Assembly (NCBI GenBank): GCA_937872095.1
Contig: CALMNW010000076.1
Coordinates: forward strand, 62,001-126,000
Origin: an uncultured Verrucomicrobiota bacterium
GTDB taxonomy: Bacteria > Verrucomicrobiota > Kiritimatiellia > CAIQIC01 > Lenti-01
Length of the DNA: 64,000 bases
Direction of reading: 5' to 3'
Position numbers and translations under genes: made by a program. This document shows positions 1 through 64,000 of the stretch, one piece after another (within the stretch, counting starts at the first letter, position 1; the number at the start of each line of letters is the position of its first letter). The notes under the pieces are model-generated. The model saw nothing but the letters and a program-made list of their open reading frames with translations. It was not told where the DNA came from and did no database searches.

Positions 1-1501
1 ACGCCACGGCCCGGCCATCCCCCGACCAGCAGGGTTCCGCCCCCCGTTCCGCCAACCGCCGTTCCTGGCCGTTTTCCAAATCCAACACCCACACGTCCCA
101 CTCGTCGTTGTCGCGGAACGACACCCATTCCGCCCGCGACCGCGCAAACGCCACCCTCGTTCCATCCGGAGAAATCTTGGGGGACCGGTCCACGTTCGGA
201 TGCGTCGTCAGCCGGACCAGGCGGCCCGACGGCCAATCCATCCGGACCAGATCGTGCTGTCCATACATCGTCGAACTCCAGACCATGAATCCGCGCCGGT
301 CCCGCCAAACCGCGGCCAAAGCGGCGCGATCCGCCGCCCCCATCTCGAAGACTTCGCCGGCCCCCGGCGCCTCCGCCGCACCGGCCTTCCGTTGCGCCCG
401 CCAACCGAATATTCCGCCCAGAACGGCCAGAAACAACACCAGCCCGAGCCCGATCCGGCGGCCCATGTTTGCCCCCCCCGCGCGCGATACCGGCGAAGCC
501 GGTCGCCGGCCCCACAGCAATCCCAGCAATCCCAGTCCGCCCAGCGAATAGTCGACCATCTGGCTCGCCACGTGCGTTCCCAACAGCACGATCGCCGCGT
601 CCGCGCCGGCCACGCCGGCCAAGCGCATCGCGCCGGCCCCGGCCGCCTCGTAGCTGCCGAGGCTCAGGAACGTCGGCAACGGCAGCGCCGCCCCGCCTTC
701 GCCGCTGATCAACCCCACCAGCGTCTGCCAGACGGGCAAATCCGCCAGCGCCGGCCGCAATGCCCGCGCCACGCCGTAAAACGCCGCCGCCAAACCTAAA
801 TATTTCACTGCGCGGATGCCGACCGACAGTGCCGCCGCTTGACCCAGCACCCCCCCGCCGCGCACTTGGTCGAATGAAACCGACAGTTTTTCCATGAAGC
901 CCTCCAGTCCCGCCACCCAGCGCGTTCGGCGCACGCGAACCGGCAGAAAGCGGGCTCCCCGCGACGCCCAGCGCGGGCCGCGAAACAAAGCCACCCCGCC
1001 TGCCACAACGACCGCCAATACGAGCGCCGCGCCCCACGCCAGCGCCATCCGGCCGCCGGCTTCGGCCACCGGCGCCGCCAGCGCGAAAATCAGCACGCCC
1101 GCCAGCGCCAGAAAGTCGAACAGGACGCTGATCGTCATCGACGACACGCAATCCACGCTCTGGACCCCTTCGCCGCGGTTCAGCAACGCCCAGTACGCCA
1201 GTTCCCCCGCCCGGGCCGGCAGCATGTCCACGAACATGTTCCGGGCCAGCGTCACGCCGAACATCCGGGCGCGGCCGGGCAGAGGGCTCGCGCCCGCCCC
1301 CGCCAGCAAGAGCCGATAGCGCACCGCGCGCAGCCAGCCCTGCAGCAGCTGCGCCGCCGCATAGGCCGCCCACGTGCCCAGGCCCATGGTCCAAAGCGCG
1401 CGGACCACTTCGGTCGCCGGAGATCCCGCGGCCCGGAAAATCAGCCCCAGGATTCCCGCCGAAATCGCCAGCGAAAGCCCGAATCGAAGCACCTGTTTCA
1501 T
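1..1501 (-). CDS. Partial CDS (runs off left edge): YbhN/AglD-type flippase-like membrane domain fused in frame to a TolB-like beta-propeller segment
   Basis: Manual reverse-strand translation from ATG at 1501 (MKQVLRFGLSLAISAGILGL...RNMFVDMLPARAGELAYWALL...) stays open to base 1. After an internal TM (MGRRIGLGLVLFLAVLGGIFGW) it reads TolB-like (HDLVRMDWPSGRLVRLTTHPNVDRSPKISPDGTRVAFARS). Missing from the ORF track because the stop is outside the window. Confidence 0.7.
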   Translation of the reverse strand, partial: MKQVLRFGLSLAISAGILGLIFRAAGSPATEVVRALWTMGLGTWAAYAAAQLLQGWLRAVRYRLLLAGAGASPLPGRARMFGVTLARNMFVDMLPARAGELAYWALLNRGEGVQSVDCVSSMTISVLFDFLALAGVLIFALAAPVAEAGGRMALAWGAALVLAVVVAGGVALFRGPRWASRGARFLPVRVRRTRWVAGLEGFMEKLSVSFDQVRGGGVLGQAAALSVGIRAVKYLGLAAAFYGVARALRPALADLPVWQTLVGLISGEGGAALPLPTFLSLGSYEAAGAGAMRLAGVAGADAAIVLLGTHVASQMVDYSLGGLGLLGLLWGRRPASPVSRAGGANMGRRIGLGLVLFLAVLGGIFGWRAQRKAGAAEAPGAGEVFEMGAADRAALAAVWRDRRGFMVWSSTMYGQHDLVRMDWPSGRLVRLTTHPNVDRSPKISPDGTRVAFARSRAEWVSFRDNDEWDVWVLDLENGQERRLAERGAEPCWSGDGRAVA

Positions 1502-1576
1502 GCCCCCGTTTTATCCGCGCCGCCCCCGAAAAGAAACTCTTTTCCCGACGACGCCGCTCCGCTACCTTGTCCGCCG

Positions 1577-2323
1577 ATGAAAGCCGTCTTCCGCTGGACG
1601 TTTCGCCTGCTCCGCGCGCTGCTGCTTCTGGTCGGCCTCGCGACCCTGCTGTTTGCGGCCGCGCAATTCACGAATTTGCCTTGGCGCGCGTACAAAAACC
1701 TCTCCCGCGTCCCGGAGCCCGATGCCGCCGCCCCCACCCACGTGCTCGTCATGGGCGGCAGCGGCATTCCGGGGGAATCCGGCCTGTCCCGGACGTTTTT
1801 CGGCGCGCAGGCCGCTCGGCGCTTTCCCGAAGCCGACGTGCTCATCGCCATGCCGCTGGGTACCAACGAATCGTTCGCCTCCCGCGCCTATTTCGACGAA
1901 CTCCGTCTCCGCGGCGTGCCCGCCAAACGCATCCGCGTCCTCGCCGGCGGGCGCAACACCCGCGAACAAGCCCTCCGTCTCGCCGACACCTTGGCCGAAT
2001 GCGCTCCGCCCGTCCGCATCCTCATCGTCACCGACCCCTATCACGTCCGACGCACCGCGGCCTGCATCCGCAAGGCCTTTGCCGATCGAAAGCTGGACAT
2101 CCATCTCGACGGACTTCCCGTCTTCGCCCTTTCCATCGAGGACCCGCTCGACATCGCCGCCGGCGATCTCGACGTCCCCGCGGCCACCGCCCCTGCCGCC
2201 GTTCCCGACGCCGGTTTTTCCCTGCGTTTCCGCTACGATCTCTGGAACAATCTCGGCTATACCCAAACCGTTCTCCGCGAGCAAACCGCTCTTCTTTACT
2301 ATCGACTCCGCGGTTGGCTCTGA
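1577..2323 (+). CDS. YdcF/SanA/ElyC-like DUF218 family membrane-anchored protein
   Basis: N-terminal TM, then HVLVMGGSGIPGESGLSRTFFGAQAARRFPEA...AGGRNTREQALRLADTL...ILIVTDPYHVRRT, typical DUF218 pattern. Confidence 0.7.
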   Translation: MKAVFRWTFRLLRALLLLVGLATLLFAAAQFTNLPWRAYKNLSRVPEPDAAAPTHVLVMGGSGIPGESGLSRTFFGAQAARRFPEADVLIAMPLGTNESFASRAYFDELRLRGVPAKRIRVLAGGRNTREQALRLADTLAECAPPVRILIVTDPYHVRRTAACIRKAFADRKLDIHLDGLPVFALSIEDPLDIAAGDLDVPAATAPAAVPDAGFSLRFRYDLWNNLGYTQTVLREQTALLYYRLRGWL

Positions 2324-2371
2324 CTACTCTGCTTTCCTCATTTAAGCAACCCGACGACGAAGGAACCATCC

Positions 2372-2815
2372 ATGCCGACATTCCGCCGCTTCTTCTGGAC
2401 CGCGATCTGGACCCTGCTGCTTCCCCTTGCCTTGGCCGGCTGCGGCGGCGGCGGTCCTCCCGACGACTCCGCCGACAACGACAACGAAAACGCCGAAACC
2501 GAAACCGTCGCCGGCGACAACTCCGCGTTCGTCGGAACGTGGGCCCTCCGCCAAGGCACCGGCGCCGTCGAGTGGTACATCCTCTTCAAAGCGGACAATT
2601 CCTGGCTGATCTCCGACACGCCCGACGGGTCCGCCCAGCGCGTGTACGGCACCTATACCGTCGAAGGCAACCGGGCGGCGGGGCCGATGGTCAATCCCGG
2701 CACCGGCGAAGGTGAAATCGTCGCCACCCTCTCCGGCGAAACCCTCGCGCTCGATTTCGTCGAATACTGGCACAATCCCTACAAGCACGTCCTCTACAAC
2801 GGCACCAAGATCTGA
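2372..2815 (+). CDS. Small putative lipoprotein
   Basis: Signal peptide with lipobox LALAGC followed by acidic linker; 147 aa. Confidence 0.6.
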   Translation: MPTFRRFFWTAIWTLLLPLALAGCGGGGPPDDSADNDNENAETETVAGDNSAFVGTWALRQGTGAVEWYILFKADNSWLISDTPDGSAQRVYGTYTVEGNRAAGPMVNPGTGEGEIVATLSGETLALDFVEYWHNPYKHVLYNGTKI

Positions 2816-2842
2816 CTCACCTCGACCGTAGAGGTGCAAAAA

Positions 2843-2868
2843 GAAGGCCGCCCGATCGGGCGGCCTTC
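2843..2868. terminator. Bidirectional intrinsic terminator between convergent genes
   Basis: Perfect hairpin GAAGGCCGCCCGATCGGGCGGCCTTC flanked by A-rich and T-rich runs. Confidence 0.75.
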
Positions 2869-2896
2869 GTTTATTGCGCGCAGGAAAACCAATGAA

Positions 2897-3394
2897 TCAG
2901 GCACGGGCCCGCGCGAACCGCGGAGGCCGCGCGCGCATCACGCAACACTTTCCGGTCCCGTGGAAAATCAGATTCATGCGCTCGACGGGGCCATACGCCT
3001 TTTCGATCTTGCGACGCAGGAATCCGATATCTCCCACCTCCACGTTTTCGATCCGGCCGCACTTCTCGCACAGGAAATGCGCGGGACCATCGCCGCCGGC
3101 CCCGTAGCGCGCATGGCTCTTCCAGGTCGTGACCCGCCAGACCAACCCCGCCGCTTCCAACACGTTCATCGTGCGGTACACCGTGAACAGCGAAATCTTC
3201 GGCACGGTCCGCTTGACCGCCCGGAACAGATAATCCACGTCCGGATGGTCGTCGCACGATTCCAGCTCCTGATAGATCGTCAGGCGCTGTTTCGTCAAGC
3301 GCAGGCCCGCCGCATGGAAGACACCGCGCAATTCACGAATTTTAGCCCGATCCAATGCGGGCATTTCTTTTTTAGTTTTTTGCTTTTTCACCAT
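2897..3394 (-). CDS. Fur/PerR family transcriptional regulator
   Basis: GLRLTKQRLTIYQELESCDDHPDVDYLFRAVKRTVPKISLFTVYRTMNVLEAAGLV...HFLCEKCGRIENV: winged helix plus Cys/His metal site. Confidence 0.88.
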   Translation of the reverse strand: MVKKQKTKKEMPALDRAKIRELRGVFHAAGLRLTKQRLTIYQELESCDDHPDVDYLFRAVKRTVPKISLFTVYRTMNVLEAAGLVWRVTTWKSHARYGAGGDGPAHFLCEKCGRIENVEVGDIGFLRRKIEKAYGPVERMNLIFHGTGKCCVMRARPPRFARARA

Positions 3395-3679
3395 GGTTAG
3401 ACTGGAATGTATTTTATTAATCGAAACTTAACAATCTTTTTTTTGAGATTTTTTCCCTCTTCCCTCGTCCGGACAGATACGGCCATCTAAACGAAAAATC
3501 AAACGCTTTAGCAAAATACTTATAAGTCGTTGTATATCAATGCGTATCATCTGAATTTAAAACGAACAATCAGGGGGAAGGGCCATCCCGATCCAACAAA
3601 ATTGTTTGACGACATCCAGTATTTCGACGGATGGACTCCATTTTCTCTGCGCAAATATTCAACCGCTTGTTTTTGTGAT

Positions 3680-3706
3680 AATGTCCCGATTCGCAACCGG
3701 GACATT
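3680..3706. repeat. Inverted repeat/hairpin in AT-richer intergenic region
   Basis: AATGTCCCG-attcgcaac-CGGGACATT, perfect 9-bp arms. Confidence 0.6.
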
Positions 3707-4071
3707 GCAATATTGTCGGCGAAAATTTCGCCGGGACGCGCCAGCGGGCGACAAAGAACCGGCGTCCATCGCATTGGCAAGAGCTTGCCGACTCCTTCCA
3801 TACTCTCCCCGCCCCGTCATTGCCCGATTGATTCCCCTGCTTATCGCCGCAACAATCCCGGAATCCGCCTGTCCGCTTCCCGTCACGTGATTTTTCGGAA
3901 TACTCGTTTCGTCTCCCCAGCGAAAAGACCGTTGCGCATTTTCATCCCCGGTCATCCCCCCTTGCGGGTCCGGCGCCGGCGTTCCAATTCCATTTGCCCC
4001 TCCTCTTCCACTTTTCGCTTTCTTCCCGCCACCGGGCATCCTACTCTTCCCCGCACAGGAGAACCGCGTAC

Positions 4072-5166
4072 ATGTCCAGCACCTTCGGAACCCTTTTCCG
4101 CGTCACCACCTTCGGCGAATCCCATGGTCGCGCCATCGGCTGCATTGTCGATGGCTGCCCCGCACGCATTCCCCTGTCCGCCGACGACATCCAGCCCCAG
4201 CTCGACCGGCGGCGCCCCGGGGCCTCCGCTTTGACCACCCCCCGCAACGAATCGGACGTCGTCTCCATCCTGTCCGGCACCGACCGCGGCCAGACCCTCG
4301 GGACCCCCATCGGCCTCACCATCCCCAACGCCGACACCCAACCCGGCGACTACGCCGAGATGGAAACCGTCCCTCGCCCGTCGCACGCCGACTTCACCTA
4401 CGCCGAAAAATACTGCCTGCGCGCCCGTTCCGGGGGCGGACGGGCTTCCGCCCGCGAAACCGCCGCCCGCGTCGCCGCCGGTGCCGTCGCCGAAAAAATG
4501 CTTTCCGTCTTCCAGCCCGTGCAAATCGTCGCGTGGGTCGAATCCGTCGGGTCGATCGCGGCCCGGCGCCCGGACCTCGCGACCATCGCCCGCGCCGACG
4601 TGGACGCCACCTTGGTCCGCTGTCCCGATCCCGACGCCGCGCCCCGCATGATCGCCGCCATCGAAGCCGCGCGCGATGCCGGCGACTCCCTGGGCGGCAT
4701 CGTCGCCTGCGCCTGCCGCGGCGTCCCCGCCGGCTGGGGCGAACCCGTTTTCGATAAGCTCACCGCCGAACTCGCCCACGCCATGCTGTCGATCCCCGCC
4801 ACGCGCGGCTTCGAAATCGGCGAAGGCTTCGGCGCCACTCTTCTGCGCGGCTCCCAGCACAACGACCCGTTCGCCGCCAAGCCCGGCGGCGGCATCCGGC
4901 CCGCCACGAACCATTGCGGCGGCATCCAAGGCGGCATTTCCAACGGCGAAATCCTCTTTTTCCGCGTCGCCTTCAAGCCGGTGTCCACCATCTCCCTGCC
5001 CCAAAAGACCGCGGCGTTCGACGGCGCTCCCGTCGTCTTCGCAGCCAAGGGCCGCCACGATCCCTGCGTCTTGCCCCGCGCGGTGCCCGTCGTCGAATCC
5101 ATGGCCGCCCTCGTCCTCGCCGACGCCTTCCTCCAGCAGCAAGTCCAGCGCATCCCGCACCCATGA
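4072..5166 (+). CDS. aroC: Chorismate synthase
   Basis: MSSTFGTLFRVTTFGESHGRAIGCIVDGCPARIPL...RARSGGGRASARETAARVAAGAVAEKML...HNDPF...GGIQGGISNG. Confidence 0.95.
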   Translation: MSSTFGTLFRVTTFGESHGRAIGCIVDGCPARIPLSADDIQPQLDRRRPGASALTTPRNESDVVSILSGTDRGQTLGTPIGLTIPNADTQPGDYAEMETVPRPSHADFTYAEKYCLRARSGGGRASARETAARVAAGAVAEKMLSVFQPVQIVAWVESVGSIAARRPDLATIARADVDATLVRCPDPDAAPRMIAAIEAARDAGDSLGGIVACACRGVPAGWGEPVFDKLTAELAHAMLSIPATRGFEIGEGFGATLLRGSQHNDPFAAKPGGGIRPATNHCGGIQGGISNGEILFFRVAFKPVSTISLPQKTAAFDGAPVVFAAKGRHDPCVLPRAVPVVESMAALVLADAFLQQQVQRIPHP

Positions 5167-5174
5167 GGCCCGCC

Positions 5175-6617
5175 ATGAAACACGTCCTTCGGATTTTCCT
5201 CTTTCTCCTGCTCCCCGGGATCGCGTCCGCGGCCCAACCGCGCTCCGTCGCGCTCGTCATCCAGGAAAACGGCCACGCCCAGATTTCCGAAACCCACGAC
5301 GTCGAGCCATCCGGCCCCGACGGCCTCGTCCGCATCGGGCCGCTGCCCGAGACCCTGCTGCCGGCATCCGTCAATGCGGTCCCCGTCGAGCGCGGCGAAA
5401 CCCTCGACATCGTGGCCCAGCGCTTCGTCTACGATCTGCTCGACGACGAAGCCCTGTTCCGCGCCTATCGCGGCAACGCCCTCGTCTGCCGCAAGGGCGA
5501 CGCCACCTTCGCCGGCCGGCTCGCGGTCCTGCCCGATTTTTCCAGATCCGCCCCCTCCCTGACTCTCGAAAACGAAGGCCAGCCGATCCGCGTCATTCCC
5601 GATCTCTACGCTCTCGATTCCATCGAGTTCCCCGCCCGCGCGAATCTCGCCCGCCAGCCCACGCTCGCCTGGCAAATCGCCGCCGGCCAGACGCCGCCCG
5701 TCGCCGTCCAGCTCAATTACGCCGCCGCCGGCCTCTCCTGGTCCGCCTCCCACGAAGCCATTCTGTCTGACGACGCCCGATCCATCGCCCTGTCCACCCG
5801 CGTCCAGCTGCGGAACCAGACCCGGCGCGATTTCGCCAACGCCCGCATTCGCCTCGCCTTGTCCGAAAAGGGCCTGTTCGCCCCGCTCGTGCCCGCTCCC
5901 GGCGATCCCCGCGCCGCCCGGCCCCCCGCGCTGCGCTATGCCGCCGACGGGACTTCCTGGACCCCCGAACGCGCCGAAGCCTCCGCCGCCATCGTCGCCA
6001 CCTACGATCTGCCCCAGCCCCTGACTCTTCCCGCCGATTCCGACGTCCACGCCGGCCTTTCGTCCGCCGCCGCCATTCCCGTCGAAACCCGCTACATCTA
6101 CGACGGCGTCCGCTTCGATCGCTACCAGCGCAACCGCCGCACCGATTGGAACCTCGGCACCGAATCCGCCACCGTCGTCCAAACCCGCCTCGCCTTCAAA
6201 AACGACCGTTCCGCCGCGCTGCCGCCCGGCGAATTCCGGGTCCTGCGCGGGTCCGCCGACCAGACCTTGGAATGGATCGGTTCCGATTGGCTTCCCGCCC
6301 TCCGGCCGGGCGAATCCGCGGTCATCGAACTCGGTCCTTCCGCCGGACTTTCCGGACGCCGCCTCCGCACCGCCTATGCCGACGTCGTCCCCCTCGAATC
6401 CGCCGACGAATCCTTCGAAATCACCTTGGAAAACCAGACGCCTTCCGACCAGACCATCACGGTCGTCGAGCACTTCTATCGCGGCGAACGCCATGAAATC
6501 ACCGCCGCCAGCGCCGAATACGTTCCGGGCGCCGACCCCCATTCCATCCAGTTTTCCATTCCCGTCAAGGCCGGCGCCAGCCAATCCTTCACCTATACCG
6601 TCCGCTATACCTGGTGA
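5175..6617 (+). CDS. Exported DUF4139-like protein
   Basis: Signal peptide; LVIQENGHAQISETHDVEPSGPDGLVRIGPLPETLLPASVNA...; C-terminal beta-rich domain. ATG at 5163 is an alternative start. Confidence 0.55.
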   Translation: MKHVLRIFLFLLLPGIASAAQPRSVALVIQENGHAQISETHDVEPSGPDGLVRIGPLPETLLPASVNAVPVERGETLDIVAQRFVYDLLDDEALFRAYRGNALVCRKGDATFAGRLAVLPDFSRSAPSLTLENEGQPIRVIPDLYALDSIEFPARANLARQPTLAWQIAAGQTPPVAVQLNYAAAGLSWSASHEAILSDDARSIALSTRVQLRNQTRRDFANARIRLALSEKGLFAPLVPAPGDPRAARPPALRYAADGTSWTPERAEASAAIVATYDLPQPLTLPADSDVHAGLSSAAAIPVETRYIYDGVRFDRYQRNRRTDWNLGTESATVVQTRLAFKNDRSAALPPGEFRVLRGSADQTLEWIGSDWLPALRPGESAVIELGPSAGLSGRRLRTAYADVVPLESADESFEITLENQTPSDQTITVVEHFYRGERHEITAASAEYVPGADPHSIQFSIPVKAGASQSFTYTVRYTW

Positions 6618-7621
6618 CCGCCAGCCGCTCCATCCTGGTCTGCGGCGTCAACTGGCTCGGCGACGCCATCATGTCCATGCCCGCGCTCCAGGCGCTCCGC
6701 AAACACCAAGCCGACGCCGAATTGACGCTTCTCGTCAAGCCGGCCCTCGCCCCGCTCTGGGCCATGAGTTCCATTCCCGACCGCGTTCTTTCCCTTCCGC
6801 CCGCCGGCGGCCGCCTCCGGCCCACCATCCAAGCGCTCCGCGACCTGAAATTTGAGGTTTCATACATCCTGCCCCACTCCTTTCGGTCCGCCATCCCCCC
6901 GTTTCTCGCCCGCATCCCCCGCCGGATCGGATTTCCCGGCCATTTTCCCCGCGATTTCATGCTCACCGAGACCCGCCCTCCCGCCGCCGGGCCGGGCCGC
7001 ACCCACCAAGCCTTCGAATATTTCGACTTGTTCTTCCCCGGCGAAGCCCGCCAGGCGTTCCCCCCGCCCCGGCTCACCGCGCCTCCGGCCACGCGCGATA
7101 AAATGCTCGCGCGGCTGGTCGAACTGCCCCGGCCATGGATTTCCGTCATTCCCGGCGCCGCCCGCGGTACCTCCAAGCAATGGCCCGTCGAACGCTATGC
7201 CGAAACCGCCGCCGCTCTCGTCGCCCAGACCGGCGGATCCATCGTCGCCCTCGGCACGAAAGCCGAACAGGCCACCTGCCAGCAGGTCGCCGCCGCCGCC
7301 GCCCCCAACGGACTCAATCTGGCCGGCGAAACCTCGTTGGCGGAGCTTGCCGCCGTCCTCGCCTTGTCGGCCGCCGCGGTATGCAACGACAGCGGCGGCA
7401 TGCACCTCGCCGCCGCCATGGGCACCCGCCTCGTCGCCCTCTACGGCATCACCAACCCCGCCCAAACCGGCCCGCTGGGCGATTCCATCCGCATTCTCCA
7501 GCATTCCGAACGCCGCACCCGCGACGTGCCCCGGCGATCCTCGGAGGCCCAAGCCGCCCTCCGCGCCATTTCGTCTGCCGAAGCCATCCAGGCGGTTCTC
7601 GATCTCCTGCGCGACGTCTGA
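6614..7621 (+). CDS. Glycosyltransferase family 9 (heptosyltransferase-like)
   Basis: ILVCGVNWLGDAIMSMPALQALRKHQ...ISVIPGAARGTSKQWPVERYAETAAAL...CNDSGGMHLAAAMGTRLVALYGITNPAQTGP; GTG start overlapping previous stop. Confidence 0.88.
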   Translation: MTASRSILVCGVNWLGDAIMSMPALQALRKHQADAELTLLVKPALAPLWAMSSIPDRVLSLPPAGGRLRPTIQALRDLKFEVSYILPHSFRSAIPPFLARIPRRIGFPGHFPRDFMLTETRPPAAGPGRTHQAFEYFDLFFPGEARQAFPPPRLTAPPATRDKMLARLVELPRPWISVIPGAARGTSKQWPVERYAETAAALVAQTGGSIVALGTKAEQATCQQVAAAAAPNGLNLAGETSLAELAAVLALSAAAVCNDSGGMHLAAAMGTRLVALYGITNPAQTGPLGDSIRILQHSERRTRDVPRRSSEAQAALRAISSAEAIQAVLDLLRDV

Positions 7622-7623
7622 AG

Positions 7624-8199
7624 TCAAGTCGCCGGATCGCTGTTGGAAACCACCTGCAACGGCCATGCGCCGATCGGCACGTAGCGCCCCGAGGCGCTCT
7701 CGTACAGGATCAGCTCGCGGACGGCCTGTTCTTCCGCGAATCGGCCGCGCTGGGTTTCCAGCGCCGCGGCGAAGGCCGCCGGATCGTTCAGCCGATCGAT
7801 CCGCCCCAGCGTCAGATGCGGCGCGAAGGCCCGCGCCTCCGGCGACCGGCCGGCCGCCCGCAGCGCGTCCGCCGCGCGAGCATGCAGAGCCGCCAATCCC
7901 GGCGAGTCCACGCCGATCCACAGCACGCGCGGATGCCGCGCGCCGCCGAACGTGCCCAACCCCGCGAGCCGCAGCGCGAACGCCGGGGACGCCCCGGCGG
8001 CGGCGGCCAAGGCATTCGCCAATGTCGGAATCGTCTCTTCCGCCGTCGCCCCGAAAAACTCCACCGTCAAATGCAGGTTCTCCGGCCGCGTCCAGCGGAT
8101 CCGCTCGCTTTGCAGCTCCCGCCGCAGGTCCGTCCACGCGCGGCGCAGGTCTTCCGTCGCCGCCACCGCCACTCCCGCGAACAGCCGTCTCGCCTTCAT
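7624..8199 (-). CDS. thpR: RNA 2',3'-cyclic phosphodiesterase (2H phosphoesterase)
   Basis: MKARRLFAGVAV...ENLHLTVEFFGAT...FAPHLTLGRIDR: two HxTx motifs. Confidence 0.88.
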   Translation of the reverse strand: MKARRLFAGVAVAATEDLRRAWTDLRRELQSERIRWTRPENLHLTVEFFGATAEETIPTLANALAAAAGASPAFALRLAGLGTFGGARHPRVLWIGVDSPGLAALHARAADALRAAGRSPEARAFAPHLTLGRIDRLNDPAAFAAALETQRGRFAEEQAVRELILYESASGRYVPIGAWPLQVVSNSDPAT

Positions 8200-8299
8200 G
8201 TCCGGATATTCTGCCACAAAACATCGCTCCTGCCAAATGCCGGCGGCGCCGCCCGGCGCTTGACTTGCGTTCGGAATTTTTGATACCACAGGCGGCCTT

Positions 8300-8401
8300 A
8301 TGGGACAGCAATTGAGAAAAGTAGTGAAGCGCAAAGCCCGCGATCGCCGCGTCAAACGGCTCAAGGAACGCGCCAAGCTCGCCAAGAAGGCCACGGCCTG
8401 A
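8300..8401 (+). CDS. Small very basic protein (33 aa), unannotated in the ORF track
   Basis: ATG...TGA encodes MGQQLRKVVKRKARDRRVKRLKERAKLAKKATA; preceded by a promoter-like TTGACT-N16-GATACC and followed by a hairpin at 8445-8474. Confidence 0.6.
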   Translation: MGQQLRKVVKRKARDRRVKRLKERAKLAKKATA

Positions 8402-8516
8402 TTTCCGGACCGGGCTACGTCCGCCACGTCGGACAACCGCATGGACCCGCCGGCGCCTTTCGGTCGCGGCGGGTTTCTGCGTGGATGGATGCAACCGCGC
8501 TGAATCGAGGCGAATC

Positions 8517-9116
8517 ATGATCGTTTTTCTGGATGGCGTGCTGGAAGAAAAAGAGCCCACCCGCGTGGTCGTGAACGTCGGCGGCGTCGGCTACGAAGCG
8601 TCCATTCCCCTGAGCAGCTACGACCGCCTGCCCGAAATCGGCCAGCGCCTGCGCCTCCTGACCGTCCCCGTCGTCCGCGAAGACGCCCATCTGCTGTTCG
8701 GCTTCATGACCGCGGAGGAGCGCACCACGTTCCTCCGGCTCACGTCCGTGAACGGCGTCGGGCCCAAGCTCGGGCTCGCCGTCCTCAGCGGGCTGTCCGT
8801 CCGCGATCTGAAGGCGGCCGTGGCCGCCGGCGACGCCAAGCGGCTCGGCGGCATTTCGGGCGTGGGCAAGAAGACGGCCGAACGCCTGATCCTGGAATTG
8901 CGCGACAAGCTCGGCAAGGGCGACCTGATGGAAGCCCTCGCGGGCGGCGCGCCCGGCCCCGCCGACGCCAAGTTGCGCGACGCGCTGCTCGCGCTGATTT
9001 CGCTCGGCCACAAGCCGGCCGACGCGCAGCGCATGGTCAAGGACGTCGCCGGCCAGATCGCGCCCGATTCCACCCTCGAAGAGATTCTCCGCAAGGTCCT
9101 GTCGGGCCGGAAATAG
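8517..9116 (+). CDS. ruvA: Holliday junction branch migration protein RuvA
   Basis: MIVFLDGVLEEKEPTRVVVNVGGVGYEASIPLSSY...TSVNGVGPKLGLAVLSGLS...GISGVGKKTAERLILELRDKL. Confidence 0.95.
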   Translation: MIVFLDGVLEEKEPTRVVVNVGGVGYEASIPLSSYDRLPEIGQRLRLLTVPVVREDAHLLFGFMTAEERTTFLRLTSVNGVGPKLGLAVLSGLSVRDLKAAVAAGDAKRLGGISGVGKKTAERLILELRDKLGKGDLMEALAGGAPGPADAKLRDALLALISLGHKPADAQRMVKDVAGQIAPDSTLEEILRKVLSGRK

Positions 9117-9125
9117 GAGGTCGCC

Positions 9126-9593
9126 ATGCTGGAACTCGCCGTCTTGAGCGCCGCCTTCGCGATGGGCGCCGCGATTCCCGACCGCTACGCCTGCGGACCG
9201 TGTTCCCCGCCCCTCTCCTGGAGCGAAGCGCCCGCCGGCACCCAGAGCATCGCGATCCTGTGCGACGATCCCGACGCGCCGGTCGGCGACTGGGTGCATT
9301 GGGTCGTCTTCAACCTCGCGCCCGACGTCCGCTCCCTGCCCGAGAACGTCGCGCGCGACGCCGCGCTGCCCGGCGGCGCGATCCAGGGCGTGAACGACTA
9401 CGACCGCAACGACTACGACGGCCCCTGCCCGCCGCCCGGACGCCCGCACCGCTACCATTTCAAGGTGTTCGCGCTCGATGCGCGCCTGGCCCTCGACGCC
9501 GGCGCCCGCAAAGCGGACGTGGTCCGCGCCATGCGCGGGCATGTCCTCGCCCAAGGCGAACTCGTCGGCTCCTACGCCCGCAAGGCCCGATGA
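9126..9593 (+). CDS. YbhB/YbcL (PEBP) family protein
   Basis: IPDRYACGPCSPPLSWSEAPAGTQSIAILCDDPDAPVGDWVHWVVFNL...GRPHRYHFKVFALD. Confidence 0.9.
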   Translation: MLELAVLSAAFAMGAAIPDRYACGPCSPPLSWSEAPAGTQSIAILCDDPDAPVGDWVHWVVFNLAPDVRSLPENVARDAALPGGAIQGVNDYDRNDYDGPCPPPGRPHRYHFKVFALDARLALDAGARKADVVRAMRGHVLAQGELVGSYARKAR

Positions 9594-10201
9594 CCTCTTC
9601 CTTCGATGCCCGCGCCCAGACCTGGGACGACGATCCGCGCCGCCGGTATCTGGCCGCGGGCATTTTCGCCGCGCTGGAACAAACGGTGCCGTTGCGCGCC
9701 GACATGGCCGCGCTCGACTACGGCGCCGGCACCGGCCTGCTCACCCTCGCGCTCGCCGCGCGCGTGCGCCGCGTGCTGGCCGTCGATTCGTCCGCCGGCA
9801 TGCTCGCCGTTCTCGCAAATAAGGCGCAGGCCGCCGGGCAGGCCCACGTCGAGACCTTGCATGCCGATTTCACCAAGGCCCCCCTGCCGGCCGGACCGTT
9901 CGATCTCGTGGCTTCCGCCATGACCCTGCACCACGTCGCCGACGTCGATGCGCTGCTGCGGAATTTCCATACCCTGCTCGCGCCCGGGGGCCGGATCGCC
10001 CTGGCCGACCTCGACGCGGAAGACGGCAGCTTCCACGGCGCGAACGCCGCCGGCGTCTACCATCTCGGGTTCGACCGCGCGGCGCTGGAACGGAAACTGC
10101 TTGATGCGGGATTCGTCGACGCCCGCTGCGCCGATGCCGTCCGCAACGAGAAAAACGGCCGAACCTACACGGTTTTCCTGGCCACTGCCCGCAAACCTTG
10201 A
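9590..10201 (+). CDS. Class I SAM-dependent methyltransferase
   Basis: MTSSFDARAQTWDDDPRR...ALDYGAGTGLLTLALAARVRRVLAVDSSAGML...ASAMTLHHVADVDALLRNFHTLLAPGGRIALADLD; ATGA overlap with preceding CDS. Confidence 0.88.
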   Translation: MTSSFDARAQTWDDDPRRRYLAAGIFAALEQTVPLRADMAALDYGAGTGLLTLALAARVRRVLAVDSSAGMLAVLANKAQAAGQAHVETLHADFTKAPLPAGPFDLVASAMTLHHVADVDALLRNFHTLLAPGGRIALADLDAEDGSFHGANAAGVYHLGFDRAALERKLLDAGFVDARCADAVRNEKNGRTYTVFLATARKP

Positions 10202-10222
10202 GGCCGGATTCCGGCGAAATGC

Positions 10223-11980
10223 CTAGCTCGGATCGGGCGCGGGCAACAGATCGGAGGTCTGCGGTTCCACGAGAACCGCGTCGTAGCCGTCGTCTTTGGG
10301 AATCAACCGGTACAAGAGGGCTTTGCCGGCCTTGCGGTGGTAGCGGTACAGATACGCGCTGCGCTCGGGATGGCGGCGCATCAAGTCGGCGTTTTGCTCG
10401 CGGTAATTCCGCACGTAGAGGACATCGCCCTCCAGATCGAGGCGGTTCCGCAGGAATCCGGTGGCGAAGTAGTCGTTGGTGTCGTCTTCTTCGTCTTCGA
10501 TCCCGAGGCAATCCATGAACACGATGGCGTTGGCGATGCCGTAGTCCCGCACCACGCGCGGCAGCACGTCTTCCACGTCGTAGTAGCTCTGGTCGTAGCG
10601 CTGGAAATGGAACGGCGTGCTCACCGCGAGGAACAAGGTGCCCGAGACGGCCAGAAACGCGGGCACCCGCGCGAACACGCGCCGGCGGTCGCCGGCCTCC
10701 CGCAAGACCAACAGGCCGCGCGCGGCCAGGAGAACCAGATACGGCGTCGCGGCCGTGATGTAGCGCGCGGGAACGCAGATTTCGTAATACCAATAGCACG
10801 CATAGGTCGCCAGCAGCGCCGGCAGCGGCAACAGCAGCAGGGTTTCCTTCGTGCGCGCGCGGCCCAGCAGGAACGGCAGCAAAACCACGGCCAGCGCGGG
10901 CCACGGCCAGCCCAGCAAGTTGTCGTTCAGCGCCCGCAAGCGCTTGTAGGTGTGTTCGATTCCGAGTTCGGGCGTATGGGCGCGGCGCGGCGTCAATTGC
11001 ACAAACCCGAATTTGCCCCAGCGGCCCATGCCGATTTCGTGGCCGGGCGTCCGCCAATCCCCCGTCGTGATTTGCTGGAAGCCCAGCAGCGCGCCGATGG
11101 CCAGCAGCGCCGCCGCCAAGCCGGCCGCGATGCCCAGCCGGCAGCGCCACAGCCGTTTTACGGGAAACAGGAAAGCCAGCGCGAAGAGCAGGCCCAGCAC
11201 CGCGGCATCCAACGGCCGGCACAAAAGGGCGACGCCCCAGGCCAGGCCCGCCGCGCCGCCCCAGATCCAGCGCTCCGTGGCCCAGAGCCGGCGCAAGCTC
11301 AACAAGGCCAGGCACAGGAACAACGTGGACGGAATATGCGAAAGATGCAGCCCGGACAGCACGACCATGAACGGCGAGGGAATCGCCAGCAGCGCCGCGA
11401 TCCGCCCGGTGCGATCGGCGAACAAATCGCGGCCCAGTTCCGCGATCGCCACCACCAGCAGCGCGCCGAGGAGCGGGTTGATCAGCCAAGACGCGCCCAG
11501 CCAAACGCCCGGAACCAACAGGGCCGGCCAACCGGGCGGATACATTCCGCACCAGTGTCCCAACGCCTGCCGTTTCCCCAAAATGCCGAAAATCTGGCAA
11601 AACCCGGCATCCGCGGGCAACGGCAGGGTGATCGCGCCGCTCGCGAACAGCCTGGCTTGGAACAAAGACGCCATGCCGTCGTCGAGCCGGGGAATTCCCT
11701 TGAACAAGAACCAGGCGACGCCCGCGTACGCCAGGAAGGCCACGGCGAACACGCCGAGATTGAACCGGGCGCGCGGCACGCGGCAGAGCCAATCGAAGCG
11801 CCGCCCCAGCCAGGCGCGGGAACGGCCGTGGGCCACCGCCGCGAACGCCAGCAGCAGCACCAGCGCCGTCCAGCCCGGATGCGCCAGAACGGCGGAATGC
11901 AGCGGAACGCCTTGCCCCGACAGAAACACGTACGCCAGCGCGGCGCCCAATGCCGCCACCCACCAATTTGTCTTGTTCAT
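10223..11980 (-). CDS. Multi-TM glycosyltransferase-39-like membrane protein
   Basis: MNKTNWWVAALGAALAYVFLSG...FLFKGIPRLDDGMASLFQARLFASGAITLP...; ATG at 11980, upstream extension in the ORF track rejected. Confidence 0.65.
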   Translation of the reverse strand: MNKTNWWVAALGAALAYVFLSGQGVPLHSAVLAHPGWTALVLLLAFAAVAHGRSRAWLGRRFDWLCRVPRARFNLGVFAVAFLAYAGVAWFLFKGIPRLDDGMASLFQARLFASGAITLPLPADAGFCQIFGILGKRQALGHWCGMYPPGWPALLVPGVWLGASWLINPLLGALLVVAIAELGRDLFADRTGRIAALLAIPSPFMVVLSGLHLSHIPSTLFLCLALLSLRRLWATERWIWGGAAGLAWGVALLCRPLDAAVLGLLFALAFLFPVKRLWRCRLGIAAGLAAALLAIGALLGFQQITTGDWRTPGHEIGMGRWGKFGFVQLTPRRAHTPELGIEHTYKRLRALNDNLLGWPWPALAVVLLPFLLGRARTKETLLLLPLPALLATYACYWYYEICVPARYITAATPYLVLLAARGLLVLREAGDRRRVFARVPAFLAVSGTLFLAVSTPFHFQRYDQSYYDVEDVLPRVVRDYGIANAIVFMDCLGIEDEEDDTNDYFATGFLRNRLDLEGDVLYVRNYREQNADLMRRHPERSAYLYRYHRKAGKALLYRLIPKDDGYDAVLVEPQTSDLLPAPDPS

Positions 11981-12088
11981 TCGCGATCTTCCAAAAGGGA
12001 TTGAAAGAATCTCTATATCCGGAAATCCAAACCGAAGCCAACCAAATACGGCTTGACCCGAAGCGCTCCGCGCTGGCATCAAGGCGGG

Positions 12089-13660
12089 ATGAACGATTGG
12101 TCCCGCTTGTTCCCGTCCGTCCCGGCGTTTCTGGCCCTGGCGGGATTGGCCTGCGAGGTCGCTTGGCTCGCGGCCAAGCGGCGGGGACGCCTCGTCGGCC
12201 ATCCCGCCGCGACCTTCGCGGCTTGGATCTGGCGCCCGTGGACGCTCTGGGCGCTGTTCAACCTGTTCAACCGCTGGCGGTGGGACCAAGGGTTCAACGA
12301 CCGCCGGACTTTCCCCTTCTACGCAAGCCTCTGGAATCCGGACGAAACGTTCGCCGAAGCTTGGATCCGGATCGCGCAGGCGCCGGGACTCGTTTGGCTG
12401 GGCGCGGTCGCGGCTCTCTTGGCGGCGATGATCCTGTTGCTGGCGTGGATCGTGCGACGCCCTCCCGTCCGGGTCGCTCCGGCGCTCGTCGGCCTGTATC
12501 TCCTGGCCATCGGCCTCCATCTGTCCCTCGCCTGCCTGCCGAACGGCGCCCGGGACCAACCGGACCGGCCCGGTTCCCTGTTGGCGGCCTGGAACAACCC
12601 CGGCTCCACCATGCTGTATGCGCAACCCTTCATCCAGGACAGCCGCGACTATTTCAGCCGCTTCCGGGAGATCCAGCCCAAGCTCCGGCGGACGATCCAC
12701 GGCCTTTCCCACCCGCCCGGCGCTTCGTTGTCGCTGTATTGGATCGGCAAGGCCATGGGCGTGAAGGGGCGCGACATCCGTTCGCCCGAAAATCGCCTGC
12801 GCTATTCGATCGGGCTGGCCGCGTTCGGCGCGCTGAACGTCTTCGTTCTCTTCGGATTGGCCCGGCGGCTGTTCGACGCGCGCGCGGGATTTCTCGCGGC
12901 GACGCTCTGGGCAACGGCCCCGGCGGTCGCCGCCTATGCCACCTTTGCCCAGGATTCGACGTACGCCGTTTTCTTCAATCTCGCCCTCCTGCTCGGCTGG
13001 GAGACGGCTACCGCCTCCAAACGCGCCGGTCTCTGGGGATTCGCGCTCGGCGTGGATTTCTTCGCGCTCGTTTTGCTGAACTACAGTTGGTGCCTCGCGA
13101 CCAGCATCTTTTTCCTGTTCGCCCTCGCCACCGGCGTGCGGGCCCGCTGGCGCCTCCGCGAATACGCCGGACGCCTCGTCTTTCCGCTGGCCGTCATGGC
13201 CGCGCTGGCGGGCGTCTTTCTCGCCTATCACCGGCTGGATTATTGGGCCATGTACCGCTATGCCGCCCAGTACGTGTCCCAGTGGTACCCCTTCACCGGC
13301 CCCTACCAATGGATCCTGGCGCTGCTCGGCGGACAGATCGATTTGTGGCTGATGCTGGGCGGCGTCGCCTGCTCGGCGTTCGCCGCCGCGCTCTTCCGGT
13401 TCCGGAAATCGGATTTCGGCGAGCCGCGGACGATCTACCTGTTCATCGTGCTCGGGATCTTCGCGCTGCCGTTGCTGTTCGGGCCCAACTGCCTGAAAAT
13501 GGAAGCGGCCCGCTGCTGGATCTGGGTGGCCAGCCTCCCGCTGGCGTTCGCGGCGGACCGGTTGCTCCGCATGCCGTCGCGCCTCTTCGCCTACGGCGCG
13601 CCGGCGGTCTCCGCGCTGACCTATGCCGGCCTGCGCCTGTTCCTCGATTTTTCCGTGTAG
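12089..13660 (+). CDS. Multi-TM glycosyltransferase-like membrane protein
   Basis: MNDWSRLFPSVPAFLALAGLACEVAWLAA...HPPGASLSLYWIGKAMG...; many hydrophobic helices, divergent from the previous gene. Confidence 0.55.
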   Translation: MNDWSRLFPSVPAFLALAGLACEVAWLAAKRRGRLVGHPAATFAAWIWRPWTLWALFNLFNRWRWDQGFNDRRTFPFYASLWNPDETFAEAWIRIAQAPGLVWLGAVAALLAAMILLLAWIVRRPPVRVAPALVGLYLLAIGLHLSLACLPNGARDQPDRPGSLLAAWNNPGSTMLYAQPFIQDSRDYFSRFREIQPKLRRTIHGLSHPPGASLSLYWIGKAMGVKGRDIRSPENRLRYSIGLAAFGALNVFVLFGLARRLFDARAGFLAATLWATAPAVAAYATFAQDSTYAVFFNLALLLGWETATASKRAGLWGFALGVDFFALVLLNYSWCLATSIFFLFALATGVRARWRLREYAGRLVFPLAVMAALAGVFLAYHRLDYWAMYRYAAQYVSQWYPFTGPYQWILALLGGQIDLWLMLGGVACSAFAAALFRFRKSDFGEPRTIYLFIVLGIFALPLLFGPNCLKMEAARCWIWVASLPLAFAADRLLRMPSRLFAYGAPAVSALTYAGLRLFLDFSV

Positions 13661-13672
13661 GGCGTTCGCCGG

Positions 13673-14623
13673 CTACGGCGCGGCCAATTCCGCCGGCGGA
13701 AGGATCCAAGGCGAAATCGCCCGGCGGAACGACGGAATCCGCACGTAGAGCAGCACGGAGCAGGCCAGAAACGCCAGCGCCACCAGCACCATCAGCTTCT
13801 TTTGCCGGAAAAGACGCTCCGGATGCTGCACCGGGCTGTCGTGTTTGAAGCCCAGATGGATGTAGTACGCCATCGCCAGCGCCACCAGCGGCGTCGCCAG
13901 CACCATCTCCACGTGGTAGCGCGCCATGAAGAAGCCCGACAACATCCCGAACAGCGCCCCGTAGAAGAAAATGCTCTCCTGCAGCCGCTCTTCGGTGTAG
14001 TAGCCGAACGATTTCCGGTAGTTGGCCGCCTGGCCCGATTCCCGGATGTGCCGGAACTCCGCGAACCGCTTCATCCCCATCAGGAACGCCCCGAACATCC
14101 AGTAGGCCAGCATGATCGAAAACGGAGGCGCGAGCGTCGCGCCGGCCGCAAACCAGCCGATGCACAGCCGGATCGGATTGTTCACCGACTCGCACACCAC
14201 GTCCACGTACGGCACGTCCTTCAGCCGCACGGGCGGCACGTTGTAGACCATGCCCGAAATCCAGAACGCCACCATCGTCCACCCCAGCGGCGGAAACAGG
14301 CGAAAAGCCAAGGCGAAGCCCAGCGCGGCCAACACCAGCCATTCGACGTAGGCGATCGGCACGTTGACCTCGCCGCTGGCCACCGGCCGGTTTTTCTTTT
14401 CCGGATGGAACCGGTCCTTGGGCGCGTCGAGGATCTCGTTCAGCACGTAGTTGCTTGACGCCACCAGACAGGCGCAGACGATGGCCGATGCCACCCGCAA
14501 GAGAATTTCCGGGGTCGGCCAGCCCGGCACGTAGAGAAACGCCAGCAGGATGCCGGGCGCGATGAACACGTGGTTGGCCCAGTATTCCGGGCGGGCGATG
14601 CGAATATAGGGGCTTAGCTTCAT
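13673..14623 (-). CDS. UbiA-family prenyltransferase (decaprenyl-phosphate phosphoribosyltransferase-like)
   Basis: MKLSPYIRIARPEYWANHVFIAPGILLAF...SSNYVLNEILDAPKDRFHPEKKNRPVASGEV...MGMKRFAEFRHI. Confidence 0.78.
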   Translation of the reverse strand: MKLSPYIRIARPEYWANHVFIAPGILLAFLYVPGWPTPEILLRVASAIVCACLVASSNYVLNEILDAPKDRFHPEKKNRPVASGEVNVPIAYVEWLVLAALGFALAFRLFPPLGWTMVAFWISGMVYNVPPVRLKDVPYVDVVCESVNNPIRLCIGWFAAGATLAPPFSIMLAYWMFGAFLMGMKRFAEFRHIRESGQAANYRKSFGYYTEERLQESIFFYGALFGMLSGFFMARYHVEMVLATPLVALAMAYYIHLGFKHDSPVQHPERLFRQKKLMVLVALAFLACSVLLYVRIPSFRRAISPWILPPAELAAP

Positions 14624-14735
14624 GGGGCGGCATCCTAGCACGAACGCACGGGAAAGGGGGACGTTATTTTCCGCTGGTTCCCGCCGCGCCTCCGAAGTGG
14701 ACGCCCCGCCGCAAATCCGCTATCTTCCCTCTTCT

Positions 14736-15587
14736 ATGTTCCGTCCGTTCCATTTTCTGTTTTGCCTGCTGGGAGCCGCCGTTTGCTGCGGCGCGACGCC
14801 GCCCAAATGGGCCACCTTCACCCTCGCCACCGCGAATCTGTCCGACAACGTGACCCAGGCCTACGACGCGCCCGGCATCCGCATCCTCCAGGCCCTCCAG
14901 CCCGACGTGCTCGCGATCCAGGAATACAACTACAAGCTGGGCACGTCCAAGGATCTGGCCCAGCGCCTTTTCGGGCCGGACTGGCATTTCGCGCGCGAAA
15001 AAGGCGGCGCGCGCCTGCCCAACGGCGTCATGAGCCGCTATCCCATCGTCGCGTTCGGGCAATGGGACGATCCCTACGTCGGCAACCGCCGCCTGTTCTG
15101 GGCGACCGTCCAGATTCCCGGCCCCAAGCCGCTGCACGTCGTCAGCGTCCATCTCGTGCAGAACCATTCCGAGCGGCGCGGTCCCGAAGCCCGCCATCTG
15201 CTGCAGCTCATCCGCAAGCAATTCCCCGCGGACGACTACGTCGCGCTCTGCGGCGATTTGAACGTTTCCACCCGCGAATCGACCGCGCTCGCGGAGCTGA
15301 CGAAATGGTTCGACGATTCCGCGCAGCCCGCCGACCAGGAAGGCAACAAGAACACGAACGCGAAACGCAACCGGCCCTACGACTACGTCCTGCCCAATCC
15401 GGCTCTCGCGCCGTACCACGCGCCCACCGTGCTGCTCGACGAGAAGTTCCCCGACGGCCTCGTTTTCGATTCCCGTCTTTGGAACCCTCTGCCCCCGCCC
15501 GCGGAATGGGACGACACCGCCCACGACATGCAGCACCTGCCCGTCATGAAAACGTTCCGGGTCCCGTTGAAAGAGCAAAACCCATGA
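14736..15587 (+). CDS. Exported endonuclease/exonuclease/phosphatase family protein
   Basis: Signal peptide; TLATANLSDN...PDVLAIQEYNYK...LHVVSVHL...ALCGDLNVSTRES. Confidence 0.8.
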   Translation: MFRPFHFLFCLLGAAVCCGATPPKWATFTLATANLSDNVTQAYDAPGIRILQALQPDVLAIQEYNYKLGTSKDLAQRLFGPDWHFAREKGGARLPNGVMSRYPIVAFGQWDDPYVGNRRLFWATVQIPGPKPLHVVSVHLVQNHSERRGPEARHLLQLIRKQFPADDYVALCGDLNVSTRESTALAELTKWFDDSAQPADQEGNKNTNAKRNRPYDYVLPNPALAPYHAPTVLLDEKFPDGLVFDSRLWNPLPPPAEWDDTAHDMQHLPVMKTFRVPLKEQNP

Positions 15588-16579
15588 TTTGTCGGACCCG
15601 GGGAATTTTCCGGGCGCTGCTGGTCGGCGTTGCGCTGGCCGGGCTCGGCGCCTGCTCCCGCGGCGCGCCCCGCCCCGTTCCCGTCCTGATGTACCACCAC
15701 CTCGCGCCGGATCCGGGCGCCGACGTCTGGACGGTCGCGACCGAGGAATTCCGCCGGCAGATCGCCGATCTCCAGGCCGCCGGCTACCGGACCATCCTGC
15801 CCGCAGACCTCGCGAAACGCCGCGCGTGGAAATTCTGGCAGCCGCGAAAACCCGTCGTCATCACCTTCGACGACGGCCTGCTCAGCACGCGGACCGAGGC
15901 GGAGCCCATCTTGCGCGCCGCCGGATTCCGGGCCATCTGCTACCTCATCACCGGATCCGTCGCCGACGCGCCGGACGGCCGGATGAAGTACGGCACCTAC
16001 GATTGCCTGAGCTGGGAGGAAGTGCGGGCGATGCAAAACCGCGGCACCTTCGTCTTCGGCATCCATTCGCATTCGCACGCCGGCCGGCCGGCCCGCCTCG
16101 CCTTGGAGGCCGCGGAATGCCGGCGCCTGTTCAAGAGCAAAACCCGGCGCACCCCGCGCGACTACTGCTATCCCTACGGCGTCGCCCCCGATTTCCTGGT
16201 CCAGGCCGTCTCCAATGCCGGCTATCGAACCGCCATGGTGTGCGCAGACCAGCTGTTTTTCCCGACGCCTTCCGCCGACTATTTCCGCATTCCGCGCGTC
16301 TCCGTCTACGGCGGACGGCACGAATTCGCGGTGGCGCCCGGCGCGCAACCGGACTCCGGCACCTTCTGCGCCGAGGTCCTGAATCGCGGCGTGCCCCTGC
16401 CCGTGCGAGGCGTCTTGCGGCATGGAGAAACCGAACGCGCGATTCTCCGCCCCCCGCCCGCCCCTCTCGGGCCGCAACCCCAAAACTGGTGCTGGCCTCT
16501 CCGGTCGCCGCCGGGAGACCCGTCCTCCCTGGCGGTCGAGATCTGGGAACAAAACGACCTGTTCCGCTACGTTCCCTGA
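15584..16579 (+). CDS. Polysaccharide deacetylase lipoprotein
   Basis: Lipobox LAGLGAC; VPVLMYHHLAPDPG...VVITFDDGLLSTRTEAEPILRAAGFRAICYLITGS...FGIHSHSHAG; ATGA overlap with preceding stop. Confidence 0.87.
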   Translation: MICRTRGIFRALLVGVALAGLGACSRGAPRPVPVLMYHHLAPDPGADVWTVATEEFRRQIADLQAAGYRTILPADLAKRRAWKFWQPRKPVVITFDDGLLSTRTEAEPILRAAGFRAICYLITGSVADAPDGRMKYGTYDCLSWEEVRAMQNRGTFVFGIHSHSHAGRPARLALEAAECRRLFKSKTRRTPRDYCYPYGVAPDFLVQAVSNAGYRTAMVCADQLFFPTPSADYFRIPRVSVYGGRHEFAVAPGAQPDSGTFCAEVLNRGVPLPVRGVLRHGETERAILRPPPAPLGPQPQNWCWPLRSPPGDPSSLAVEIWEQNDLFRYVP

Positions 16580-16646
16580 ACCGCCCGTGTTCGCGCATTT
16601 CCGCATTGCCCCTCGACCCGTTTCCGCCTACCGTCGATCCGTGAGC

Positions 16647-19600
16647 ATGGCCAAAACACGGACGATCGTCTTCCGCTTCCTGCTGGGGGCGATCCTGCTG
16701 GCCGGATTGCTGCTGCGCTACGCCGGGCTGTGCGAGCCGCTGCAGCTCCATCCGGACGAACGGAACATCGCGCTCTGGATGGATCGGATGCATGCGCAAC
16801 ACTCGCTGCGCCCCCAAACCTATGCCGGCGGTTTCTTCGTGTTGGCGGATCTCGCGCGCAAAACGGCGGAATGGACGCAGCGATATGGTTCCCATCGCTG
16901 GGCCTATTTCATCCGCGCAACGGACGTCCGGATGCCGCCCCGCACGGATCCCGTCGCCTTCGGCCGCACGTTCAACGTCTGGATGGGCACGCTGGCCGTT
17001 CTCTTGGGCGCGCTGCTGGCCGGCCGCGTGGCCCGGTCGCGGGCCGCCGCCTTGACGGCCGCCGCCTTGCTGGCCTTCACGCCCTTCGCCATCGAACATG
17101 CCCATTACCTGGAAAGCGACGTCGCCATGCTCGCCACCCTCGCGCTGGCGCTGCTCGGGATGGCCCGCTTTCTCGCGACCCGCAAATGGCGCGACTGGAT
17201 CCTGGCAGCCCTCGCGACGGGATTCGCCGCCGGCACCAAGTTCCCTCTGGCGCTCTTGATCCTTCCGCTGCTGGCCTCGCTTCGGCCGCCGCGCTCCGCG
17301 ACCAGCCGCCCGCGCGCCGTCGCCGGAACCGTCGGCATGCTGCTGGTCGCCCTGCCGCTGGTCGCGGCCGGCTTCGCCGCCGCTTCGCCGGACGCGCTCC
17401 ATTTCTCCGAGTTCATGGCCGGGATGAAGGCGGCCGGCGCCGCCGTCTATGCCGAAACCGCCGAAATCCTGGGACCGCTGGCCGACCAGCCCCATGCCCG
17501 CCAATGGATGAACGCCGCCAATCTGTTTCGTTTCGCCCGCACGCTGCGCCCGGGCTGGCTTCTGATTGCGGCCGTCGGCATCCCGCTGTGCGCGGTCCGT
17601 CGGCTCCGCCCGTTCTGGCCGATCACCCTCCTGTTTCCGGCGCTTTGGCTCGGGTACATCGTCTGGCTGGCCCCCTGGTCCCGCTCCCAGGAATTCATGG
17701 CCTTGCTTCCGATTCTCTGCCTGTGGGCGGCCCTGCCCGTCGCCGCCCTGTGGAACGCCCGCGGAGCGCCCGCAACGAGAATCGCCGCGCTGGTCCTGTG
17801 CGCCTTGGCCGTGCTCCCCGTCGCGAAGACCGGCTTGGCCCTCTCGTCCCAATTCGCCTGGGAAGACACCCGCCGCCTCGCCAACCGCCAGTTGAAAGCC
17901 TGCTTCCCGAAAGACCGGCCGCTCGTCGCCGAATTATATTCGGCGCCGGCCGAAACCGGAGTTTCTTCCCATACCATCCCCATTTCCGAATACGCCGCCG
18001 ACGTGGCTTCCTTGCCGGCCGGTCCCGATTCGTCCGGATATTTCCTTCTCAATGCCGACTTCTGCGCCCGCGGGTTGCGGGACCCCCTCACCCGCGTTCT
18101 TTTTCCGCCGTACGCGCAGGAGATGAAAGACCTCCAGACCCATGGCCGGCGCATCGCGACATGGGCCTCCCTCGAATCCACTGCCCCGCAACCGTACTTC
18201 CGCGCCCCCCGCATCGAGTTGTGGTGGCGTTCCGCCGGCGACCGGCCCGCTTCCGGCGATGAACCGGTCGAATTGCCGCGGCCGGCGTGGGTCCGGGACG
18301 AAGGCCGCACCACGTTCTTCCGGAGCGATCTGCGCGCCGGGCCGCGCATCGCCGTGCCGGTCGATCGGTTCGCGCGCGAAATCGCCATCGGCGGACCCGG
18401 CCCCTTGGACGGTCCCGTCTTCCTCGTGTTCAGCACGCGCGAGCGGGCCGCCGACGTGGAGGCACAAGGCTTCGGCCGGACCCGGCGTCTGGAGCTCGAT
18501 CCCTACGATGCGGGCGCGATTCCCCTCGAACGCCCGTGGTGGAATCTGCGCTGGAGCCGCTACGAACGCGTCGCCGTCCGCTCCGAAACCGGCGGAGCCA
18601 CCCTCACCTATCTGCCCTGTTTCCTCCACGTGGCTTTCGATCCGGTCGAAGCCGCCACCCTGCTGCTCGACGAGGGCCATTTGGACAAAGCCGTCGATCT
18701 GCTGCGGCGGCACGGCGTCCTCGCCCAAGCCGGCCCGTTCTGGCGCGCGCTGGCCGGCGATCCCGACGCCACGCCGGATGCCGAAGCCCTGCTGGCCCAA
18801 TGGGACCAATGGCTCGCCCAAGACGAAACCCGGCCGCCGCCCGTTTGTTTCGGCGGAATCCCGCTGGCCATCTGGCAGGATTTCGCCCGCATCCGGCTCG
18901 TGGAACCGGACGAGCCCGTCCTGCTCCAACTGCCCCTCGCGCCGGCGAAAAACGCCGAACGCCGGACGCTCGCCTTCGCGCAGATCCTGCCCGTCTTCGG
19001 CGCGGCGCAAACCCTCGCGATGTCGCTCGGCCGCCATCCGGATTCGGCCGGAAACACCAATTTCTTCGGAACGGTCGCGCTCGACGCGGACGACCAAACC
19101 GAAATCGGCCGTTTCGAATTCGCGGATCTGCCCGATCCCGCCGCGGGCGAAACGGAGTGGAGCCGCACCTCCGCGGAACTGCCCCGCAACGTGCTCCTGA
19201 CGTTCCGGGCGCGCTCGGGCGGCGCCATTCGCGTGGAAGACGCCCAATGGACGTGGTCCTGGCGCGACATGCTGGCCCGGCGCGCCAAACAACTCCGCCG
19301 CGCCCTCTCGGATAAACCCGTTCCCGCCGCCGTCCGCTACGGCGATTGGCTCGCCGTCCGCGGCTGCCGCGTCGAAAACGGCCAAATCCTGCTCGACCTG
19401 GAGGCGCTCCAAAACGCCATCCCGCCCTTCGCCGCGCAACTCCGGATCTTCCAGCGCGGAAAATGGCGCCCGCGCGAAACCGTTCCCCTCGGCGAAGCCC
19501 CGGCCCCGTGGCGGCGCGGCGAACGGAAAACCGTCCGCCTGCCGCTCGAAAACGGCCTCGAACCCGATCGCGTCGGCATCGCCCTCCAGACCGACGTCCC

Positions 19601-19685
19601 CTGGCATCCCTCCGTCGTGCCGCTGGCCGACGCCCCCGCCGAACGCCCCTTCCCGACCCTCGCCGAACTCCTGCAAGCCCCGTGA
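16647..19685 (+). CDS. Glycosyltransferase-39-like membrane protein with long C-terminal soluble region
   Basis: MAKTRTIVFRFLLGAILLAGLLLRYAGLCEPLQLHPDERNIALWMDRM...; multiple TMs then ~550 aa soluble. Confidence 0.65.
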   Translation: MAKTRTIVFRFLLGAILLAGLLLRYAGLCEPLQLHPDERNIALWMDRMHAQHSLRPQTYAGGFFVLADLARKTAEWTQRYGSHRWAYFIRATDVRMPPRTDPVAFGRTFNVWMGTLAVLLGALLAGRVARSRAAALTAAALLAFTPFAIEHAHYLESDVAMLATLALALLGMARFLATRKWRDWILAALATGFAAGTKFPLALLILPLLASLRPPRSATSRPRAVAGTVGMLLVALPLVAAGFAAASPDALHFSEFMAGMKAAGAAVYAETAEILGPLADQPHARQWMNAANLFRFARTLRPGWLLIAAVGIPLCAVRRLRPFWPITLLFPALWLGYIVWLAPWSRSQEFMALLPILCLWAALPVAALWNARGAPATRIAALVLCALAVLPVAKTGLALSSQFAWEDTRRLANRQLKACFPKDRPLVAELYSAPAETGVSSHTIPISEYAADVASLPAGPDSSGYFLLNADFCARGLRDPLTRVLFPPYAQEMKDLQTHGRRIATWASLESTAPQPYFRAPRIELWWRSAGDRPASGDEPVELPRPAWVRDEGRTTFFRSDLRAGPRIAVPVDRFAREIAIGGPGPLDGPVFLVFSTRERAADVEAQGFGRTRRLELDPYDAGAIPLERPWWNLRWSRYERVAVRSETGGATLTYLPCFLHVAFDPVEAATLLLDEGHLDKAVDLLRRHGVLAQAGPFWRALAGDPDATPDAEALLAQWDQWLAQDETRPPPVCFGGIPLAIWQDFARIRLVEPDEPVLLQLPLAPAKNAERRTLAFAQILPVFGAAQTLAMSLGRHPDSAGNTNFFGTVALDADDQTEIGRFEFADLPDPAAGETEWSRTSAELPRNVLLTFRARSGGAIRVEDAQWTWSWRDMLARRAKQLRRALSDKPVPAAVRYGDWLAVRGCRVENGQILLDLEALQNAIPPFAAQLRIFQRGKWRPRETVPLGEAPAPWRRGERKTVRLPLENGLEPDRVGIALQTDVPWHPSVVPLADAPAERPFPTLAELLQAP

Positions 19686-19730
19686 ACCCCTCCCCGCGCG
19701 GGGAATCGCGGCTGAAATAGAGCTTCCCTT

Positions 19731-19802
19731 TTTTCCACAGTGTGGAAAAATCCCCCCCGATTTTTCCACGGCGTGGAAAACTTTTTTCCATAGCGTGGAA
19801 AA
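19731..19802. repeat. Cluster of three 19-bp odd palindromes upstream of alaS
   Basis: TTTTCCACAGTGTGGAAAA (19731-19749), TTTTCCACGGCGTGGAAAA (19762-19780), TTTTCCATAGCGTGGAAAA (19784-19802); start-to-start 31 and 22 bp. Confidence 0.9.
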
Positions 19803-19817
19803 CCCAGGAGCCGCCCC

Positions 19818-22457
19818 ATGATGACCTCATCCGAAATCCGCCAGTCGTTCCTCGACTTCTTCGCCTCGAAGCAGCACGAGATCGTGCCTTCGTCGCCCGT
19901 CGTCCTGCCGACCGACCCCACCCTGCTCTTCGCCAACGCCGGCATGAACCAGTTCAAGGAAATCTTCCTCGGCGCCCGCAAGTCGTCCTGGAAGCGCGTC
20001 GCCGACACCCAGAAGTGCATCCGCGTCTCCGGCAAGCACAACGACCTCGAGGAAGTCGGCCGCGACACCTATCACCACACCTTCTTCGAAATGCTCGGCA
20101 ACTGGTCCTTCGGCGACTACTACAAGCGCGAAGCCATCACCTGGGCCTGGGAACTCCTGACGGAAGTCTGGAAAATGCCCAAGAACCGCCTCTGGGTCAC
20201 CGTCTACACCACCGACGACGAAGCCGCCGAGATCTGGCGCACCTGCACCGACGTCGATCCCGCCCACATCCTGCGTTTCGGCGAGAAAGACAACTTCTGG
20301 GAAATGGGCGAGACCGGCCCCTGCGGCCCCTGCTCGGAAATCCACTTCGACCTGACCCCCAACGGCTGCACCGCCGACATGGTCAACGCCGGCACGCCCC
20401 AGGTCATCGAGATCTGGAACAACGTCTTCATGCAGTACAACCGCAAGTCCGACGGCACCCTCGACGAGCTGCCGGCCAAGTGCGTGGACACCGGCATGGG
20501 TTTCGAGCGCGTCGTCGCCGTCATCCAGGGCAAGACCTCCAACTACGACACCGACGTCTTCATGCCGCTCATCGACGCCGTCGCCCAGCTCTCCGGCAAA
20601 CCCTACCTCCAAGACGAAACGGCCGTGGCCATGCGGGTCATCGCCGACCATCTGCGCGCGCTGTCCTTCGCCATCGCGGACGGCGTCATGCCGTCCAACG
20701 ACGGCCGCGGCTACGTCCTGCGCCGCCTGCTGCGCCGCGCCGCGCGCTACGGCCGCAACATCGGCCTCGTGAAACCCTTCCTCTGCAAGCTGTTCCCCGT
20801 CCTCGAAAAGCAGATGGGGCCGTTCTTCCCCGAACTCGTCGCTCGCCGCGAAGAAATCGTCCGCGCCCTGCGCGCCGAGGAAGAATCCTTCGCCGCCACC
20901 CTCGACCGCGGCATCGCGCTCTTCGACGAAACCGTCGCCGAACTGAAGCAAGCCGACGCCTCCGTCTTCCCCGGCGAGCAGGCCTTCAAGCTCTACGATA
21001 CCTACGGCTTCCCCTTCGACTTGACCGTCCTCATGGCCGCCGAAAAGGGCCTCGACGTCGACCAGCCCGCGTTCGACCGTTGCATGGACGAACAGCGCGC
21101 CCGCGCCCGCGCCGCCCGCAAGGACGGCACCGCCGCCGAAAACGACCTCGTCGCCCATTTCGTCGAACAGGGCATCCAATCCGCGTTCACGGGCTACACC
21201 TCGCTCTCCAACGGCACCGAGATCGTCGCCATCCTTTCCGGCGGCCAGCTCGTCGATTCCCTCGCCGAAGGCCAGAGCGGCGAAATCCTGCTGAAGCAAA
21301 CCCCCTTCTACGCCGAGTCCGGCGGCCAGGTCGGCGATACCGGCGTCATCACCACCTGCGCCGGCGCGCGATTCGAAGTCGCCGACACCAAGAAGCCCGC
21401 GCAAGGCATCCTGCTCCACAAGGGCAAACTGGCCAAAGGCGCGCTGGCCAAAGGCGCCGCCGTGATCGCGACGGTCGACGAAGCCCGCCGCGCGGCGATC
21501 AAGCGCCACCACACCGCCACGCACCTGCTCAACGCCGCGCTGCGCAAGGTGCTCGCGACCGATTCCATCAAGCAGGCCGGCTCCTACGTCGCCCCCGACC
21601 GCCTGCGCTTCGACTTCACCTGGTTCGAGGCCCTCACCGCCGAGCAGATCGCCGCCCTCGAGCGCCTCGTCACCGAATACGTCGTCGCCAACGTCCCCGT
21701 CAAAACCTACGAAATGGCCCTCAAGGACGTGCCCGGCTCCGGCATCATCGCCGTCTTCGACGAGAAATACGGCGACACGGTCCGCGTCGTGGACACCGAA
21801 GGCATCTCGCGCGAACTGTGCGGCGGCACCCACGTCGAGCGCAGCGGCGACATCGGCCCCTTCCGCATCCTCGCCGAAACCTCCATCGCCGCCGGCGTGC
21901 GCCGCATCGAAGCCCAGACCGGTCTCGTCGCCTGCGAACACACGGTCCAGGAACATTCCATCCTGGCGGCCCTGGCCCAGCGGCTGTCCATCGGCGCCGC
22001 CGATCTGCCCGCGCGCGTCGAAGCCCTCCTCGAACAAACCCAGAAGCTCGAGAAGGAAATCGAAGCCGCCGCCGAAAAGAACGCCCTCGAAAAGGGCGCG
22101 GCCTTGGCGAACCAGTTCGCGCCCGTCGGCGGCATCCCGGTCCTGGTCGAATCCGTCGGCGAGCTCGCCGCCGATCCCCTGCGCGCGCTGGTCGAAAGCC
22201 TGCGCAAGCAGACCCCCGAGAGCGTCATCCTGCTGGCGGCCGTGGCCGACGGCAAGATCACCTTCATCCTGAACGCGGGCCCGGCGGCGCAGGCCAAAGG
22301 CGTGAACGCCGGCAAGCTCGTCGGCGCCGTCGCCAAGATCGCGGGCGGCGGCGGCGGCGGCAAGCCCGACAAGGCCCAGGCCGGCGGCAAGGATCCCGCC
22401 AAGCTGCCCGAAGCCCTCGCCGCCGCGCGCGAGATGATCGCCCAGGCCCTCGCCTGA
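19818..22457 (+). CDS. alaS: Alanine--tRNA ligase
   Basis: MMTSSEIRQSFLDFFASKQHEIVPSSPVVLPTDPTLLFANAGMNQFKEIFLG...GRGYVLRRLLRRAARYGR...RHHTATHLLNAALR...CGGTHVERSGDIGPFRI. Confidence 0.97.
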   Translation: MMTSSEIRQSFLDFFASKQHEIVPSSPVVLPTDPTLLFANAGMNQFKEIFLGARKSSWKRVADTQKCIRVSGKHNDLEEVGRDTYHHTFFEMLGNWSFGDYYKREAITWAWELLTEVWKMPKNRLWVTVYTTDDEAAEIWRTCTDVDPAHILRFGEKDNFWEMGETGPCGPCSEIHFDLTPNGCTADMVNAGTPQVIEIWNNVFMQYNRKSDGTLDELPAKCVDTGMGFERVVAVIQGKTSNYDTDVFMPLIDAVAQLSGKPYLQDETAVAMRVIADHLRALSFAIADGVMPSNDGRGYVLRRLLRRAARYGRNIGLVKPFLCKLFPVLEKQMGPFFPELVARREEIVRALRAEEESFAATLDRGIALFDETVAELKQADASVFPGEQAFKLYDTYGFPFDLTVLMAAEKGLDVDQPAFDRCMDEQRARARAARKDGTAAENDLVAHFVEQGIQSAFTGYTSLSNGTEIVAILSGGQLVDSLAEGQSGEILLKQTPFYAESGGQVGDTGVITTCAGARFEVADTKKPAQGILLHKGKLAKGALAKGAAVIATVDEARRAAIKRHHTATHLLNAALRKVLATDSIKQAGSYVAPDRLRFDFTWFEALTAEQIAALERLVTEYVVANVPVKTYEMALKDVPGSGIIAVFDEKYGDTVRVVDTEGISRELCGGTHVERSGDIGPFRILAETSIAAGVRRIEAQTGLVACEHTVQEHSILAALAQRLSIGAADLPARVEALLEQTQKLEKEIEAAAEKNALEKGAALANQFAPVGGIPVLVESVGELAADPLRALVESLRKQTPESVILLAAVADGKITFILNAGPAAQAKGVNAGKLVGAVAKIAGGGGGGKPDKAQAGGKDPAKLPEALAAAREMIAQALA

Positions 22458-22478
22458 GTTCCGGGTCATTCCCACGCA

Positions 22479-22510
22479 AAAGGGCGGCCGTTCGGCCGCC
22501 CTTTCGTTTT
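22479..22510. terminator. Intrinsic terminator downstream of alaS (convergent with the gtrA-like gene)
   Basis: AAAGGGCGGCC-GTTC-GGCCGCCCTTT followed by CGTTTT. Confidence 0.8.
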
Positions 22511-22526
22511 CCGGTTGCCGGAGAGG

Positions 22527-23027
22527 CTAGCCCTGGAAGACGAAAAACTTCCGCATGACGTAGTTGATCGCCAGCGAGCTGAGGATGTTGGCGCCGAACG
22601 CGTAGGTCGTCTGCACGCCAAACTGCTTGATCAGCACGCCCATCAGCGTCGTGCCGATGGCCATGCTGACGGCCGATACCGCCAAGAACAGGAGGAATTC
22701 GATCACGACGTGGTGCCGACCCGGCTTGAACACGAACCAACGGTTGGCGAGATAGCACACCGTGTTCGATACGAAGAACGCGATCACGTTGGAGTAGATC
22801 GCATAGCGCGCGCGGAGGTCGGCCACGACTTCCGGCGCGTCCAGTCCGAACAGCTTCACCAGCGGATCTTCCGGCGTCACGCACGGGAAGAGCAGGAAGC
22901 CGACCAGGAAGAACGCCAAGATATGCGTTGCCGTCGCCAGCCCGCCCGCCAGTCCGTACTTCACGAACTGCACGAACGGCGGCGCGTCGTGCGACAGATA
23001 ATTTTCCCAGCGCGCCTTCAAGCCCAT
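22527..23027 (-). CDS. GtrA family membrane protein
   Basis: FVKYGLAGGLATATHILAFFLV...NVIAFFVSNTVCYLANRWFVFKPGRH...ILSSLAINYVMRKFFVF. Confidence 0.85.
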   Translation of the reverse strand: MGLKARWENYLSHDAPPFVQFVKYGLAGGLATATHILAFFLVGFLLFPCVTPEDPLVKLFGLDAPEVVADLRARYAIYSNVIAFFVSNTVCYLANRWFVFKPGRHHVVIEFLLFLAVSAVSMAIGTTLMGVLIKQFGVQTTYAFGANILSSLAINYVMRKFFVFQG

Positions 23028-23028
23028 G

Positions 23029-25188
23029 CTACTTCACCCATTCCTTGATTTCGGCGGGCAATTCCTCGACCGACCGAAGGACGCATTCGACCTCGGCGCC
23101 GCCTTCCGTCGGCACCAGCACCTTGTCGCCGGCCTTTTTGCCGGCCAGGGCCTTGGCCATGCGGGTATTGGACGAAATGACGTGTTTCTCCGGCTGCTGG
23201 TCCCACTCGCCGAGGATGTGGAAATGTTCCGAACGGCCGTCGGGATAGTCCAGCGTCACGGTGGAGCCGATGCCGGCCACGCCCTTGGGCGCCTCGGAGA
23301 AATCCGTCGGCCGCACCTTGGACATCATCGCCTCGAGATCCGCGCGGCGCGCCATCAGCACGCGCTGCATGTCCTTCGCGGCCTTGTATTCGAAGTTTTC
23401 GCTCAGGTCGCCGTAGCTACGCGCCACCGCGATTTCCTTCGAGTTGGCGGGGATGTCGACGTTGATCAGTTTTTCGAGCTGTTCCTGGCGTTCGCGGTAG
23501 GTGCGATGCGAGGTCACCGACCCGTAGGTGGCGACGGGATGGTCGTCCGTCTCGCCGGTGATCACGCTCTGCAGGTGGGGATACAGCTTCAGGACCTTGG
23601 CTTGCAGCACCTGGCGATCCAGTCCCGGCCAGCCGGACGATTGGTTCAGGCGCTTGAAGAAATCCTTTTGCCGGCCCGGCGTCATGCCGTCGAAGACCAA
23701 CCGCAGCCATTCCGAATCCTCGAACTTCTCGCGCAGCATCTTCTGCGTCTTGAGGCGGTCGCCCATGTAGTCCTGCTCGAGTTCTTCCACCACCAGCGGC
23801 GCCAGCACCGTCGGCGTCGGCAAATCCCATTCCGCGGCCAGCTTCGGGTTTTTCATCGCCCACAGCAACATTTCTTCCCGGATCAGGTGCGTGGCGCACG
23901 CCTCCGCGAAGATCTGGCGGCACTCTTCGCCCGCGCCTTTCTTCAGCAGCTGGTTCATGGCTTCCTGCAGCGCCGTGAAATGCAGATGCCGCAACTGGCC
24001 CAACAGCGCCGCGCGGGTGGCCGCCGCGTCCTGCGCCCAGCAGAATTCCAGCGTGGCTTCCAATTCGCGGGCGGGCAGATCGTGCAGCAGCGGCAGGATC
24101 GCGGCGCCCCGCAAAAATTCGCGGACGACCGCCGGCCAGTCGCAATCGGGAGCGTCGAGCCCCAACCGCGCGGCCAGCATCGCCGCCAGCATCTTGAGCC
24201 CGGGCTGCCGGCTGGTCGCTCCGAGCAGCACGAACGCCATGCGGTTCGCCAAGATCCGTTTCTGCGCCGGCTGGATCGCCGCCAGGCTCGCCGGACTTTC
24301 CGCCAGTTCGCGCGCCCGCGCCATGATGACCTTCAGATCGCGTTCGTTCGCGAGCTTGTCGAACCAGGAATCGTCGTAGCCCGACGCGCGGTCGAGCAAC
24401 CGGATCGGATCCGTCCGCTTGGCGGGCACGTCCACCATGGGATCGGCCTTGAGCACCTTGCGCGCGGCATCCCAGAAGCGCTTCCAATCGGCCTCCAGCA
24501 CCACGCCGGACGAAACCAGTTTCTCCTGCAGCGCGCCGGCCGGCAGCGGGCCGAAGCTCGCCAGCGCGGAACGGACGACGTCCGCCGGCGATTCCGCGAC
24601 GAGCGCCTGGACGACTTCCCGATCCCGATGCAACCGGGCCAGCAAATGGTCGTCGGCCAGCATTTCGAGGGTTTCGGCCGCGACCTTCATGGCCAGCCCG
24701 TGGCCCGGGCGGCCCCGGAAATCGATTTCGATCTTCTTGTAGAGCGTGTCCGCCTTCTTCACCACGCCGAAGCCCCACGTGCGGTGCAGACACAGCGCGC
24801 CCGGCCGCAAGCCGTGGAGCAAGCGGAAGCGGCGCACGCATTCGCGCGCGGCCAACCGCTGGCCGAAGCCCGCTTCCTGCAGCAGCGCCAGCAGGTGCGG
24901 ATTCGATCCCGCGACCACGTCGGCGGCCCGGAGCCAGTCCTTCGCGTTCATCTGTTCGACCGGCGTGTTTTCCGCCCGCCACTTCAGCAGATCGATCCCG
25001 CCTTCGACGTCGCCCGCCTTCGCCAGCGCGTCCTGCGCCATCCCCGCCCACTCGCGGGTGGCCGCCGGCACGCCCGCCGCTATCCCCGCCGCCAGCGCGG
25101 CAATCCAGTCCCCGGCGCCCGCCTTTTCGTTCCCCATCAACTCCAGCACGCGGTTTTCCAACTCGTTCTGCCCGACAGCCTCGCTCAT
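23029..25188 (-). CDS. greA: Transcription elongation factor GreA with long N-terminal extension (719 aa)
   Basis: C-terminus has the GreA coiled coil SYGDLSENFEYKAAKDMQRVLMARRADLEAMM and FKBP-like domain; ~540-aa N-terminal part includes a CarD-like segment (RPGALCLHRTWGFGVVKKAD). Confidence 0.85.
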   Translation of the reverse strand: MSEAVGQNELENRVLELMGNEKAGAGDWIAALAAGIAAGVPAATREWAGMAQDALAKAGDVEGGIDLLKWRAENTPVEQMNAKDWLRAADVVAGSNPHLLALLQEAGFGQRLAARECVRRFRLLHGLRPGALCLHRTWGFGVVKKADTLYKKIEIDFRGRPGHGLAMKVAAETLEMLADDHLLARLHRDREVVQALVAESPADVVRSALASFGPLPAGALQEKLVSSGVVLEADWKRFWDAARKVLKADPMVDVPAKRTDPIRLLDRASGYDDSWFDKLANERDLKVIMARARELAESPASLAAIQPAQKRILANRMAFVLLGATSRQPGLKMLAAMLAARLGLDAPDCDWPAVVREFLRGAAILPLLHDLPARELEATLEFCWAQDAAATRAALLGQLRHLHFTALQEAMNQLLKKGAGEECRQIFAEACATHLIREEMLLWAMKNPKLAAEWDLPTPTVLAPLVVEELEQDYMGDRLKTQKMLREKFEDSEWLRLVFDGMTPGRQKDFFKRLNQSSGWPGLDRQVLQAKVLKLYPHLQSVITGETDDHPVATYGSVTSHRTYRERQEQLEKLINVDIPANSKEIAVARSYGDLSENFEYKAAKDMQRVLMARRADLEAMMSKVRPTDFSEAPKGVAGIGSTVTLDYPDGRSEHFHILGEWDQQPEKHVISSNTRMAKALAGKKAGDKVLVPTEGGAEVECVLRSVEELPAEIKEWVK

Positions 25189-25349
25189 GTGTCAACCTTC
25201 CTGCAAATGCGCCCGCAGGAAACCACATCGGACGCCCAAATGCAAGTCGCGGTCGTTTTTCGCTTGCGGGTTCCCGTTTCTGCGGTTAAAGTTCGCCGCC
25301 TTCCGGGAAGCCGTGCCGGACACCGAAACCACGAAGGAAAGGCTACGAC

Positions 25350-27149
25350 ATGAAGACGAAAAATCCCAAATTGATCCAGTGGGTCGAAGAGATCGCCGCC
25401 CTTTGCAAGCCCGACGCCATCCGCTGGTGCGACGGCTCGCCAGCCGAATACGACGACCTGTGCAAGAAGATGGTCGCGGCCGGCGCCGCCACGCCCCTGC
25501 CGAAGCGCCCGAACAGCTTCCTGTTCCGCAGCGATCCGAGCGACGTGGCGCGGGTCGAGGACCGCACCTACATCGCGTCGAAAACCCAGATCGAAGCCGG
25601 TCCGACCAACAACTGGATCGATCCGGTCGAACTGAAGAAGACCATGGCCGGCCTGTACGACGGCTGCATGAAAGGCCGCACCCTGTACGTGATTCCGTTC
25701 AGCATGGGTCCGGTCGGTTCCCCCATCGCGAAGATCGGCGTGGAAATCACCGACTCCCCCTACGTCGTGGTGAACATGCACATCATGACGCGCGTCGGCG
25801 ACCAGGTGCTCGAGACTCTCGGAGAAGACGGCGAGTTCATCCCGTGCCTGCACTCCATCGGCGCGCCGCTGCAGCCCGGCCAGCAGGACGTGTCCTGGCC
25901 CTGCGCCCCGATCGAGAAGAAGTACATCGCCCACTTCCCGGAAGAGAATCTCATCTGGTCCTTCGGGTCGGGATACGGCGGCAACGCCTTGCTGGGCAAG
26001 AAATGCCTGGCCCTGCGCATCGCCTCGACGATGGCCCGCCGCGAGGGCTGGATGGCCGAGCACATGCTCATCCTGCGCCTGACCAATCCGCAAGGCCGGC
26101 GCTTCCACGTCGCCGCGGCCTTCCCGAGCGCCTGCGGCAAGACCAATCTCGCCATGCTCCAGCCCACCATTCCGGGCTGGAAGTGCGAGTGCATCGGCGA
26201 CGACATCGCCTGGATGAAAATCCGGGAAGACGGCCGCCTGCACGCCATCAATCCGGAATCCGGCTTCTTCGGCGTCGCGCCCGGCACCAGCTACAAGTCC
26301 AATCCGATGGCCATGGAATCGATCAAGGAAAATTCCATCTTCACCAACTGCGTTCTGACCGACGACGGCGACGTCTGGTGGGAAGAGATGAACGTCGAAT
26401 GCAAGCACGGCATCGACTGGAAGGGCCAGGACTGGACGCCGGACAAGAAGGACGCCAACGGCAAGCCGGTCAAGGGCGCCCATCCCAACGCGCGCTTCAC
26501 CGCGCCGGCGCGCCAGTGCCCGGTCATCTGCCCGGATTGGGAAGATCCCGACGGCGTGCCGATCGACATCTTCATCTTCGGCGGCCGGCGTTCCAGTCTG
26601 GTGCCGCTGGTCAGCCAGGCGTTCGACTGGGACCACGGCGTGTACATGGGCGCCACGGCCGCGTCGGAAGCCACCGCGGCGGCGCTGGACGTCAAAAAGG
26701 CCATCCGCCGCGACCCGATGGCCATGTTGCCGTTCTGCGGTTACAACGTCGGCGACTATTGGCAGCACTGGTTCGACATGGGCGACAAGCTCGGCGCCAA
26801 GGCGCCGCAGATCTTCTACGTGAACTGGTTTCGTAAGTCCCCCGAGGGCAAGTGGCTGTGGCCGGGCTTCGGCGACAATTCCCGCGTCCTGAAATGGATG
26901 TGCGAACGCGTCGAAGGCAAAGTCGACGGCGTGGAAACGCCGGTCGGCATCCTGCCGAAAGCCTGCGACCTGGACGTCGGCGGCCTGCATCTCGGCGAGG
27001 CCGACATCGCCGAACTGCTGCGCATCGATCTGGGCGGCTGGAAGAGCGAAGTGCCGGAGATCGAGGAATTCCTGAACAAGGCCGGCGACCGGTTGCCGGC
27101 CCGCATGAAAGCGCAACTCGCCGGGCTCAAGAAGCGCGTCGGCCTTTGA
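25350..27149 (+). CDS. pckG: Phosphoenolpyruvate carboxykinase (GTP)
   Basis: [13 protein letters not shown] kinase-1a motif, [53 protein letters not shown]. Confidence 0.95.
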
Positions 27150-27170
27150 TCATCGGCCGGTCCGGCGACG

Positions 27171-27207
27171 GAATCCGCAGTCCTTCGGTGGACTGCGGAT
27201 TCTTTTT
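27171..27207 (+). terminator. Intrinsic terminator downstream of pckG
   Basis: GAATCCGCAGTCC-TTCGGT-GGACTGCGGATTC-TTTTT. Confidence 0.85.
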
Positions 27208-27237
27208 GCGGTAGATTTCCCCCACCTTTCCGAAGCC

Positions 27238-27483
27238 ATGAAGAAAAAAGTCGTCATCCGCTATTTCGCGCTCGTCGGCGCCCGGCGCGGCACGCAGTCC
27301 GAGCCCTACGAAACCGAGGCCGCTACCGCCCGCCAGCTGCTCCACGAAATCCAAGCCAACGGCCACTTCCCCCTCACCACCAACATCGTCAAGGCCGCCA
27401 TCAACGACGAATTCGTCGAATGGGACGCCCCCATCCAGGACGGCGACCAGATCACGCTCCTGCCGCCCTTCTCCGGCGGTTGA
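27238..27483 (+). CDS. MoaD/ThiS family sulfur-carrier protein
   Basis: 81 aa, VVIRYFALVGARRGTQSEPYETEAATARQLL...IQDGDQITLLPPFSGG, terminal GG. Confidence 0.8.
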   Translation: MKKKVVIRYFALVGARRGTQSEPYETEAATARQLLHEIQANGHFPLTTNIVKAAINDEFVEWDAPIQDGDQITLLPPFSGG

Positions 27484-27550
27484 GGTTCTCCGGGAGGCGT
27501 CACTCCGGACTGGCTTCCGGACGCGGATTGGCGTATAGGAACAACCCAGC

Positions 27551-28657
27551 ATGTCCGCACCCCACCATTCGCGCCCGGCCGTCCTCGATCTCTTCGCGGG
27601 CGCCGGCGGGCTGGGCCTGGGATTGACGTGGGCCGGCTTCCGCGTGCAGGCCGCGAACGAATACGAACCCGTTTTCGCCGCGACCTACGCCCTGAATCAT
27701 TCCGAAACCGCCGTCGTGGCCGGCGACGTCCTCGATCCGACCGTTCGCGCCGCATTGCTCGCGGCGGCCCAAGGCGTCGATCTGGTCGCCGGCGGCCCGC
27801 CCTGCCAGGGATTCAGCACCGTCGGGAAAAAAGACGAAGACGATCCGCGCAACAAGCTGTTCTACGCCTTCCTCGAAATCGTCGGCGCCCTGAAACCGCG
27901 CGCCGTTCTGTTCGAAAACGTCAGCGGGTTCCGCCGCATGTACGGCGGGCGCGCCTTCCAGGCCCTCTACCGGGGGCTGGAAGATCTCGGCTATCCGGCG
28001 CTGCACTGCGACATCCTCAACGCCGTGGAATACGGCGTCCCGCAATCCCGGCAGCGGACGTTCGTCGTGGCCTTCCGCGAAAACGCCGCTTTCCGTTTTC
28101 CGGCGCCCACGCACGGCGAACCCGACAAGCTGTTCCGCGCGAAACCTCCGCTGACGCTAGACGAGGCCCTGTCCGATCTGCCGGCGGTCCGTTCGGGAGA
28201 ATCCAGCGACCGCTACCGCTCTCCTCCGCAAAACGACTACCAGGCGTTCATGCGCACCGGCGCCGGCGAAACGCTGACGGAACACGACGGCCCTTGGCAC
28301 GGCGAACGGCTGCTGGCCGTGCTGGCGCAAGTGCCGCCGGGCGGCACGATCCTCGACGTGCCCGAGAACCTGCGGCCGCGGTCGTGCTTCGCGAACACCT
28401 ACGCCCGCCTGTGGGCGGATCGGCCGTCCACGACCATCACCCGCAATTTCGGCACGCCCAGCAGCAGCCGCTGCATCCATCCCCGGGCGGATCGCGGCCT
28501 GACGACCCGCGAAGGCGCCCGGCTCCAGAGCTTTCCGGATAGCTATCAGTTCACGGGCACGCGCATTCGGAAAAACCTGCAGATCGGCAACGCGGTCCCC
28601 CCGCTGCTCGCCCGGGCGCTCGGTCAGGAAATCTTCCGCGCGCTGGTGGACACGTAG
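27551..28657 (+). CDS. DNA (cytosine-5-)-methyltransferase
   Basis: DLFAGAGGLGLGLTWAGF (motif I), VAGGPPCQGFSTVGKKDEDDPRNKLF (motif IV), LFENVSGF (motif VI), QIGNAVPPLLARALG (motif X). Confidence 0.93.
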   Translation: MSAPHHSRPAVLDLFAGAGGLGLGLTWAGFRVQAANEYEPVFAATYALNHSETAVVAGDVLDPTVRAALLAAAQGVDLVAGGPPCQGFSTVGKKDEDDPRNKLFYAFLEIVGALKPRAVLFENVSGFRRMYGGRAFQALYRGLEDLGYPALHCDILNAVEYGVPQSRQRTFVVAFRENAAFRFPAPTHGEPDKLFRAKPPLTLDEALSDLPAVRSGESSDRYRSPPQNDYQAFMRTGAGETLTEHDGPWHGERLLAVLAQVPPGGTILDVPENLRPRSCFANTYARLWADRPSTTITRNFGTPSSSRCIHPRADRGLTTREGARLQSFPDSYQFTGTRIRKNLQIGNAVPPLLARALGQEIFRALVDT

Positions 28658-28661
28658 CGGC

Positions 28662-31600
28662 TCAGCCGCCGCGGGATCTCCACCGGGATTCCGGCGGAGC
28701 CTTCAGGCCGGCCTGCTTGACGGTGCCGACATAGAGACCGTCGACGATTTTTTCGCATTCCTTCGCCAGCGCTTCCGACACGCGCACGGTCAAATGGCTG
28801 CCGGCGCGCACGTGCACCTTGGCGTTGTCGGGATACAGCAGGCAGATGTTGAGCGGCGTGGTTCCCGGATGGCGCCGGATCGTTTCTTTCAGTTCGTTCA
28901 TCCGCTCTTCCGACCAGGTGCCGACGTTCACGTGCAAGCTCAGGCCGGTCGTGAACCGCGCCGGCACTTCGTCGATGGGATAGACCTCGTCCACGGTCAG
29001 CGTGTTCGCGCCGCCGGCGTTGTCCTTGCGCACGCTGCCGCACAGCATCACCGCCGCGTCGGGCTGCAGATGGATGCCGAATTGGGCGTAGGCTTCCGGA
29101 AACGCCACGGCGGAAATCGAGCCCTCCAGCGTGTCGAGGCGGAAGGACATCATCGGGCGCGGCATTTCGTCGGGCTTCTTCGGCTTCGTGAACCGCTTCT
29201 GGGCGTTCACGACGAGGCCGCCGATGCGCGTGCGCGTGCGCTCGGGCAGTTCGGCGAAGCGAGCGACGTCGCACTGGTTGTACTTCTCCAGCGTCCACGC
29301 GCACGCCAGCAGCGGATGGCCCGAAATGTAGAAGCCGATCAGTTCCTTCTCGAACGCGAGCATCTGTTTCTGGGGCCACGGTTCGGCGGCGGGCAGGTCC
29401 GCATCGGCCATGACGACGCCGGCCGCGTCGTCGCCGCCGAGCAGGTCGAACAGCGACGACTGGCCCGCCGCCTTGTCCTTGCGGAGCGAGGCCGCATAGC
29501 CCATCGCGATCTCGATGCCCCCGAACAGGCGGCCGCGCGTCAGCCCCGTGAAGTCGAACGCACCGCACTTCACCAGCGCCTCGATCGTCTTCTTGTTGAC
29601 GTCGCCGTTTTCGATGCGCTCGCAGAAATCCACCAGGCCCTTGAACGGGCCGTTCGCCTCGCGCTCTTTCACGAGCGCCTCGACGGCGCCTGCGCCGACG
29701 CCTTTCACGCCGGCGAGCCCGTAGCGGATCGCGCCCTTCACCGGCGTGAAGCGCAGGCCGCTCTCGTTGACGTCCGGCGGCAGCACCTGGATGCCCATCT
29801 TCTGGGCCTCGGCCACCAGCACCGGCAGCTTGTCGGTGTTGCCGATTTCCGACGACAGCATCGCCGCCATGAATTCGACCGGATGGTTCGCCTTCAGATA
29901 GGCCGTTTGGAACGTCACGATCCCGTACGCCGCCGAGTGCGACTTGTTGAAGCCGTAGGACGCGAATTCCGAAATCTGGTCGAAGATCTGGCCCGCCTTG
30001 GCCGCGGTGCAGGTCTTTTTCTTCACGCAGCCTTCGGTGAACGCCTGGCGCTGCTTGGCCATTTCCTCGGGCTTTTTCTTGCCCATCGCGCGGCGCAGAA
30101 TGTCGCCCTGGCCCATGCTGAATCCGGCGAGGATGCCGGCGGCCTGCTGCACCTGCTCCTGATAGACCATGATGCCGTAGGTTTCCTTCAGGACGTCTTC
30201 CAGCAGCGGATGCGGGTATTCGATCGGCTCGCGCCCGTGCTTGCGGGCGATGAACGAGGGGATCATGCTCATCGGTCCCGGCCGATAGAGCGCGATCATG
30301 GCGATCAGCTCCTCGATCCGGTTGAGCTGCAGCTGGCGCAACAGGTCGCGCATGCCCTCGGATTCGACCTGGAACACGCCCACGGTGTCGCCGCGCGCCA
30401 GCAGTTCGTAGGTCTGCGGATCGTCCAGCGGGAGATTGTCCGGATCCGGCGCGACGCCCGTGGTGCGCTGGACGTTGTCGCAGGCCTCGCGCACCACCGT
30501 CAGGGTCTTCAGGCCCAGGAAGTCCATCTTCAGCAGGCCCGATTCCTCCAGCGGCACCGCTTCCCACTGCGAAATGACGTTGCCGTCTTTGTCCTTCGTC
30601 AGCGGGATCAGCTCGATCAGGGGTTTTTCGCCGATGACGACGCCCGCCGCGTGCGTGCCGGTCTGCCGCGGCATGTCCTCCAGCGGCGGCGCGAACTTCA
30701 TGATTTCCTGCGCGAACGGCTCGGTCTTGCAGGCGGTCGCGAAATCGAGGCTGTCCTTCTTCGCGCTCAGCAGCGTGGTGCCCGGCATTTCGGGCACCAT
30801 CTTCGCGAGGCGGTCGCAGTCCGGCAGCGGGATTTCCAGCGCGCGGCCGATGTCGCGGATCAGCGTCTTGGCGCCCAGCGTGCCGTAGGTCACGATCTGC
30901 GCCACGCTGTCCGCGCCGTACTTCTGCCGCACGTATTCGATCACCTCGCCGCGCCGCGCCTGGCAGAAATCGATGTCGAAGTCCGGCGGCGACACGCGCT
31001 CCGGATTCAGGAAACGCTCGAAGATCAGCCCGTAGCGCAGCGGATCGATGCCGGTGATGCCCACCGCGTAGGCGATCAAGCTCCCGGCGCCCGAGCCGCG
31101 CCCCGGCCCCACCGGAATGCCCCGCTCCTTTGCCGCGTGGATGAAATCCCACACCACGAGAAAGTAGTTCAGGAAGCCCGTCTTTTCGATCACGCCCAAC
31201 TCGTGGGAAAACCGCGCCGCGATGACCTTTTCGCGGTCGTCCCGGGGATGCTCCAGGTCTTCCACGCCGTAGATCCGGCGGATTCCCTCCGCCGCGATCC
31301 GCATCAAATACTGCTTGTGGGTCAATCCGTCGGGGCACTGGTAGTTCGGGAAGTGCGGATTCTTCTGCCCGCCCAGCGCCAGCTCCACGTTGCAGCGCTC
31401 GGCGATTTTCCACGTGTTCTCGATCGCCTCCGGCAGTTCGCCGAAGAGCTTGCGCATTTCCGCCTCGCTCTTGAGGTAGAACTGGTCGGAGCCGTACTTC
31501 ATGCGGTCCGCCTCGCTCCACTTGGCCTGCGTTTGCAGGCACAGCAGCATTTCGTGCGGCTCGGCGTGGTCGGGCGCGAGGTAGTGCACGTCGTTCGTCG

Positions 31601-32231
31601 CCACCAGCGGCAGGCCCAGTTTCCGCGCCAGCGCGACCAGCTTCTTGTTCACGGGCCGCTGTTCCGGCAAGCCGTGGTCCTGCACTTCGAGATAGAACCG
31701 GTCCGGCCCCATGATCTCCGCGTACTCGCCGGCCAGCTGCTTCGCCTTGTCGTCGAGCCCATCCATGAACGCCTCGGCCACTTCGCCCTTCAGGCACGCG
31801 GACAGCGCGATCAGTCCTTCGCGGTGTTCCGCCAGCAGCGCGCGGTCGATGCGCGGCTTGTAGTAGTAGCCGTCGAGGTGCGCCTTGCTCACCAGCTTCA
31901 TCAGATTCGCGAAGCCGCGGTTGTCCTCCGCCAGCAGCACCAGGTGATTCGCCTGGCGGCCGTTGACCAGCACCTTTTCGCGGTGGCTGCCCGGCGTGAC
32001 GTAGATTTCGCAGCCCAGCAGCGGCTTGATGCCGCGCTTGCGCGCCGCCTTGTAGAAATGCACCGCGCCGAACAGGTTCCCGTGGTCGGTGATCGCCAGC
32101 GCGACCTGACCTTGCTCCCGCGCCCGGTCCATGATCGGGCTATGGTGGTCTTTGCCCCGGTCCAGCGCGCAAAGCCCGTCCAACAGGCTGTACTCGGTGT
32201 GCACATGCAGATGGGTGAATTTCGGTTCCAA
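28662..32231 (-). CDS. dnaE: DNA polymerase III subunit alpha
   Basis: MEPKFTHLHVHTEYSLLDGLCALDRGKDHHSPIMDRAREQGQVALAITDHGNLFGAVHFYKAARKRGIKPLLGCE...PDFDIDFCQARRGEVIEYVRQKYG. Confidence 0.97.
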   Translation of the reverse strand: MEPKFTHLHVHTEYSLLDGLCALDRGKDHHSPIMDRAREQGQVALAITDHGNLFGAVHFYKAARKRGIKPLLGCEIYVTPGSHREKVLVNGRQANHLVLLAEDNRGFANLMKLVSKAHLDGYYYKPRIDRALLAEHREGLIALSACLKGEVAEAFMDGLDDKAKQLAGEYAEIMGPDRFYLEVQDHGLPEQRPVNKKLVALARKLGLPLVATNDVHYLAPDHAEPHEMLLCLQTQAKWSEADRMKYGSDQFYLKSEAEMRKLFGELPEAIENTWKIAERCNVELALGGQKNPHFPNYQCPDGLTHKQYLMRIAAEGIRRIYGVEDLEHPRDDREKVIAARFSHELGVIEKTGFLNYFLVVWDFIHAAKERGIPVGPGRGSGAGSLIAYAVGITGIDPLRYGLIFERFLNPERVSPPDFDIDFCQARRGEVIEYVRQKYGADSVAQIVTYGTLGAKTLIRDIGRALEIPLPDCDRLAKMVPEMPGTTLLSAKKDSLDFATACKTEPFAQEIMKFAPPLEDMPRQTGTHAAGVVIGEKPLIELIPLTKDKDGNVISQWEAVPLEESGLLKMDFLGLKTLTVVREACDNVQRTTGVAPDPDNLPLDDPQTYELLARGDTVGVFQVESEGMRDLLRQLQLNRIEELIAMIALYRPGPMSMIPSFIARKHGREPIEYPHPLLEDVLKETYGIMVYQEQVQQAAGILAGFSMGQGDILRRAMGKKKPEEMAKQRQAFTEGCVKKKTCTAAKAGQIFDQISEFASYGFNKSHSAAYGIVTFQTAYLKANHPVEFMAAMLSSEIGNTDKLPVLVAEAQKMGIQVLPPDVNESGLRFTPVKGAIRYGLAGVKGVGAGAVEALVKEREANGPFKGLVDFCERIENGDVNKKTIEALVKCGAFDFTGLTRGRLFGGIEIAMGYAASLRKDKAAGQSSLFDLLGGDDAAGVVMADADLPAAEPWPQKQMLAFEKELIGFYISGHPLLACAWTLEKYNQCDVARFAELPERTRTRIGGLVVNAQKRFTKPKKPDEMPRPMMSFRLDTLEGSISAVAFPEAYAQFGIHLQPDAAVMLCGSVRKDNAGGANTLTVDEVYPIDEVPARFTTGLSLHVNVGTWSEERMNELKETIRRHPGTTPLNICLLYPDNAKVHVRAGSHLTVRVSEALAKECEKIVDGLYVGTVKQAGLKAPPESRWRSRGG

Positions 32232-32373
32232 AATCGTCTCTTTCGGGAAAAAGGGTACCCGTTTCTTCTAGCCCATCGCCCCCCCGAATCCAAGCCCATT
32301 TCAGCCTGATTTTCATGCGCCATAACCTTTTATCCGGCAGATGGATACCATATATTTGCTCCGTTTTCCTAAG

Positions 32374-32414
32374 GTTTCCACGCCATGGAAAAACTATTTC
32401 CTCGGCGCGGAAAA
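32374..32414. repeat. Pair of degenerate 19-bp odd palindromes
   Basis: GTTTCCACGCCATGGAAAA (32374-32392) and ATTTCCTCGGCGCGGAAAA (32396-32414), 22 bp start-to-start with 3-nt spacer. Confidence 0.7.
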
Positions 32415-32605
32415 TCGCCCCCCCTCGTTCGCCGCCATGCGTACGCATAAATTAGTTGTAGATGGGTGTACAAAATAATTTGTTAAATTTGGATTTAACT
32501 GTAATGTCTATGCGTTGACATTTAGATTTCTAGTGTTTTGGTGGAGATATCGGAGTCGTTTCAATCAGCCGAGAAGCGGGTCCTCCTCGGAGAACAGGTA
32601 GAAGA

Positions 32606-33598
32606 ATGTCCACGATCACCCGGCGCGATTTCTTGAAGTATTGCGGGTTTTCAGCCGCGGCCATCGCCTTGACCTCCAGCAAGCTGGGCTTTTTGGCCGA
32701 AGCCCTCGCCAATCCCTCCGCTCCCTCCGTGATCTGGCTGCACGGAAGTTCCTGCACGGGCTGTTCGGTTTCGCTGCTGAACCGGATCGCCGATGCCGCC
32801 GGACCGGCGCCCACCATCAAGGAAGTCCTCACGGACGCGATCAATCTGGTATATCACGCGACCTTGATGACGCCGGCGGGGGATCCGGCGGTCGCGGAAC
32901 TCCGCCGGGTATACGACGGCGGCAACTACATCCTCGTCTTGGAAGGCGGGGTGCCCACCGCGTTCGGCGGCGCGCCGTGCATCGTCTACAGCCTGCACGG
33001 AGAAGAAACAACGTATCAGCGGGCGGTGCAGGAGATGTCCGCCAAGGCGCTGGCCGTCGTTTGCGTGGGAACCTGCGCCTCGTTCGGCGGCATTCCCGCC
33101 TCCGGCTCCAATCCCACCGGCGTGGTGGGCGTGGGCCAGTTGACCGGGCGCGCCACGATCAACATCTCCGGCTGCCCCGCCAATCCCGACTGGGTGGTCT
33201 GGGCCATCGTGCAGTTGCTCACCGGCACGCCGGTGGATCTGGATGCCGACGGCCGGCCCACGGCGCTCTATACCGAGACCATCCACGGCGCTTCGAAGCA
33301 GCTGGTCCATGACAAGTGCCCGCGAAACCCCTATGTGAATGCGCTGGCGCCGGCCGAGGCCGCCGCTTTCTCGGATTGCGACGGCAAATGCCTGATCCAG
33401 CTGGGCTGCCGCGGACCAAGCACCAAATCGCGGTGCAACGGCTGCTGGAACATCCTGGCGCCGCCGTCCAATCCCGACCCCGTCGATCGCTGGCAGAACA
33501 ACTGGTGCATCGGCGTCAACGCCCCCTGCCACGGGTGCGTGGAGAAAACCTTCCCCGGACCGGAATCCTTCTATGAACCCTATTCCCCCCCGGGATAG
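32606..33598 (+). CDS. Tat-exported NiFe hydrogenase small subunit
   Basis: Twin-arginine leader TRRDFLKYCGF; SSCTGCSVSLLNRI, CVGTCASFGGIP, ISGCPANPDW, KCLIQLGCRGPSTKSRCNGCWN, NAPCHGCVEKTFPG. Confidence 0.92.
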   Translation: MSTITRRDFLKYCGFSAAAIALTSSKLGFLAEALANPSAPSVIWLHGSSCTGCSVSLLNRIADAAGPAPTIKEVLTDAINLVYHATLMTPAGDPAVAELRRVYDGGNYILVLEGGVPTAFGGAPCIVYSLHGEETTYQRAVQEMSAKALAVVCVGTCASFGGIPASGSNPTGVVGVGQLTGRATINISGCPANPDWVVWAIVQLLTGTPVDLDADGRPTALYTETIHGASKQLVHDKCPRNPYVNALAPAEAAAFSDCDGKCLIQLGCRGPSTKSRCNGCWNILAPPSNPDPVDRWQNNWCIGVNAPCHGCVEKTFPGPESFYEPYSPPG

Positions 33599-33636
33599 GT
33601 CCATCTGAACAACCATCCAGCATACGGAGTACCCCC

Positions 33637-35037
33637 ATGCCCGTCATCGCCATCGCCGTGGATCCCGTCACTCGGATCGAAGGCCACTTGAAAGCCGAAA
33701 TCGAAGTGGACACCATCGGCGGCGTCCAACAGGTCAGCCACGTCCGAATGGTCGGGACCCTGTTCCGCGGATTCGAAAAGCTCCTCGAAGGGCGCGATCC
33801 CCGGGATGCGCCCATCCTCACCTCGCGCATCTGCGGCGTCTGTCCCACCTCCCATGCCGAAGTGGCCGTGCTGGCGCTGGATCAGGCGGGGGGCGTGGAA
33901 GTTCCCGCGGCGGGCCGGATCCTCCGGAACCTCGTCCACGGCGCCTGTTTTCTGGAATCCCACATCCTGCATTTCTATCTGCTGTCGCTGCCGGACTACA
34001 TCAAGGGCCCCGCGATGCCGCCGTGGACGCCGGGCTTCGAAATGGACCGGCGCGTGGATCAAGCGACCACGGACGTGTTCATGGCCCACTATCTGCAAGC
34101 CATCAACGTCCGCCGCAAGTGCCACGAGATGGGCGCCCTGTTCGGCGGCAAGCTGCCGCATACCCCGGCCTACATCGCCGGCGGATTCACGGCGGTGCCT
34201 TCCTCGGCCAATCTGGCGACCTTCGCGGCGCATCTCGACGACGTCATCGCCTTCATCGAGACCTGCTACCTCCCGGACGCGGAACGGCTCGCGTCGCTCT
34301 ACAGCGATTACTTCCGGATCGGGCGCGGGCACGGAAATCTCCTCTGCTACGGCGCCTTCGAGCTCAACGACTCCGGCAGCTCCAAGCTGTTTCCCGCCGG
34401 ACGCGTCCTGAACGGCGGCGGCGTCCAGGCCATGGATGCCGCGGCGATCACCGAAGACGCGACGCATTCGTGGTATACCGACGCCTCGAACAACCAGCAT
34501 CCTTCGGTGGGGGACACCGTTCCCCAATATCCGAAGGACGGCGGCTACAGCTGGCTCAAAGCCCCCCGCTACGGCGGCGTCCCCTACGAATGCGGCCCCT
34601 TGGCGCGCATGTGGAGCAAGGGCGAATATACCAACGGCATCTCGGCCATGGACCGGATCCGCGCGCGCGCCTACGAGGCGCGCTTGCTGGCCGCCGAAAT
34701 GAAAAACTGGCTCGGCGAGATCGGCAACGGCGACACGGTCTATGCCCCGTGGACGAACCCCGGTACCGCGACGGCGGCGGGCCTTTCCGAAGCCCCGCGC
34801 GGAGCGCTGGGGCATTGGATCGGCATCGAGGCCGGCAAAATCTCGCATTACCAGGTGATCACCCCCACGTGCTGGACCATTTCGCCGCGCGACGGCGCGG
34901 GCCAGCTCGGCCCTCTCGAACAGGCCCTGATGGGAACACCCATCGCCAACGTCCATCATCCGGTCGAAGCCCTCCGGGTCATCCATTCGGTCGATCCCTG
35001 CCTGGATTGCGCCACGCACGTCGTGAAGGCGAAATGA
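33637..35037 (+). CDS. NiFe hydrogenase large (catalytic) subunit
   Basis: DPVTRIEGHLKAEIEV; RICGVCPTSHAEVAVLALD (L1); DPCLDCATH (L2) followed only by VVKAK. Confidence 0.94.
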   Translation: MPVIAIAVDPVTRIEGHLKAEIEVDTIGGVQQVSHVRMVGTLFRGFEKLLEGRDPRDAPILTSRICGVCPTSHAEVAVLALDQAGGVEVPAAGRILRNLVHGACFLESHILHFYLLSLPDYIKGPAMPPWTPGFEMDRRVDQATTDVFMAHYLQAINVRRKCHEMGALFGGKLPHTPAYIAGGFTAVPSSANLATFAAHLDDVIAFIETCYLPDAERLASLYSDYFRIGRGHGNLLCYGAFELNDSGSSKLFPAGRVLNGGGVQAMDAAAITEDATHSWYTDASNNQHPSVGDTVPQYPKDGGYSWLKAPRYGGVPYECGPLARMWSKGEYTNGISAMDRIRARAYEARLLAAEMKNWLGEIGNGDTVYAPWTNPGTATAAGLSEAPRGALGHWIGIEAGKISHYQVITPTCWTISPRDGAGQLGPLEQALMGTPIANVHHPVEALRVIHSVDPCLDCATHVVKAK

Positions 35038-35041
35038 TTCC

Positions 35042-35530
35042 ATGGACCACAAGATTCTCATCTTGGGCGTAGGCAATTGGCTGATGTCCGACGACGGCGT
35101 CGGCATCCATGCGGTGCGCGAACTCGCGCGCCGGCCCCGCGCGGGCGTCGAAGCGGTGGATGCCGGCACGGACTATCTATCCGCCCTGCCGTTCCTGGAG
35201 ACCGCCGGACGGGTGCTCGTCCTGGATGCCGTTCGCGGGCGGGGCGCGCCGGGCTCGATCTACCGGCTCGGGATGGAGGAAATCGAGCTCCGCGCGGGAG
35301 GCGCGGCCCATGCCGTCAGCCTGCTGGAAGCGCGGCGGTTCCTGCCGCCCGGCGCGGCATGGCCGACCATTACGGTGCTGGGGGTGGAGCCGCTCGTTTT
35401 GGACTATGGCCTGGCGCTTTCGGAACCCGTCGCCCGGGCGTTGCCCCGGCTGGTGGCCCGGGCGCGGGAAATCGTTGGCGAATGGCAAGGCGGTCTTTCT
35501 TCAAACGCAATCCATCAGGTGGCTTCATGA
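35042..35530 (+). CDS. Hydrogenase maturation protease
   Basis: MDHKILILGVGNWLMSDDGVGIHAVRELARR...VLDAVRGRGAPGSIYRL...ITVLGVEPL. Confidence 0.9.
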   Translation: MDHKILILGVGNWLMSDDGVGIHAVRELARRPRAGVEAVDAGTDYLSALPFLETAGRVLVLDAVRGRGAPGSIYRLGMEEIELRAGGAAHAVSLLEARRFLPPGAAWPTITVLGVEPLVLDYGLALSEPVARALPRLVARAREIVGEWQGGLSSNAIHQVAS

Positions 35531-38500
35531 ATACTGCGCGTTTTCTTTTCCGGATCTGCTTCGCGGCCGCTGGACTCGGCTGCGCGACCGCCGCCTGGGC
35601 CGCCAACACCCCCGGCAGCGCGACGTTCAGCGTCGGCACGTCCATCTACGGCGGCACCTATGAACCAAGCCACGTGGCGGTCGTCTGGGTCGTGGACAGC
35701 TCCAACAAGTTCGTCAAGACCCTGTGCCGCCACGCGGCGACGCGCATCGCCTATCTGTCGCGCTGGTCCGCGGCCCGGGGCACCTACACCAACGTGGACG
35801 GAACCACCAGCGCCACGCTCACCCGGCAGCCGACCAACCACGTGGTGGTCTGGAATTGCCGCGACACCAACAACGCGGTGGTGCCGGACGGCATGTATTA
35901 CTTCAAGGTGGAATACACGAGCATCAACGGGGCCGGACCCTATCTGACCAACGGCGTGGGCTTCCTGAAGAGCACCTCGCCGGTATCGACCAACTTCGCC
36001 AACGTCGGCAGTTTGGGCGGCACGTTTTCAGGCATGTCCATCGTCTTTGCCCCGACGCTCCCCGACGTCGCCGTGCGGTCCTTGGCGCCGGCCACCGGCT
36101 ACGTGAATTCCAACGTGGCGGTCGTGGTCGGCATCAGCAATCGGACGGCCGGCGCGACCACGCCGTTTACCGTGGCGCTGAGCAACGTCACCGCCGGCGC
36201 CCTCTTGATCGGCACCCAGCAGGTGGCCTCCCTCGCCGCTTCCGCCAACACCAATCTGACCTTCGTTTGGAGCACGGCCGGGTTGTCCGAGGGGACCTAC
36301 CAGCTGAAGGCCCAGGCGTTCAACCTGACCTCCGAAACCAACCTCGCCGACAACGTTTTGACCGGCGCCATCGATCTGTCCGGGGCCGTCCACGACGTGG
36401 GCGTCGCGGCCATCTCCGTCGGCGCCGTGGTTCCGCCGCAGGTCACGACCAACGTCGCGGTGGCGGTCACCAATGCGGGCGCTTTCGCGGAAACCTTCGG
36501 CCTGGCGCTTTACGATCTTTCCGCCGGCCAGACCATCGGGTCCCGGACGATCGCGAATCTCGCCGGCGGCGCGGCCAGTAATGTGGTGTTCGCGTGGAAC
36601 ACCACCAACTCGGCCATCGGCATCCACGACCTGCAAGCGGTCGCCGACGCGGTGGCGGGAGAAATCCTGACGGCCAACAATTCCCGCGAGGTGTCCGTCA
36701 TCGTGGCGAACGGATTGGAGACGAACGTCCTCGTCGCCAAGGGGGCCGACTGGACCTACCTCGATTCGGGACTGGACCTCTCCGGGGCGCCGTGGACCCT
36801 TTCTCCCGCCGGCTACTACGACGGCTTCTGGGCCTCGGGCCCGGCACCGGTTGGATTCGGCACGTCCGGCATCGCCACGCCCATCGGCACGGCGCCGGTC
36901 GTGACTCCGGGAGCCATCCTCGCCGCGGACGTGGCCTCCAATTCGGCCTACGCCTCCACGTGGACCAATGGCGCGAACGGGGGTTCCGGATGGAGCGCAT
37001 GGAAATTGAGCGCCAGCGGCACGGGCGGCCATTTCATGGGGTCGTCCACCAACAATGCCGGAGGCAGCGGCGGCATCGACGTGGGCGGGCGCGCCTGGGG
37101 CCTGTGGGCGTCGAGCGGCGTGACCGAGGCGGTCCGCCCCTTGACGGGCGGCGGACTTGCGACCGGTCAGATTCTGCGGGTGGCCTTCGACAACGGCGCG
37201 GTCGCCGGCGGGCGCTCGGTGGGCCTCGCTTTCCGGAACGCCGCCAGCAATGCCCTTTGGGAATTGTTCTATTCCGGAGTCAACGGAGGAACTTCCACCA
37301 CGAATCTCTCGGAGAACTTCGCGGGCTTCACGGCGACGAGCGGAACCACCGACCGCGCGAGTTCGCTGGACGCCTATCTGCAAACGCCGGGATGGACCGG
37401 CACTCGAATCTATGAAGACAATGGCCGGGCAAAGATCGGAACCTCTTCGGCGCTCGGACAGATCACCACTCCCGCGGTCGATCTCTCGGCGAACGACGGC
37501 GCGGCGACGCTGCAATTCGACCTCGGCAAATACAACAACGACGTCGGTCCCGTGCAAGTCATGCATGCCCCCGACGGCGCCACCTTCGCCCAGGTGGGCG
37601 CCGACCTGACGCCGCCCGCCGCCATGACGACCCAAACCATTCCGCTCACCGGCGGGACGGCGTCATCCAAAATCCGGATCACGGCCAAGAACGCCTCCGC
37701 CAACCGGTTCAATCTGGACAATCTGCTCCTGACCCAAAGCGGCGGCGGCGCAGGGGGAACGACCAACTATACGCTGAACGACCAAAACGGCCTCGCGGAC
37801 GCGGGGATTCCGTTTACCGGCGACGGCCTGCAAATCGTGTTTCAACTGACCGGCCCGACCAGCTACGTCGCGGACGTGACGTCCGGCGGCGACACCTGGA
37901 GTTTCTCCGGATCCCTGCTGGCGCAAGCCGATCCGATCCTGGCGCAGGTGCGGTGCTGGAACTGGGAGGCGGGCAGCGGCAGCAACTCCGACGTGTTCCT
38001 GAACAGCCTGTCGGTGTCTGCCCCGTCTTCCTCGACCATCGCGACCAACCACGTCGCCACCTATTTCCGCAAGGAATTCATCGTGGATTTCGAGCCCATT
38101 TCGGTGAACGGCCTGGTGCGGAAGGCGGACGGCGTCGTGCTGTATCTGAACGGACAGGAACTCGACCGGCAGAACATGCCCGTCGACACGGCGGTCACCG
38201 CCGCCACCTTGGCCAGCTCGGCCGCCGCCGGAACGGGTCTCACCGGCTACTCGTCCTTCCGCATCGCCCCGAGCAACCTCGTCGTGGGCCGCAACCAGCT
38301 GGCCGCCGAAGTCCACTTGTCTTCCCCCGTCGCCGCCGCCAAGGTCTTCGATCTGGAACTCCAAGCGCTCAACGGCGTCGTCGCCAGAACCCACGTCGTC
38401 GTTCCCGTCGCCATCCAGAATGACGGCAACGTCCAGGCCGGAGATCTGCTTGGCGGCGTCGTGTCCTTGACCAACGCCGGCAATGCCGCCACCGCCTGCA

Positions 38501-40854
38501 CGCTCCTGATCCGGGATGCCGCCACGGGCGATATCCTGGCCTCGCAGGCCGCGCCGGTGTTGGTGGCGGGCGAATCCGCGGCCGTTCATCTGGTTTGGCC
38601 GACCTTGGGCCTGCCCACCGGCGACCGCATCCTCCAGGTCGGCACGGTCATCGACGGCGCGACCAATTGGTCGGCGACCGTTTCGAACGGCGCGACCATC
38701 GCCGCGCAAGACTTCACGGCGCATCGCGCCAACGCCGGCGGATCGATCGGCGGCTATTGCGGCGCAGTGGCCGCTTCCGGCAACGTGGTCTATCTGGGCA
38801 TCGGCTCGACGCTGGAAATCTGGGACGCCTCGGATCCGGCGGCGCCGATCCGGCTAGGCGCGATCCGCCTGCCGGGACTCATCGAAAGCCTCGCCGTGCA
38901 GGGCACCCACGTCTATGCCGCCGCCGGAAACTCGGGCGTGCACGGGATCGATGCGTCGACGCCCGCCGCGCCGGTGCAGCTCTTCACCTTCGACACCTCG
39001 GGCAACGCCCATCGCCTGGCCCTTTCGGGAACCACGCTATGGATCGCGGATGGACGGGGCGGCGTGCGCGGCCTCGACCTCTCGACGCCCGAATCGCCGG
39101 TTCTGGTCGGCGCCTATGCCTCCGGCGGCGCCGTGCGCTCCCTGATGGCGGCCGATCCGAATCTGGTCGTCCTGGACATGGACGAGGGCGTGCAGATTCT
39201 CTCCCAAGCCGCGATTCCCGCCCTGCGGGGAGAGGCCCGTTCCATCACGGCCGGCGTGGCGTTATCCGGCGATGCCAGCACGCTGTACGCCAGCGATGCC
39301 AACGGCGGTTTGTTCCGAATCGACGCCGGCACCCCCGCTTCGCCGGCGATTTCGACGAACGTGCTCCTGCCGTCCGTCGGACGTTCGCTGCTCGCCACCG
39401 GCCCCGCTCTCTACGTCGCCGCCGGCGCCGGCGGATTGTTGACCGTCGATCCCGCGAGCCTGTCCGTGCTCGACGCGGACGTCACGGCCGGGGAGGCCTC
39501 GGACGTGGCCCTCTCCGGCAACACCCTCTACGTCGCCGCCGGTTTCGGCGGCTGCCAGGCCTGGAACGTCGCTGCGCCGCTGGCGCCGACATGGGTTTCC
39601 ACCTTTGGCTTCGTTGCCCGTGCCGTGGATGCCGACCTGTCGGGAAACGCCCTGTTCGTCGCCGGCGACGAAGCGGGATTCCAGATCCACGACGTGGCGG
39701 ATCCCTCCGCGCCCGAATGGGTGGCCACCGTGGCCAGTTCGACCAATCCGCGCTGCCTGGCCGTGTCCGGCTCGTTCGCCTACGTCGCCGAATCGCTGGG
39801 CGGCCTGAAGATCTACAACGTCTCCAATCCCGCCGCGCCCCTTCTCATCGGCTCCGATCCCGCCGCCGGCCTGGTCACCGTGCGCCGGCTGGCGCTCTCC
39901 GGCACCACGCGCCTGGCCCTGACCGACGGGCACCAGATCAACCTGCTGGACGTGTCCAATCCGGGCGCCCCGGTCCAGATCGCCAGCAACGTTCCGCCCG
40001 GCTACGTGTTCGATCTCGCCGGCAGCACCTCCCGGTTCTACGCGGCTTGCGGCGGCGCCGGACTCCGTCTCCTGAACCGCGCCACGCTGGACACCCTCGG
40101 CACCTATTCCACCGATCCGTCCCCCGTGGTTTCCGTCAGCGTCGCCGGCGACACCGCCTATATCGGCGATGGCGCGGACACCTTCCGGATTTTGGACGTC
40201 GCCAACGCCGCGGCGCCGGCCCTCGTGCAAACCGCCGCCGGCCCGTCCTTCGGCATCGCCTCGGCCGGTTCGTTCGCGGCCCTCGTGGGCCCTGGCCACC
40301 AGGGCGCCGTTCTGGACGTCTCCGAACCCCTCACGCCGGTTCCCGGCGCGAGCATGGACTACCTGACCTTGGCCCTGCGGGTCCGCGCCCAGGGCAACGT
40401 GGTCCTCGTCGCCGAAGACGAAGCCGGCCTCTCGCTCTTCAGTGTCGGCTCCGCCGACGTCAACCACAACGGCATTCCCGACGCGATCGACCAGCAGATC
40501 GTCGATGCCGATCCCGGCGACGGGATCGCCACGATCTGGGACGTCCTGCCCGGCGACGACTTCGATGGCGACGGCATCTCCAACTACGCCGAAGTCCTCG
40601 CCGGCACTTCGCCGATCGATCCGGCGTCTTTCTTCGCGATCAGCGCCGTGAATACAGCGCCCGGCGGTACCAACGGGCAGTTCGTCGTCCGCTGGTACAG
40701 CGAATCCGGCAAGACCTACACCATCCATCGGACCACGAATCTGGCGGCGGGATTCGTTCCGCTGCAGAGCGGCCTCGCGGGTTCCGGAACGATCAACAGC
40801 TACACCGCCGCCGTTTCGTCCGCCGCCACCTACTTCATGATCAGCGTGCCATGA
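35527..40854 (+). CDS. 1775-aa exported multidomain protein: DUF2271/FlgD-like N-terminus, CARDB-like domains, LVIVD-type beta-propeller repeats, C-terminal calcium-type DxDxDG segment
   Basis: Signal peptide MNTARFLFRICFAAAGLGCATAAWA; AVVWVVDSSNKFVKTL...NVDGTTSATLTRQPTNHVVVWNCRDTNNAVVPDGMYYFKVEY; repeated VYAAAGNSGVHGIDASTPAAPVQL-type units; DDFDGDGISNYAEVLAGTSPIDPASF. ATGA overlap with the protease stop. Confidence 0.75.
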   Translation: MNTARFLFRICFAAAGLGCATAAWAANTPGSATFSVGTSIYGGTYEPSHVAVVWVVDSSNKFVKTLCRHAATRIAYLSRWSAARGTYTNVDGTTSATLTRQPTNHVVVWNCRDTNNAVVPDGMYYFKVEYTSINGAGPYLTNGVGFLKSTSPVSTNFANVGSLGGTFSGMSIVFAPTLPDVAVRSLAPATGYVNSNVAVVVGISNRTAGATTPFTVALSNVTAGALLIGTQQVASLAASANTNLTFVWSTAGLSEGTYQLKAQAFNLTSETNLADNVLTGAIDLSGAVHDVGVAAISVGAVVPPQVTTNVAVAVTNAGAFAETFGLALYDLSAGQTIGSRTIANLAGGAASNVVFAWNTTNSAIGIHDLQAVADAVAGEILTANNSREVSVIVANGLETNVLVAKGADWTYLDSGLDLSGAPWTLSPAGYYDGFWASGPAPVGFGTSGIATPIGTAPVVTPGAILAADVASNSAYASTWTNGANGGSGWSAWKLSASGTGGHFMGSSTNNAGGSGGIDVGGRAWGLWASSGVTEAVRPLTGGGLATGQILRVAFDNGAVAGGRSVGLAFRNAASNALWELFYSGVNGGTSTTNLSENFAGFTATSGTTDRASSLDAYLQTPGWTGTRIYEDNGRAKIGTSSALGQITTPAVDLSANDGAATLQFDLGKYNNDVGPVQVMHAPDGATFAQVGADLTPPAAMTTQTIPLTGGTASSKIRITAKNASANRFNLDNLLLTQSGGGAGGTTNYTLNDQNGLADAGIPFTGDGLQIVFQLTGPTSYVADVTSGGDTWSFSGSLLAQADPILAQVRCWNWEAGSGSNSDVFLNSLSVSAPSSSTIATNHVATYFRKEFIVDFEPISVNGLVRKADGVVLYLNGQELDRQNMPVDTAVTAATLASSAAAGTGLTGYSSFRIAPSNLVVGRNQLAAEVHLSSPVAAAKVFDLELQALNGVVARTHVVVPVAIQNDGNVQAGDLLGGVVSLTNAGNAATACTLLIRDAATGDILASQAAPVLVAGESAAVHLVWPTLGLPTGDRILQVGTVIDGATNWSATVSNGATIAAQDFTAHRANAGGSIGGYCGAVAASGNVVYLGIGSTLEIWDASDPAAPIRLGAIRLPGLIESLAVQGTHVYAAAGNSGVHGIDASTPAAPVQLFTFDTSGNAHRLALSGTTLWIADGRGGVRGLDLSTPESPVLVGAYASGGAVRSLMAADPNLVVLDMDEGVQILSQAAIPALRGEARSITAGVALSGDASTLYASDANGGLFRIDAGTPASPAISTNVLLPSVGRSLLATGPALYVAAGAGGLLTVDPASLSVLDADVTAGEASDVALSGNTLYVAAGFGGCQAWNVAAPLAPTWVSTFGFVARAVDADLSGNALFVAGDEAGFQIHDVADPSAPEWVATVASSTNPRCLAVSGSFAYVAESLGGLKIYNVSNPAAPLLIGSDPAAGLVTVRRLALSGTTRLALTDGHQINLLDVSNPGAPVQIASNVPPGYVFDLAGSTSRFYAACGGAGLRLLNRATLDTLGTYSTDPSPVVSVSVAGDTAYIGDGADTFRILDVANAAAPALVQTAAGPSFGIASAGSFAALVGPGHQGAVLDVSEPLTPVPGASMDYLTLALRVRAQGNVVLVAEDEAGLSLFSVGSADVNHNGIPDAIDQQIVDADPGDGIATIWDVLPGDDFDGDGISNYAEVLAGTSPIDPASFFAISAVNTAPGGTNGQFVVRWYSESGKTYTIHRTTNLAAGFVPLQSGLAGSGTINSYTAAVSSAATYFMISVP

Positions 40855-41897
40855 AGAGCCTTTGGACCAGCGCGCGTTTCCTGGCGATCCTCGTCGCCGG
40901 CGGCTCCGCCTTCGCCGGCGACGCACCGCCGTTTCTGGCCTGGGAAGGCCGCACCATGGGCACCACCTATCTGGTGAAAATCGCCGGAGTCGCTCCCGAC
41001 GACGCGCTCGCCGCGGAATTGCGCGCGGCGGTGGAGGCGCGCTTCGACGAGCTCAACCGGCAGATGTCGAACTACCGGCCCGACAGCGAATTGTCCCGCT
41101 TCAACGCCAGCCCTTCGCTCGAGCCCTTTCCCGTCTCCGCTGAATTCACCCGCGTGGTGCGCCACGCGCTGGCGTTGAGCCGCGATTCCCACGGCGCGTT
41201 CGATCCGACCATGGAACCGCTCGTCGATCTCTGGGGTTTCGGCCCCGCCGGAAGCCGGGCCGATCCGCCCGCCGACGCGGAAATCGAGGCCGCCCGCGCC
41301 CAATGCGGCGCCGGACATTTGACGGTTTCGCCGGGCGATGCCCTGCAGAAGGATCTCCCCGGGTTGCGGCTGGATCTCGGCGGCATCGCCAAGGGCTACG
41401 GCGCGGACGTGGCCGCGCAGGTCCTCCGCGATCGCGGATATTCCAACGTCTTCGTGTCGGTCTGCGGCGAAATCGTCGCCTGGGGAACCAATCCGGAGGG
41501 CAACCCCTGGCAGGTGGGCATCGAACGCCCCATCCAGGATCTGCCGCGCGGCGCGGACCATATCGCCGTCGTCCCCCTCTCGGGCCGCGCGCTGTCCACC
41601 TCGGGCGACACCTACAACTACTTCCTCGACGCCGAAGGAACCATCTACTCCCACATCGTCGATCCCGCCACGGGCCGGCCCATCCGCCACCAACTCGCCA
41701 GCGTGACCGTCATCGGCCCCAGCGGCCTCGTCGCCGACGGCCTCGCCACCGCCCTCTACGTCATGGGACCCGAGCGCGGCCTTGAATGGATCGAAGCCCG
41801 CCCCGATTACGCCGCCTTGTTCATCGTCCGCACCGGCCCGGAGGAATTCCGGCTGGTCGCCAGTTCCCGCTTCGCGGCCTTCGAACCCCTTCCCTGA
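40851..41897 (+). CDS. apbE: FAD:protein FMN transferase
   Basis: WEGRTMGTTYLVKIAG...HGAFDPTMEPLVDLWGFG...LDLGGIAKGYGADVAAQVLRDRGYSNVFVSVCGEIVAWG...LSTSGDTYNYF...HIVDPATGRPI; ATGA overlap with upstream CDS. Confidence 0.93.
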   Translation: MKSLWTSARFLAILVAGGSAFAGDAPPFLAWEGRTMGTTYLVKIAGVAPDDALAAELRAAVEARFDELNRQMSNYRPDSELSRFNASPSLEPFPVSAEFTRVVRHALALSRDSHGAFDPTMEPLVDLWGFGPAGSRADPPADAEIEAARAQCGAGHLTVSPGDALQKDLPGLRLDLGGIAKGYGADVAAQVLRDRGYSNVFVSVCGEIVAWGTNPEGNPWQVGIERPIQDLPRGADHIAVVPLSGRALSTSGDTYNYFLDAEGTIYSHIVDPATGRPIRHQLASVTVIGPSGLVADGLATALYVMGPERGLEWIEARPDYAALFIVRTGPEEFRLVASSRFAAFEPLP

Positions 41898-41932
41898 TCG
41901 CCGGACCCCGGCGCGGACAATCGAATTCCGCC

Positions 41933-42175
41933 CTAGCCGGCGGTTTTCGGCGGTTCTTTTTTGGAGGCCTCGTCGGCCGGCGGCGCGGGCTCGTCCAGGG
42001 ACTTCTTCACTTCGCGCTCGGTATCCTTGATCCCCTTTTTGAACTCCGCGATGCTTTTGCCGATCCCGCGGGCGATTTCAGGCAGGCGTCGGCCGAAGAT
42101 CAAGACGGCGATGACGAGGATGACGATCCACTCCATTCCGCCTGGAAAACCGATGGCCAGGATGGGATTTGTCAT
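41933..42175 (-). CDS. tatA: Sec-independent protein translocase TatA/E
   Basis: GGMEWIVILVIAVLIFGRRLPEIARGIGKSIAEFKKGIKDTEREVKK. Confidence 0.92.
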   Translation of the reverse strand: MTNPILAIGFPGGMEWIVILVIAVLIFGRRLPEIARGIGKSIAEFKKGIKDTEREVKKSLDEPAPPADEASKKEPPKTAG

Positions 42176-42341
42176 GGGCGAAGATCCTTTTCAAATTTGC
42201 GTCGACAGGACATGAAGATGTTCCTGTCCGCTCAACATATCTCCGCATTCCGCAGAAAGCAAACGATCGGCACGCCATCGGCCCCTCGACATAAACGGCA
42301 ACGTTCTTGCTTGTGGACGGTTTCGGCGTATCATCGGTTCT

Positions 42342-42821
42342 ATGCATCCTCATCTTTTCCGGACCCCCATCTCCCTCTTCCGGTTGGCCTTTTGCGCGGC
42401 CTTCGCCATCTCGGTCTCGGCCGCATGGGCATGGGAGAGCCTGACGTTCGACCTGCCTTCCGGCGGCAAGGAAAGCCTGTGGCGCGACGAATTGGCCCAG
42501 CTTTGGCAGGGCCAGACCGAAAAACGCATCGAGGGCGGACGGATCGACGTCCTGACCGACCAATTCGCGGTCGAGGTGGAATTCCCCCACAAATGGCACG
42601 AAGGTTTGGGGCAGGCCTTGCACTATTCGAGCGCTTCCGGAAAACAGGGCGTGCTGGCGGTCATCGCCTATGCCCAGGGCGAAGCGAATCTCCACGGCAA
42701 AAGTCGCCAACAACTCGAAATGATCGAAAAGCTCTGCGTCGCCAACGACGTCAAAATGGTCGTGCTATTCCCCAACCGGCCCGAGGAATTCAACCACCGG
42801 CCGATTTCCAAAAACAACTGA
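42342..42821 (+). CDS. Exported protein with PD-(D/E)XK nuclease-like motif
   Basis: Signal peptide ...AFAISVSAAWAWE; GGRIDVLTDQFAVEVEFPHKWHEGLGQALHYSSASGKQGVLAVI. Confidence 0.5.
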   Translation: MHPHLFRTPISLFRLAFCAAFAISVSAAWAWESLTFDLPSGGKESLWRDELAQLWQGQTEKRIEGGRIDVLTDQFAVEVEFPHKWHEGLGQALHYSSASGKQGVLAVIAYAQGEANLHGKSRQQLEMIEKLCVANDVKMVVLFPNRPEEFNHRPISKNN

Positions 42822-42839
42822 ACGCCGAACGATTCGGTC

Positions 42840-43814
42840 TCAGTACAGATGGCACCAGACGCGGTGGCCGTCCACTTCGCGAGAGGCCGGCGCCTGCGTC
42901 CGGCAAATCGGCAAGGCCTGCGGGCAGCGCGGATGGAACGGACAGCCCGGCGGCGGATTCGCCGCGGATGGCGGCTCGCCCGGCAGCGCCTTCCGTTTCC
43001 GCTTCGTTCCCGGCACGGGCACGGCCGCCACCAGCGCCTGCGCATAGGGGTGTTTCGGCGCCGCCACCAGCGACTCCGCCGGCCCGACTTCCGCCAGCCG
43101 CCCGAGATACATCACGGCGATGCGGTGGGAGACGTGCCGCAGCACGCTCAGATCGTGCGCGATCATCAGATAGGCCAACCCGTGTTTCCGGCGCAAATCC
43201 GCCAGCAGATTGATCACCTGCGCCTGCACGCTGACGTCGAGCGCGCTGACCACTTCGTCGCACACCACGAGGTCCGGACGCAGCGACAGGGCCCGGGCAA
43301 TGCAGATGCGCTGCCGCTGGCCGCCCGAGAATTCGAACGGATATTTCCACAACGCGGATTCGTCCAGGCCCACTTCCGCCAGCAGCCGCACCGCCGCCGC
43401 GTCGCGCGACTCGCCCTTCAGCATCCGGTGCTCGGCCATTCCCTCCGTCAGCAGATCGCCGATCGTCAGGCGCGGATTCAGCGAGGCCATCGGATCCTGG
43501 AACACCATCTGGATGCGGCGGCGCTGGTCTTTCGTCGGCGGTTTCTTGCGTTGCGGCGAGAACAGGATTTCGCCGTCCAGTTTCACCGCGCCCGCCGTCG
43601 GCCGCTCCAGCCCCGCCAGCACGCGGCCCAACGTCGTCTTGCCGCAACCGGATTCCCCCGCCAATCCCAGCGTCTCGCCGCGCGCGATCTCCAGCGAGAT
43701 GCCTCCGACGGCATGCACGTGGCCTTTCACGCGCGCCAGTACGCCGCGGCGGATCGGGAAACGGACTTCCACGTCCTCCACGGTAATCCAAGGCGCTGCC
43801 GATTCCGGATTCAC
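42840..43814 (-). CDS. Oligopeptide/dipeptide ABC transporter ATP-binding protein (OppF/DppF type)
   Basis: GESGCGKTTLGRVLAGL Walker A, FSGGQRQRICIARAL signature, C-terminal GCPFHPRCPQALPICR. Confidence 0.92.
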   Translation of the reverse strand: MNPESAAPWITVEDVEVRFPIRRGVLARVKGHVHAVGGISLEIARGETLGLAGESGCGKTTLGRVLAGLERPTAGAVKLDGEILFSPQRKKPPTKDQRRRIQMVFQDPMASLNPRLTIGDLLTEGMAEHRMLKGESRDAAAVRLLAEVGLDESALWKYPFEFSGGQRQRICIARALSLRPDLVVCDEVVSALDVSVQAQVINLLADLRRKHGLAYLMIAHDLSVLRHVSHRIAVMYLGRLAEVGPAESLVAAPKHPYAQALVAAVPVPGTKRKRKALPGEPPSAANPPPGCPFHPRCPQALPICRTQAPASREVDGHRVWCHLY

Positions 43815-43833
43815 GCGGACATCCTAGCGGGCC

Positions 43834-44703
43834 TCAGGGCGAAAGAAAACCGCGCAATTCGTCCGCGCGGACTTCCGCGTCGGCCCAGCCGTTTCGATAA
43901 AGCCGTTCCAGCTCCGCGCGATCCTGGCTGTAGCGCCCCACCGCCAGCGGGCGCGATGGGCGAATCACGAGCGCCCGCCCGGCGGCCTCCTCCGCTTCCA
44001 GTTCGTCGAGCTGGCGGTTGTAGGTTTCCGCCTGCCGCGCCACGGCCGCGGCCAGTGCCGGAAAACGCCGGTATTTCAGCCGGATCGCGGCGCGCATCGC
44101 CGCGCCGGGCGCGGGCTTGCGGAAGCCCCGGTTGCGCGTCAACACCACGACCCGCCGCGGCTGTCCATCCGCCGCCGCCTGCCGGAACGGAATCGGATCG
44201 GAAATGCCCCCGTCGAGGTAAAGCTTCCCGTTCACCCGCGCCATCCGCCCCACCATCGGCAGCGACGAACTCGCCAGTAGCGCCTCCGTCATCGGCGCGT
44301 CGGCCTTGTCGAAGAAAACCGCCCGCCCCGTTTCGCAGTCCGTCGCGCCGATGCGGAACCGCGCTGGCGACGCTTCGAACTCCGCGAAATCGAACGGGAT
44401 GTGGGTCGGCAATTCGCGGTAGATGAAATCCATGCCGAACGGATTGCCCTGCTTTGGCCAGTTGCGCCACGAAAAATAGCGCGGATCGCCCGCGAAGGTC
44501 GTGAAGATCCGCCGGTTGCGCTCGAACTGCTCCGACACGTACGACGCCGCGTTGCTGATGCCCGCCGAAACCCCGATCACGTACGGAAACCGGATCCCGG
44601 CCTGCAGGAAGAAATCCATCGCCCCCGACGCGTATTGCGCGCGCATGCCGCCGCCTTCCAGCACCAGCGCCGCATCTCCCCGCATCGGAAATGCCGCCGC
44701 CAT
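43834..44703 (-). CDS. Patatin-like phospholipase family protein
   Basis: LVLEGGGMRAQYASGAMDFFLQAG...IGVSAGISNAASYVS (GXSXG), LDGGISDPIP (DGG). ATG at 44721 is an alternative start. Confidence 0.87.
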   Translation of the reverse strand: MAAAFPMRGDAALVLEGGGMRAQYASGAMDFFLQAGIRFPYVIGVSAGISNAASYVSEQFERNRRIFTTFAGDPRYFSWRNWPKQGNPFGMDFIYRELPTHIPFDFAEFEASPARFRIGATDCETGRAVFFDKADAPMTEALLASSSLPMVGRMARVNGKLYLDGGISDPIPFRQAAADGQPRRVVVLTRNRGFRKPAPGAAMRAAIRLKYRRFPALAAAVARQAETYNRQLDELEAEEAAGRALVIRPSRPLAVGRYSQDRAELERLYRNGWADAEVRADELRGFLSP

Positions 44704-44710
44704 GCCCGCC

Positions 44711-45340
44711 TCACAGCGCATTCACGAAGCCGCCCGCCACGCCGTCTTCGCGCACGAATCCGTTGCGGAGATAGTATTTCGGCTGCGACGGATGCCGCGC
44801 CAGCGCGTGGAACCGCTTGATGCCCTTTTCCTTGAAGAACATCCGCTTCGTCCGATACAGATACCGCCCCGCCTTGAAATCGCGGTATTCCGGAATCATG
44901 AAATCGAGCACGATCTCCGCGTCCGGCCCGTTCTGGCGATAGGAAAACACGCCCACCGGAAGCAGGTTGCGGAAAATCAGGCACGTGCACGCCGACTGGA
45001 GATTCTCGATCGTCAGCCCCGGCGCGTAGTTCATCAGCTCGCGCTCGTGGAACAGGAAAAAGCGCTTGAGATATTCCGGCCCCACGCTTTCCGCCGGCGC
45101 CAGATCGAAAAACGCGCTGATGCTCATCGCCTGCAGCAGATACCACCCGTCGATTCCCGCGATCACCAGATTGATCGCGCACACGGGCCACGACCCGATC
45201 AGCCAGCCGTACGCCCCGAACAGCACCGACCCGATCCCGTTGATCAGCCGCAGCCGGAACACGTTCGTCATCAGCAGCGAAACCAATATGATCAGCGACG
45301 CCGCGTAACCGATGCCTTCCTTGATCACGTCGAAATTCAT
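44711..45340 (-). CDS. YgjV-like membrane protein with C-terminal soluble domain
   Basis: GYAASLIILVSLLMTNVFRLRLINGIGSVLFGAYGWLIGSWPVCAINLVIAGIDGWYL; C-terminal ~120 aa GNAT-like pattern (weak). Confidence 0.5.
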   Translation of the reverse strand: MNFDVIKEGIGYAASLIILVSLLMTNVFRLRLINGIGSVLFGAYGWLIGSWPVCAINLVIAGIDGWYLLQAMSISAFFDLAPAESVGPEYLKRFFLFHERELMNYAPGLTIENLQSACTCLIFRNLLPVGVFSYRQNGPDAEIVLDFMIPEYRDFKAGRYLYRTKRMFFKEKGIKRFHALARHPSQPKYYLRNGFVREDGVAGGFVNAL

Positions 45341-45350
45341 GTCGTTCCCT

Positions 45351-46301
45351 TCAGGAGACCGCGCCCAATCGATCGCCGACCTGCAGCTTGTGCCCGCACA
45401 GGAACGCCGCGCCGGGCATGGGCTTCTTTCCCGCCGGCTGCACCTGCGTCAACCGCAGCGCGCCGCTGCCCGTCGCCACCAGCGGTCCCGCCCCGCCCGC
45501 TTCCAGCACCGTGCCCGGCGCCGCGGCCGCGCCGGCCTCCACGCTCATCCCGTGGATTTTCAGCAAAATGCCGCCCGGCAAAAACGTGTACGCCCCCGGC
45601 CATGGCGCGAATCCCCGCAACCGATTGCGGATCGTTTCCGCCGGCAAGCTCCAATCCACGAGCCCGTCTTCCTTCGCCAGTTTGCGCGCATGCGTCGCTT
45701 GCGATTCGTCCTGCGGAATTCCCTGCGTCTTGCCCGCGCGGAAATCGTCCAGCACGCGCACCAGCAGTTCCGCACCCTTCGCCGCCAGCTTCGGTTCCAA
45801 CGAGCAGAAATCGTCGTGCGGCGCGACCGGATACGTTTCCTGCGCCAAGATGTCGCCCGCGTCCATTTTCGGCGTCACGTGCAGCACCGTCACGCCCGTC
45901 TCGGTCTCGCCGTTCGCCAGCGTCCATTGGATCGGGCTCGCGCCGCGGTACTTCGGCAGCAGCGACGGATGCACGTTGATCGTCCCGATCCGCGGCACCG
46001 CCAAGAGGTTCTTCTTGAGAAACTGCCCGTAGCAGGCCACCACGACCACGTCCGGCTCCAGCGCCGCGAGCTGCTCCACGACCGCGGCGTCGCTGGCGTT
46101 TTCCGGCGTGAAGACCGGCAAATCGCGGCTCGTTGCCAGCGTTTTCACCACGCATGAATGGCACTGCATGCCCCGACCGGCCGCGCGGTCCGGCTGCGTC
46201 ACCACGGCCACGAGGTCGTCGCGTCCCGCCGCAAGGATACCCTCCAGCAGCGGGCACGCCAGCGCGCCCGAACCCATCAAGATGACCTTCAGTCTGTCCA
46301 C
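45351..46301 (-). CDS. fmt: Methionyl-tRNA formyltransferase
   Basis: GTG start; VILMGSGALACPLLEGIL...VVVACYGQFLKKNLLAVPRIGTINVHPSLLPKYRGASPIQWTLANGETETGVTV. Confidence 0.92.
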   Translation of the reverse strand: MDRLKVILMGSGALACPLLEGILAAGRDDLVAVVTQPDRAAGRGMQCHSCVVKTLATSRDLPVFTPENASDAAVVEQLAALEPDVVVVACYGQFLKKNLLAVPRIGTINVHPSLLPKYRGASPIQWTLANGETETGVTVLHVTPKMDAGDILAQETYPVAPHDDFCSLEPKLAAKGAELLVRVLDDFRAGKTQGIPQDESQATHARKLAKEDGLVDWSLPAETIRNRLRGFAPWPGAYTFLPGGILLKIHGMSVEAGAAAAPGTVLEAGGAGPLVATGSGALRLTQVQPAGKKPMPGAAFLCGHKLQVGDRLGAVS

Positions 46302-46351
46302 GCCCCGTACGCTAGATTTCCCCGCTCCCGCGGGCAAGGCAAATCCGGCCT

Positions 46352-47053
46352 TCAGGCCTTCGTACACCAGTAGTTCGCCAGGATGCCGCCTTGGGAATCC
46401 GCGGAATCGATGCGGAATCCGGCGCGTTCCAGCAGGCCCGCCATGATCCAGGCGTAGGTGGAGAATTCCCGGGCCACGTGGCCGCGGATGCTGTCCCCGA
46501 CTTCCGCCCCGCCCTTGGCGGCCGTGTCCGCGATCCACGCCTCGACGTTCACATCGACGTTTTCCGTCTGGAACACCACGTCCATCAGGTGGAATTTTCC
46601 GCCCGGCTTCAGCCAGCCGGCCAGCCGGTCCAGCGCCTTCTGCTTCCAGAAATCCGGCAGATGGTGCAGCGCCAGACTCGAATGGATCGCGTCGAACGGC
46701 GGTCCGTCATGCACGTAGGTCAGGAATCCGCCTTGCCGGCAGACGACGTTCGCCAAGCCTTCTTCCTGCGCTTTCCACTGCACGAAATCGAGCATCGCGG
46801 CCGACATGTCGACGGCATAGACCGTTTGGCACCGGCGGGCGGCCAGGCGCGCGAACGCGCCCGTTCCGCAGCCGAAATCCCCGACCACCGCCTCGGGGGG
46901 CAGATTCAATCGCGCCAAAATCGCCGCGTTCTCGCCGTCGACGTCCCGGAAACGACGGTGCGCCTCATCATAGGCCGCCACCACCGACCGATCGCCGAAA
47001 TCCTTGTTGATCGCGACCGATTCATCCCATTGCCACGTTGCTTTCGTTGTCAT
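46352..47053 (-). CDS. Class I SAM-dependent methyltransferase
   Basis: VGDFGCGTGAFARLAARRCQTVYAVDMSAAML...LALHHLPDFWKQKALDRLAGWLKPGGKF. Confidence 0.85.
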   Translation of the reverse strand: MTTKATWQWDESVAINKDFGDRSVVAAYDEAHRRFRDVDGENAAILARLNLPPEAVVGDFGCGTGAFARLAARRCQTVYAVDMSAAMLDFVQWKAQEEGLANVVCRQGGFLTYVHDGPPFDAIHSSLALHHLPDFWKQKALDRLAGWLKPGGKFHLMDVVFQTENVDVNVEAWIADTAAKGGAEVGDSIRGHVAREFSTYAWIMAGLLERAGFRIDSADSQGGILANYWCTKA

Positions 47054-47069
47054 GCGGATTGCTCTTTTC

Positions 47070-47720
47070 TTATCGTTTGCGAAGCACCCATACGCGGGGG
47101 TTGGCGCGGTCGAGTTCGTCGAGACCGAAGCGGGCGAAGATCCATTCGAGCGATTGGCGATGGTAGAAGACGACGTGAGTTTCGTCGCTGGCGTAGCCCC
47201 AAGTGCGGAAGGCATCCAAATCCTCCCACGGCGCGGTCATGACGACGAGGAGCCCCCCGGGCTTGAGAAGCGAGAGCATGCGGGGCCATTCGACCGCCGG
47301 CCGGTGGAAGTGCTCGACGACTTCGGTGGCGAACAGGAAATCGAACGATCCGGCGGGCCAGTCGGGATAGAAGAACGGATCGTAGTTTTCGCAGCGCAGG
47401 CCGGCTTCCTTCAGCAACAGGTGCAAGGTCGGCGTATGCCCGCAGCCGTAATCGAGCCCGTGCATCCGCGGATCCAGCAACGGCAAGGCCGGTTCGAGGG
47501 CTTGGCGCAGGAACGACACGTAGCCGGCATCGGCCGGCCCGTTGCGATGTTTGACGTAGCGTTCCCGTTCGGCTTCCGCCGAAGGCAAATCGGCGGGCGC
47601 CGCGAAAACCAGCCGGCACGCCGGACAAGCGCGGAGAGTCCGTTTGCGCATGTCCGGCACGTCCGCGAACGGACCCGGCGAGCCGCACAGCGGACACATT
47701 TCGGCGTCCGCCGTCTTCAT
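47070..47720 (-). CDS. Methyltransferase with N-terminal zinc-ribbon
   Basis: MCPLCGSPG...CPACRLVF; LDYGCGHTPTL...FLFATEVVEHFHRPAVEWPRMLSLLKPGGLLVVMT. Confidence 0.8.
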   Translation of the reverse strand: MKTADAEMCPLCGSPGPFADVPDMRKRTLRACPACRLVFAAPADLPSAEAERERYVKHRNGPADAGYVSFLRQALEPALPLLDPRMHGLDYGCGHTPTLHLLLKEAGLRCENYDPFFYPDWPAGSFDFLFATEVVEHFHRPAVEWPRMLSLLKPGGLLVVMTAPWEDLDAFRTWGYASDETHVVFYHRQSLEWIFARFGLDELDRANPRVWVLRKR

Positions 47721-48448
47721 GCCGGCGCCGCCTCCGGCGCCCGGGCCAGATAGAGACCGTTCGCGGACGATGCGCCCGTCAGCGGATTGTCGAAGGACGA
47801 GACGCGCCCTTCGCCGTTGCCGAACGCCTGGCGCAGGATTTCCAGAAACGCCGCATCGGGTTCGTCGTTGGACCACATGGCGAAGACGCCGCCGGGCTTG
47901 AGGAAGGCCTTGAGCCGCTGCAAGCCGGCCACCGAATAGAAATCGGCGTGGGCGGGATTGAGGAGCTGCGAGGGCGTATGGTCGATATCCAGCAGCACGG
48001 CGTCCCAGCGCCGGCCGGGCTGGTCCGGATCGAACCCCTCGCCGCGCGCCAGGGCGAAGAAATCGGCGTTCAGGTAGGCGCAGCGCGGATCGTCGGTCAG
48101 CCGCCGGCCGTTGGGCACAAGGCCGCGCCGGTGCCAGTCGACGACGGGTTCCAGGGCTTCGACGACGACCAGGCGCGCCACCTGCGGAAAATCCAGCGCG
48201 GCGGCCGCGGTAAAGCCCAGCCCCAGCCCGCCGACCACGACGTCCCAATTCTTGCCTTTCAGCGCGCCGAGACCGAGCCGCGCCAGTTCGGCCTCCGCCA
48301 CGTAGAACAGGCTCGACATCAGGTATTCGCCGTTGAGCTTCACCTCGTAGGCTTCCGCGCCGTCGAGGGCGAGGACCTTCCGGCGCTGCAGGACCAGTTC
48401 GCCTAGGCGCGTTTTCCGGTAGTCGAGTTCTTCGAATTGCGGATTCAT
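47717..48448 (-). CDS. Spermidine synthase-like protein
   Basis: VVVGGLGLGFTAAAALDFPQVARLVVVEALEPVVDWHRR...AVLLDIDHTPSQLLNPAHADFYSVAGLQRLKAFLKPGGVFAMWSND. Confidence 0.7.
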   Translation of the reverse strand: MNPQFEELDYRKTRLGELVLQRRKVLALDGAEAYEVKLNGEYLMSSLFYVAEAELARLGLGALKGKNWDVVVGGLGLGFTAAAALDFPQVARLVVVEALEPVVDWHRRGLVPNGRRLTDDPRCAYLNADFFALARGEGFDPDQPGRRWDAVLLDIDHTPSQLLNPAHADFYSVAGLQRLKAFLKPGGVFAMWSNDEPDAAFLEILRQAFGNGEGRVSSFDNPLTGASSANGLYLARAPEAAPA

Positions 48449-48513
48449 GGCGGTCCGACCGTAGCATGGAAGCAAGGCGAATGCCATCTTGCAAATGACG
48501 TGATCGTTTTAAA

Positions 48514-48630
48514 CCCTAATCCTAATTTTAATCCTAATCCTAATCGTAATCCCAATCATAATCTCCATCTTCATCGCCATCCATCCGGATTGCGAGCATG
48601 ATTACGAGTACGATTAAGATTAGGATTAGG
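48514..48630. repeat. CCTAAT-type hexamer repeats forming a long imperfect inverted repeat
   Basis: CCTAATCCTAATTTTAATC (48515-48533) versus GATTAAGATTAGGATTAGG (48612-48630): 18 of 19 complementary. Confidence 0.85.
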
Positions 48631-48691
48631 AACAGCAGGAACACGGCTTCCAAGCTTGCCTTGCGCAAGCGGAATCCGCGATGATCCGGGC

Positions 48692-49168
48692 ATGAACGAC
48701 GACGGTTTCACCTTCTTGCCCGGGGGCGCGCGCGTGTCGAAAGCCGACGCGCGGATGGATGCGCTGGGAGCGCTGGACGAGCTTGGCGCGGCGCTGGGAT
48801 TGCTGAAGGTCGCGCGGGCCGGAACCCCCGACGCGGCGCTCGTCGAAACCATGCAGCGCGATTTGTGGCGCATCGGCGGGGAACTGGCGACGGGCCAGCC
48901 CGCCTTGGGGCCGGACGCCGTCGCGGCGCTGGAGGGCGAGATCGCGCGGCGGACCGCGGGGCTGCCGCCGCTGCGCGAGTTCGTCTTGCCGGGCGCGTCC
49001 GAACCCTCGGCGCGGGCGCATCTGGCGCGCGCGGTCTGCCGCCGGGCGGAACGCGAACTCGTCCGCGTCCGGGCAACCCATCCGGAGATCGTCTTTCCTC
49101 CGGCCCTGGCCTATCTCAATCGGCTGTCCGCCTGGCTGTTCGCCGTGGCGCGGACGCCGGAGGCCTAG
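48692..49168 (+). CDS. Cob(I)yrinic acid a,c-diamide adenosyltransferase (PduO type)
   Basis: ADARMDALGALDELGAALGLLK...LREFVLPGASEPSARAHLARAVCRRAERELV...YLNRLSAWLFAVAR. Confidence 0.85.
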   Translation: MNDDGFTFLPGGARVSKADARMDALGALDELGAALGLLKVARAGTPDAALVETMQRDLWRIGGELATGQPALGPDAVAALEGEIARRTAGLPPLREFVLPGASEPSARAHLARAVCRRAERELVRVRATHPEIVFPPALAYLNRLSAWLFAVARTPEA

Positions 49169-49177
49169 CGTCCGGAG

Positions 49178-49281
49178 TTTTACGTAGAACGTAAAAACTT
49201 TCGGCGATTTTTCCACGCTACGTAAAAACTTTGGCCGATTTTTCCACACCGTGGAAAACTTTTTTTCCACGCCGTGGAAAA
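49178..49281. repeat. Cluster of four 19-bp odd palindromes
   Basis: TTTTACGTAGAACGTAAAA (49178), TTTTCCACGCTACGTAAAA (49209), TTTTCCACACCGTGGAAAA (49240), TTTTCCACGCCGTGGAAAA (49263); spacing 31, 31, 23. Confidence 0.9.
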
Positions 49282-49298
49282 CCGCGGAGGGGCAAAGA

Positions 49299-49328
49299 AA
49301 AGGGCCGTCCGGCAACGGACGGCCCTTT
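49299..49328 (-). terminator. Terminator hairpin downstream of the porin gene
   Basis: AAAGGGCCGTCC-GGCAAC-GGACGGCCCTTT; T-rich on the minus strand after the stem. Confidence 0.75.
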
Positions 49329-49349
49329 CCGCAGCGCGCGGGGCGCGAA

Positions 49350-50525
49350 TCAGAACGCGTACTTCATGGCGACCTGGACGCGGTCGTTGACGGCGTCTTC
49401 GCCGCCCATGTAGTCGGTCGTCATGTGGGCGTATTCGGCCATGGCCGTGACGGCGGGGGTCAGCTTGTAGGCGACGTTCCCGAAGATCTGCTGGTTCTTG
49501 GAAGGCCGGCCATCGGCGAGATCTTCGTCTTCCGGATCGTCCACGGAGTAGCCGAGGCCGATGGAGATCTTGTCGGTGGGGTCGATGAGCAGCTGGGCCC
49601 AGCCGCCCTGGGCTTCGATTTCCTCGCCGAGGGCGACGTTGACGCCCTGGCCGATGCCGCCGAAGTAGGTGTCGAGGTTGACGCCCTTCCAGAGGTTGCC
49701 CTGCACGGCGATTTGCTTGGTCAGAGGCAGGAAGATGGAGCCCTGCATGGACCAGGTGTCGTAGTCCTGCGCATCCGCGGCGACGATCACCTTGTTGCTA
49801 TCGACGCCATCGACCGTTTCCTGGCCGTAGTGGCCGCCGAAGGCGATCTTGGCGGACTTTTCGGTCCAGAGCTTCTGCATCAGGGCGACGCTCCACTGGA
49901 CGGTCGGCCAATCGGAATCGGCGCCGTCTTCGAAGGTCCCGCCGTCGAGATCTTCGCCGACGGTCTGGGCGGCGGCGACCTTGGCCACGAGCTTGGTGTC
50001 TTCGGCGATCTTCAGCTCCTGGGTGAGGCGAGCCTGGGGCCGGCGGAGGCCGAGGGCGCCGATGTCCGCCAGGTAGGCGAAGTTGACGATGCGGGGCACG
50101 ACTTCGCAGAAGGTGTCCCAGTCCTGGCCGAAGCGCAGGGAGAGGCCCGAGGAATGGGCCAGGTCGAGGTAGGCCAGGCGCATGCGGGGGTTATAGGAAT
50201 TGGCCTTGTCGCCGCCGTAGAAGTCCATTTCGAACTTGCCGGTGGTTTTCCAGCTGCCGGAATCCGGGCCGAACAGGTTCAGGCCGAGGCGGCTTTCGCG
50301 GGCGCCGAAGTGGGTCTGGGCGTCTTTTTCGCCGTTCAGTTCGGGCAGGACGAAGAAGGCGAAATCGCCTTTGGGCGCGGTGGCCTGCGTGTCGTGCGAC
50401 ACGTCGGCGCGGAGATAGCCGTAGATCTGCAGGCGCATGCCGGCATCCGGCAGGGTGACTTCCACCGCGAGGGCCGGTACGGAGCAACAAACGACGAGGG
50501 CCAGGGCAATCCAACTCTTTCTCAT
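49350..50525 (-). CDS. Outer-membrane porin-like beta-barrel protein
   Basis: Signal peptide ...VVCCSVPALA; IYGYLRADVSHDTQAT...ESRLGLNLFGPDSGSWKTTGKFEMDFYGG...; terminal VQVAMKYAF. Confidence 0.75.
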   Translation of the reverse strand: MRKSWIALALVVCCSVPALAVEVTLPDAGMRLQIYGYLRADVSHDTQATAPKGDFAFFVLPELNGEKDAQTHFGARESRLGLNLFGPDSGSWKTTGKFEMDFYGGDKANSYNPRMRLAYLDLAHSSGLSLRFGQDWDTFCEVVPRIVNFAYLADIGALGLRRPQARLTQELKIAEDTKLVAKVAAAQTVGEDLDGGTFEDGADSDWPTVQWSVALMQKLWTEKSAKIAFGGHYGQETVDGVDSNKVIVAADAQDYDTWSMQGSIFLPLTKQIAVQGNLWKGVNLDTYFGGIGQGVNVALGEEIEAQGGWAQLLIDPTDKISIGLGYSVDDPEDEDLADGRPSKNQQIFGNVAYKLTPAVTAMAEYAHMTTDYMGGEDAVNDRVQVAMKYAF

Positions 50526-50694
50526 GCGGGTCTCCTTGGGGCGTGTTTATTTATCTTATGAAACGATTGTTCCAGAAGAAACGAGAGGGGGTCAACACCC
50601 TTTCCCAACAAAATGCAACTTTTTGCCCCCTCGCCGGTAGCGGTTTCGGACCGGACGTGCTAGGTTTCGACGACAACCCCAACAGGAGAAGATC

Positions 50695-51090
50695 ATGTCC
50701 GAATTCAGCAGCACCATCCAGAACGCCGATTGGAAAGTCGAAAAGCACGCGCCCGTCATCGAAGCTCCGGATTCCGCCAAGGCCGGCGAGTTCTTCACCG
50801 TGACGGCGGGCTTGGGCAAAGCCATCGCCCACCCGAACACGCCGCAGCACTACATCGCCTGGATCTCGCTGTATTTCCTGCCCGAAGGCGCCAAGCTGCC
50901 GATCCAGCTCGCCCACGCCGAATTCAAGGCCCACGGCGATTCGACCACGGACGTTCCCGGCCCGGCCCTGACCAACCCGAGCATGATCGCCAACGTCAAG
51001 CTGGCCAAATCGGGCGTCTTGCAGGCGGTGGCCTACTGCAACATCCACGGCGTCTGGCAGTCGTCCAAGGCCATCGCGGTCCAGGCGTAA
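50695..51090 (+). CDS. Class II superoxide reductase (neelaredoxin)
   Basis: VEKHAPVIEAPD, GKAIAHPNTPQHYIAWI, AYCNIHGVW: 4 His plus 1 Cys iron site. Confidence 0.92.
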   Translation: MSEFSSTIQNADWKVEKHAPVIEAPDSAKAGEFFTVTAGLGKAIAHPNTPQHYIAWISLYFLPEGAKLPIQLAHAEFKAHGDSTTDVPGPALTNPSMIANVKLAKSGVLQAVAYCNIHGVWQSSKAIAVQA

Positions 51091-51113
51091 CCCCGCCGGC
51101 CATACCGATCCCG

Positions 51114-51140
51114 CAGCCGCCCGCAAGGGCGGCTGTTTTT
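51114..51140 (+). terminator. Intrinsic terminator downstream of the superoxide reductase
   Basis: CAGCCGCCC-GCAA-GGGCGGCTG-TTTTT. Confidence 0.85.
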
Positions 51141-51149
51141 CGTTTCCGA

Positions 51150-51267
51150 TCTCCAATATTCAATCTCCAATCATCAAGTTAACAGCCGAAGAAGCGCCGG
51201 GTTATTCCCGATCGACGGCTGTTCACTTGGAAATTGATGATTGGATATTGAATATTGGACATTGAGA
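51150..51267. repeat. Long AT-rich inverted-repeat element
   Basis: TCCAATATTCAATCTCCAATCATCAAGTTAACAGCCG versus CGGCTGTTCACTTGGAAATTGATGATTGGATATTGAATATTGGA. Confidence 0.85.
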
Positions 51268-51316
51268 TTCCTTTCCCGCTTCCCGTCCGCCTTCTTTTTT
51301 GCTAAATCGTTTTTCC

Positions 51317-51793
51317 ATGACGCCCACCCTCCGCATCCTCGATGCCGCCTTCCTGGATCGGCTCACGGCCGAGGCCGCCGCCGCGCCGCGGCGGCGCAAG
51401 AACGCCAACCTGCACGCGGAACACGATTATCCGTGCCAGCGGTTTTTCAACGCGATGTGCGCGGACACCTACGTGCAGCCGCATCGCCACTCCGATCCGG
51501 CCAAGGACGAAACGCTCGTGCTGCTGCGCGGCAAGCTCGGCGCCGTGATCTTCGACGAAGCCGGCCAGGTCGTCGCGGCCGCCGCCCTTCTGCCCGGCCA
51601 GATCGCGGACGTGCCGCACGGCACGTTCCACACCTGGTGCGCGCTGGAAGACGGCACGGTGTTTTTCGAAACCAAGGCGGGCCCCTATCTCCCGCTGGAA
51701 CCTTCGGAGAAAGCCGCGTTCGCGCCCGCCGAGGGCGATCCGCGCGTTCCAGAGTACCTCGCCTGGCTGAAATCGCTGTGTCTCGCCCGATGA
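51317..51793 (+). CDS. WbuC family cupin-fold metalloprotein
   Basis: KNANLHAEHDYPCQRFFNAMCADTYVQPHRHSDPAKDETLVLLRGKLGAVIFDEAG...VPHGTFHTWCALEDGTVFFETKAGPY. Confidence 0.85.
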   Translation: MTPTLRILDAAFLDRLTAEAAAAPRRRKNANLHAEHDYPCQRFFNAMCADTYVQPHRHSDPAKDETLVLLRGKLGAVIFDEAGQVVAAAALLPGQIADVPHGTFHTWCALEDGTVFFETKAGPYLPLEPSEKAAFAPAEGDPRVPEYLAWLKSLCLAR

Positions 51794-53535
51794 CCCCGCC
51801 ACCCCCACCCGTCGCCGCCATGGAACAACTACATATCGCCGCCACGCCCGCCTGGGCCCAAGACGCCATCTGGTACCAGATCTTTCCCGAGCGCTTCCGC
51901 AACGGCGCGCCGCAGTCCGATCCGCGCCCCGAGGATTTCGGCGGGCAAGGCATCCCCGGCTGGCGGGTTTCGCCCTGGAGCATGGAATGGTACGGGCGCG
52001 ACGACTGGGAAAAGCCGCGCGCGGCGAATTTCTGGTCCACGGTGTTCGACCGGCGCTTCGGCGGCGATCTCGTCGGCCTGCGCGAGCAGCTGCCTTACCT
52101 GGAAAAGCTGGGCATCACCGCGATCTATCTGAACCCGATCTTCCGGGCGGCGTCGCTGCACAAGTACGACGCTACGGCCTACCACCATATCGACCCGACC
52201 TTCGGCCCCGACCGCGAGGGCGATCTGCGCGCGCTGGCCGCCGCCAATGAAACCGAAGACCCCGCCACCTGGATCTGGACCGCGGCAGACCGCTATTTCC
52301 TCGAGCTGGTCGCCGACGTCCACGCGCGCGGCATGCGGATCATCCTCGACGGCGTCTTCAACCACTCCGGCACGCGCTGTTTCGCGTTCCAGGACCTGCT
52401 GCAGAACGGCCGGGCGTCGAAATACGCCGATTGGTACCAGGTCACGAAGTGGCACCGGGACGGCACGTTCGCCTACGCGAGCTGGGACGGCGGCGGCAGC
52501 CTGCCCAACTTCGGGCGCGACGAGCACACGCTGAATCCCGGCGTGAAAAAATACCTCTTCGATTGCACCCGCCGCTGGATGGATCCTTCCGGCCAGGGCC
52601 AGCCGGCCGAAGGCATCGACGGCTGGCGGCTGGACGTCGCCTTCTGCGTGCCGCACGGCTTCTGGCGCGAGTGGCACGCGCACGTCCGCGCGATCAATCC
52701 CGAGGCCTACACGACCGGCGAAATCGTCGGTCCCGCGCAGGACTGGGTGAAGCCCGACGAATTTTCCGCGGTGATGAACTACGAGTGGACTTATCCGACG
52801 ATCGCGTTCTTCACCACGAACGCCGTCCATCTGGGCGCGGCGGAGTTCCGCGCGCGCATCGACGCGCTCCACGCGCGGCACGGTCCCGGCAGCACGCGAA
52901 TCCTGCAGAACCTGCTCGACTCGCACGACACCGGCCGCATCCTCACGATGTTCGAGAGCGCCTGTCCGCCCGTGGTTTCCTGGGACGCCTATTTCAATTG
53001 GCCCAAGGTGGCCGACAATCCCGGTCTGAAGACCCAGCGCCCCGGCCCCAAAGCCAAGGAAGCGCTGAAAATGGCCGCCGCCTGGCAATTCGCCGGGCCC
53101 GGCGCGCCGATGATCTATTACGGCACCGAAGTCGGCATGTGGGGCGGCAACGATCCCTGCGACCGCCAGCCGATGCTGTGGAGCGACCTCGCCTACGACG
53201 ACGAAACGCAGGGGTTCCGCGCGCCGCTGCCGCAGGCGCATCCGCGCGCGCCGGACCTGGATCTCTTCGCGTTCTACCAGCGGATGATCGCCATCCGGAA
53301 AGCCGAACCGGCCCTGCGACGCGGCGCATTCCGCTGGCTGCCCGCGCCCGACGATTCCACGCTCGTCTTCGAACGGGAACTCGACGGCGCGAAGATCGTT
53401 TGCGCCATCCGCAAAGGCGCCGGCGACGTGCAGATCGAGCTGCCGAGCGCCGGCCGCGATTTGTGGACCGGCGGCGACGTGCCGGCGGGCCCGTTGACCG
53501 TTCCTGGCGATGGCTTCCGGCTCGTGCGGCTATAA
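51790..53535 (+). CDS. GH13 alpha-amylase family glycosidase
   Basis: DAIWYQIFPERFRNG, GDLVGLREQLPYLEKLGITAIYLNPIF, RIILDGVFNHSG, GWRLDVAF, TGEIVG, LLDSHDTGR. Confidence 0.93.
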   Translation: MTPPPPPVAAMEQLHIAATPAWAQDAIWYQIFPERFRNGAPQSDPRPEDFGGQGIPGWRVSPWSMEWYGRDDWEKPRAANFWSTVFDRRFGGDLVGLREQLPYLEKLGITAIYLNPIFRAASLHKYDATAYHHIDPTFGPDREGDLRALAAANETEDPATWIWTAADRYFLELVADVHARGMRIILDGVFNHSGTRCFAFQDLLQNGRASKYADWYQVTKWHRDGTFAYASWDGGGSLPNFGRDEHTLNPGVKKYLFDCTRRWMDPSGQGQPAEGIDGWRLDVAFCVPHGFWREWHAHVRAINPEAYTTGEIVGPAQDWVKPDEFSAVMNYEWTYPTIAFFTTNAVHLGAAEFRARIDALHARHGPGSTRILQNLLDSHDTGRILTMFESACPPVVSWDAYFNWPKVADNPGLKTQRPGPKAKEALKMAAAWQFAGPGAPMIYYGTEVGMWGGNDPCDRQPMLWSDLAYDDETQGFRAPLPQAHPRAPDLDLFAFYQRMIAIRKAEPALRRGAFRWLPAPDDSTLVFERELDGAKIVCAIRKGAGDVQIELPSAGRDLWTGGDVPAGPLTVPGDGFRLVRL

Positions 53536-54234
53536 TGCCGCGGGCGCGACGTTTTCCACGAGCCGGGTCTGGTGGGGAACCGCATCGGGAAAGACGACGC
53601 TCACGGCCTGGGCGCCGAAGCTCTTCGCCAACATTTCCATGGTTTGCCGGGCGGAGGTCTGCACTTCGGAGCTGAGCCGGTGCGCGAGGTTTCCGGCCAG
53701 CGCTTCGGCTTGGCCCTTGGCGGCCTCCATGAGCTTGTTGCGGTCCACTTCGTTGAAGCCGCCGCCGAGGATGCGGTTGACCACGTCGGGCAGGATGATG
53801 GGCAGGAGCTTGCCGCCCTGCTCGTCGTAGAAGGTCACGTTGCGCACGTGCACGACGTAGTCGCACCGCGGCATCTGCAGGCGGTAGCGGCCGGGCCCCT
53901 CCTCCGCCACCGCGAACGCGGGATCGCGCAGGTCGTACTGGAAGTCGATGTCGAACTCGAAGATCATCGCCATCTTCCGCGACGTGATCAGCCACTCCAG
54001 GTAGCGCTTGCCGAGGTCGCCGAGGAGGTGGTCGCGCGCGGTCACGATTTCCTTCGTCACCGCCTTGAACGCGGACAGCACGCCGATGGCCTTCAGCTCC
54101 TCGATGGAGGCGACGGCGTCGATCTGCATTTTCCGCCCGCCGCCCTTCCGGCGGAACAGCAGCATCAGGACGCCCGCGAACAAGGCGCCGCAGACCAAGC
54201 TGAGCAAAACGATGGTCAAAGATTGGCTGATCAT
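53530..54234 (-). CDS. Membrane-anchored DUF4230-like protein
   Basis: N-terminal TM; MAMIFEFDIDFQYDLRDPAF...YRLQMPRCDYVVHVRNVTFYDEQGG...; ATG at 54234. Confidence 0.5.
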   Translation of the reverse strand: MISQSLTIVLLSLVCGALFAGVLMLLFRRKGGGRKMQIDAVASIEELKAIGVLSAFKAVTKEIVTARDHLLGDLGKRYLEWLITSRKMAMIFEFDIDFQYDLRDPAFAVAEEGPGRYRLQMPRCDYVVHVRNVTFYDEQGGKLLPIILPDVVNRILGGGFNEVDRNKLMEAAKGQAEALAGNLAHRLSSEVQTSARQTMEMLAKSFGAQAVSVVFPDAVPHQTRLVENVAPAAL

Positions 54235-54238
54235 TCCG

Positions 54239-55354
54239 TCACCTCGCGGTTTGCTGGAGAACATACCACAATTTTTCGGCGCTGGCTTCCCAGGTGAAGC
54301 CGGCGGCGCGGCGGCGCGCCGCCGCGATCTGCCGCGCCCGTTCGGCGGCCGGCAAGGCGAGCGCCGCGCGCAGCGCGTCGGCGAAAGCCTGCTCGTCGCG
54401 GCCGTCCGCATAGCGGACGGCATCGCCGCCGACTTCGGGAATGGACGCCTCGCGCGTCGTCAGGACGGGCGCGCCCGCCCGCATGGCTTCGAGCACGGGC
54501 AGGCCGAAGCCTTCGTAGAGCGACGGAAACGCGAACCAGTCCGCGTTCTGATAAAGCGCGATCAATTCGCGCCACGGCAGGCCGGGATAGCGAATCGCGC
54601 GGCCGGACGGCGTTTCTTTCAGCGCGGCGGCCACGTCGGCCTCGCCCAGCCGCGCCTTGCCCACCAGGACCAGGCGATGCGGAATTTCCGCCGCAAGGCG
54701 GTTGAACGCGCGCACCAGGACCCCCACGTTCTTGTGCGGATAGGTGTGCGCCACGCACAGCAGATAGGGGGCGCCTGCCAGTTCCCGCGGCGGCGGGCCG
54801 GCCGGCTCGCCGAACGCCGGATCGGCCGCGAGCCGCGTCGTCGTCACCTTCTCCGGCGGCACGCCGAGAAAACGGACGACGTCCGATTTGGCGAATTCCG
54901 AAATGGCCACCACCGCATCGCTGCGGCGCGCGGCGGACGGATAGAGCACGTCCATCGCGCGGGCCGCGAGCCAGGAGACGTCCTGCGGAAACCGCTTGTA
55001 CTGCACGTCGAGGATGGAGACGACCTGCGGGCAGGCGTAAAACGCCGGCGCGGTATAGCCCGGGGACCAGAGGAGGTCCACGCGCGCGCGGCGCGCCAAC
55101 CGCGGCAATTGCAGCTGTTCGGCGAGGATGCGGACGAACCGGTTCGTGGCGGCGACGCCGGCGGGCACCGCTTCCGCGGCCGGGAATTCCGCGCGCAGCT
55201 TGCCGTCGTTCTCCGCGTTGGTAAACAGCACCAGATCCGGACGGTCGGGCCGGCGCGACAGCGCGCGGAGCGATTCCAGCAGATAGGTTTCGGAACCGCC
55301 GACTTCCCCGGGCAAATAGAAGAGCGCGTTAACGCCCAGCCGCAGGGCGGTCAT
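54239..55354 (-). CDS. Glycosyltransferase family 4
   Basis: LGVNALFYLPGEVGGSETYLLESLRAL...YLLCVAHTYPHKNVGVLVRAFNRL...WFAFPSLYEGFGLPVLEAMRAGAPVLTTREASIPEVGGDA. Confidence 0.93.
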   Translation of the reverse strand: MTALRLGVNALFYLPGEVGGSETYLLESLRALSRRPDRPDLVLFTNAENDGKLRAEFPAAEAVPAGVAATNRFVRILAEQLQLPRLARRARVDLLWSPGYTAPAFYACPQVVSILDVQYKRFPQDVSWLAARAMDVLYPSAARRSDAVVAISEFAKSDVVRFLGVPPEKVTTTRLAADPAFGEPAGPPPRELAGAPYLLCVAHTYPHKNVGVLVRAFNRLAAEIPHRLVLVGKARLGEADVAAALKETPSGRAIRYPGLPWRELIALYQNADWFAFPSLYEGFGLPVLEAMRAGAPVLTTREASIPEVGGDAVRYADGRDEQAFADALRAALALPAAERARQIAAARRRAAGFTWEASAEKLWYVLQQTAR

Positions 55355-55814
55355 CGGTCTTCTCCTTGGGCGCGGCCGGCGCCGCGCCGATCCGGCGTTC
55401 CAGTTCCTGGATCCGGGCCTCCAGGATCGCGCAGCGGGAAGCCGTGGAAGCCGCCTTGTCGTTCAGCGCCGACAGCGCGATCGAGAAATGGAACGACACG
55501 AGGACCAGGAACACGAACACCACCGCGACCACGGACGTGACGTATTGCATGCCGAACCACTCGCGGGCGACGTCCATCACCTGCGGGAAAAAGGCGGCCA
55601 GCGTGATCGTGGCGGCCGTCGCCAGCCACAGCACGGCGTATTTCTCCCGCAGCTTGTAGCCGCGGATCGCCAGCAGCGTGATCAGGAAAACGCCGACGCT
55701 GACCGCGCCCATGAGGGCGCGGATCCGCATCATCTGCGAGGCTTCCGCCAGCCACGGCCACGCCGCGAAAACGCCGGCGGCCAAAACGGCGAGCAAGAGC
55801 AGGAACCGTTTCAT
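55329..55814 (-). CDS. DUF2304-like membrane protein
   Basis: Three TMs, LREKYAVLWLATAATITLAAFFP; C-terminal coiled coil ILEARIQELERRIG; overlaps its neighbours on the same strand. Confidence 0.75.
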   Translation of the reverse strand: MKRFLLLLAVLAAGVFAAWPWLAEASQMMRIRALMGAVSVGVFLITLLAIRGYKLREKYAVLWLATAATITLAAFFPQVMDVAREWFGMQYVTSVVAVVFVFLVLVSFHFSIALSALNDKAASTASRCAILEARIQELERRIGAAPAAPKEKTDDRPAAGR

Positions 55815-56554
55815 GGCGCCGGGCATCCTTTCTTGATGAAGGCCGCCGATCCGCGCGGATCCACCGAACGCAGCCGGTCCACGAACAAGGCCAGAAACAC
55901 TTTCGCGGCGAAATTCACCGTTCCCCACGCCTGGATCGAGGATTGGCCGCCTTGCCGGGGCTTGAAGGCCACGGGCACTTCTTCCAGCGAGAAGCCTTGC
56001 CGCCGCAGCAGCGCGATGGCTTCGGCTTCCGGATAATCCGACGGATAGTGGAGGGCGAAGCATTGCAGCAAGGGGCGCGACACCAGCCAAAACCCGGACG
56101 TGGGATCCGTGATGCGCTTGCGGCAGATGATCGACACGAACACGGCCAAGCCTTTGAGCACGAATCGCCGCAGTCCGTTGCCGTGGTAGGTGCTGCCCTC
56201 TCCGTGGCGCGTGCCGACCACGAGATCGGTGGGCTGGCGCAGCATCGCCTCAACCAGCTTGAGCGCCTCGCTGGGGGGATGCTGGCCATCGCCGTCCAAC
56301 CGGATGAGATAATCGTAGCCGCTTTCCAGCGCGTCCTTGAAGCCCGTCTGGACGGCCGGTCCGACGCCCAAATTGCACGGCAGGCGCAGCACGCGGGCGC
56401 CGCAGGCCCGCGCGACCTCCGCGGTGCCGTCGACCGAGCCGTCGTCCACCACCGCCACGGCGGCGCCCGGCAGATGGGTCCGGACGTCCGCCAGCAGGCC
56501 CGGCAGCGAGGCTTCCTCGTTGTACGCGGGAATCAGCACCAGCGTGCGTTCCAT
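55811..56554 (-). CDS. Glycosyltransferase family 2 (DPM1-like)
   Basis: MERTLVLIPAYNEEASLPGLLADVRTHLPGAAVAVVDDGSVDGTAEVARACGARVLRLPCNLGVGPAVQTGFKDAL...LIRLDGDGQHPP. ATG at 56578 is an alternative start. Confidence 0.92.
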   Translation of the reverse strand: MERTLVLIPAYNEEASLPGLLADVRTHLPGAAVAVVDDGSVDGTAEVARACGARVLRLPCNLGVGPAVQTGFKDALESGYDYLIRLDGDGQHPPSEALKLVEAMLRQPTDLVVGTRHGEGSTYHGNGLRRFVLKGLAVFVSIICRKRITDPTSGFWLVSRPLLQCFALHYPSDYPEAEAIALLRRQGFSLEEVPVAFKPRQGGQSSIQAWGTVNFAAKVFLALFVDRLRSVDPRGSAAFIKKGCPAP

Positions 56555-56585
56555 AAATGACTGCAGGACCGTTTCCATGGCGCGT

Positions 56586-58886
56586 TCAGTCTGTCACGGA
56601 AGGCCCGTCGGATTCAACCCGAATGATGATCCGCCGCAATTGCACGCCCAGATCGGGGGGATAGCCGCGCAAGCCGTCTTTGGCCGGATCATACGGGCGA
56701 TCCACGCGAAACGAATAGATGCCGGTTGCTTTGCGATCCCCGTCGTTCCGGGGCCGTTCGCATTCCCCTTGCGCGGTCGCGGCGCCCGCCGGAAATTCCA
56801 AGCCGATCTCCCGGCCGCCCCACGGCGGCGTCACCCGCAAGATTTGCTTTGTCCACTCCGCAGCGGGCGGCGACCACGATCCTTCGGCCCGGAGCATCGC
56901 GCGCCCGCCCTTTTCCGGGATCGGGCCGACGATACCGCTACCCTGCCGGGTCCAGGCGGCTCCCTTCCGGACCGGGCCCCAAGAACCGCGCAGACCGACC
57001 GGACTGCCGTCCAGCACTTTGTCTTGGGCAGCCGTTTCGCCCGGCGCCAGAGGCACCGCCCGCAAAAAGACGTTTTGCACGATCCGTTCGCCGGGTTCCG
57101 CCGGGAAAAAGGCTCGGGTCCGCACCACGGGGAATCGACCCGTCGCCGCAAAAACCGGTTCCAGCCGCAGGCCGTCTTCCAAGGCGGTCGGCGACCACGA
57201 GGTGGCTATCCAGACTTCTTCGGTTTGCGCCAGCGCAGAGATCCAGCCGGCAACGTCCGGCCAATGTGGGTCCGCCCCCTCCCCCAGTCCCAGCACCCGG
57301 TGCTTCAAGCCCGCCGCATAGGGCACGCTGTGAGCATAATAGTCGAACACGATCCGCCGATCCGTTCCCAGACGTTGCGCGACGGTTTCGGCCCATTCGG
57401 TCGCGCCGCGATCGTTGACCGTGAAATAGGCCGTCGGCCAGCGAAAGACGTTGGCCCCGCCCGCCAGCAGCGCCACGAACGCAACCACCGTCTTTCCTTT
57501 CGTTCCGGACATGCCGGCCAGCGCCGCCGACGCCGGCGCGGCCAGCAAGGCGATGCCCATCAGCACCACCGGCAGGAAGCGCCGTTGGCTCCACAGCCCG
57601 ACCGGAATTTCCACGCCCTTGACGAACAAGAACAGCAGCGACGCCCAGCAAAGGGCCACCAGCCAAAACCGCTCCCGGATGGGTCTCCCCTCGAGCAAAA
57701 CCGTACCGGCCGCGGCCAAGGCCAACAGCCCGTACGGCCAGCGGATTCCGCTCCACGTGGAAACGGCGCCGGAACGCAACGTCGCGCCAACGCCGCCCGG
57801 CAGCAGGACCATCAGCAGCAACGGCAGCGCGCCCAGCGCCAACCAGCCCCACGGGGAGGCCGCGCGGTCCCTCTTCCGAATCCAGGCGCGGACGGCAGGA
57901 GAAAATCCGGCGCACACGGCCAACAAAGACAAGAGCGCCATTCCGACCAGCGCCAGCGCCAAAGCCCGATGTTCCGGCACGGAAAACACCATTTGCTTCA
58001 GCGTCGCCCAGCGCGTCCAATCCCCGTACGGTTGGCAAACCCAGCGCGTCAGCGCCCAGAACGGGAACGCGCCCGCGAGTCCGCCCGCCGCCACGCCGAG
58101 GGCCGTTTTCGGATCGCGGCGTTCCAGCATCAAGCCCAGCGCCACGGGCGCGGAAAGCACGGCGAGCGTCGGATGATAGCCGACCGCGAGCCCCAGCGCA
58201 AAACCCGCTCCGGCGGCCCAGCCGCCGCGCAGGGGACGCGCGGAAGCCGCCGCGACGACGGCGGCGATCAGCGCGGCGCCGACGGCCTCGGCGTAAAACC
58301 CGCGGAAAAACCACGCCGGCCAGGCCGTTCCCGCGATCAAGGCCGTCGCGACCACCGTCCCCCAGCCGCCCCCGGCCGAAAATCCCGCCGCCAAAACCAG
58401 TGCCAGCCACAGCGCCCCGACCAGCGGAACGAACCGTTCCGGGGACAGCGCGGGTTCAAGTCCCGCGGCCGCCAACGGCAGCACCGGCATGAAGTAGGGC
58501 GTCGTTTCGATTCCCTCCGGCCCTTCCAGTTGGAACGCGCGGTCGCGCGTCGGCCGGACCAGCGGATCGTCGCACAACCAGAAATCCCGCCGCAACGCGG
58601 GCGGCGTTTCGGCCATGACCGCATCCGGATCGTGGAATCCGCGACCCTCGGCAAACGCCTGCGCCATCTGGCGGTACGTCATGTCGTCCAGACCCGTGAA
58701 ACGGTCGTCGTGCGGATAGAAAAAGAGAAACCCGGCGCCGATCCCCCACAACGCCACGCATCCCCAGCGGGCCCGGGCCGAAGCAGAGCGCCACCGGGAA
58801 ACGAAAGCAGGCCGCATCCACGCCAGCAACGCCGCCAGCGGCAGCGCCGTCGCGCCCAGCAAGATCCACATCAATGACGACATCAT
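56586..58886 (-). CDS. Large multi-TM membrane protein, glycosyltransferase-39/ArnT-like
   Basis: FLFFYPHDDRFTGLDDMTYRQMAQAFAEGRGFHDPD...; many TMs. Confidence 0.6.
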   Translation of the reverse strand: MMSSLMWILLGATALPLAALLAWMRPAFVSRWRSASARARWGCVALWGIGAGFLFFYPHDDRFTGLDDMTYRQMAQAFAEGRGFHDPDAVMAETPPALRRDFWLCDDPLVRPTRDRAFQLEGPEGIETTPYFMPVLPLAAAGLEPALSPERFVPLVGALWLALVLAAGFSAGGGWGTVVATALIAGTAWPAWFFRGFYAEAVGAALIAAVVAAASARPLRGGWAAGAGFALGLAVGYHPTLAVLSAPVALGLMLERRDPKTALGVAAGGLAGAFPFWALTRWVCQPYGDWTRWATLKQMVFSVPEHRALALALVGMALLSLLAVCAGFSPAVRAWIRKRDRAASPWGWLALGALPLLLMVLLPGGVGATLRSGAVSTWSGIRWPYGLLALAAAGTVLLEGRPIRERFWLVALCWASLLFLFVKGVEIPVGLWSQRRFLPVVLMGIALLAAPASAALAGMSGTKGKTVVAFVALLAGGANVFRWPTAYFTVNDRGATEWAETVAQRLGTDRRIVFDYYAHSVPYAAGLKHRVLGLGEGADPHWPDVAGWISALAQTEEVWIATSWSPTALEDGLRLEPVFAATGRFPVVRTRAFFPAEPGERIVQNVFLRAVPLAPGETAAQDKVLDGSPVGLRGSWGPVRKGAAWTRQGSGIVGPIPEKGGRAMLRAEGSWSPPAAEWTKQILRVTPPWGGREIGLEFPAGAATAQGECERPRNDGDRKATGIYSFRVDRPYDPAKDGLRGYPPDLGVQLRRIIIRVESDGPSVTD

Positions 58887-59149
58887 GGTTCAGCGCATTC
58901 GGCCGCGGCGACGGAACCTCCGCAACACGGCCTTGATCGCCCGGCCACTGTAGGGCATTCGCGGCGCCGAAGCAATGCAAAGCCCAAACGCCATCGCCCC
59001 GTTTCTCCGCGCCGCCATTTTCGTTTTGAGGATTGACTGGTGATGCGAACGCCGATAAACATGGCCCCCTCGCGCCAACCGGATTTCGCCGGGCGACGAG
59101 AACTCGGCCCGCCCTCCATCGAAATGAACTGCAGCAAAGGACGACGCAG

Positions 59150-61084
59150 ATGAAAAACACCTGGATGACCTTCGGCTTGGCCACCCTTTTGGCGCAATCG
59201 GCAGTTGCGGAACCGGAGACCAAGATCGGGGAAGTCAACGGCGTCGTTTCGATGGAAGCCGAGAGCTACACGTCGCAATCGGGCTATGCCCGCTATGCGA
59301 ACGGCGACGCGTCGGGAGCGGCGGTGATGCGGGCGGACGGGGCCGACAACAGCAGCTTGAATTTCCAATTCACGGTTCAGCAAGCCGGCACGTGGTACGT
59401 CTGGATCCGCGCCTACGCCACGGCCGACGTCAACAACGGCTATCGGCTGGGCTTGGACAATGCGGTTTTGGGGGAGATCTACCTGAAGAAAATCGGCTGG
59501 AGCTGGCTGCCGGAATGGCTGAACGGCGAGAGCCACGCGAGTCCGGTCACCATCACCCTGACGGCCGGAAGCCACGTGCTGAAAATCCTCAAGCGAAAGA
59601 TCGAAAATCCGCTGATCGACAAGATCGTGCTGACCCGGACCGCCGAAGCGCCGACGGGCTACGGACCGGCCCCCACGGGGCTCGTTCCGGCGGCGTTGGC
59701 CATCAGCCCGGCCAGCGCGGCCATTCCCTTCGGCGGCGCGACCGGCCGCCGGATCGCCGTTGCCGCCAACGTGCCGTGGACGGCCACGGCCAGCGCGGCG
59801 TGGATCCGGATCGTCTCCGGCGCGGCGGGAGCGACCAACGGAACCGTGACCTACAACGTCGCCGCCAATACGGGCGGCGCGCGCTCCGGCACCCTCGCGG
59901 TTTCCGGCGGCGGCCTCACCCGGGTTTTCACGATCAGCCAAAGCGCCGCGACGATCTTGACCCTCGCTCCCGCCAGCACGTGGGCCCCCGGCGCCGGGGC
60001 GAACGGCCGGCAGATTTCGATCGTCGCCAACGCGACCTGGACCGCGACGATCGACGATCCGTGGATTTCCGTGGCGTCGTTCGCCTGGGGCCCCGCCACG
60101 ACCAAGATGACGTTCGACGTCCTGCCGAACGCCGGCCGGGCCTTCCGCACGGGCACCGTCACGGTTTCCGGCGGCGGCCTCGTCCGGACGCACAAGGTGA
60201 ACCAGTGGCCGCGCCCCACCCATCCGCGCGTGTCGGCCGACGGGGACGTCGACGGGGATTTCGAGGCGGACGTCGCCGTCTTCCATCCGGCGTCGGGCAC
60301 GTGGAACCTGCTGTTCAGCACCGGCGCCCGCGCGACCCTGCATTTCGGCTGGAGCGAGACCTTGCCCGTCCCGGCGGACTACGACGGCGACGGCATGGCG
60401 GATTTCGCCGTGTACCATCCCGCCACCGGCAACTGGCACTTCTTCTATAGCTCAGGCGGAGCCCGCACGATCCAGTTCGGCTGGCGCGAAACCGTGCCCG
60501 TGCCGGGCGACTACGACGGCGACGGCAAGGCGGATCTGGCCGTCTACCATCCCGCGGAGGGGCGCTGGTATTTCCTGTGCAGCGCGGCCGGACGCTACAG
60601 CGTGAAATGGGGCTGGTCGACGACCGTGCCCGTCCCGGCCGATTACGACGGCGACGGCGCGACCGACGTCGGCGTCTACCATCCCGCCACGGGCAATTGG
60701 AGCATTCTGCCCTCGTCCTTCCCGGCCATCGGTCCGATCCAGGTGCAATGGGGCTGGTCGGAAGCGGTGCCGGTGCCCGCGGACTACAACGGCGACGGCA
60801 AGGCCGACTTCGCCGTCTTCCACCGGGCGACCGGAAACTGGCACGTCTCCTACTCCGGCGGCGGCACGGCCACGCAGCAGTTCGGCTGGCAATCCACGGT
60901 GCCGGTCCCGGCGGACTACGACGGCGACGGCGCCGCCGATTGGGCCGTCTACCATCCCGCGACCGGCGATTGGCACGTCCTCAAATCGACCACCGGGGGC
61001 ATTCGGGTGCAGAACTGGGGCTGGAGCACGGCGACGCCCACCCTGCTCTATCCGCTGATCCATGCCTGGTTCGATCTGCCCTGA
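59150..61084 (+). CDS. Secreted protein: carbohydrate-binding-like N-terminus, two BACON-like domains, six FG-GAP/VCBS-like repeats
   Basis: MKNTWMTFGLATLLAQSAVAEPETKIGEVNGVVSMEAESYTSQ...; W-T-A-T-A-S-A-A-W-I-R-I (BACON pattern); DYDGDGMADFAVYHPATGNWHF repeats. Confidence 0.8.
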   Translation: MKNTWMTFGLATLLAQSAVAEPETKIGEVNGVVSMEAESYTSQSGYARYANGDASGAAVMRADGADNSSLNFQFTVQQAGTWYVWIRAYATADVNNGYRLGLDNAVLGEIYLKKIGWSWLPEWLNGESHASPVTITLTAGSHVLKILKRKIENPLIDKIVLTRTAEAPTGYGPAPTGLVPAALAISPASAAIPFGGATGRRIAVAANVPWTATASAAWIRIVSGAAGATNGTVTYNVAANTGGARSGTLAVSGGGLTRVFTISQSAATILTLAPASTWAPGAGANGRQISIVANATWTATIDDPWISVASFAWGPATTKMTFDVLPNAGRAFRTGTVTVSGGGLVRTHKVNQWPRPTHPRVSADGDVDGDFEADVAVFHPASGTWNLLFSTGARATLHFGWSETLPVPADYDGDGMADFAVYHPATGNWHFFYSSGGARTIQFGWRETVPVPGDYDGDGKADLAVYHPAEGRWYFLCSAAGRYSVKWGWSTTVPVPADYDGDGATDVGVYHPATGNWSILPSSFPAIGPIQVQWGWSEAVPVPADYNGDGKADFAVFHRATGNWHVSYSGGGTATQQFGWQSTVPVPADYDGDGAADWAVYHPATGDWHVLKSTTGGIRVQNWGWSTATPTLLYPLIHAWFDLP

Positions 61085-61281
61085 GCCGAATTATCTCTTC
61101 GCAACGAAAATCGACCGAACCCCCATTGGCCAGACGGGGTTGCGCCCTTTCCTCGCCATCCATCTCCCCGGCAGGGCAAATTAAACCTTTTTATTCCCGG
61201 CCGGATAGGTTAGCCAAAATAAAACCCTTCCGGGAAAAACTGCAGCGCGACATGACCGAACCTGAAACGAAACGAGAGAAC

Positions 61282-63555
61282 ATGAATTTGAACCGGCGGT
61301 TAAAACGACTCCTTTTCGCCGCCGCGACGTATCTCGGCCTGACGATGGCCGGCACGGCCGCCACGTACGTGCGGTGCGCCATCCTGCAGTTCAACGAGCA
61401 CTATCCCGACGAAGTGACGATCGATGCCGATCGCCTGGCGGCCCAAATCCGCCAAGCGGCGAACAACGGCGCCAAAATCATCGTGGCGCCCGAAAATTGC
61501 CTCTATCGATACGAGCCGTGGTCCCAAAACGGAGTGACCCAAGACCAGTTGGCCGCCTATTTCAATCCAATGGTCGCGAAATTTTCGGCGCTCGCGGCCG
61601 AGTTGAAGGTCTGCCTCGTCATCGGATTGCGCGAACCGTCGGGCCTGCCCAAATCCATTTACCAAAGCGCCGTGTTCCTGGGCCCGGACGGCTCGTTGCT
61701 CAAAAAATACCGCAAACGCGTTCCGTCCGGCGCGGAAGATAATTTCACCGAGCCCGGAGGAGACGACTTCACCCCCTTCCAAACGCCCTACGGCAAAGTC
61801 TGGATGCAGATTTGCAAGGACATGGATGGCGACCTGTATACCTATGGCATGCCCACCGACATCGATCTCTTCATCGGCCTCAGCAAGGATCCCTCTCTGG
61901 GTTGGGCCAAGGTCGTGGGCGGGTGCCAGAAGGCCCGCTGCTACGGCATCGGTTCGAACTGGGGCACGGGGGGGAACAGCGGATTCGTGAATCCCTCCGG
62001 CGGCGTCGTAGCGGCGGCCGGGGTCGGGGAAACGATCCTCTACGCGAACCTGCCCCTGCCGTTTCTGTCGCCCGATGCCTACGAGCCGGACGATTCCATC
62101 TCCGCGGCCAAATCGATCGGCAACGGCCAGACGCAGTCCCGGTCCATCCACGTGGCCGGCGATACGGATTGGGCGAAGTTCGTCGTGGGCGCCAGCGGCG
62201 CGCGCAACGTGCGGATCGAGACCGCCGGCGCGAGCGGCGACACCCAGCTGTGGCTGTGCCGGGCAAACGGCACGCTGGTCGCCTTCGACGACAACGGCGG
62301 CGGCGGCGCCTTCTCGCTCATCGCGCTTTCTTCCCTGCCGGCCGGAACCTATTACGTCAAGATCCGGGATTACGGAAACAACGGCACGATTCCGGCCTAC
62401 ACCCTGAAGGCCAGCTGGACCGTCGACCGCCTCGCGGTCAGCCCAACGACCATCAATGTCCCGGCGACCATGGGGGACCGGGCGATTTCGGTTTCCGCCA
62501 ACGTCGCGTGGACGGCGGCGGCCAATCAACCGTGGATCACGATTATGGGCGGCGCAAAGGGTACCGGCAGCGGAACGGTGACCTACCGCGTGGCGGCCAA
62601 TGCCGACGTGGTCCGTTCGGGCACGATCACGGTTGCGGGCGGAGGACTCAGCCGCACCTTCACGGTAAACCAATGGCCGGAGCCGACGATGCCGGGCGTC
62701 ACGGCCCGGGGCGACATCGACGGCGACGGCAAGGCGGACCCGACGGTTTTCCATCCCGAATCGGGAAACTGGCACATCTCCTTCAGCACGGGAGCCCAGT
62801 GGATCGTGCCGTGGGGCTGGTCGGCGACGATACCGGTGGCCGCGGACTACGACGGCGACGGCATGCGCGGCTTCGGCGCGTACCATCCGGCCACCGGCAA
62901 CTGGCATATCCAGGAAAGCGGCAAGATTCGAACCCGAACCGTCCAGTTCGGCTGGAGCGAGACCGTGCCGTTGCCGGGCGACTACGACGGCGACGGCAAG
63001 GCGGATCTGGCGGTCTTCCATCAAAAAACGGGGCGCTGGTACTTTCTATGCACGACGGCGGGACGCTACAGCGTAAAATGGGGCTGGGCGACGACGATTC
63101 CCGTGCCGGCGGACTACGACGGCGACGGGGTCATCGACGTCGCCGTCTATCATCCCGCTTCCGGCCAGTGGAGCATTTTGCCTTCTTCCTTCCCGGCCAT
63201 CGGTCCGATCCAAAAGCAGTGGGGCTGGAGTTCGGCGGTGCCCGTGCCGGCGGACTACGACAGCGACGGCAAGGCGGACATCGCCGTCTTCCATCGGGCA
63301 AGCGGCACGTGGCACGTCTCCTACTCGGGCGGCGGCAGCCTGACCAAGTCCTTCGGCTGGTCCGCGACGACCCCCGTGGCGGCGGACTACGACGGCGACG
63401 GCGCCGCCGATCTGGCCGTCTACCATCCCGACTTCGGCAACTGGCACATCCTCAAATCGACCACCGGCAGCTCCATCTTGAAAAATTGGGGCTGGAGTTC
63501 GGCGAAACCGAAGCTCCTGAACACCCTGATCCATTCCTGGTTCGACTTGCCTTGA
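61282..63555 (+). CDS. Secreted carbon-nitrogen hydrolase fused to PPC, BACON-like and FG-GAP-like repeats
   Basis: Signal-like N-terminus; nitrilase triad E (IIVAPENCLYR), K (LLKKYRKRVPS), C (VWMQICKDMDGD); PPC domain DAYEPDDSISAAKSI...DTDWAKF; six DYDGDG repeats. ATG at 61252 is an alternative start. Confidence 0.8.
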   Translation: MNLNRRLKRLLFAAATYLGLTMAGTAATYVRCAILQFNEHYPDEVTIDADRLAAQIRQAANNGAKIIVAPENCLYRYEPWSQNGVTQDQLAAYFNPMVAKFSALAAELKVCLVIGLREPSGLPKSIYQSAVFLGPDGSLLKKYRKRVPSGAEDNFTEPGGDDFTPFQTPYGKVWMQICKDMDGDLYTYGMPTDIDLFIGLSKDPSLGWAKVVGGCQKARCYGIGSNWGTGGNSGFVNPSGGVVAAAGVGETILYANLPLPFLSPDAYEPDDSISAAKSIGNGQTQSRSIHVAGDTDWAKFVVGASGARNVRIETAGASGDTQLWLCRANGTLVAFDDNGGGGAFSLIALSSLPAGTYYVKIRDYGNNGTIPAYTLKASWTVDRLAVSPTTINVPATMGDRAISVSANVAWTAAANQPWITIMGGAKGTGSGTVTYRVAANADVVRSGTITVAGGGLSRTFTVNQWPEPTMPGVTARGDIDGDGKADPTVFHPESGNWHISFSTGAQWIVPWGWSATIPVAADYDGDGMRGFGAYHPATGNWHIQESGKIRTRTVQFGWSETVPLPGDYDGDGKADLAVFHQKTGRWYFLCTTAGRYSVKWGWATTIPVPADYDGDGVIDVAVYHPASGQWSILPSSFPAIGPIQKQWGWSSAVPVPADYDSDGKADIAVFHRASGTWHVSYSGGGSLTKSFGWSATTPVAADYDGDGAADLAVYHPDFGNWHILKSTTGSSILKNWGWSSAKPKLLNTLIHSWFDLP

Positions 63556-63789
63556 GCCGGCTCCGGCCGCGTCCCTGTCCAAAAGCCCATTCCTTCCGCT
63601 CCCGATGCGCCCGGGCGGCTTGCGCACGCGTTCTTTCGCTTTGAAGATTGACAGGGCTTGGGCCGCCAATGAATATGCCCCCCTGCAAAACGCGGACAGG
63701 CGGCAGGCGCAAGCGACGCGATCTTTCCGCACGGCAAAACTCGCCGGCTTTCGTTCCATCGGGCCGGACCACATCAAAGGACGACGCAG

Positions 63790-64000
63790 ATGAAAAACAC
63801 GTGGATGACCCTTGGCTTGGCAATCCTTTTGGCGCAATCGGCGCTGGCCGATTCAGGGGCCAAGGCCATGGAAATCGGCGGCGTCGTTTCGGTGGAAGCC
63901 GAGAACTACACGTCGCAATCGGGCTTTGTCCGCTATGCGAACACCGGCGCGTCGGGAGGGGCGGCGATGAGGCCCGACGGCGACAGCAGCAGCACGCTCA
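63790..64000 (+). CDS. Partial CDS, close paralog of the 59150 gene (runs off right edge)
   Basis: MKNTWMTLGLAILLAQSALADSGAKAMEIGGVVSVEAENYTSQSGFVRYANTGASGGAAMRPDG, near-identical start region to 59150. Confidence 0.85.
   Translation, partial: MKNTWMTLGLAILLAQSALADSGAKAMEIGGVVSVEAENYTSQSGFVRYANTGASGGAAMRPDGDSSSTL

Follow-up and report, generated by a model that had tools for sequence, protein, structure and literature searches.

The usual view of exported [NiFe] hydrogenases is that their electron partners are cytochromes of the b or c type. An operon of an uncultured Verrucomicrobiota bacterium, in which the genes of such an enzyme are followed by those of a giant secreted protein and a flavin transferase, raises the question of what serves as electron partner here. 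The operon lies in the window, the 64,000-nucleotide stretch analysed here, which is part of a 175 kb contig of a 3.33 Mb draft genome. According to the ORF list, five genes run head to tail on the plus strand: the hydrogenase small subunit (32606..33598, 330 aa), recognized by Oxidored_q6, NiFe_hyd_SSU_C and a Tat signal; the large subunit (33637..35037, 466 aa; NiFeSe_Hases, 383 bits); a HycI/HybD-type maturation protease (35042..35530; HycI/hydrog_prot); the giant exported protein (35527..40854, 1775 aa); and an exported ApbE FAD:protein FMN transferase (40851..41897; ApbE, 298 bits). Pfam and NCBIfam agree with the name of every one of these genes. The two subunit genes are separated by 38 bp and the large subunit and protease genes by 4 bp, and direct reading of the bases places ATGA start/stop overlaps at 35527-35530 (protease/giant protein) and 40851-40854 (giant protein/ApbE). 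An 80-aa ORF on the minus strand (41933..42175), encoding a TatA-like protein, converges on the operon; a second TatA adjoins TatC elsewhere in the genome. This co-directional order, with its spacing, overlaps and convergent tatA, had been described in the original prediction and was recovered completely from ORFs and bases. The gene order recurs in 17 related loci and in L053, and is thus not due to chance. The promoter scan returned no sigma-70-like promoter, and terminators were no more numerous than in shuffled sequences.

As judged from its sequence, the enzyme is a soluble, exported group-1 [NiFe] hydrogenase. The small subunit carries the Tat signal TRRDFLKYCG, retains the FeS ligands when aligned with solved enzymes, and ends just past the FeS-ligand region, with neither a C-terminal membrane anchor nor a CxxCH haem motif. 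Both CxxC nickel motifs, RICGVC and DPCLDC, are present in the large subunit, and a short C-terminal peptide follows DPCLDCATH. The Tat signal, the FeS ligands, the L1 and L2 CxxC motifs and the maturation protease together correspond to group 1 (exported) enzymes. A membrane-bound uptake hydrogenase working with cytochrome b was rejected, since the small subunit has no anchor and the operon contains no cytochrome b gene; no membrane partner of any kind is linked to the operon. The best PDB relatives of the large subunit are the periplasmic [NiFeSe]/[NiFe] enzymes 5jsu, 2wpn and 1cc1, the nearest being [NiFeSe]. Assignment as a [NiFeSe] hydrogenase was also rejected, since Cys455, at the first position of the C-terminal DP(C/U)xxC motif, is encoded by TGC and is not selenocysteine, and the NCBIfam NiFeSe cut-offs were not reached. 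In the NNWC motif of the small subunit a Cys occupies the medial-cluster position, where the alignment has Cys in the [NiFeSe] enzyme and Pro in the [NiFe] Desulfovibrio enzyme. Cys at this position goes along with a [4Fe-4S] medial cluster, and such a cluster is predicted here. The enzyme therefore resembles the Desulfovibrio-type periplasmic [NiFeSe]/[NiFe] hydrogenases, which we take to be HydDB group 1a, in forming a Tat-exported soluble dimer and in the medial-cluster Cys, but it has Cys where the [NiFeSe] enzymes have selenocysteine. A further difference concerns the partner: the Desulfovibrio enzymes hand their electrons to cytochrome c3, whereas a propeller/DUF2271 protein is encoded here. 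HypD and TatC are also encoded in the genome, as are two further NiFe-type loci, Hox-like and complex-I/Mrp-like (named by eye), which look cytosolic or energy-converting.

The giant protein consists, from the N- to the C-terminus, of a signal peptide (Sec-type, judged by eye), a DUF2271 domain (residues 26-165; 35602..36021), a CARDB (adhesion-like Ig) domain (residues 179-279; 36061..36363), a lineage-specific insertion, another conserved region, the LVIVD repeats, TSP3 and a C-terminal domain. The profile scan of 35527-40854 that had been suggested with the original prediction returned all three domains named there: LVIVD with 99.9 bits, CARDB with 49.8 bits, and DUF2271 with 25.1 bits for the full-length protein but 30.6 bits for the domain alone, the cut-off being 27.3 bits; a whole-genome search gave 29.8 bits. 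That DUF2271 is a chance match, as a full-length score below the cut-off might suggest, was rejected on the basis of the two higher scores, of scores over the Pfam cut-off in 15 of 15 related domains, and of an invariant motif (see below). The insertion of ~385 aa (residues ~455-840; 36889..38046) is missing from relatives whose flanking segments align, and its residues 605-776 resemble an NCBIfam surface-nuclease model with a score below the cut-off of that model. LVIVD repeats (PF08309) are found in 18 of 18 members. In the AlphaFold2 model they form a tandem beta-propeller (residues ~1121-1639; 38887..40443) of ~13 four-stranded blades, with a mean pLDDT of 86 and ~90 for most blades, and structural comparison likens this model to tandem WD40-type interaction platforms. 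A PQQ enzyme was considered and dropped, since PQQ_2 is weak and below its cut-off in the window protein and matches in only six of the 18 members. The only candidate redox site that can be recognized in the giant protein is the DUF2271 motif. Known LVIVD-repeat surface proteins (PF08309) share the repeats, the secretion and the beta-propeller fold, but the papers searched link none of them to a hydrogenase or to covalently bound flavin.

A large-subunit search of 288 genomes of the class led to 17 genomes with an enzyme of close type. The window and the related loci, including the Verrucomicrobiota record L053 and two loci in G104, amount to 19 loci; on the large-subunit tree, their LVIVD-linked enzymes fall into a single branch (support 100/99). 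When the neighbourhoods were read, a propeller protein was found downstream of the hydrogenase genes in all 19, a DUF2271 domain in 14, and an adjacent apbE in six (the window, L032-L035 and L053); in L044, DUF2271 and propeller are encoded by separate, consecutive ORFs, reflecting a natural split or a frameshift. At E<=1e-25 the propeller was detected in 17 of the 288 genomes, 16 of which belong to the 17 with the hydrogenase (Fisher p ~4e-24, not corrected for kinship). The hydrogenases of L049-L051 and L156 (~49% identity) have no LVIVD partner, nor was one seen in two relatives from other classes (54-56% identity), of which L154 lies on a contig that ends shortly after the protease gene. 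The proposed genetic coupling of hydrogenase and giant protein is therefore borne out as a conserved pair, while the coupling to apbE holds only in part: the ApbE of the operon is real, but 13 of the 19 loci lack an adjacent copy. Related operons lacking both giant protein and apbE had been named as an observation that would speak against the prediction; the outcome is mixed, with the propeller protein present in all 19 but apbE often not adjacent. Given the lower counts for DUF2271 and adjacent apbE, only the LVIVD propeller qualifies as an invariant partner, and the five loci without DUF2271 indicate that the pair can do without flavin. The flavin module is thus a frequent but optional part of it.

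The DUF2271 domain of the window protein contains the putative flavinylation motif DGTTSAT (residues 91-97; 35797..35817), identified by alignment, with Thr97 (codon ACG, 35815-35817) as the FMN-bearing residue predicted from the motif. An alignment of 15 related domains has only 12 invariant columns, which include the D, A and T of the pattern D-x-x-[ST]-[GS]-A-T; when the DUF2271 domain was shuffled, this pattern arose in 0.3% of trials. Standalone DUF2271 proteins from this class have DAVTGAT at the position of DGTTSAT. Flavinylation of DUF2271 by ApbE has been demonstrated with a purified, co-expressed protein, and was lost upon mutation of the Thr to alanine (PMC8238504). Compared with the [S/T]GA[S/T] consensus, the window protein reads TSAT, while the GAT form is seen in L037, L038, L041, L043, L044, L048 and L053; the exchange of Gly for Ser is found in more than half of the aligned domains and in one standalone DUF2271 protein of the class (TSAT). 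Since Gly is the normal residue of ApbE motifs at this position, the Ser calls for caution regarding flavinylation of the giant protein. In another characterised target, mutation of the motif Gly to Ala reduced flavinylation to ~50% (PMC12052999). A correlation between the TSAT form and an adjacent ApbE was considered and dropped as not significant (p ~0.10). We infer that the DUF2271 domain carries covalent FMN at Thr97. Its model (pLDDT 70) is weaker than that of the propeller, and a structural search with it gave nothing significant (best E 0.012); the weak matches included pilin, CnaB and FlgD-like sandwiches, and the model suggests only a loose Ig-like fold. With the DUF2271-ApbE systems of PepSY-like clusters the operon shares the domain, a putative flavinylation motif and the adjoining apbE, but those clusters contain PepSY/DUF4198 genes (PMC8238504), whereas neither a PepSY-like membrane protein nor a DUF4198 gene is found among the genes of this operon. 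In addition, DUF2271 is here the N-terminal module of a propeller protein of 1400-2000 aa tied to a hydrogenase.

The operon ApbE has an export signal (by eye) and intact active-site motifs (TSGD, YSHIVDP and ADGLAT), which align with PDB 6nxi. It is one of two ApbE proteins encoded in the genome. The other is located on C32 in an NQR/RNF-type cluster (NqrB- and NqrD-like genes by eye), together with the only FMN_bind protein of the genome, and the operon ApbE adjoins its only confident DUF2271. In the simplest assignment each ApbE serves one substrate, the giant protein being that of the operon enzyme. Some ApbE is present in all 17 genomes with the hydrogenase; in this set the hydrogenase-type ApbE (60-77% identical) is confined to genomes in which it adjoins the hydrogenase locus.

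A comparison of flavin and haem bears on the proposal that the usual cytochrome has been replaced. Multihaem ORFs, defined by three or more CxxCH motifs, are found near none of the 14 DUF2271 loci, but near three of the four DUF2271-less loci with long flanks (p ~0.005, inflated by kinship). These three, among the five DUF2271-less loci, belong to one genus, so that the contrast is only suggestive. The hydrogenases on the adjoining tree branches likewise have a Tat small subunit, a large subunit and a protease, but their electrons probably exit via c-type haem instead of a flavin/propeller protein: the small subunits of L055, L056 and L059 contain one to four CxxCH motifs, and an 8-haem protein adjoins the hydrogenase of L060. 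Both observations are in line with a replaced cytochrome, and the pattern is as expected if flavin and haem modules are exchangeable as electron exits. Redundancy of flavinylation and cytochromes has been reported for other systems (PMC8238504, an eLife survey).

How these parts could work together can be outlined as follows. The Tat-exported, soluble hydrogenase would operate alongside the Sec-exported scaffold, either in the periplasm or on the cell surface, and the C-terminal tandem beta-propeller of the scaffold would be the obligatory docking part for the hydrogenase dimer. The neighbouring ApbE would flavinylate the N-terminal DUF2271 at Thr97, and the resulting FMN relay would accept electrons from the small subunit's distal FeS cluster, or donate them for H2 formation, and pass them to, or receive them from, a further carrier, with the flavin module filling the place that c-type haems have in the neighbouring hydrogenases. 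The original prediction, a flavinylated electron acceptor or scaffold, is retained as far as the DUF2271 domain with its motif and the dedicated ApbE are concerned, but since DUF2271 and apbE are optional and the propeller is invariant, a scaffold plus relay is favoured over an acceptor alone. We consider the chances about even that the hydrogenase is paired with a propeller scaffold presenting an FMN relay on DUF2271, loaded by the operon ApbE.

The main rival takes the giant protein to be mainly a surface scaffold or anchor, whose propeller localizes the soluble hydrogenase dimer to the envelope or to a partner cell, while the flavin on DUF2271, if there is one, serves another reductase or is incidental to hydrogenase turnover. 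The excess of the propeller over DUF2271 and adjacent apbE among the loci fits this reading, as do the propeller, CARDB and TSP3, which are typical of surface interaction proteins, and the short forms of the propeller protein that have neither DUF2271 nor CxxCH. An incidental flavin is harder to reconcile with a flavinylation motif that is strictly kept in every DUF2271 copy and with a dedicated ApbE in the same operon, and three of the DUF2271-less loci have multihaem cytochromes nearby instead, so that we regard this reading as possible but rather doubtful. That the giant gene encodes a generic secreted protein lying downstream by chance, with no functional coupling, could be argued from G016, which has an LVIVD protein but lacks this hydrogenase, and from G027, which has a second LVIVD copy. 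However, adjacency in all 19 divergent loci across several families and the near-exclusive co-occurrence make this very improbable.

A different alternative concerns the direction of electron flow. If the system served mainly H2 formation, extracytosolic electrons would arrive at the FMN domain, to be disposed of as H2 by the low-potential hydrogenase. The nearest solved relatives are [NiFeSe] enzymes, the medial-cluster Cys is shared with these and is consistent with three [4Fe-4S] clusters, and the two other NiFe-type loci of the genome look cytosolic or energy-converting, all of which would agree with such a role. But direction cannot be read from sequence, and recapture of H2 is equally compatible with a periplasmic enzyme beside two others; we therefore consider a mainly H2-forming role unlikely. 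The scaffold with an FMN relay is compatible with either direction.

Every part of this system is already known; what is new is the type of partner with which an exported [NiFe] hydrogenase is combined. In the main texts of the open-access literature searched, no report of a hydrogenase paired with DUF2271 or with LVIVD proteins was found, and a DUF2271 linked to a hydrogenase is mentioned in neither PMC8238504 nor PMC11334425. More speculatively, the locus may represent a cytochrome-free circuit, in which H2 electrons exit via covalent FMN on the secreted scaffold with its propeller and possibly pass on to extracellular acceptors, and flavin and multihaem modules may have been interchangeable on a hydrogenase-propeller core during evolution. 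If the scaffold-plus-relay reading is correct, a propeller protein with an ApbE-modified domain would constitute a new exit route for H2 electrons and DUF2271 would gain a defined electron donor. It would also suggest how some Verrucomicrobiota use periplasmic hydrogenases that have no linked cytochrome.

The giant DUF2271-LVIVD protein of the window carries an insertion of about 385 aa (36889-38046, residues about 455-840) that is missing from relatives, including the same-genus locus L032. Part of it (residues 605-776) aligns to an NCBIfam surface-endonuclease model at a score under the model cut-off, and this segment is probably a jelly-roll domain. Duplicated arrangements were seen elsewhere: one relative encodes two DUF2271-LVIVD giants in tandem (locus L036, 7936-18693), and in another (locus L039, 8009-9601) one protein contains two DUF2271 domains, both of which carry a motif of their own.

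In one genus (loci L042, L045 and L046), the hydrogenases that lack DUF2271 have multihaem cytochromes with 7-9 CxxCH motifs at a distance of 4-12 kb, and these cytochromes share a conserved N-terminus, WQVIGWNDLGMHCMDGTDFS. A second exported hydrogenase type of the same phylum (about 49% identity; loci L049, L050, L051 and L156) is followed downstream by a conserved repeat protein, which is not LVIVD and on visual inspection looks similar to the formylglycine-generating (SUMF1) fold. One Candidatus Omnitrophota record (locus L057, 7990-9972) has a hydrogenase small subunit lengthened to about 660 aa; the extension looks like Ig-type repeats, and a haem motif is absent from this extended subunit.

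A second TatA paralogue adjoins the hydrogenase in the window (41933-42175, reverse strand), and tat-like genes likewise flank the hydrogenase in several relatives (the loci for the TatA observation being L148, as well as L032, L039, L153 and L154), which may point to a dedicated Tat pore component.

Follow-up and report, generated by a model that had tools for sequence, protein, structure and literature searches.

Helically phased palindrome arrays with two half-site types in Kiritimatiellota, candidate sites for a dimeric DNA-binding protein

The window analysed in this study, a stretch of 64,000 nucleotides, comes from a genome of 3.33 Mb in 102 contigs (G000; related genomes are given by number in the same way). 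In the gap that separates a cobalamin adenosyltransferase gene from a convergent porin gene, it carries four 19-mer palindromes, which, as read from the letters, begin at 49178, 49209, 49240 and 49263 (spacings 31, 31 and 23). The first lies 9 nt beyond the cobalamin adenosyltransferase stop codon. The features of this locus and of the other palindrome-bearing sites of the window are:

48692..49168, + strand, cobalamin adenosyltransferase gene adjoining the array (Pfam PF01923, E 6.7e-41)
49178..49196, palindrome 1, TTTTACGTAGAACGTAAAA, ACGT/ACGT type with core AGA and an ACTTT flank on the right; an exact family member
49197..49208, 12-nt spacer ACTTTCGGCGAT, consisting of ACTTT (flank of an ACGT half), variable bases and GAT (flank of a CCAC half)
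49209..49227, palindrome 2, TTTTCCACGCTACGTAAAA, CCAC/ACGT hybrid with core GCT; among the 101 exact hybrids of the genome, no RNA hairpin
49228..49239, 12-nt spacer ACTTTGGCCGAT
49240..49258, palindrome 3, TTTTCCACACCGTGGAAAA, CCAC/GTGG type with core ACC
49263..49281, palindrome 4, TTTTCCACGCCGTGGAAAA, CCAC/GTGG type with core GCC, 23 bp from palindrome 3
49298..49329, terminator-like GC-rich hairpin with A/T tracts, separate from the palindromes, between the array and the 3' end of the porin gene
49350..50525, - strand, neighbouring convergent porin gene (Pfam PF13609, E 5.6e-10)
19731..19802, second array of the window, which occupies the gap upstream of alaS, with CCAC types at 19731, 19762 and 19784 (spacings 31 and 22)
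19818..22457, + strand, alaS
32374..32414, remnant of two copies, weak and decayed, with spacing 22 and with 2 and 3 mismatches

The window contains six matches to the CCAC motif at no more than two mismatches, compared to 0.01 expected from dinucleotide shuffles. Exact pattern counts over the whole genome gave 136 CCAC/GTGG, 33 ACGT/ACGT and 101 hybrid palindromes, while reversed-pattern controls gave zero matches. A chance origin of the window array and of the genomic family is therefore excluded, and the four 19-mers and their spacings, as first described in a sequence-only reading of the locus, are real. Further statistics for this genome are drawn from sampled stretches totalling ~0.86 Mb. 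Many of its contigs (C10, C12, C13, C14, C36, C75, C89 and others) start or end in palindrome arrays, within the first 40-350 bases; since the assembly breaks at arrays, the true copy number is probably above the count. Elsewhere in the window, positions 60144-63559 hold a likely repeat-protein gene pair with large internal duplications (two copies of ~300 nt, 2471 bp apart and 71-83% identical), whose 132-141 bp sub-repeats encode DYDGDG-like motifs.

The genome is a mosaic of CCAC and ACGT words. With a pooled ACGT-half frequency of 0.309, independent arms would yield 129 CCAC/GTGG, 115 hybrid and 26 ACGT/ACGT copies, compared to the 136, 101 and 33 observed (chi-square 4.18; one-sided permutation P ~0.03 for so few hybrids). 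The pairing of arms is thus near random. The sequence-only reading had proposed that both arms changed together in palindrome 1, so that palindromy itself appeared to be maintained, a view to be refuted if covariation over all genomic copies were no better than random drift; within this genome the near-random pairing refutes it. Hybrids constitute more than a third (37%) of the exact copies, with both half-sites exact, and in the sampled stretches they were not more decayed than CCAC/GTGG copies (26 exact versus 3 one-mismatch hybrids; 47 versus 17). The two symmetric types fold with energies of -6.9 and -4.5 kcal/mol as RNA (z -3.4 and -2.5) and -5.6 and -5.2 as DNA, compared to 0 and -0.9, respectively, for the hybrid. 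Because hybrids keep both halves exact yet cannot fold, the conserved unit is the half-site, and not the arm pairing or the hairpin. The pattern previously noticed in the 12-nt spacers calls for a correction: it consists of half-site flanks, ACTTT beside an ACGT half and GAT/ATC beside a CCAC half, placed around ~4 variable bases.

The surroundings of the arrays were examined with a simple home-made gene caller, and the following intergenic fractions and orientations are therefore approximate. Most arrays were intergenic (in G000, G017 and G020, 8 of 90 were called genic), and they occurred in every gene arrangement, often only tens of bases from stop or start codons. Such positions, together with the folding of the symmetric copies, would suit hairpins acting in transcription termination or in the protection or regulation of mRNA. 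We nevertheless consider an RNA-level function improbable: over a third of the exact copies fail to fold as RNA, divergent and convergent gene pairs alike have arrays between them, Rfam contained no match to the palindromes, and mismatched pairs showed no wobble preference in the sense strand (41 G.T, i.e. G.U in RNA, versus 43 A.C, pooled). Nor did directional arrays show a strand preference, their orientation relative to genes being inconsistent. An intrinsic terminator, i.e. a GC-rich stem followed by a U-tract, was rejected specifically, as the stem has T4 at its start and A4 at its end whichever strand is read, the reverse of terminator polarity, and the array between the cobalamin adenosyltransferase and porin genes is already adjoined by a separate terminator-like hairpin.

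Palindromes of the CCAC type are present in most genomes of the family to which G000 belongs, while relatives from the same order, in two genera-level groups, carry TTTTCCAAnnnTTGGAAAA (CCAA type) instead; the maximum was 718 matches to TTTTCCAnnnnnTGGAAAA in one same-order genome. Among 56 genomes, only G000 (33) and its sister G006 (150) had exact ACGT/ACGT palindromes, with none in the 54 other relatives; to the earlier question whether the TTTTACGT variant forms its own subfamily, the answer is that it does. G006 contains 150 ACGT palindromes, 8 of the CCAC type and no exact hybrids; its ACGT halves are flanked by AAAGT, and the units within an array are co-oriented. Between species, both arms shift together: CCAC prevails in the family of G000, CCAA in the related families, and ACGT almost exclusively in G006. 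The compensatory arm change is therefore wrong inside G000 and right only between lineages, and the maintenance of palindromy likewise holds at the lineage level, where the prevailing motif of each species is symmetric, but not within G000. It should be noted that a symmetric lineage-level motif is expected if a symmetric protein dimer binds double-stranded DNA, and is not evidence of compensatory base-pairing. The distribution suggests, but does not prove, a changed preferred motif in the G000/G006 sub-lineage.

When 84,980 species genomes were scanned for pairs of such palindromes separated by 11-13 bp, at least 80 records were returned. The sources among the matches listed were MAGs of Kiritimatiellae, Lentisphaerae, Verrucomicrobia, Spartobacteria or Opitutia, or uncultured bacteria; JAFXQI010000095.1 (Kiritimatiellae bacterium RGIG6649) was among the array-bearing contigs. 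Similar DNA was not found in phage and plasmid records. The sole match in a viral collection, IMG/VR contig IMGVR_UViG_3300035698_006241 (L236:3427-3500), has three CCAA-type palindromes at intervals of ~31 bp; they lie within a small ORF whose translation resembles an HTH protein of the phage-repressor type.

Spacing was surveyed for neighbouring palindromes up to 80 bp apart in unbiased stretches of four genomes. The centre-to-centre distance was 22-23 bp (31 pairs) or 29-33 bp (150 pairs) in 181 of 183 cases, corresponding to two and three helical turns, the remaining two being 43 and 63 bp. The individual values, with the number of pairs in brackets, were (i) 22 (30), 23 (1), 30 (5), 31 (42) and 43 (1) in G000, (ii) 29 (1), 31 (35), 32 (14), 33 (1) and 63 (1) in G017, (iii) 30 (1), 31 (3), 32 (15) and 33 (1) in G020, and (iv) 31 (28) and 32 (4) in G006. 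The G017 spacers are nearly unrelated to one another (pairwise identity 0.30, compared to 0.26 when shuffled and 0.82 for the arms), yet the spacing stays locked at 31-32 bp, which argues that recent tandem copying is not a sufficient explanation of it in this genome. Flanks are conserved in G000 and G006, where only ~4-7 middle spacer bases vary, so copying contributes there and partly accounts for these flanks and for the shared orientation of units, seen in 38 of 39 arrays. The idea that hybrids merely mark where units of a 31-bp tandem duplication join was dropped as the sole cause, since hybrids also occur at array ends and beside 22-bp spacings, and number 101. The CCAA-type spacers of G017 and related genomes (L111-L124) have GC-rich middles (G or C at column 6 in 33 and at column 7 in 30 of 35) and edges leaning towards A/T, but are otherwise unrelated.

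Comparison of orthologous loci revealed turnover. The array of the cobalamin-porin gap is missing from G001 and G015, both of which have the terminator-like hairpin at 49298-49329, and in G006 two ACGT palindromes lie just past the stop codon of the cobalamin gene, where G000 has four copies. The array in the alaS leader is common to G000, G001, G009, G011 and G012, i.e. to several genera, and is absent in G013 and G016. Since arrays have been lost from some relatives at both loci, single arrays are dispensable. An intact sugar nucleotidyltransferase ORF (L109:10728-11471, contig C42 of G000) contains four in-frame palindromes (array 11076-11168) in a loop region; the same gene carries one to six palindromes in seven relatives, always in frame, and none in G013 and G011. 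Here one DNA word is kept in all three reading frames (FSTVWK, VFHSVE, FPQCGK) in several genomes, while elsewhere in the gene the array-bearing relatives keep the third base in 49-76% of conserved codons. The 67 proteins encoded downstream of arrays in other genomes comprised diverse housekeeping functions, with no dominant class.

This turnover, including the in-frame insertion of variable copy number, is what would be expected if a transposase amplified and inserted the arrays, the palindromes being kept only as its recognition sites or through the youth of the copies. A selfish element of the REP/BIME/MITE kind, which we consider rather unlikely, is also favoured by the flank conservation and co-oriented units of G000 and G006, by the mostly intergenic location, and by Y1 transposases in 16 of 17 genomes of the family. 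However, flank matches were no better than those of shuffled pairs in three genomes, i.e. there was no signal of target-site duplication, and the Y1 genes are not flanked by palindromes (five palindromes in 90.6 kb, at 2 of 30 loci). Their number does not track the palindromes either: G000 has two Y1 genes and ~270 palindromes, and G004 has 17 and 151. Moreover, hybrids are unable to form the hairpin used by RAYT-type enzymes, and the G017 spacing stays at helical multiples despite diverged spacers. Membership of the RAYT/REP families was rejected on the lack of palindromes around Y1 genes and on two further grounds. No tag of the GTAG/CGTC type is found at the palindrome end, the half-site flanks showing only AAAGT or GAT preferences, and the stem-loop is formed by the symmetric copies but not by the 101 hybrids (RNA MFE 0). 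The palindromes do share with REP sequences a high copy number, dispersal and a mostly extragenic location.

A second repeat of ~100 bp (AGCCGAGTGCCGAGCC...) was observed inside or beside palindrome arrays in three genomes (L043:15968-16083, L093:1447-1563, L077:823-932, L067:1355-1472, L316:13787-13897 and L307:1413-1516). In some copies it apparently interrupts a palindrome at one and the same point, and it may represent an array-targeting element.

The spacing of the arrays also recalls proteins of the Lrp/AsnC type, whose octamers contact sites ~30-32 bp apart, a centre-to-centre distance found in the arrays. BarR-type Lrp proteins recognize 15-bp semi-palindromic sites separated by spacers of 15-17 bp, with the DNA wrapped around the octamer (PMC10201364), and one or two proteins with an Lrp/AsnC domain are encoded in 54 of 56 relatives. 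Yet an Lrp/AsnC gene is equally common in palindrome-free relatives, and the N-terminal helix-turn-helix of the G006 Lrp protein shows no distinctive change compared to CCAC-bearing sisters, though three of the four inner bases of the motif are different. The Lrp candidate was rejected because neither its distribution nor its DNA-reading helix coevolves with the motif, and we allow the corresponding explanation only a slim chance. The binding protein was not found among the candidates examined (Y1/RAYT and Lrp/AsnC).

Taken together, the most likely reading, to which we give roughly even odds, is that the arrays are helically phased, double-stranded sites for a putative symmetric, dimeric, sequence-specific DNA-binding protein of Kiritimatiellota. 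The REP-like selfish element is the main rival, and the two are not mutually exclusive. Under the dimeric-protein reading, each 19-mer would pair two half-sites (TTTTCCAC or TTTTACGT) in inverted orientation, their starts one helical turn apart, and neighbouring dimers would lie on one face of the DNA, two (22 bp) or three (31-32 bp) turns apart, a placement that would make cooperative binding possible. The arrays lie scattered, for the most part between functionally unrelated genes, and like REP elements they come and go and become longer or shorter from one species to the next. A nucleoid-organizing or general DNA-architecture role would be a better fit than a specific regulon. The preferred half-site would have drifted by lineage, being CCAC in the family of G000, CCAA in related families and ACGT in G006, with both CCAC and ACGT words freely combined in G000.

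A tentative extension, which we regard as possible but doubtful, is that a motif switch is in progress: an ancestor would have had TTTTCCAC at hundreds of places, G006 would have moved almost wholly to TTTTACGT, and G000, with its 101 heterotypic sites, would be intermediate, the reader being either one protein of relaxed specificity or two heterodimerizing paralogues. The alaS CCAC array fits such a switch: G000 and G001 have it intact, but in G006 it has decayed.

If the dimeric-protein reading is right, the arrays represent an order-wide system of chromosomal sites in a poorly studied phylum, for which nothing relevant was found in the open papers searched on such palindromes in Verrucomicrobia, Kiritimatiellota or Pontiella. 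Natural species would then carry different versions of the site, one genome being a mosaic, and the joint change of a DNA-binding protein and its hundreds of sites would become testable. Even if the arrays are selfish repeats, the pairing-deficient hybrids with intact halves argue for recognition of half-sites in double-stranded DNA.

Several known systems offer points of comparison. In ParB/parS, Noc/NBS and MatP/matS, many dispersed short palindromic sites serve one dimeric protein; the sites described here are similarly numerous, dispersed, short and palindromic, but are longer, have a 3-bp core and form tandem phased arrays, and their ligand is putative. The operator arrays of Lrp/AsnC proteins such as BarR (PMC10201364) are similar in having semi-palindromic sites that share one helix face and have a centre-to-centre distance of ~31 bp. 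In contrast to them, the arrays described here are far more numerous and stand beside unrelated housekeeping genes, and the Lrp protein, though universal, does not coevolve with the motif. With REP/BIME sequences (GTAG- or CGTC-tagged and RAYT-associated) the palindromes have in common their short length, the hundreds of dispersed, mostly intergenic copies found singly or in small arrays, and a content that varies among related species. Unlike REP/BIME sequences, they have no tetranucleotide tag at array ends and do not flank Y1 transposases, include hairpin-deficient hybrids, and are spaced at intervals locked to whole helical turns.
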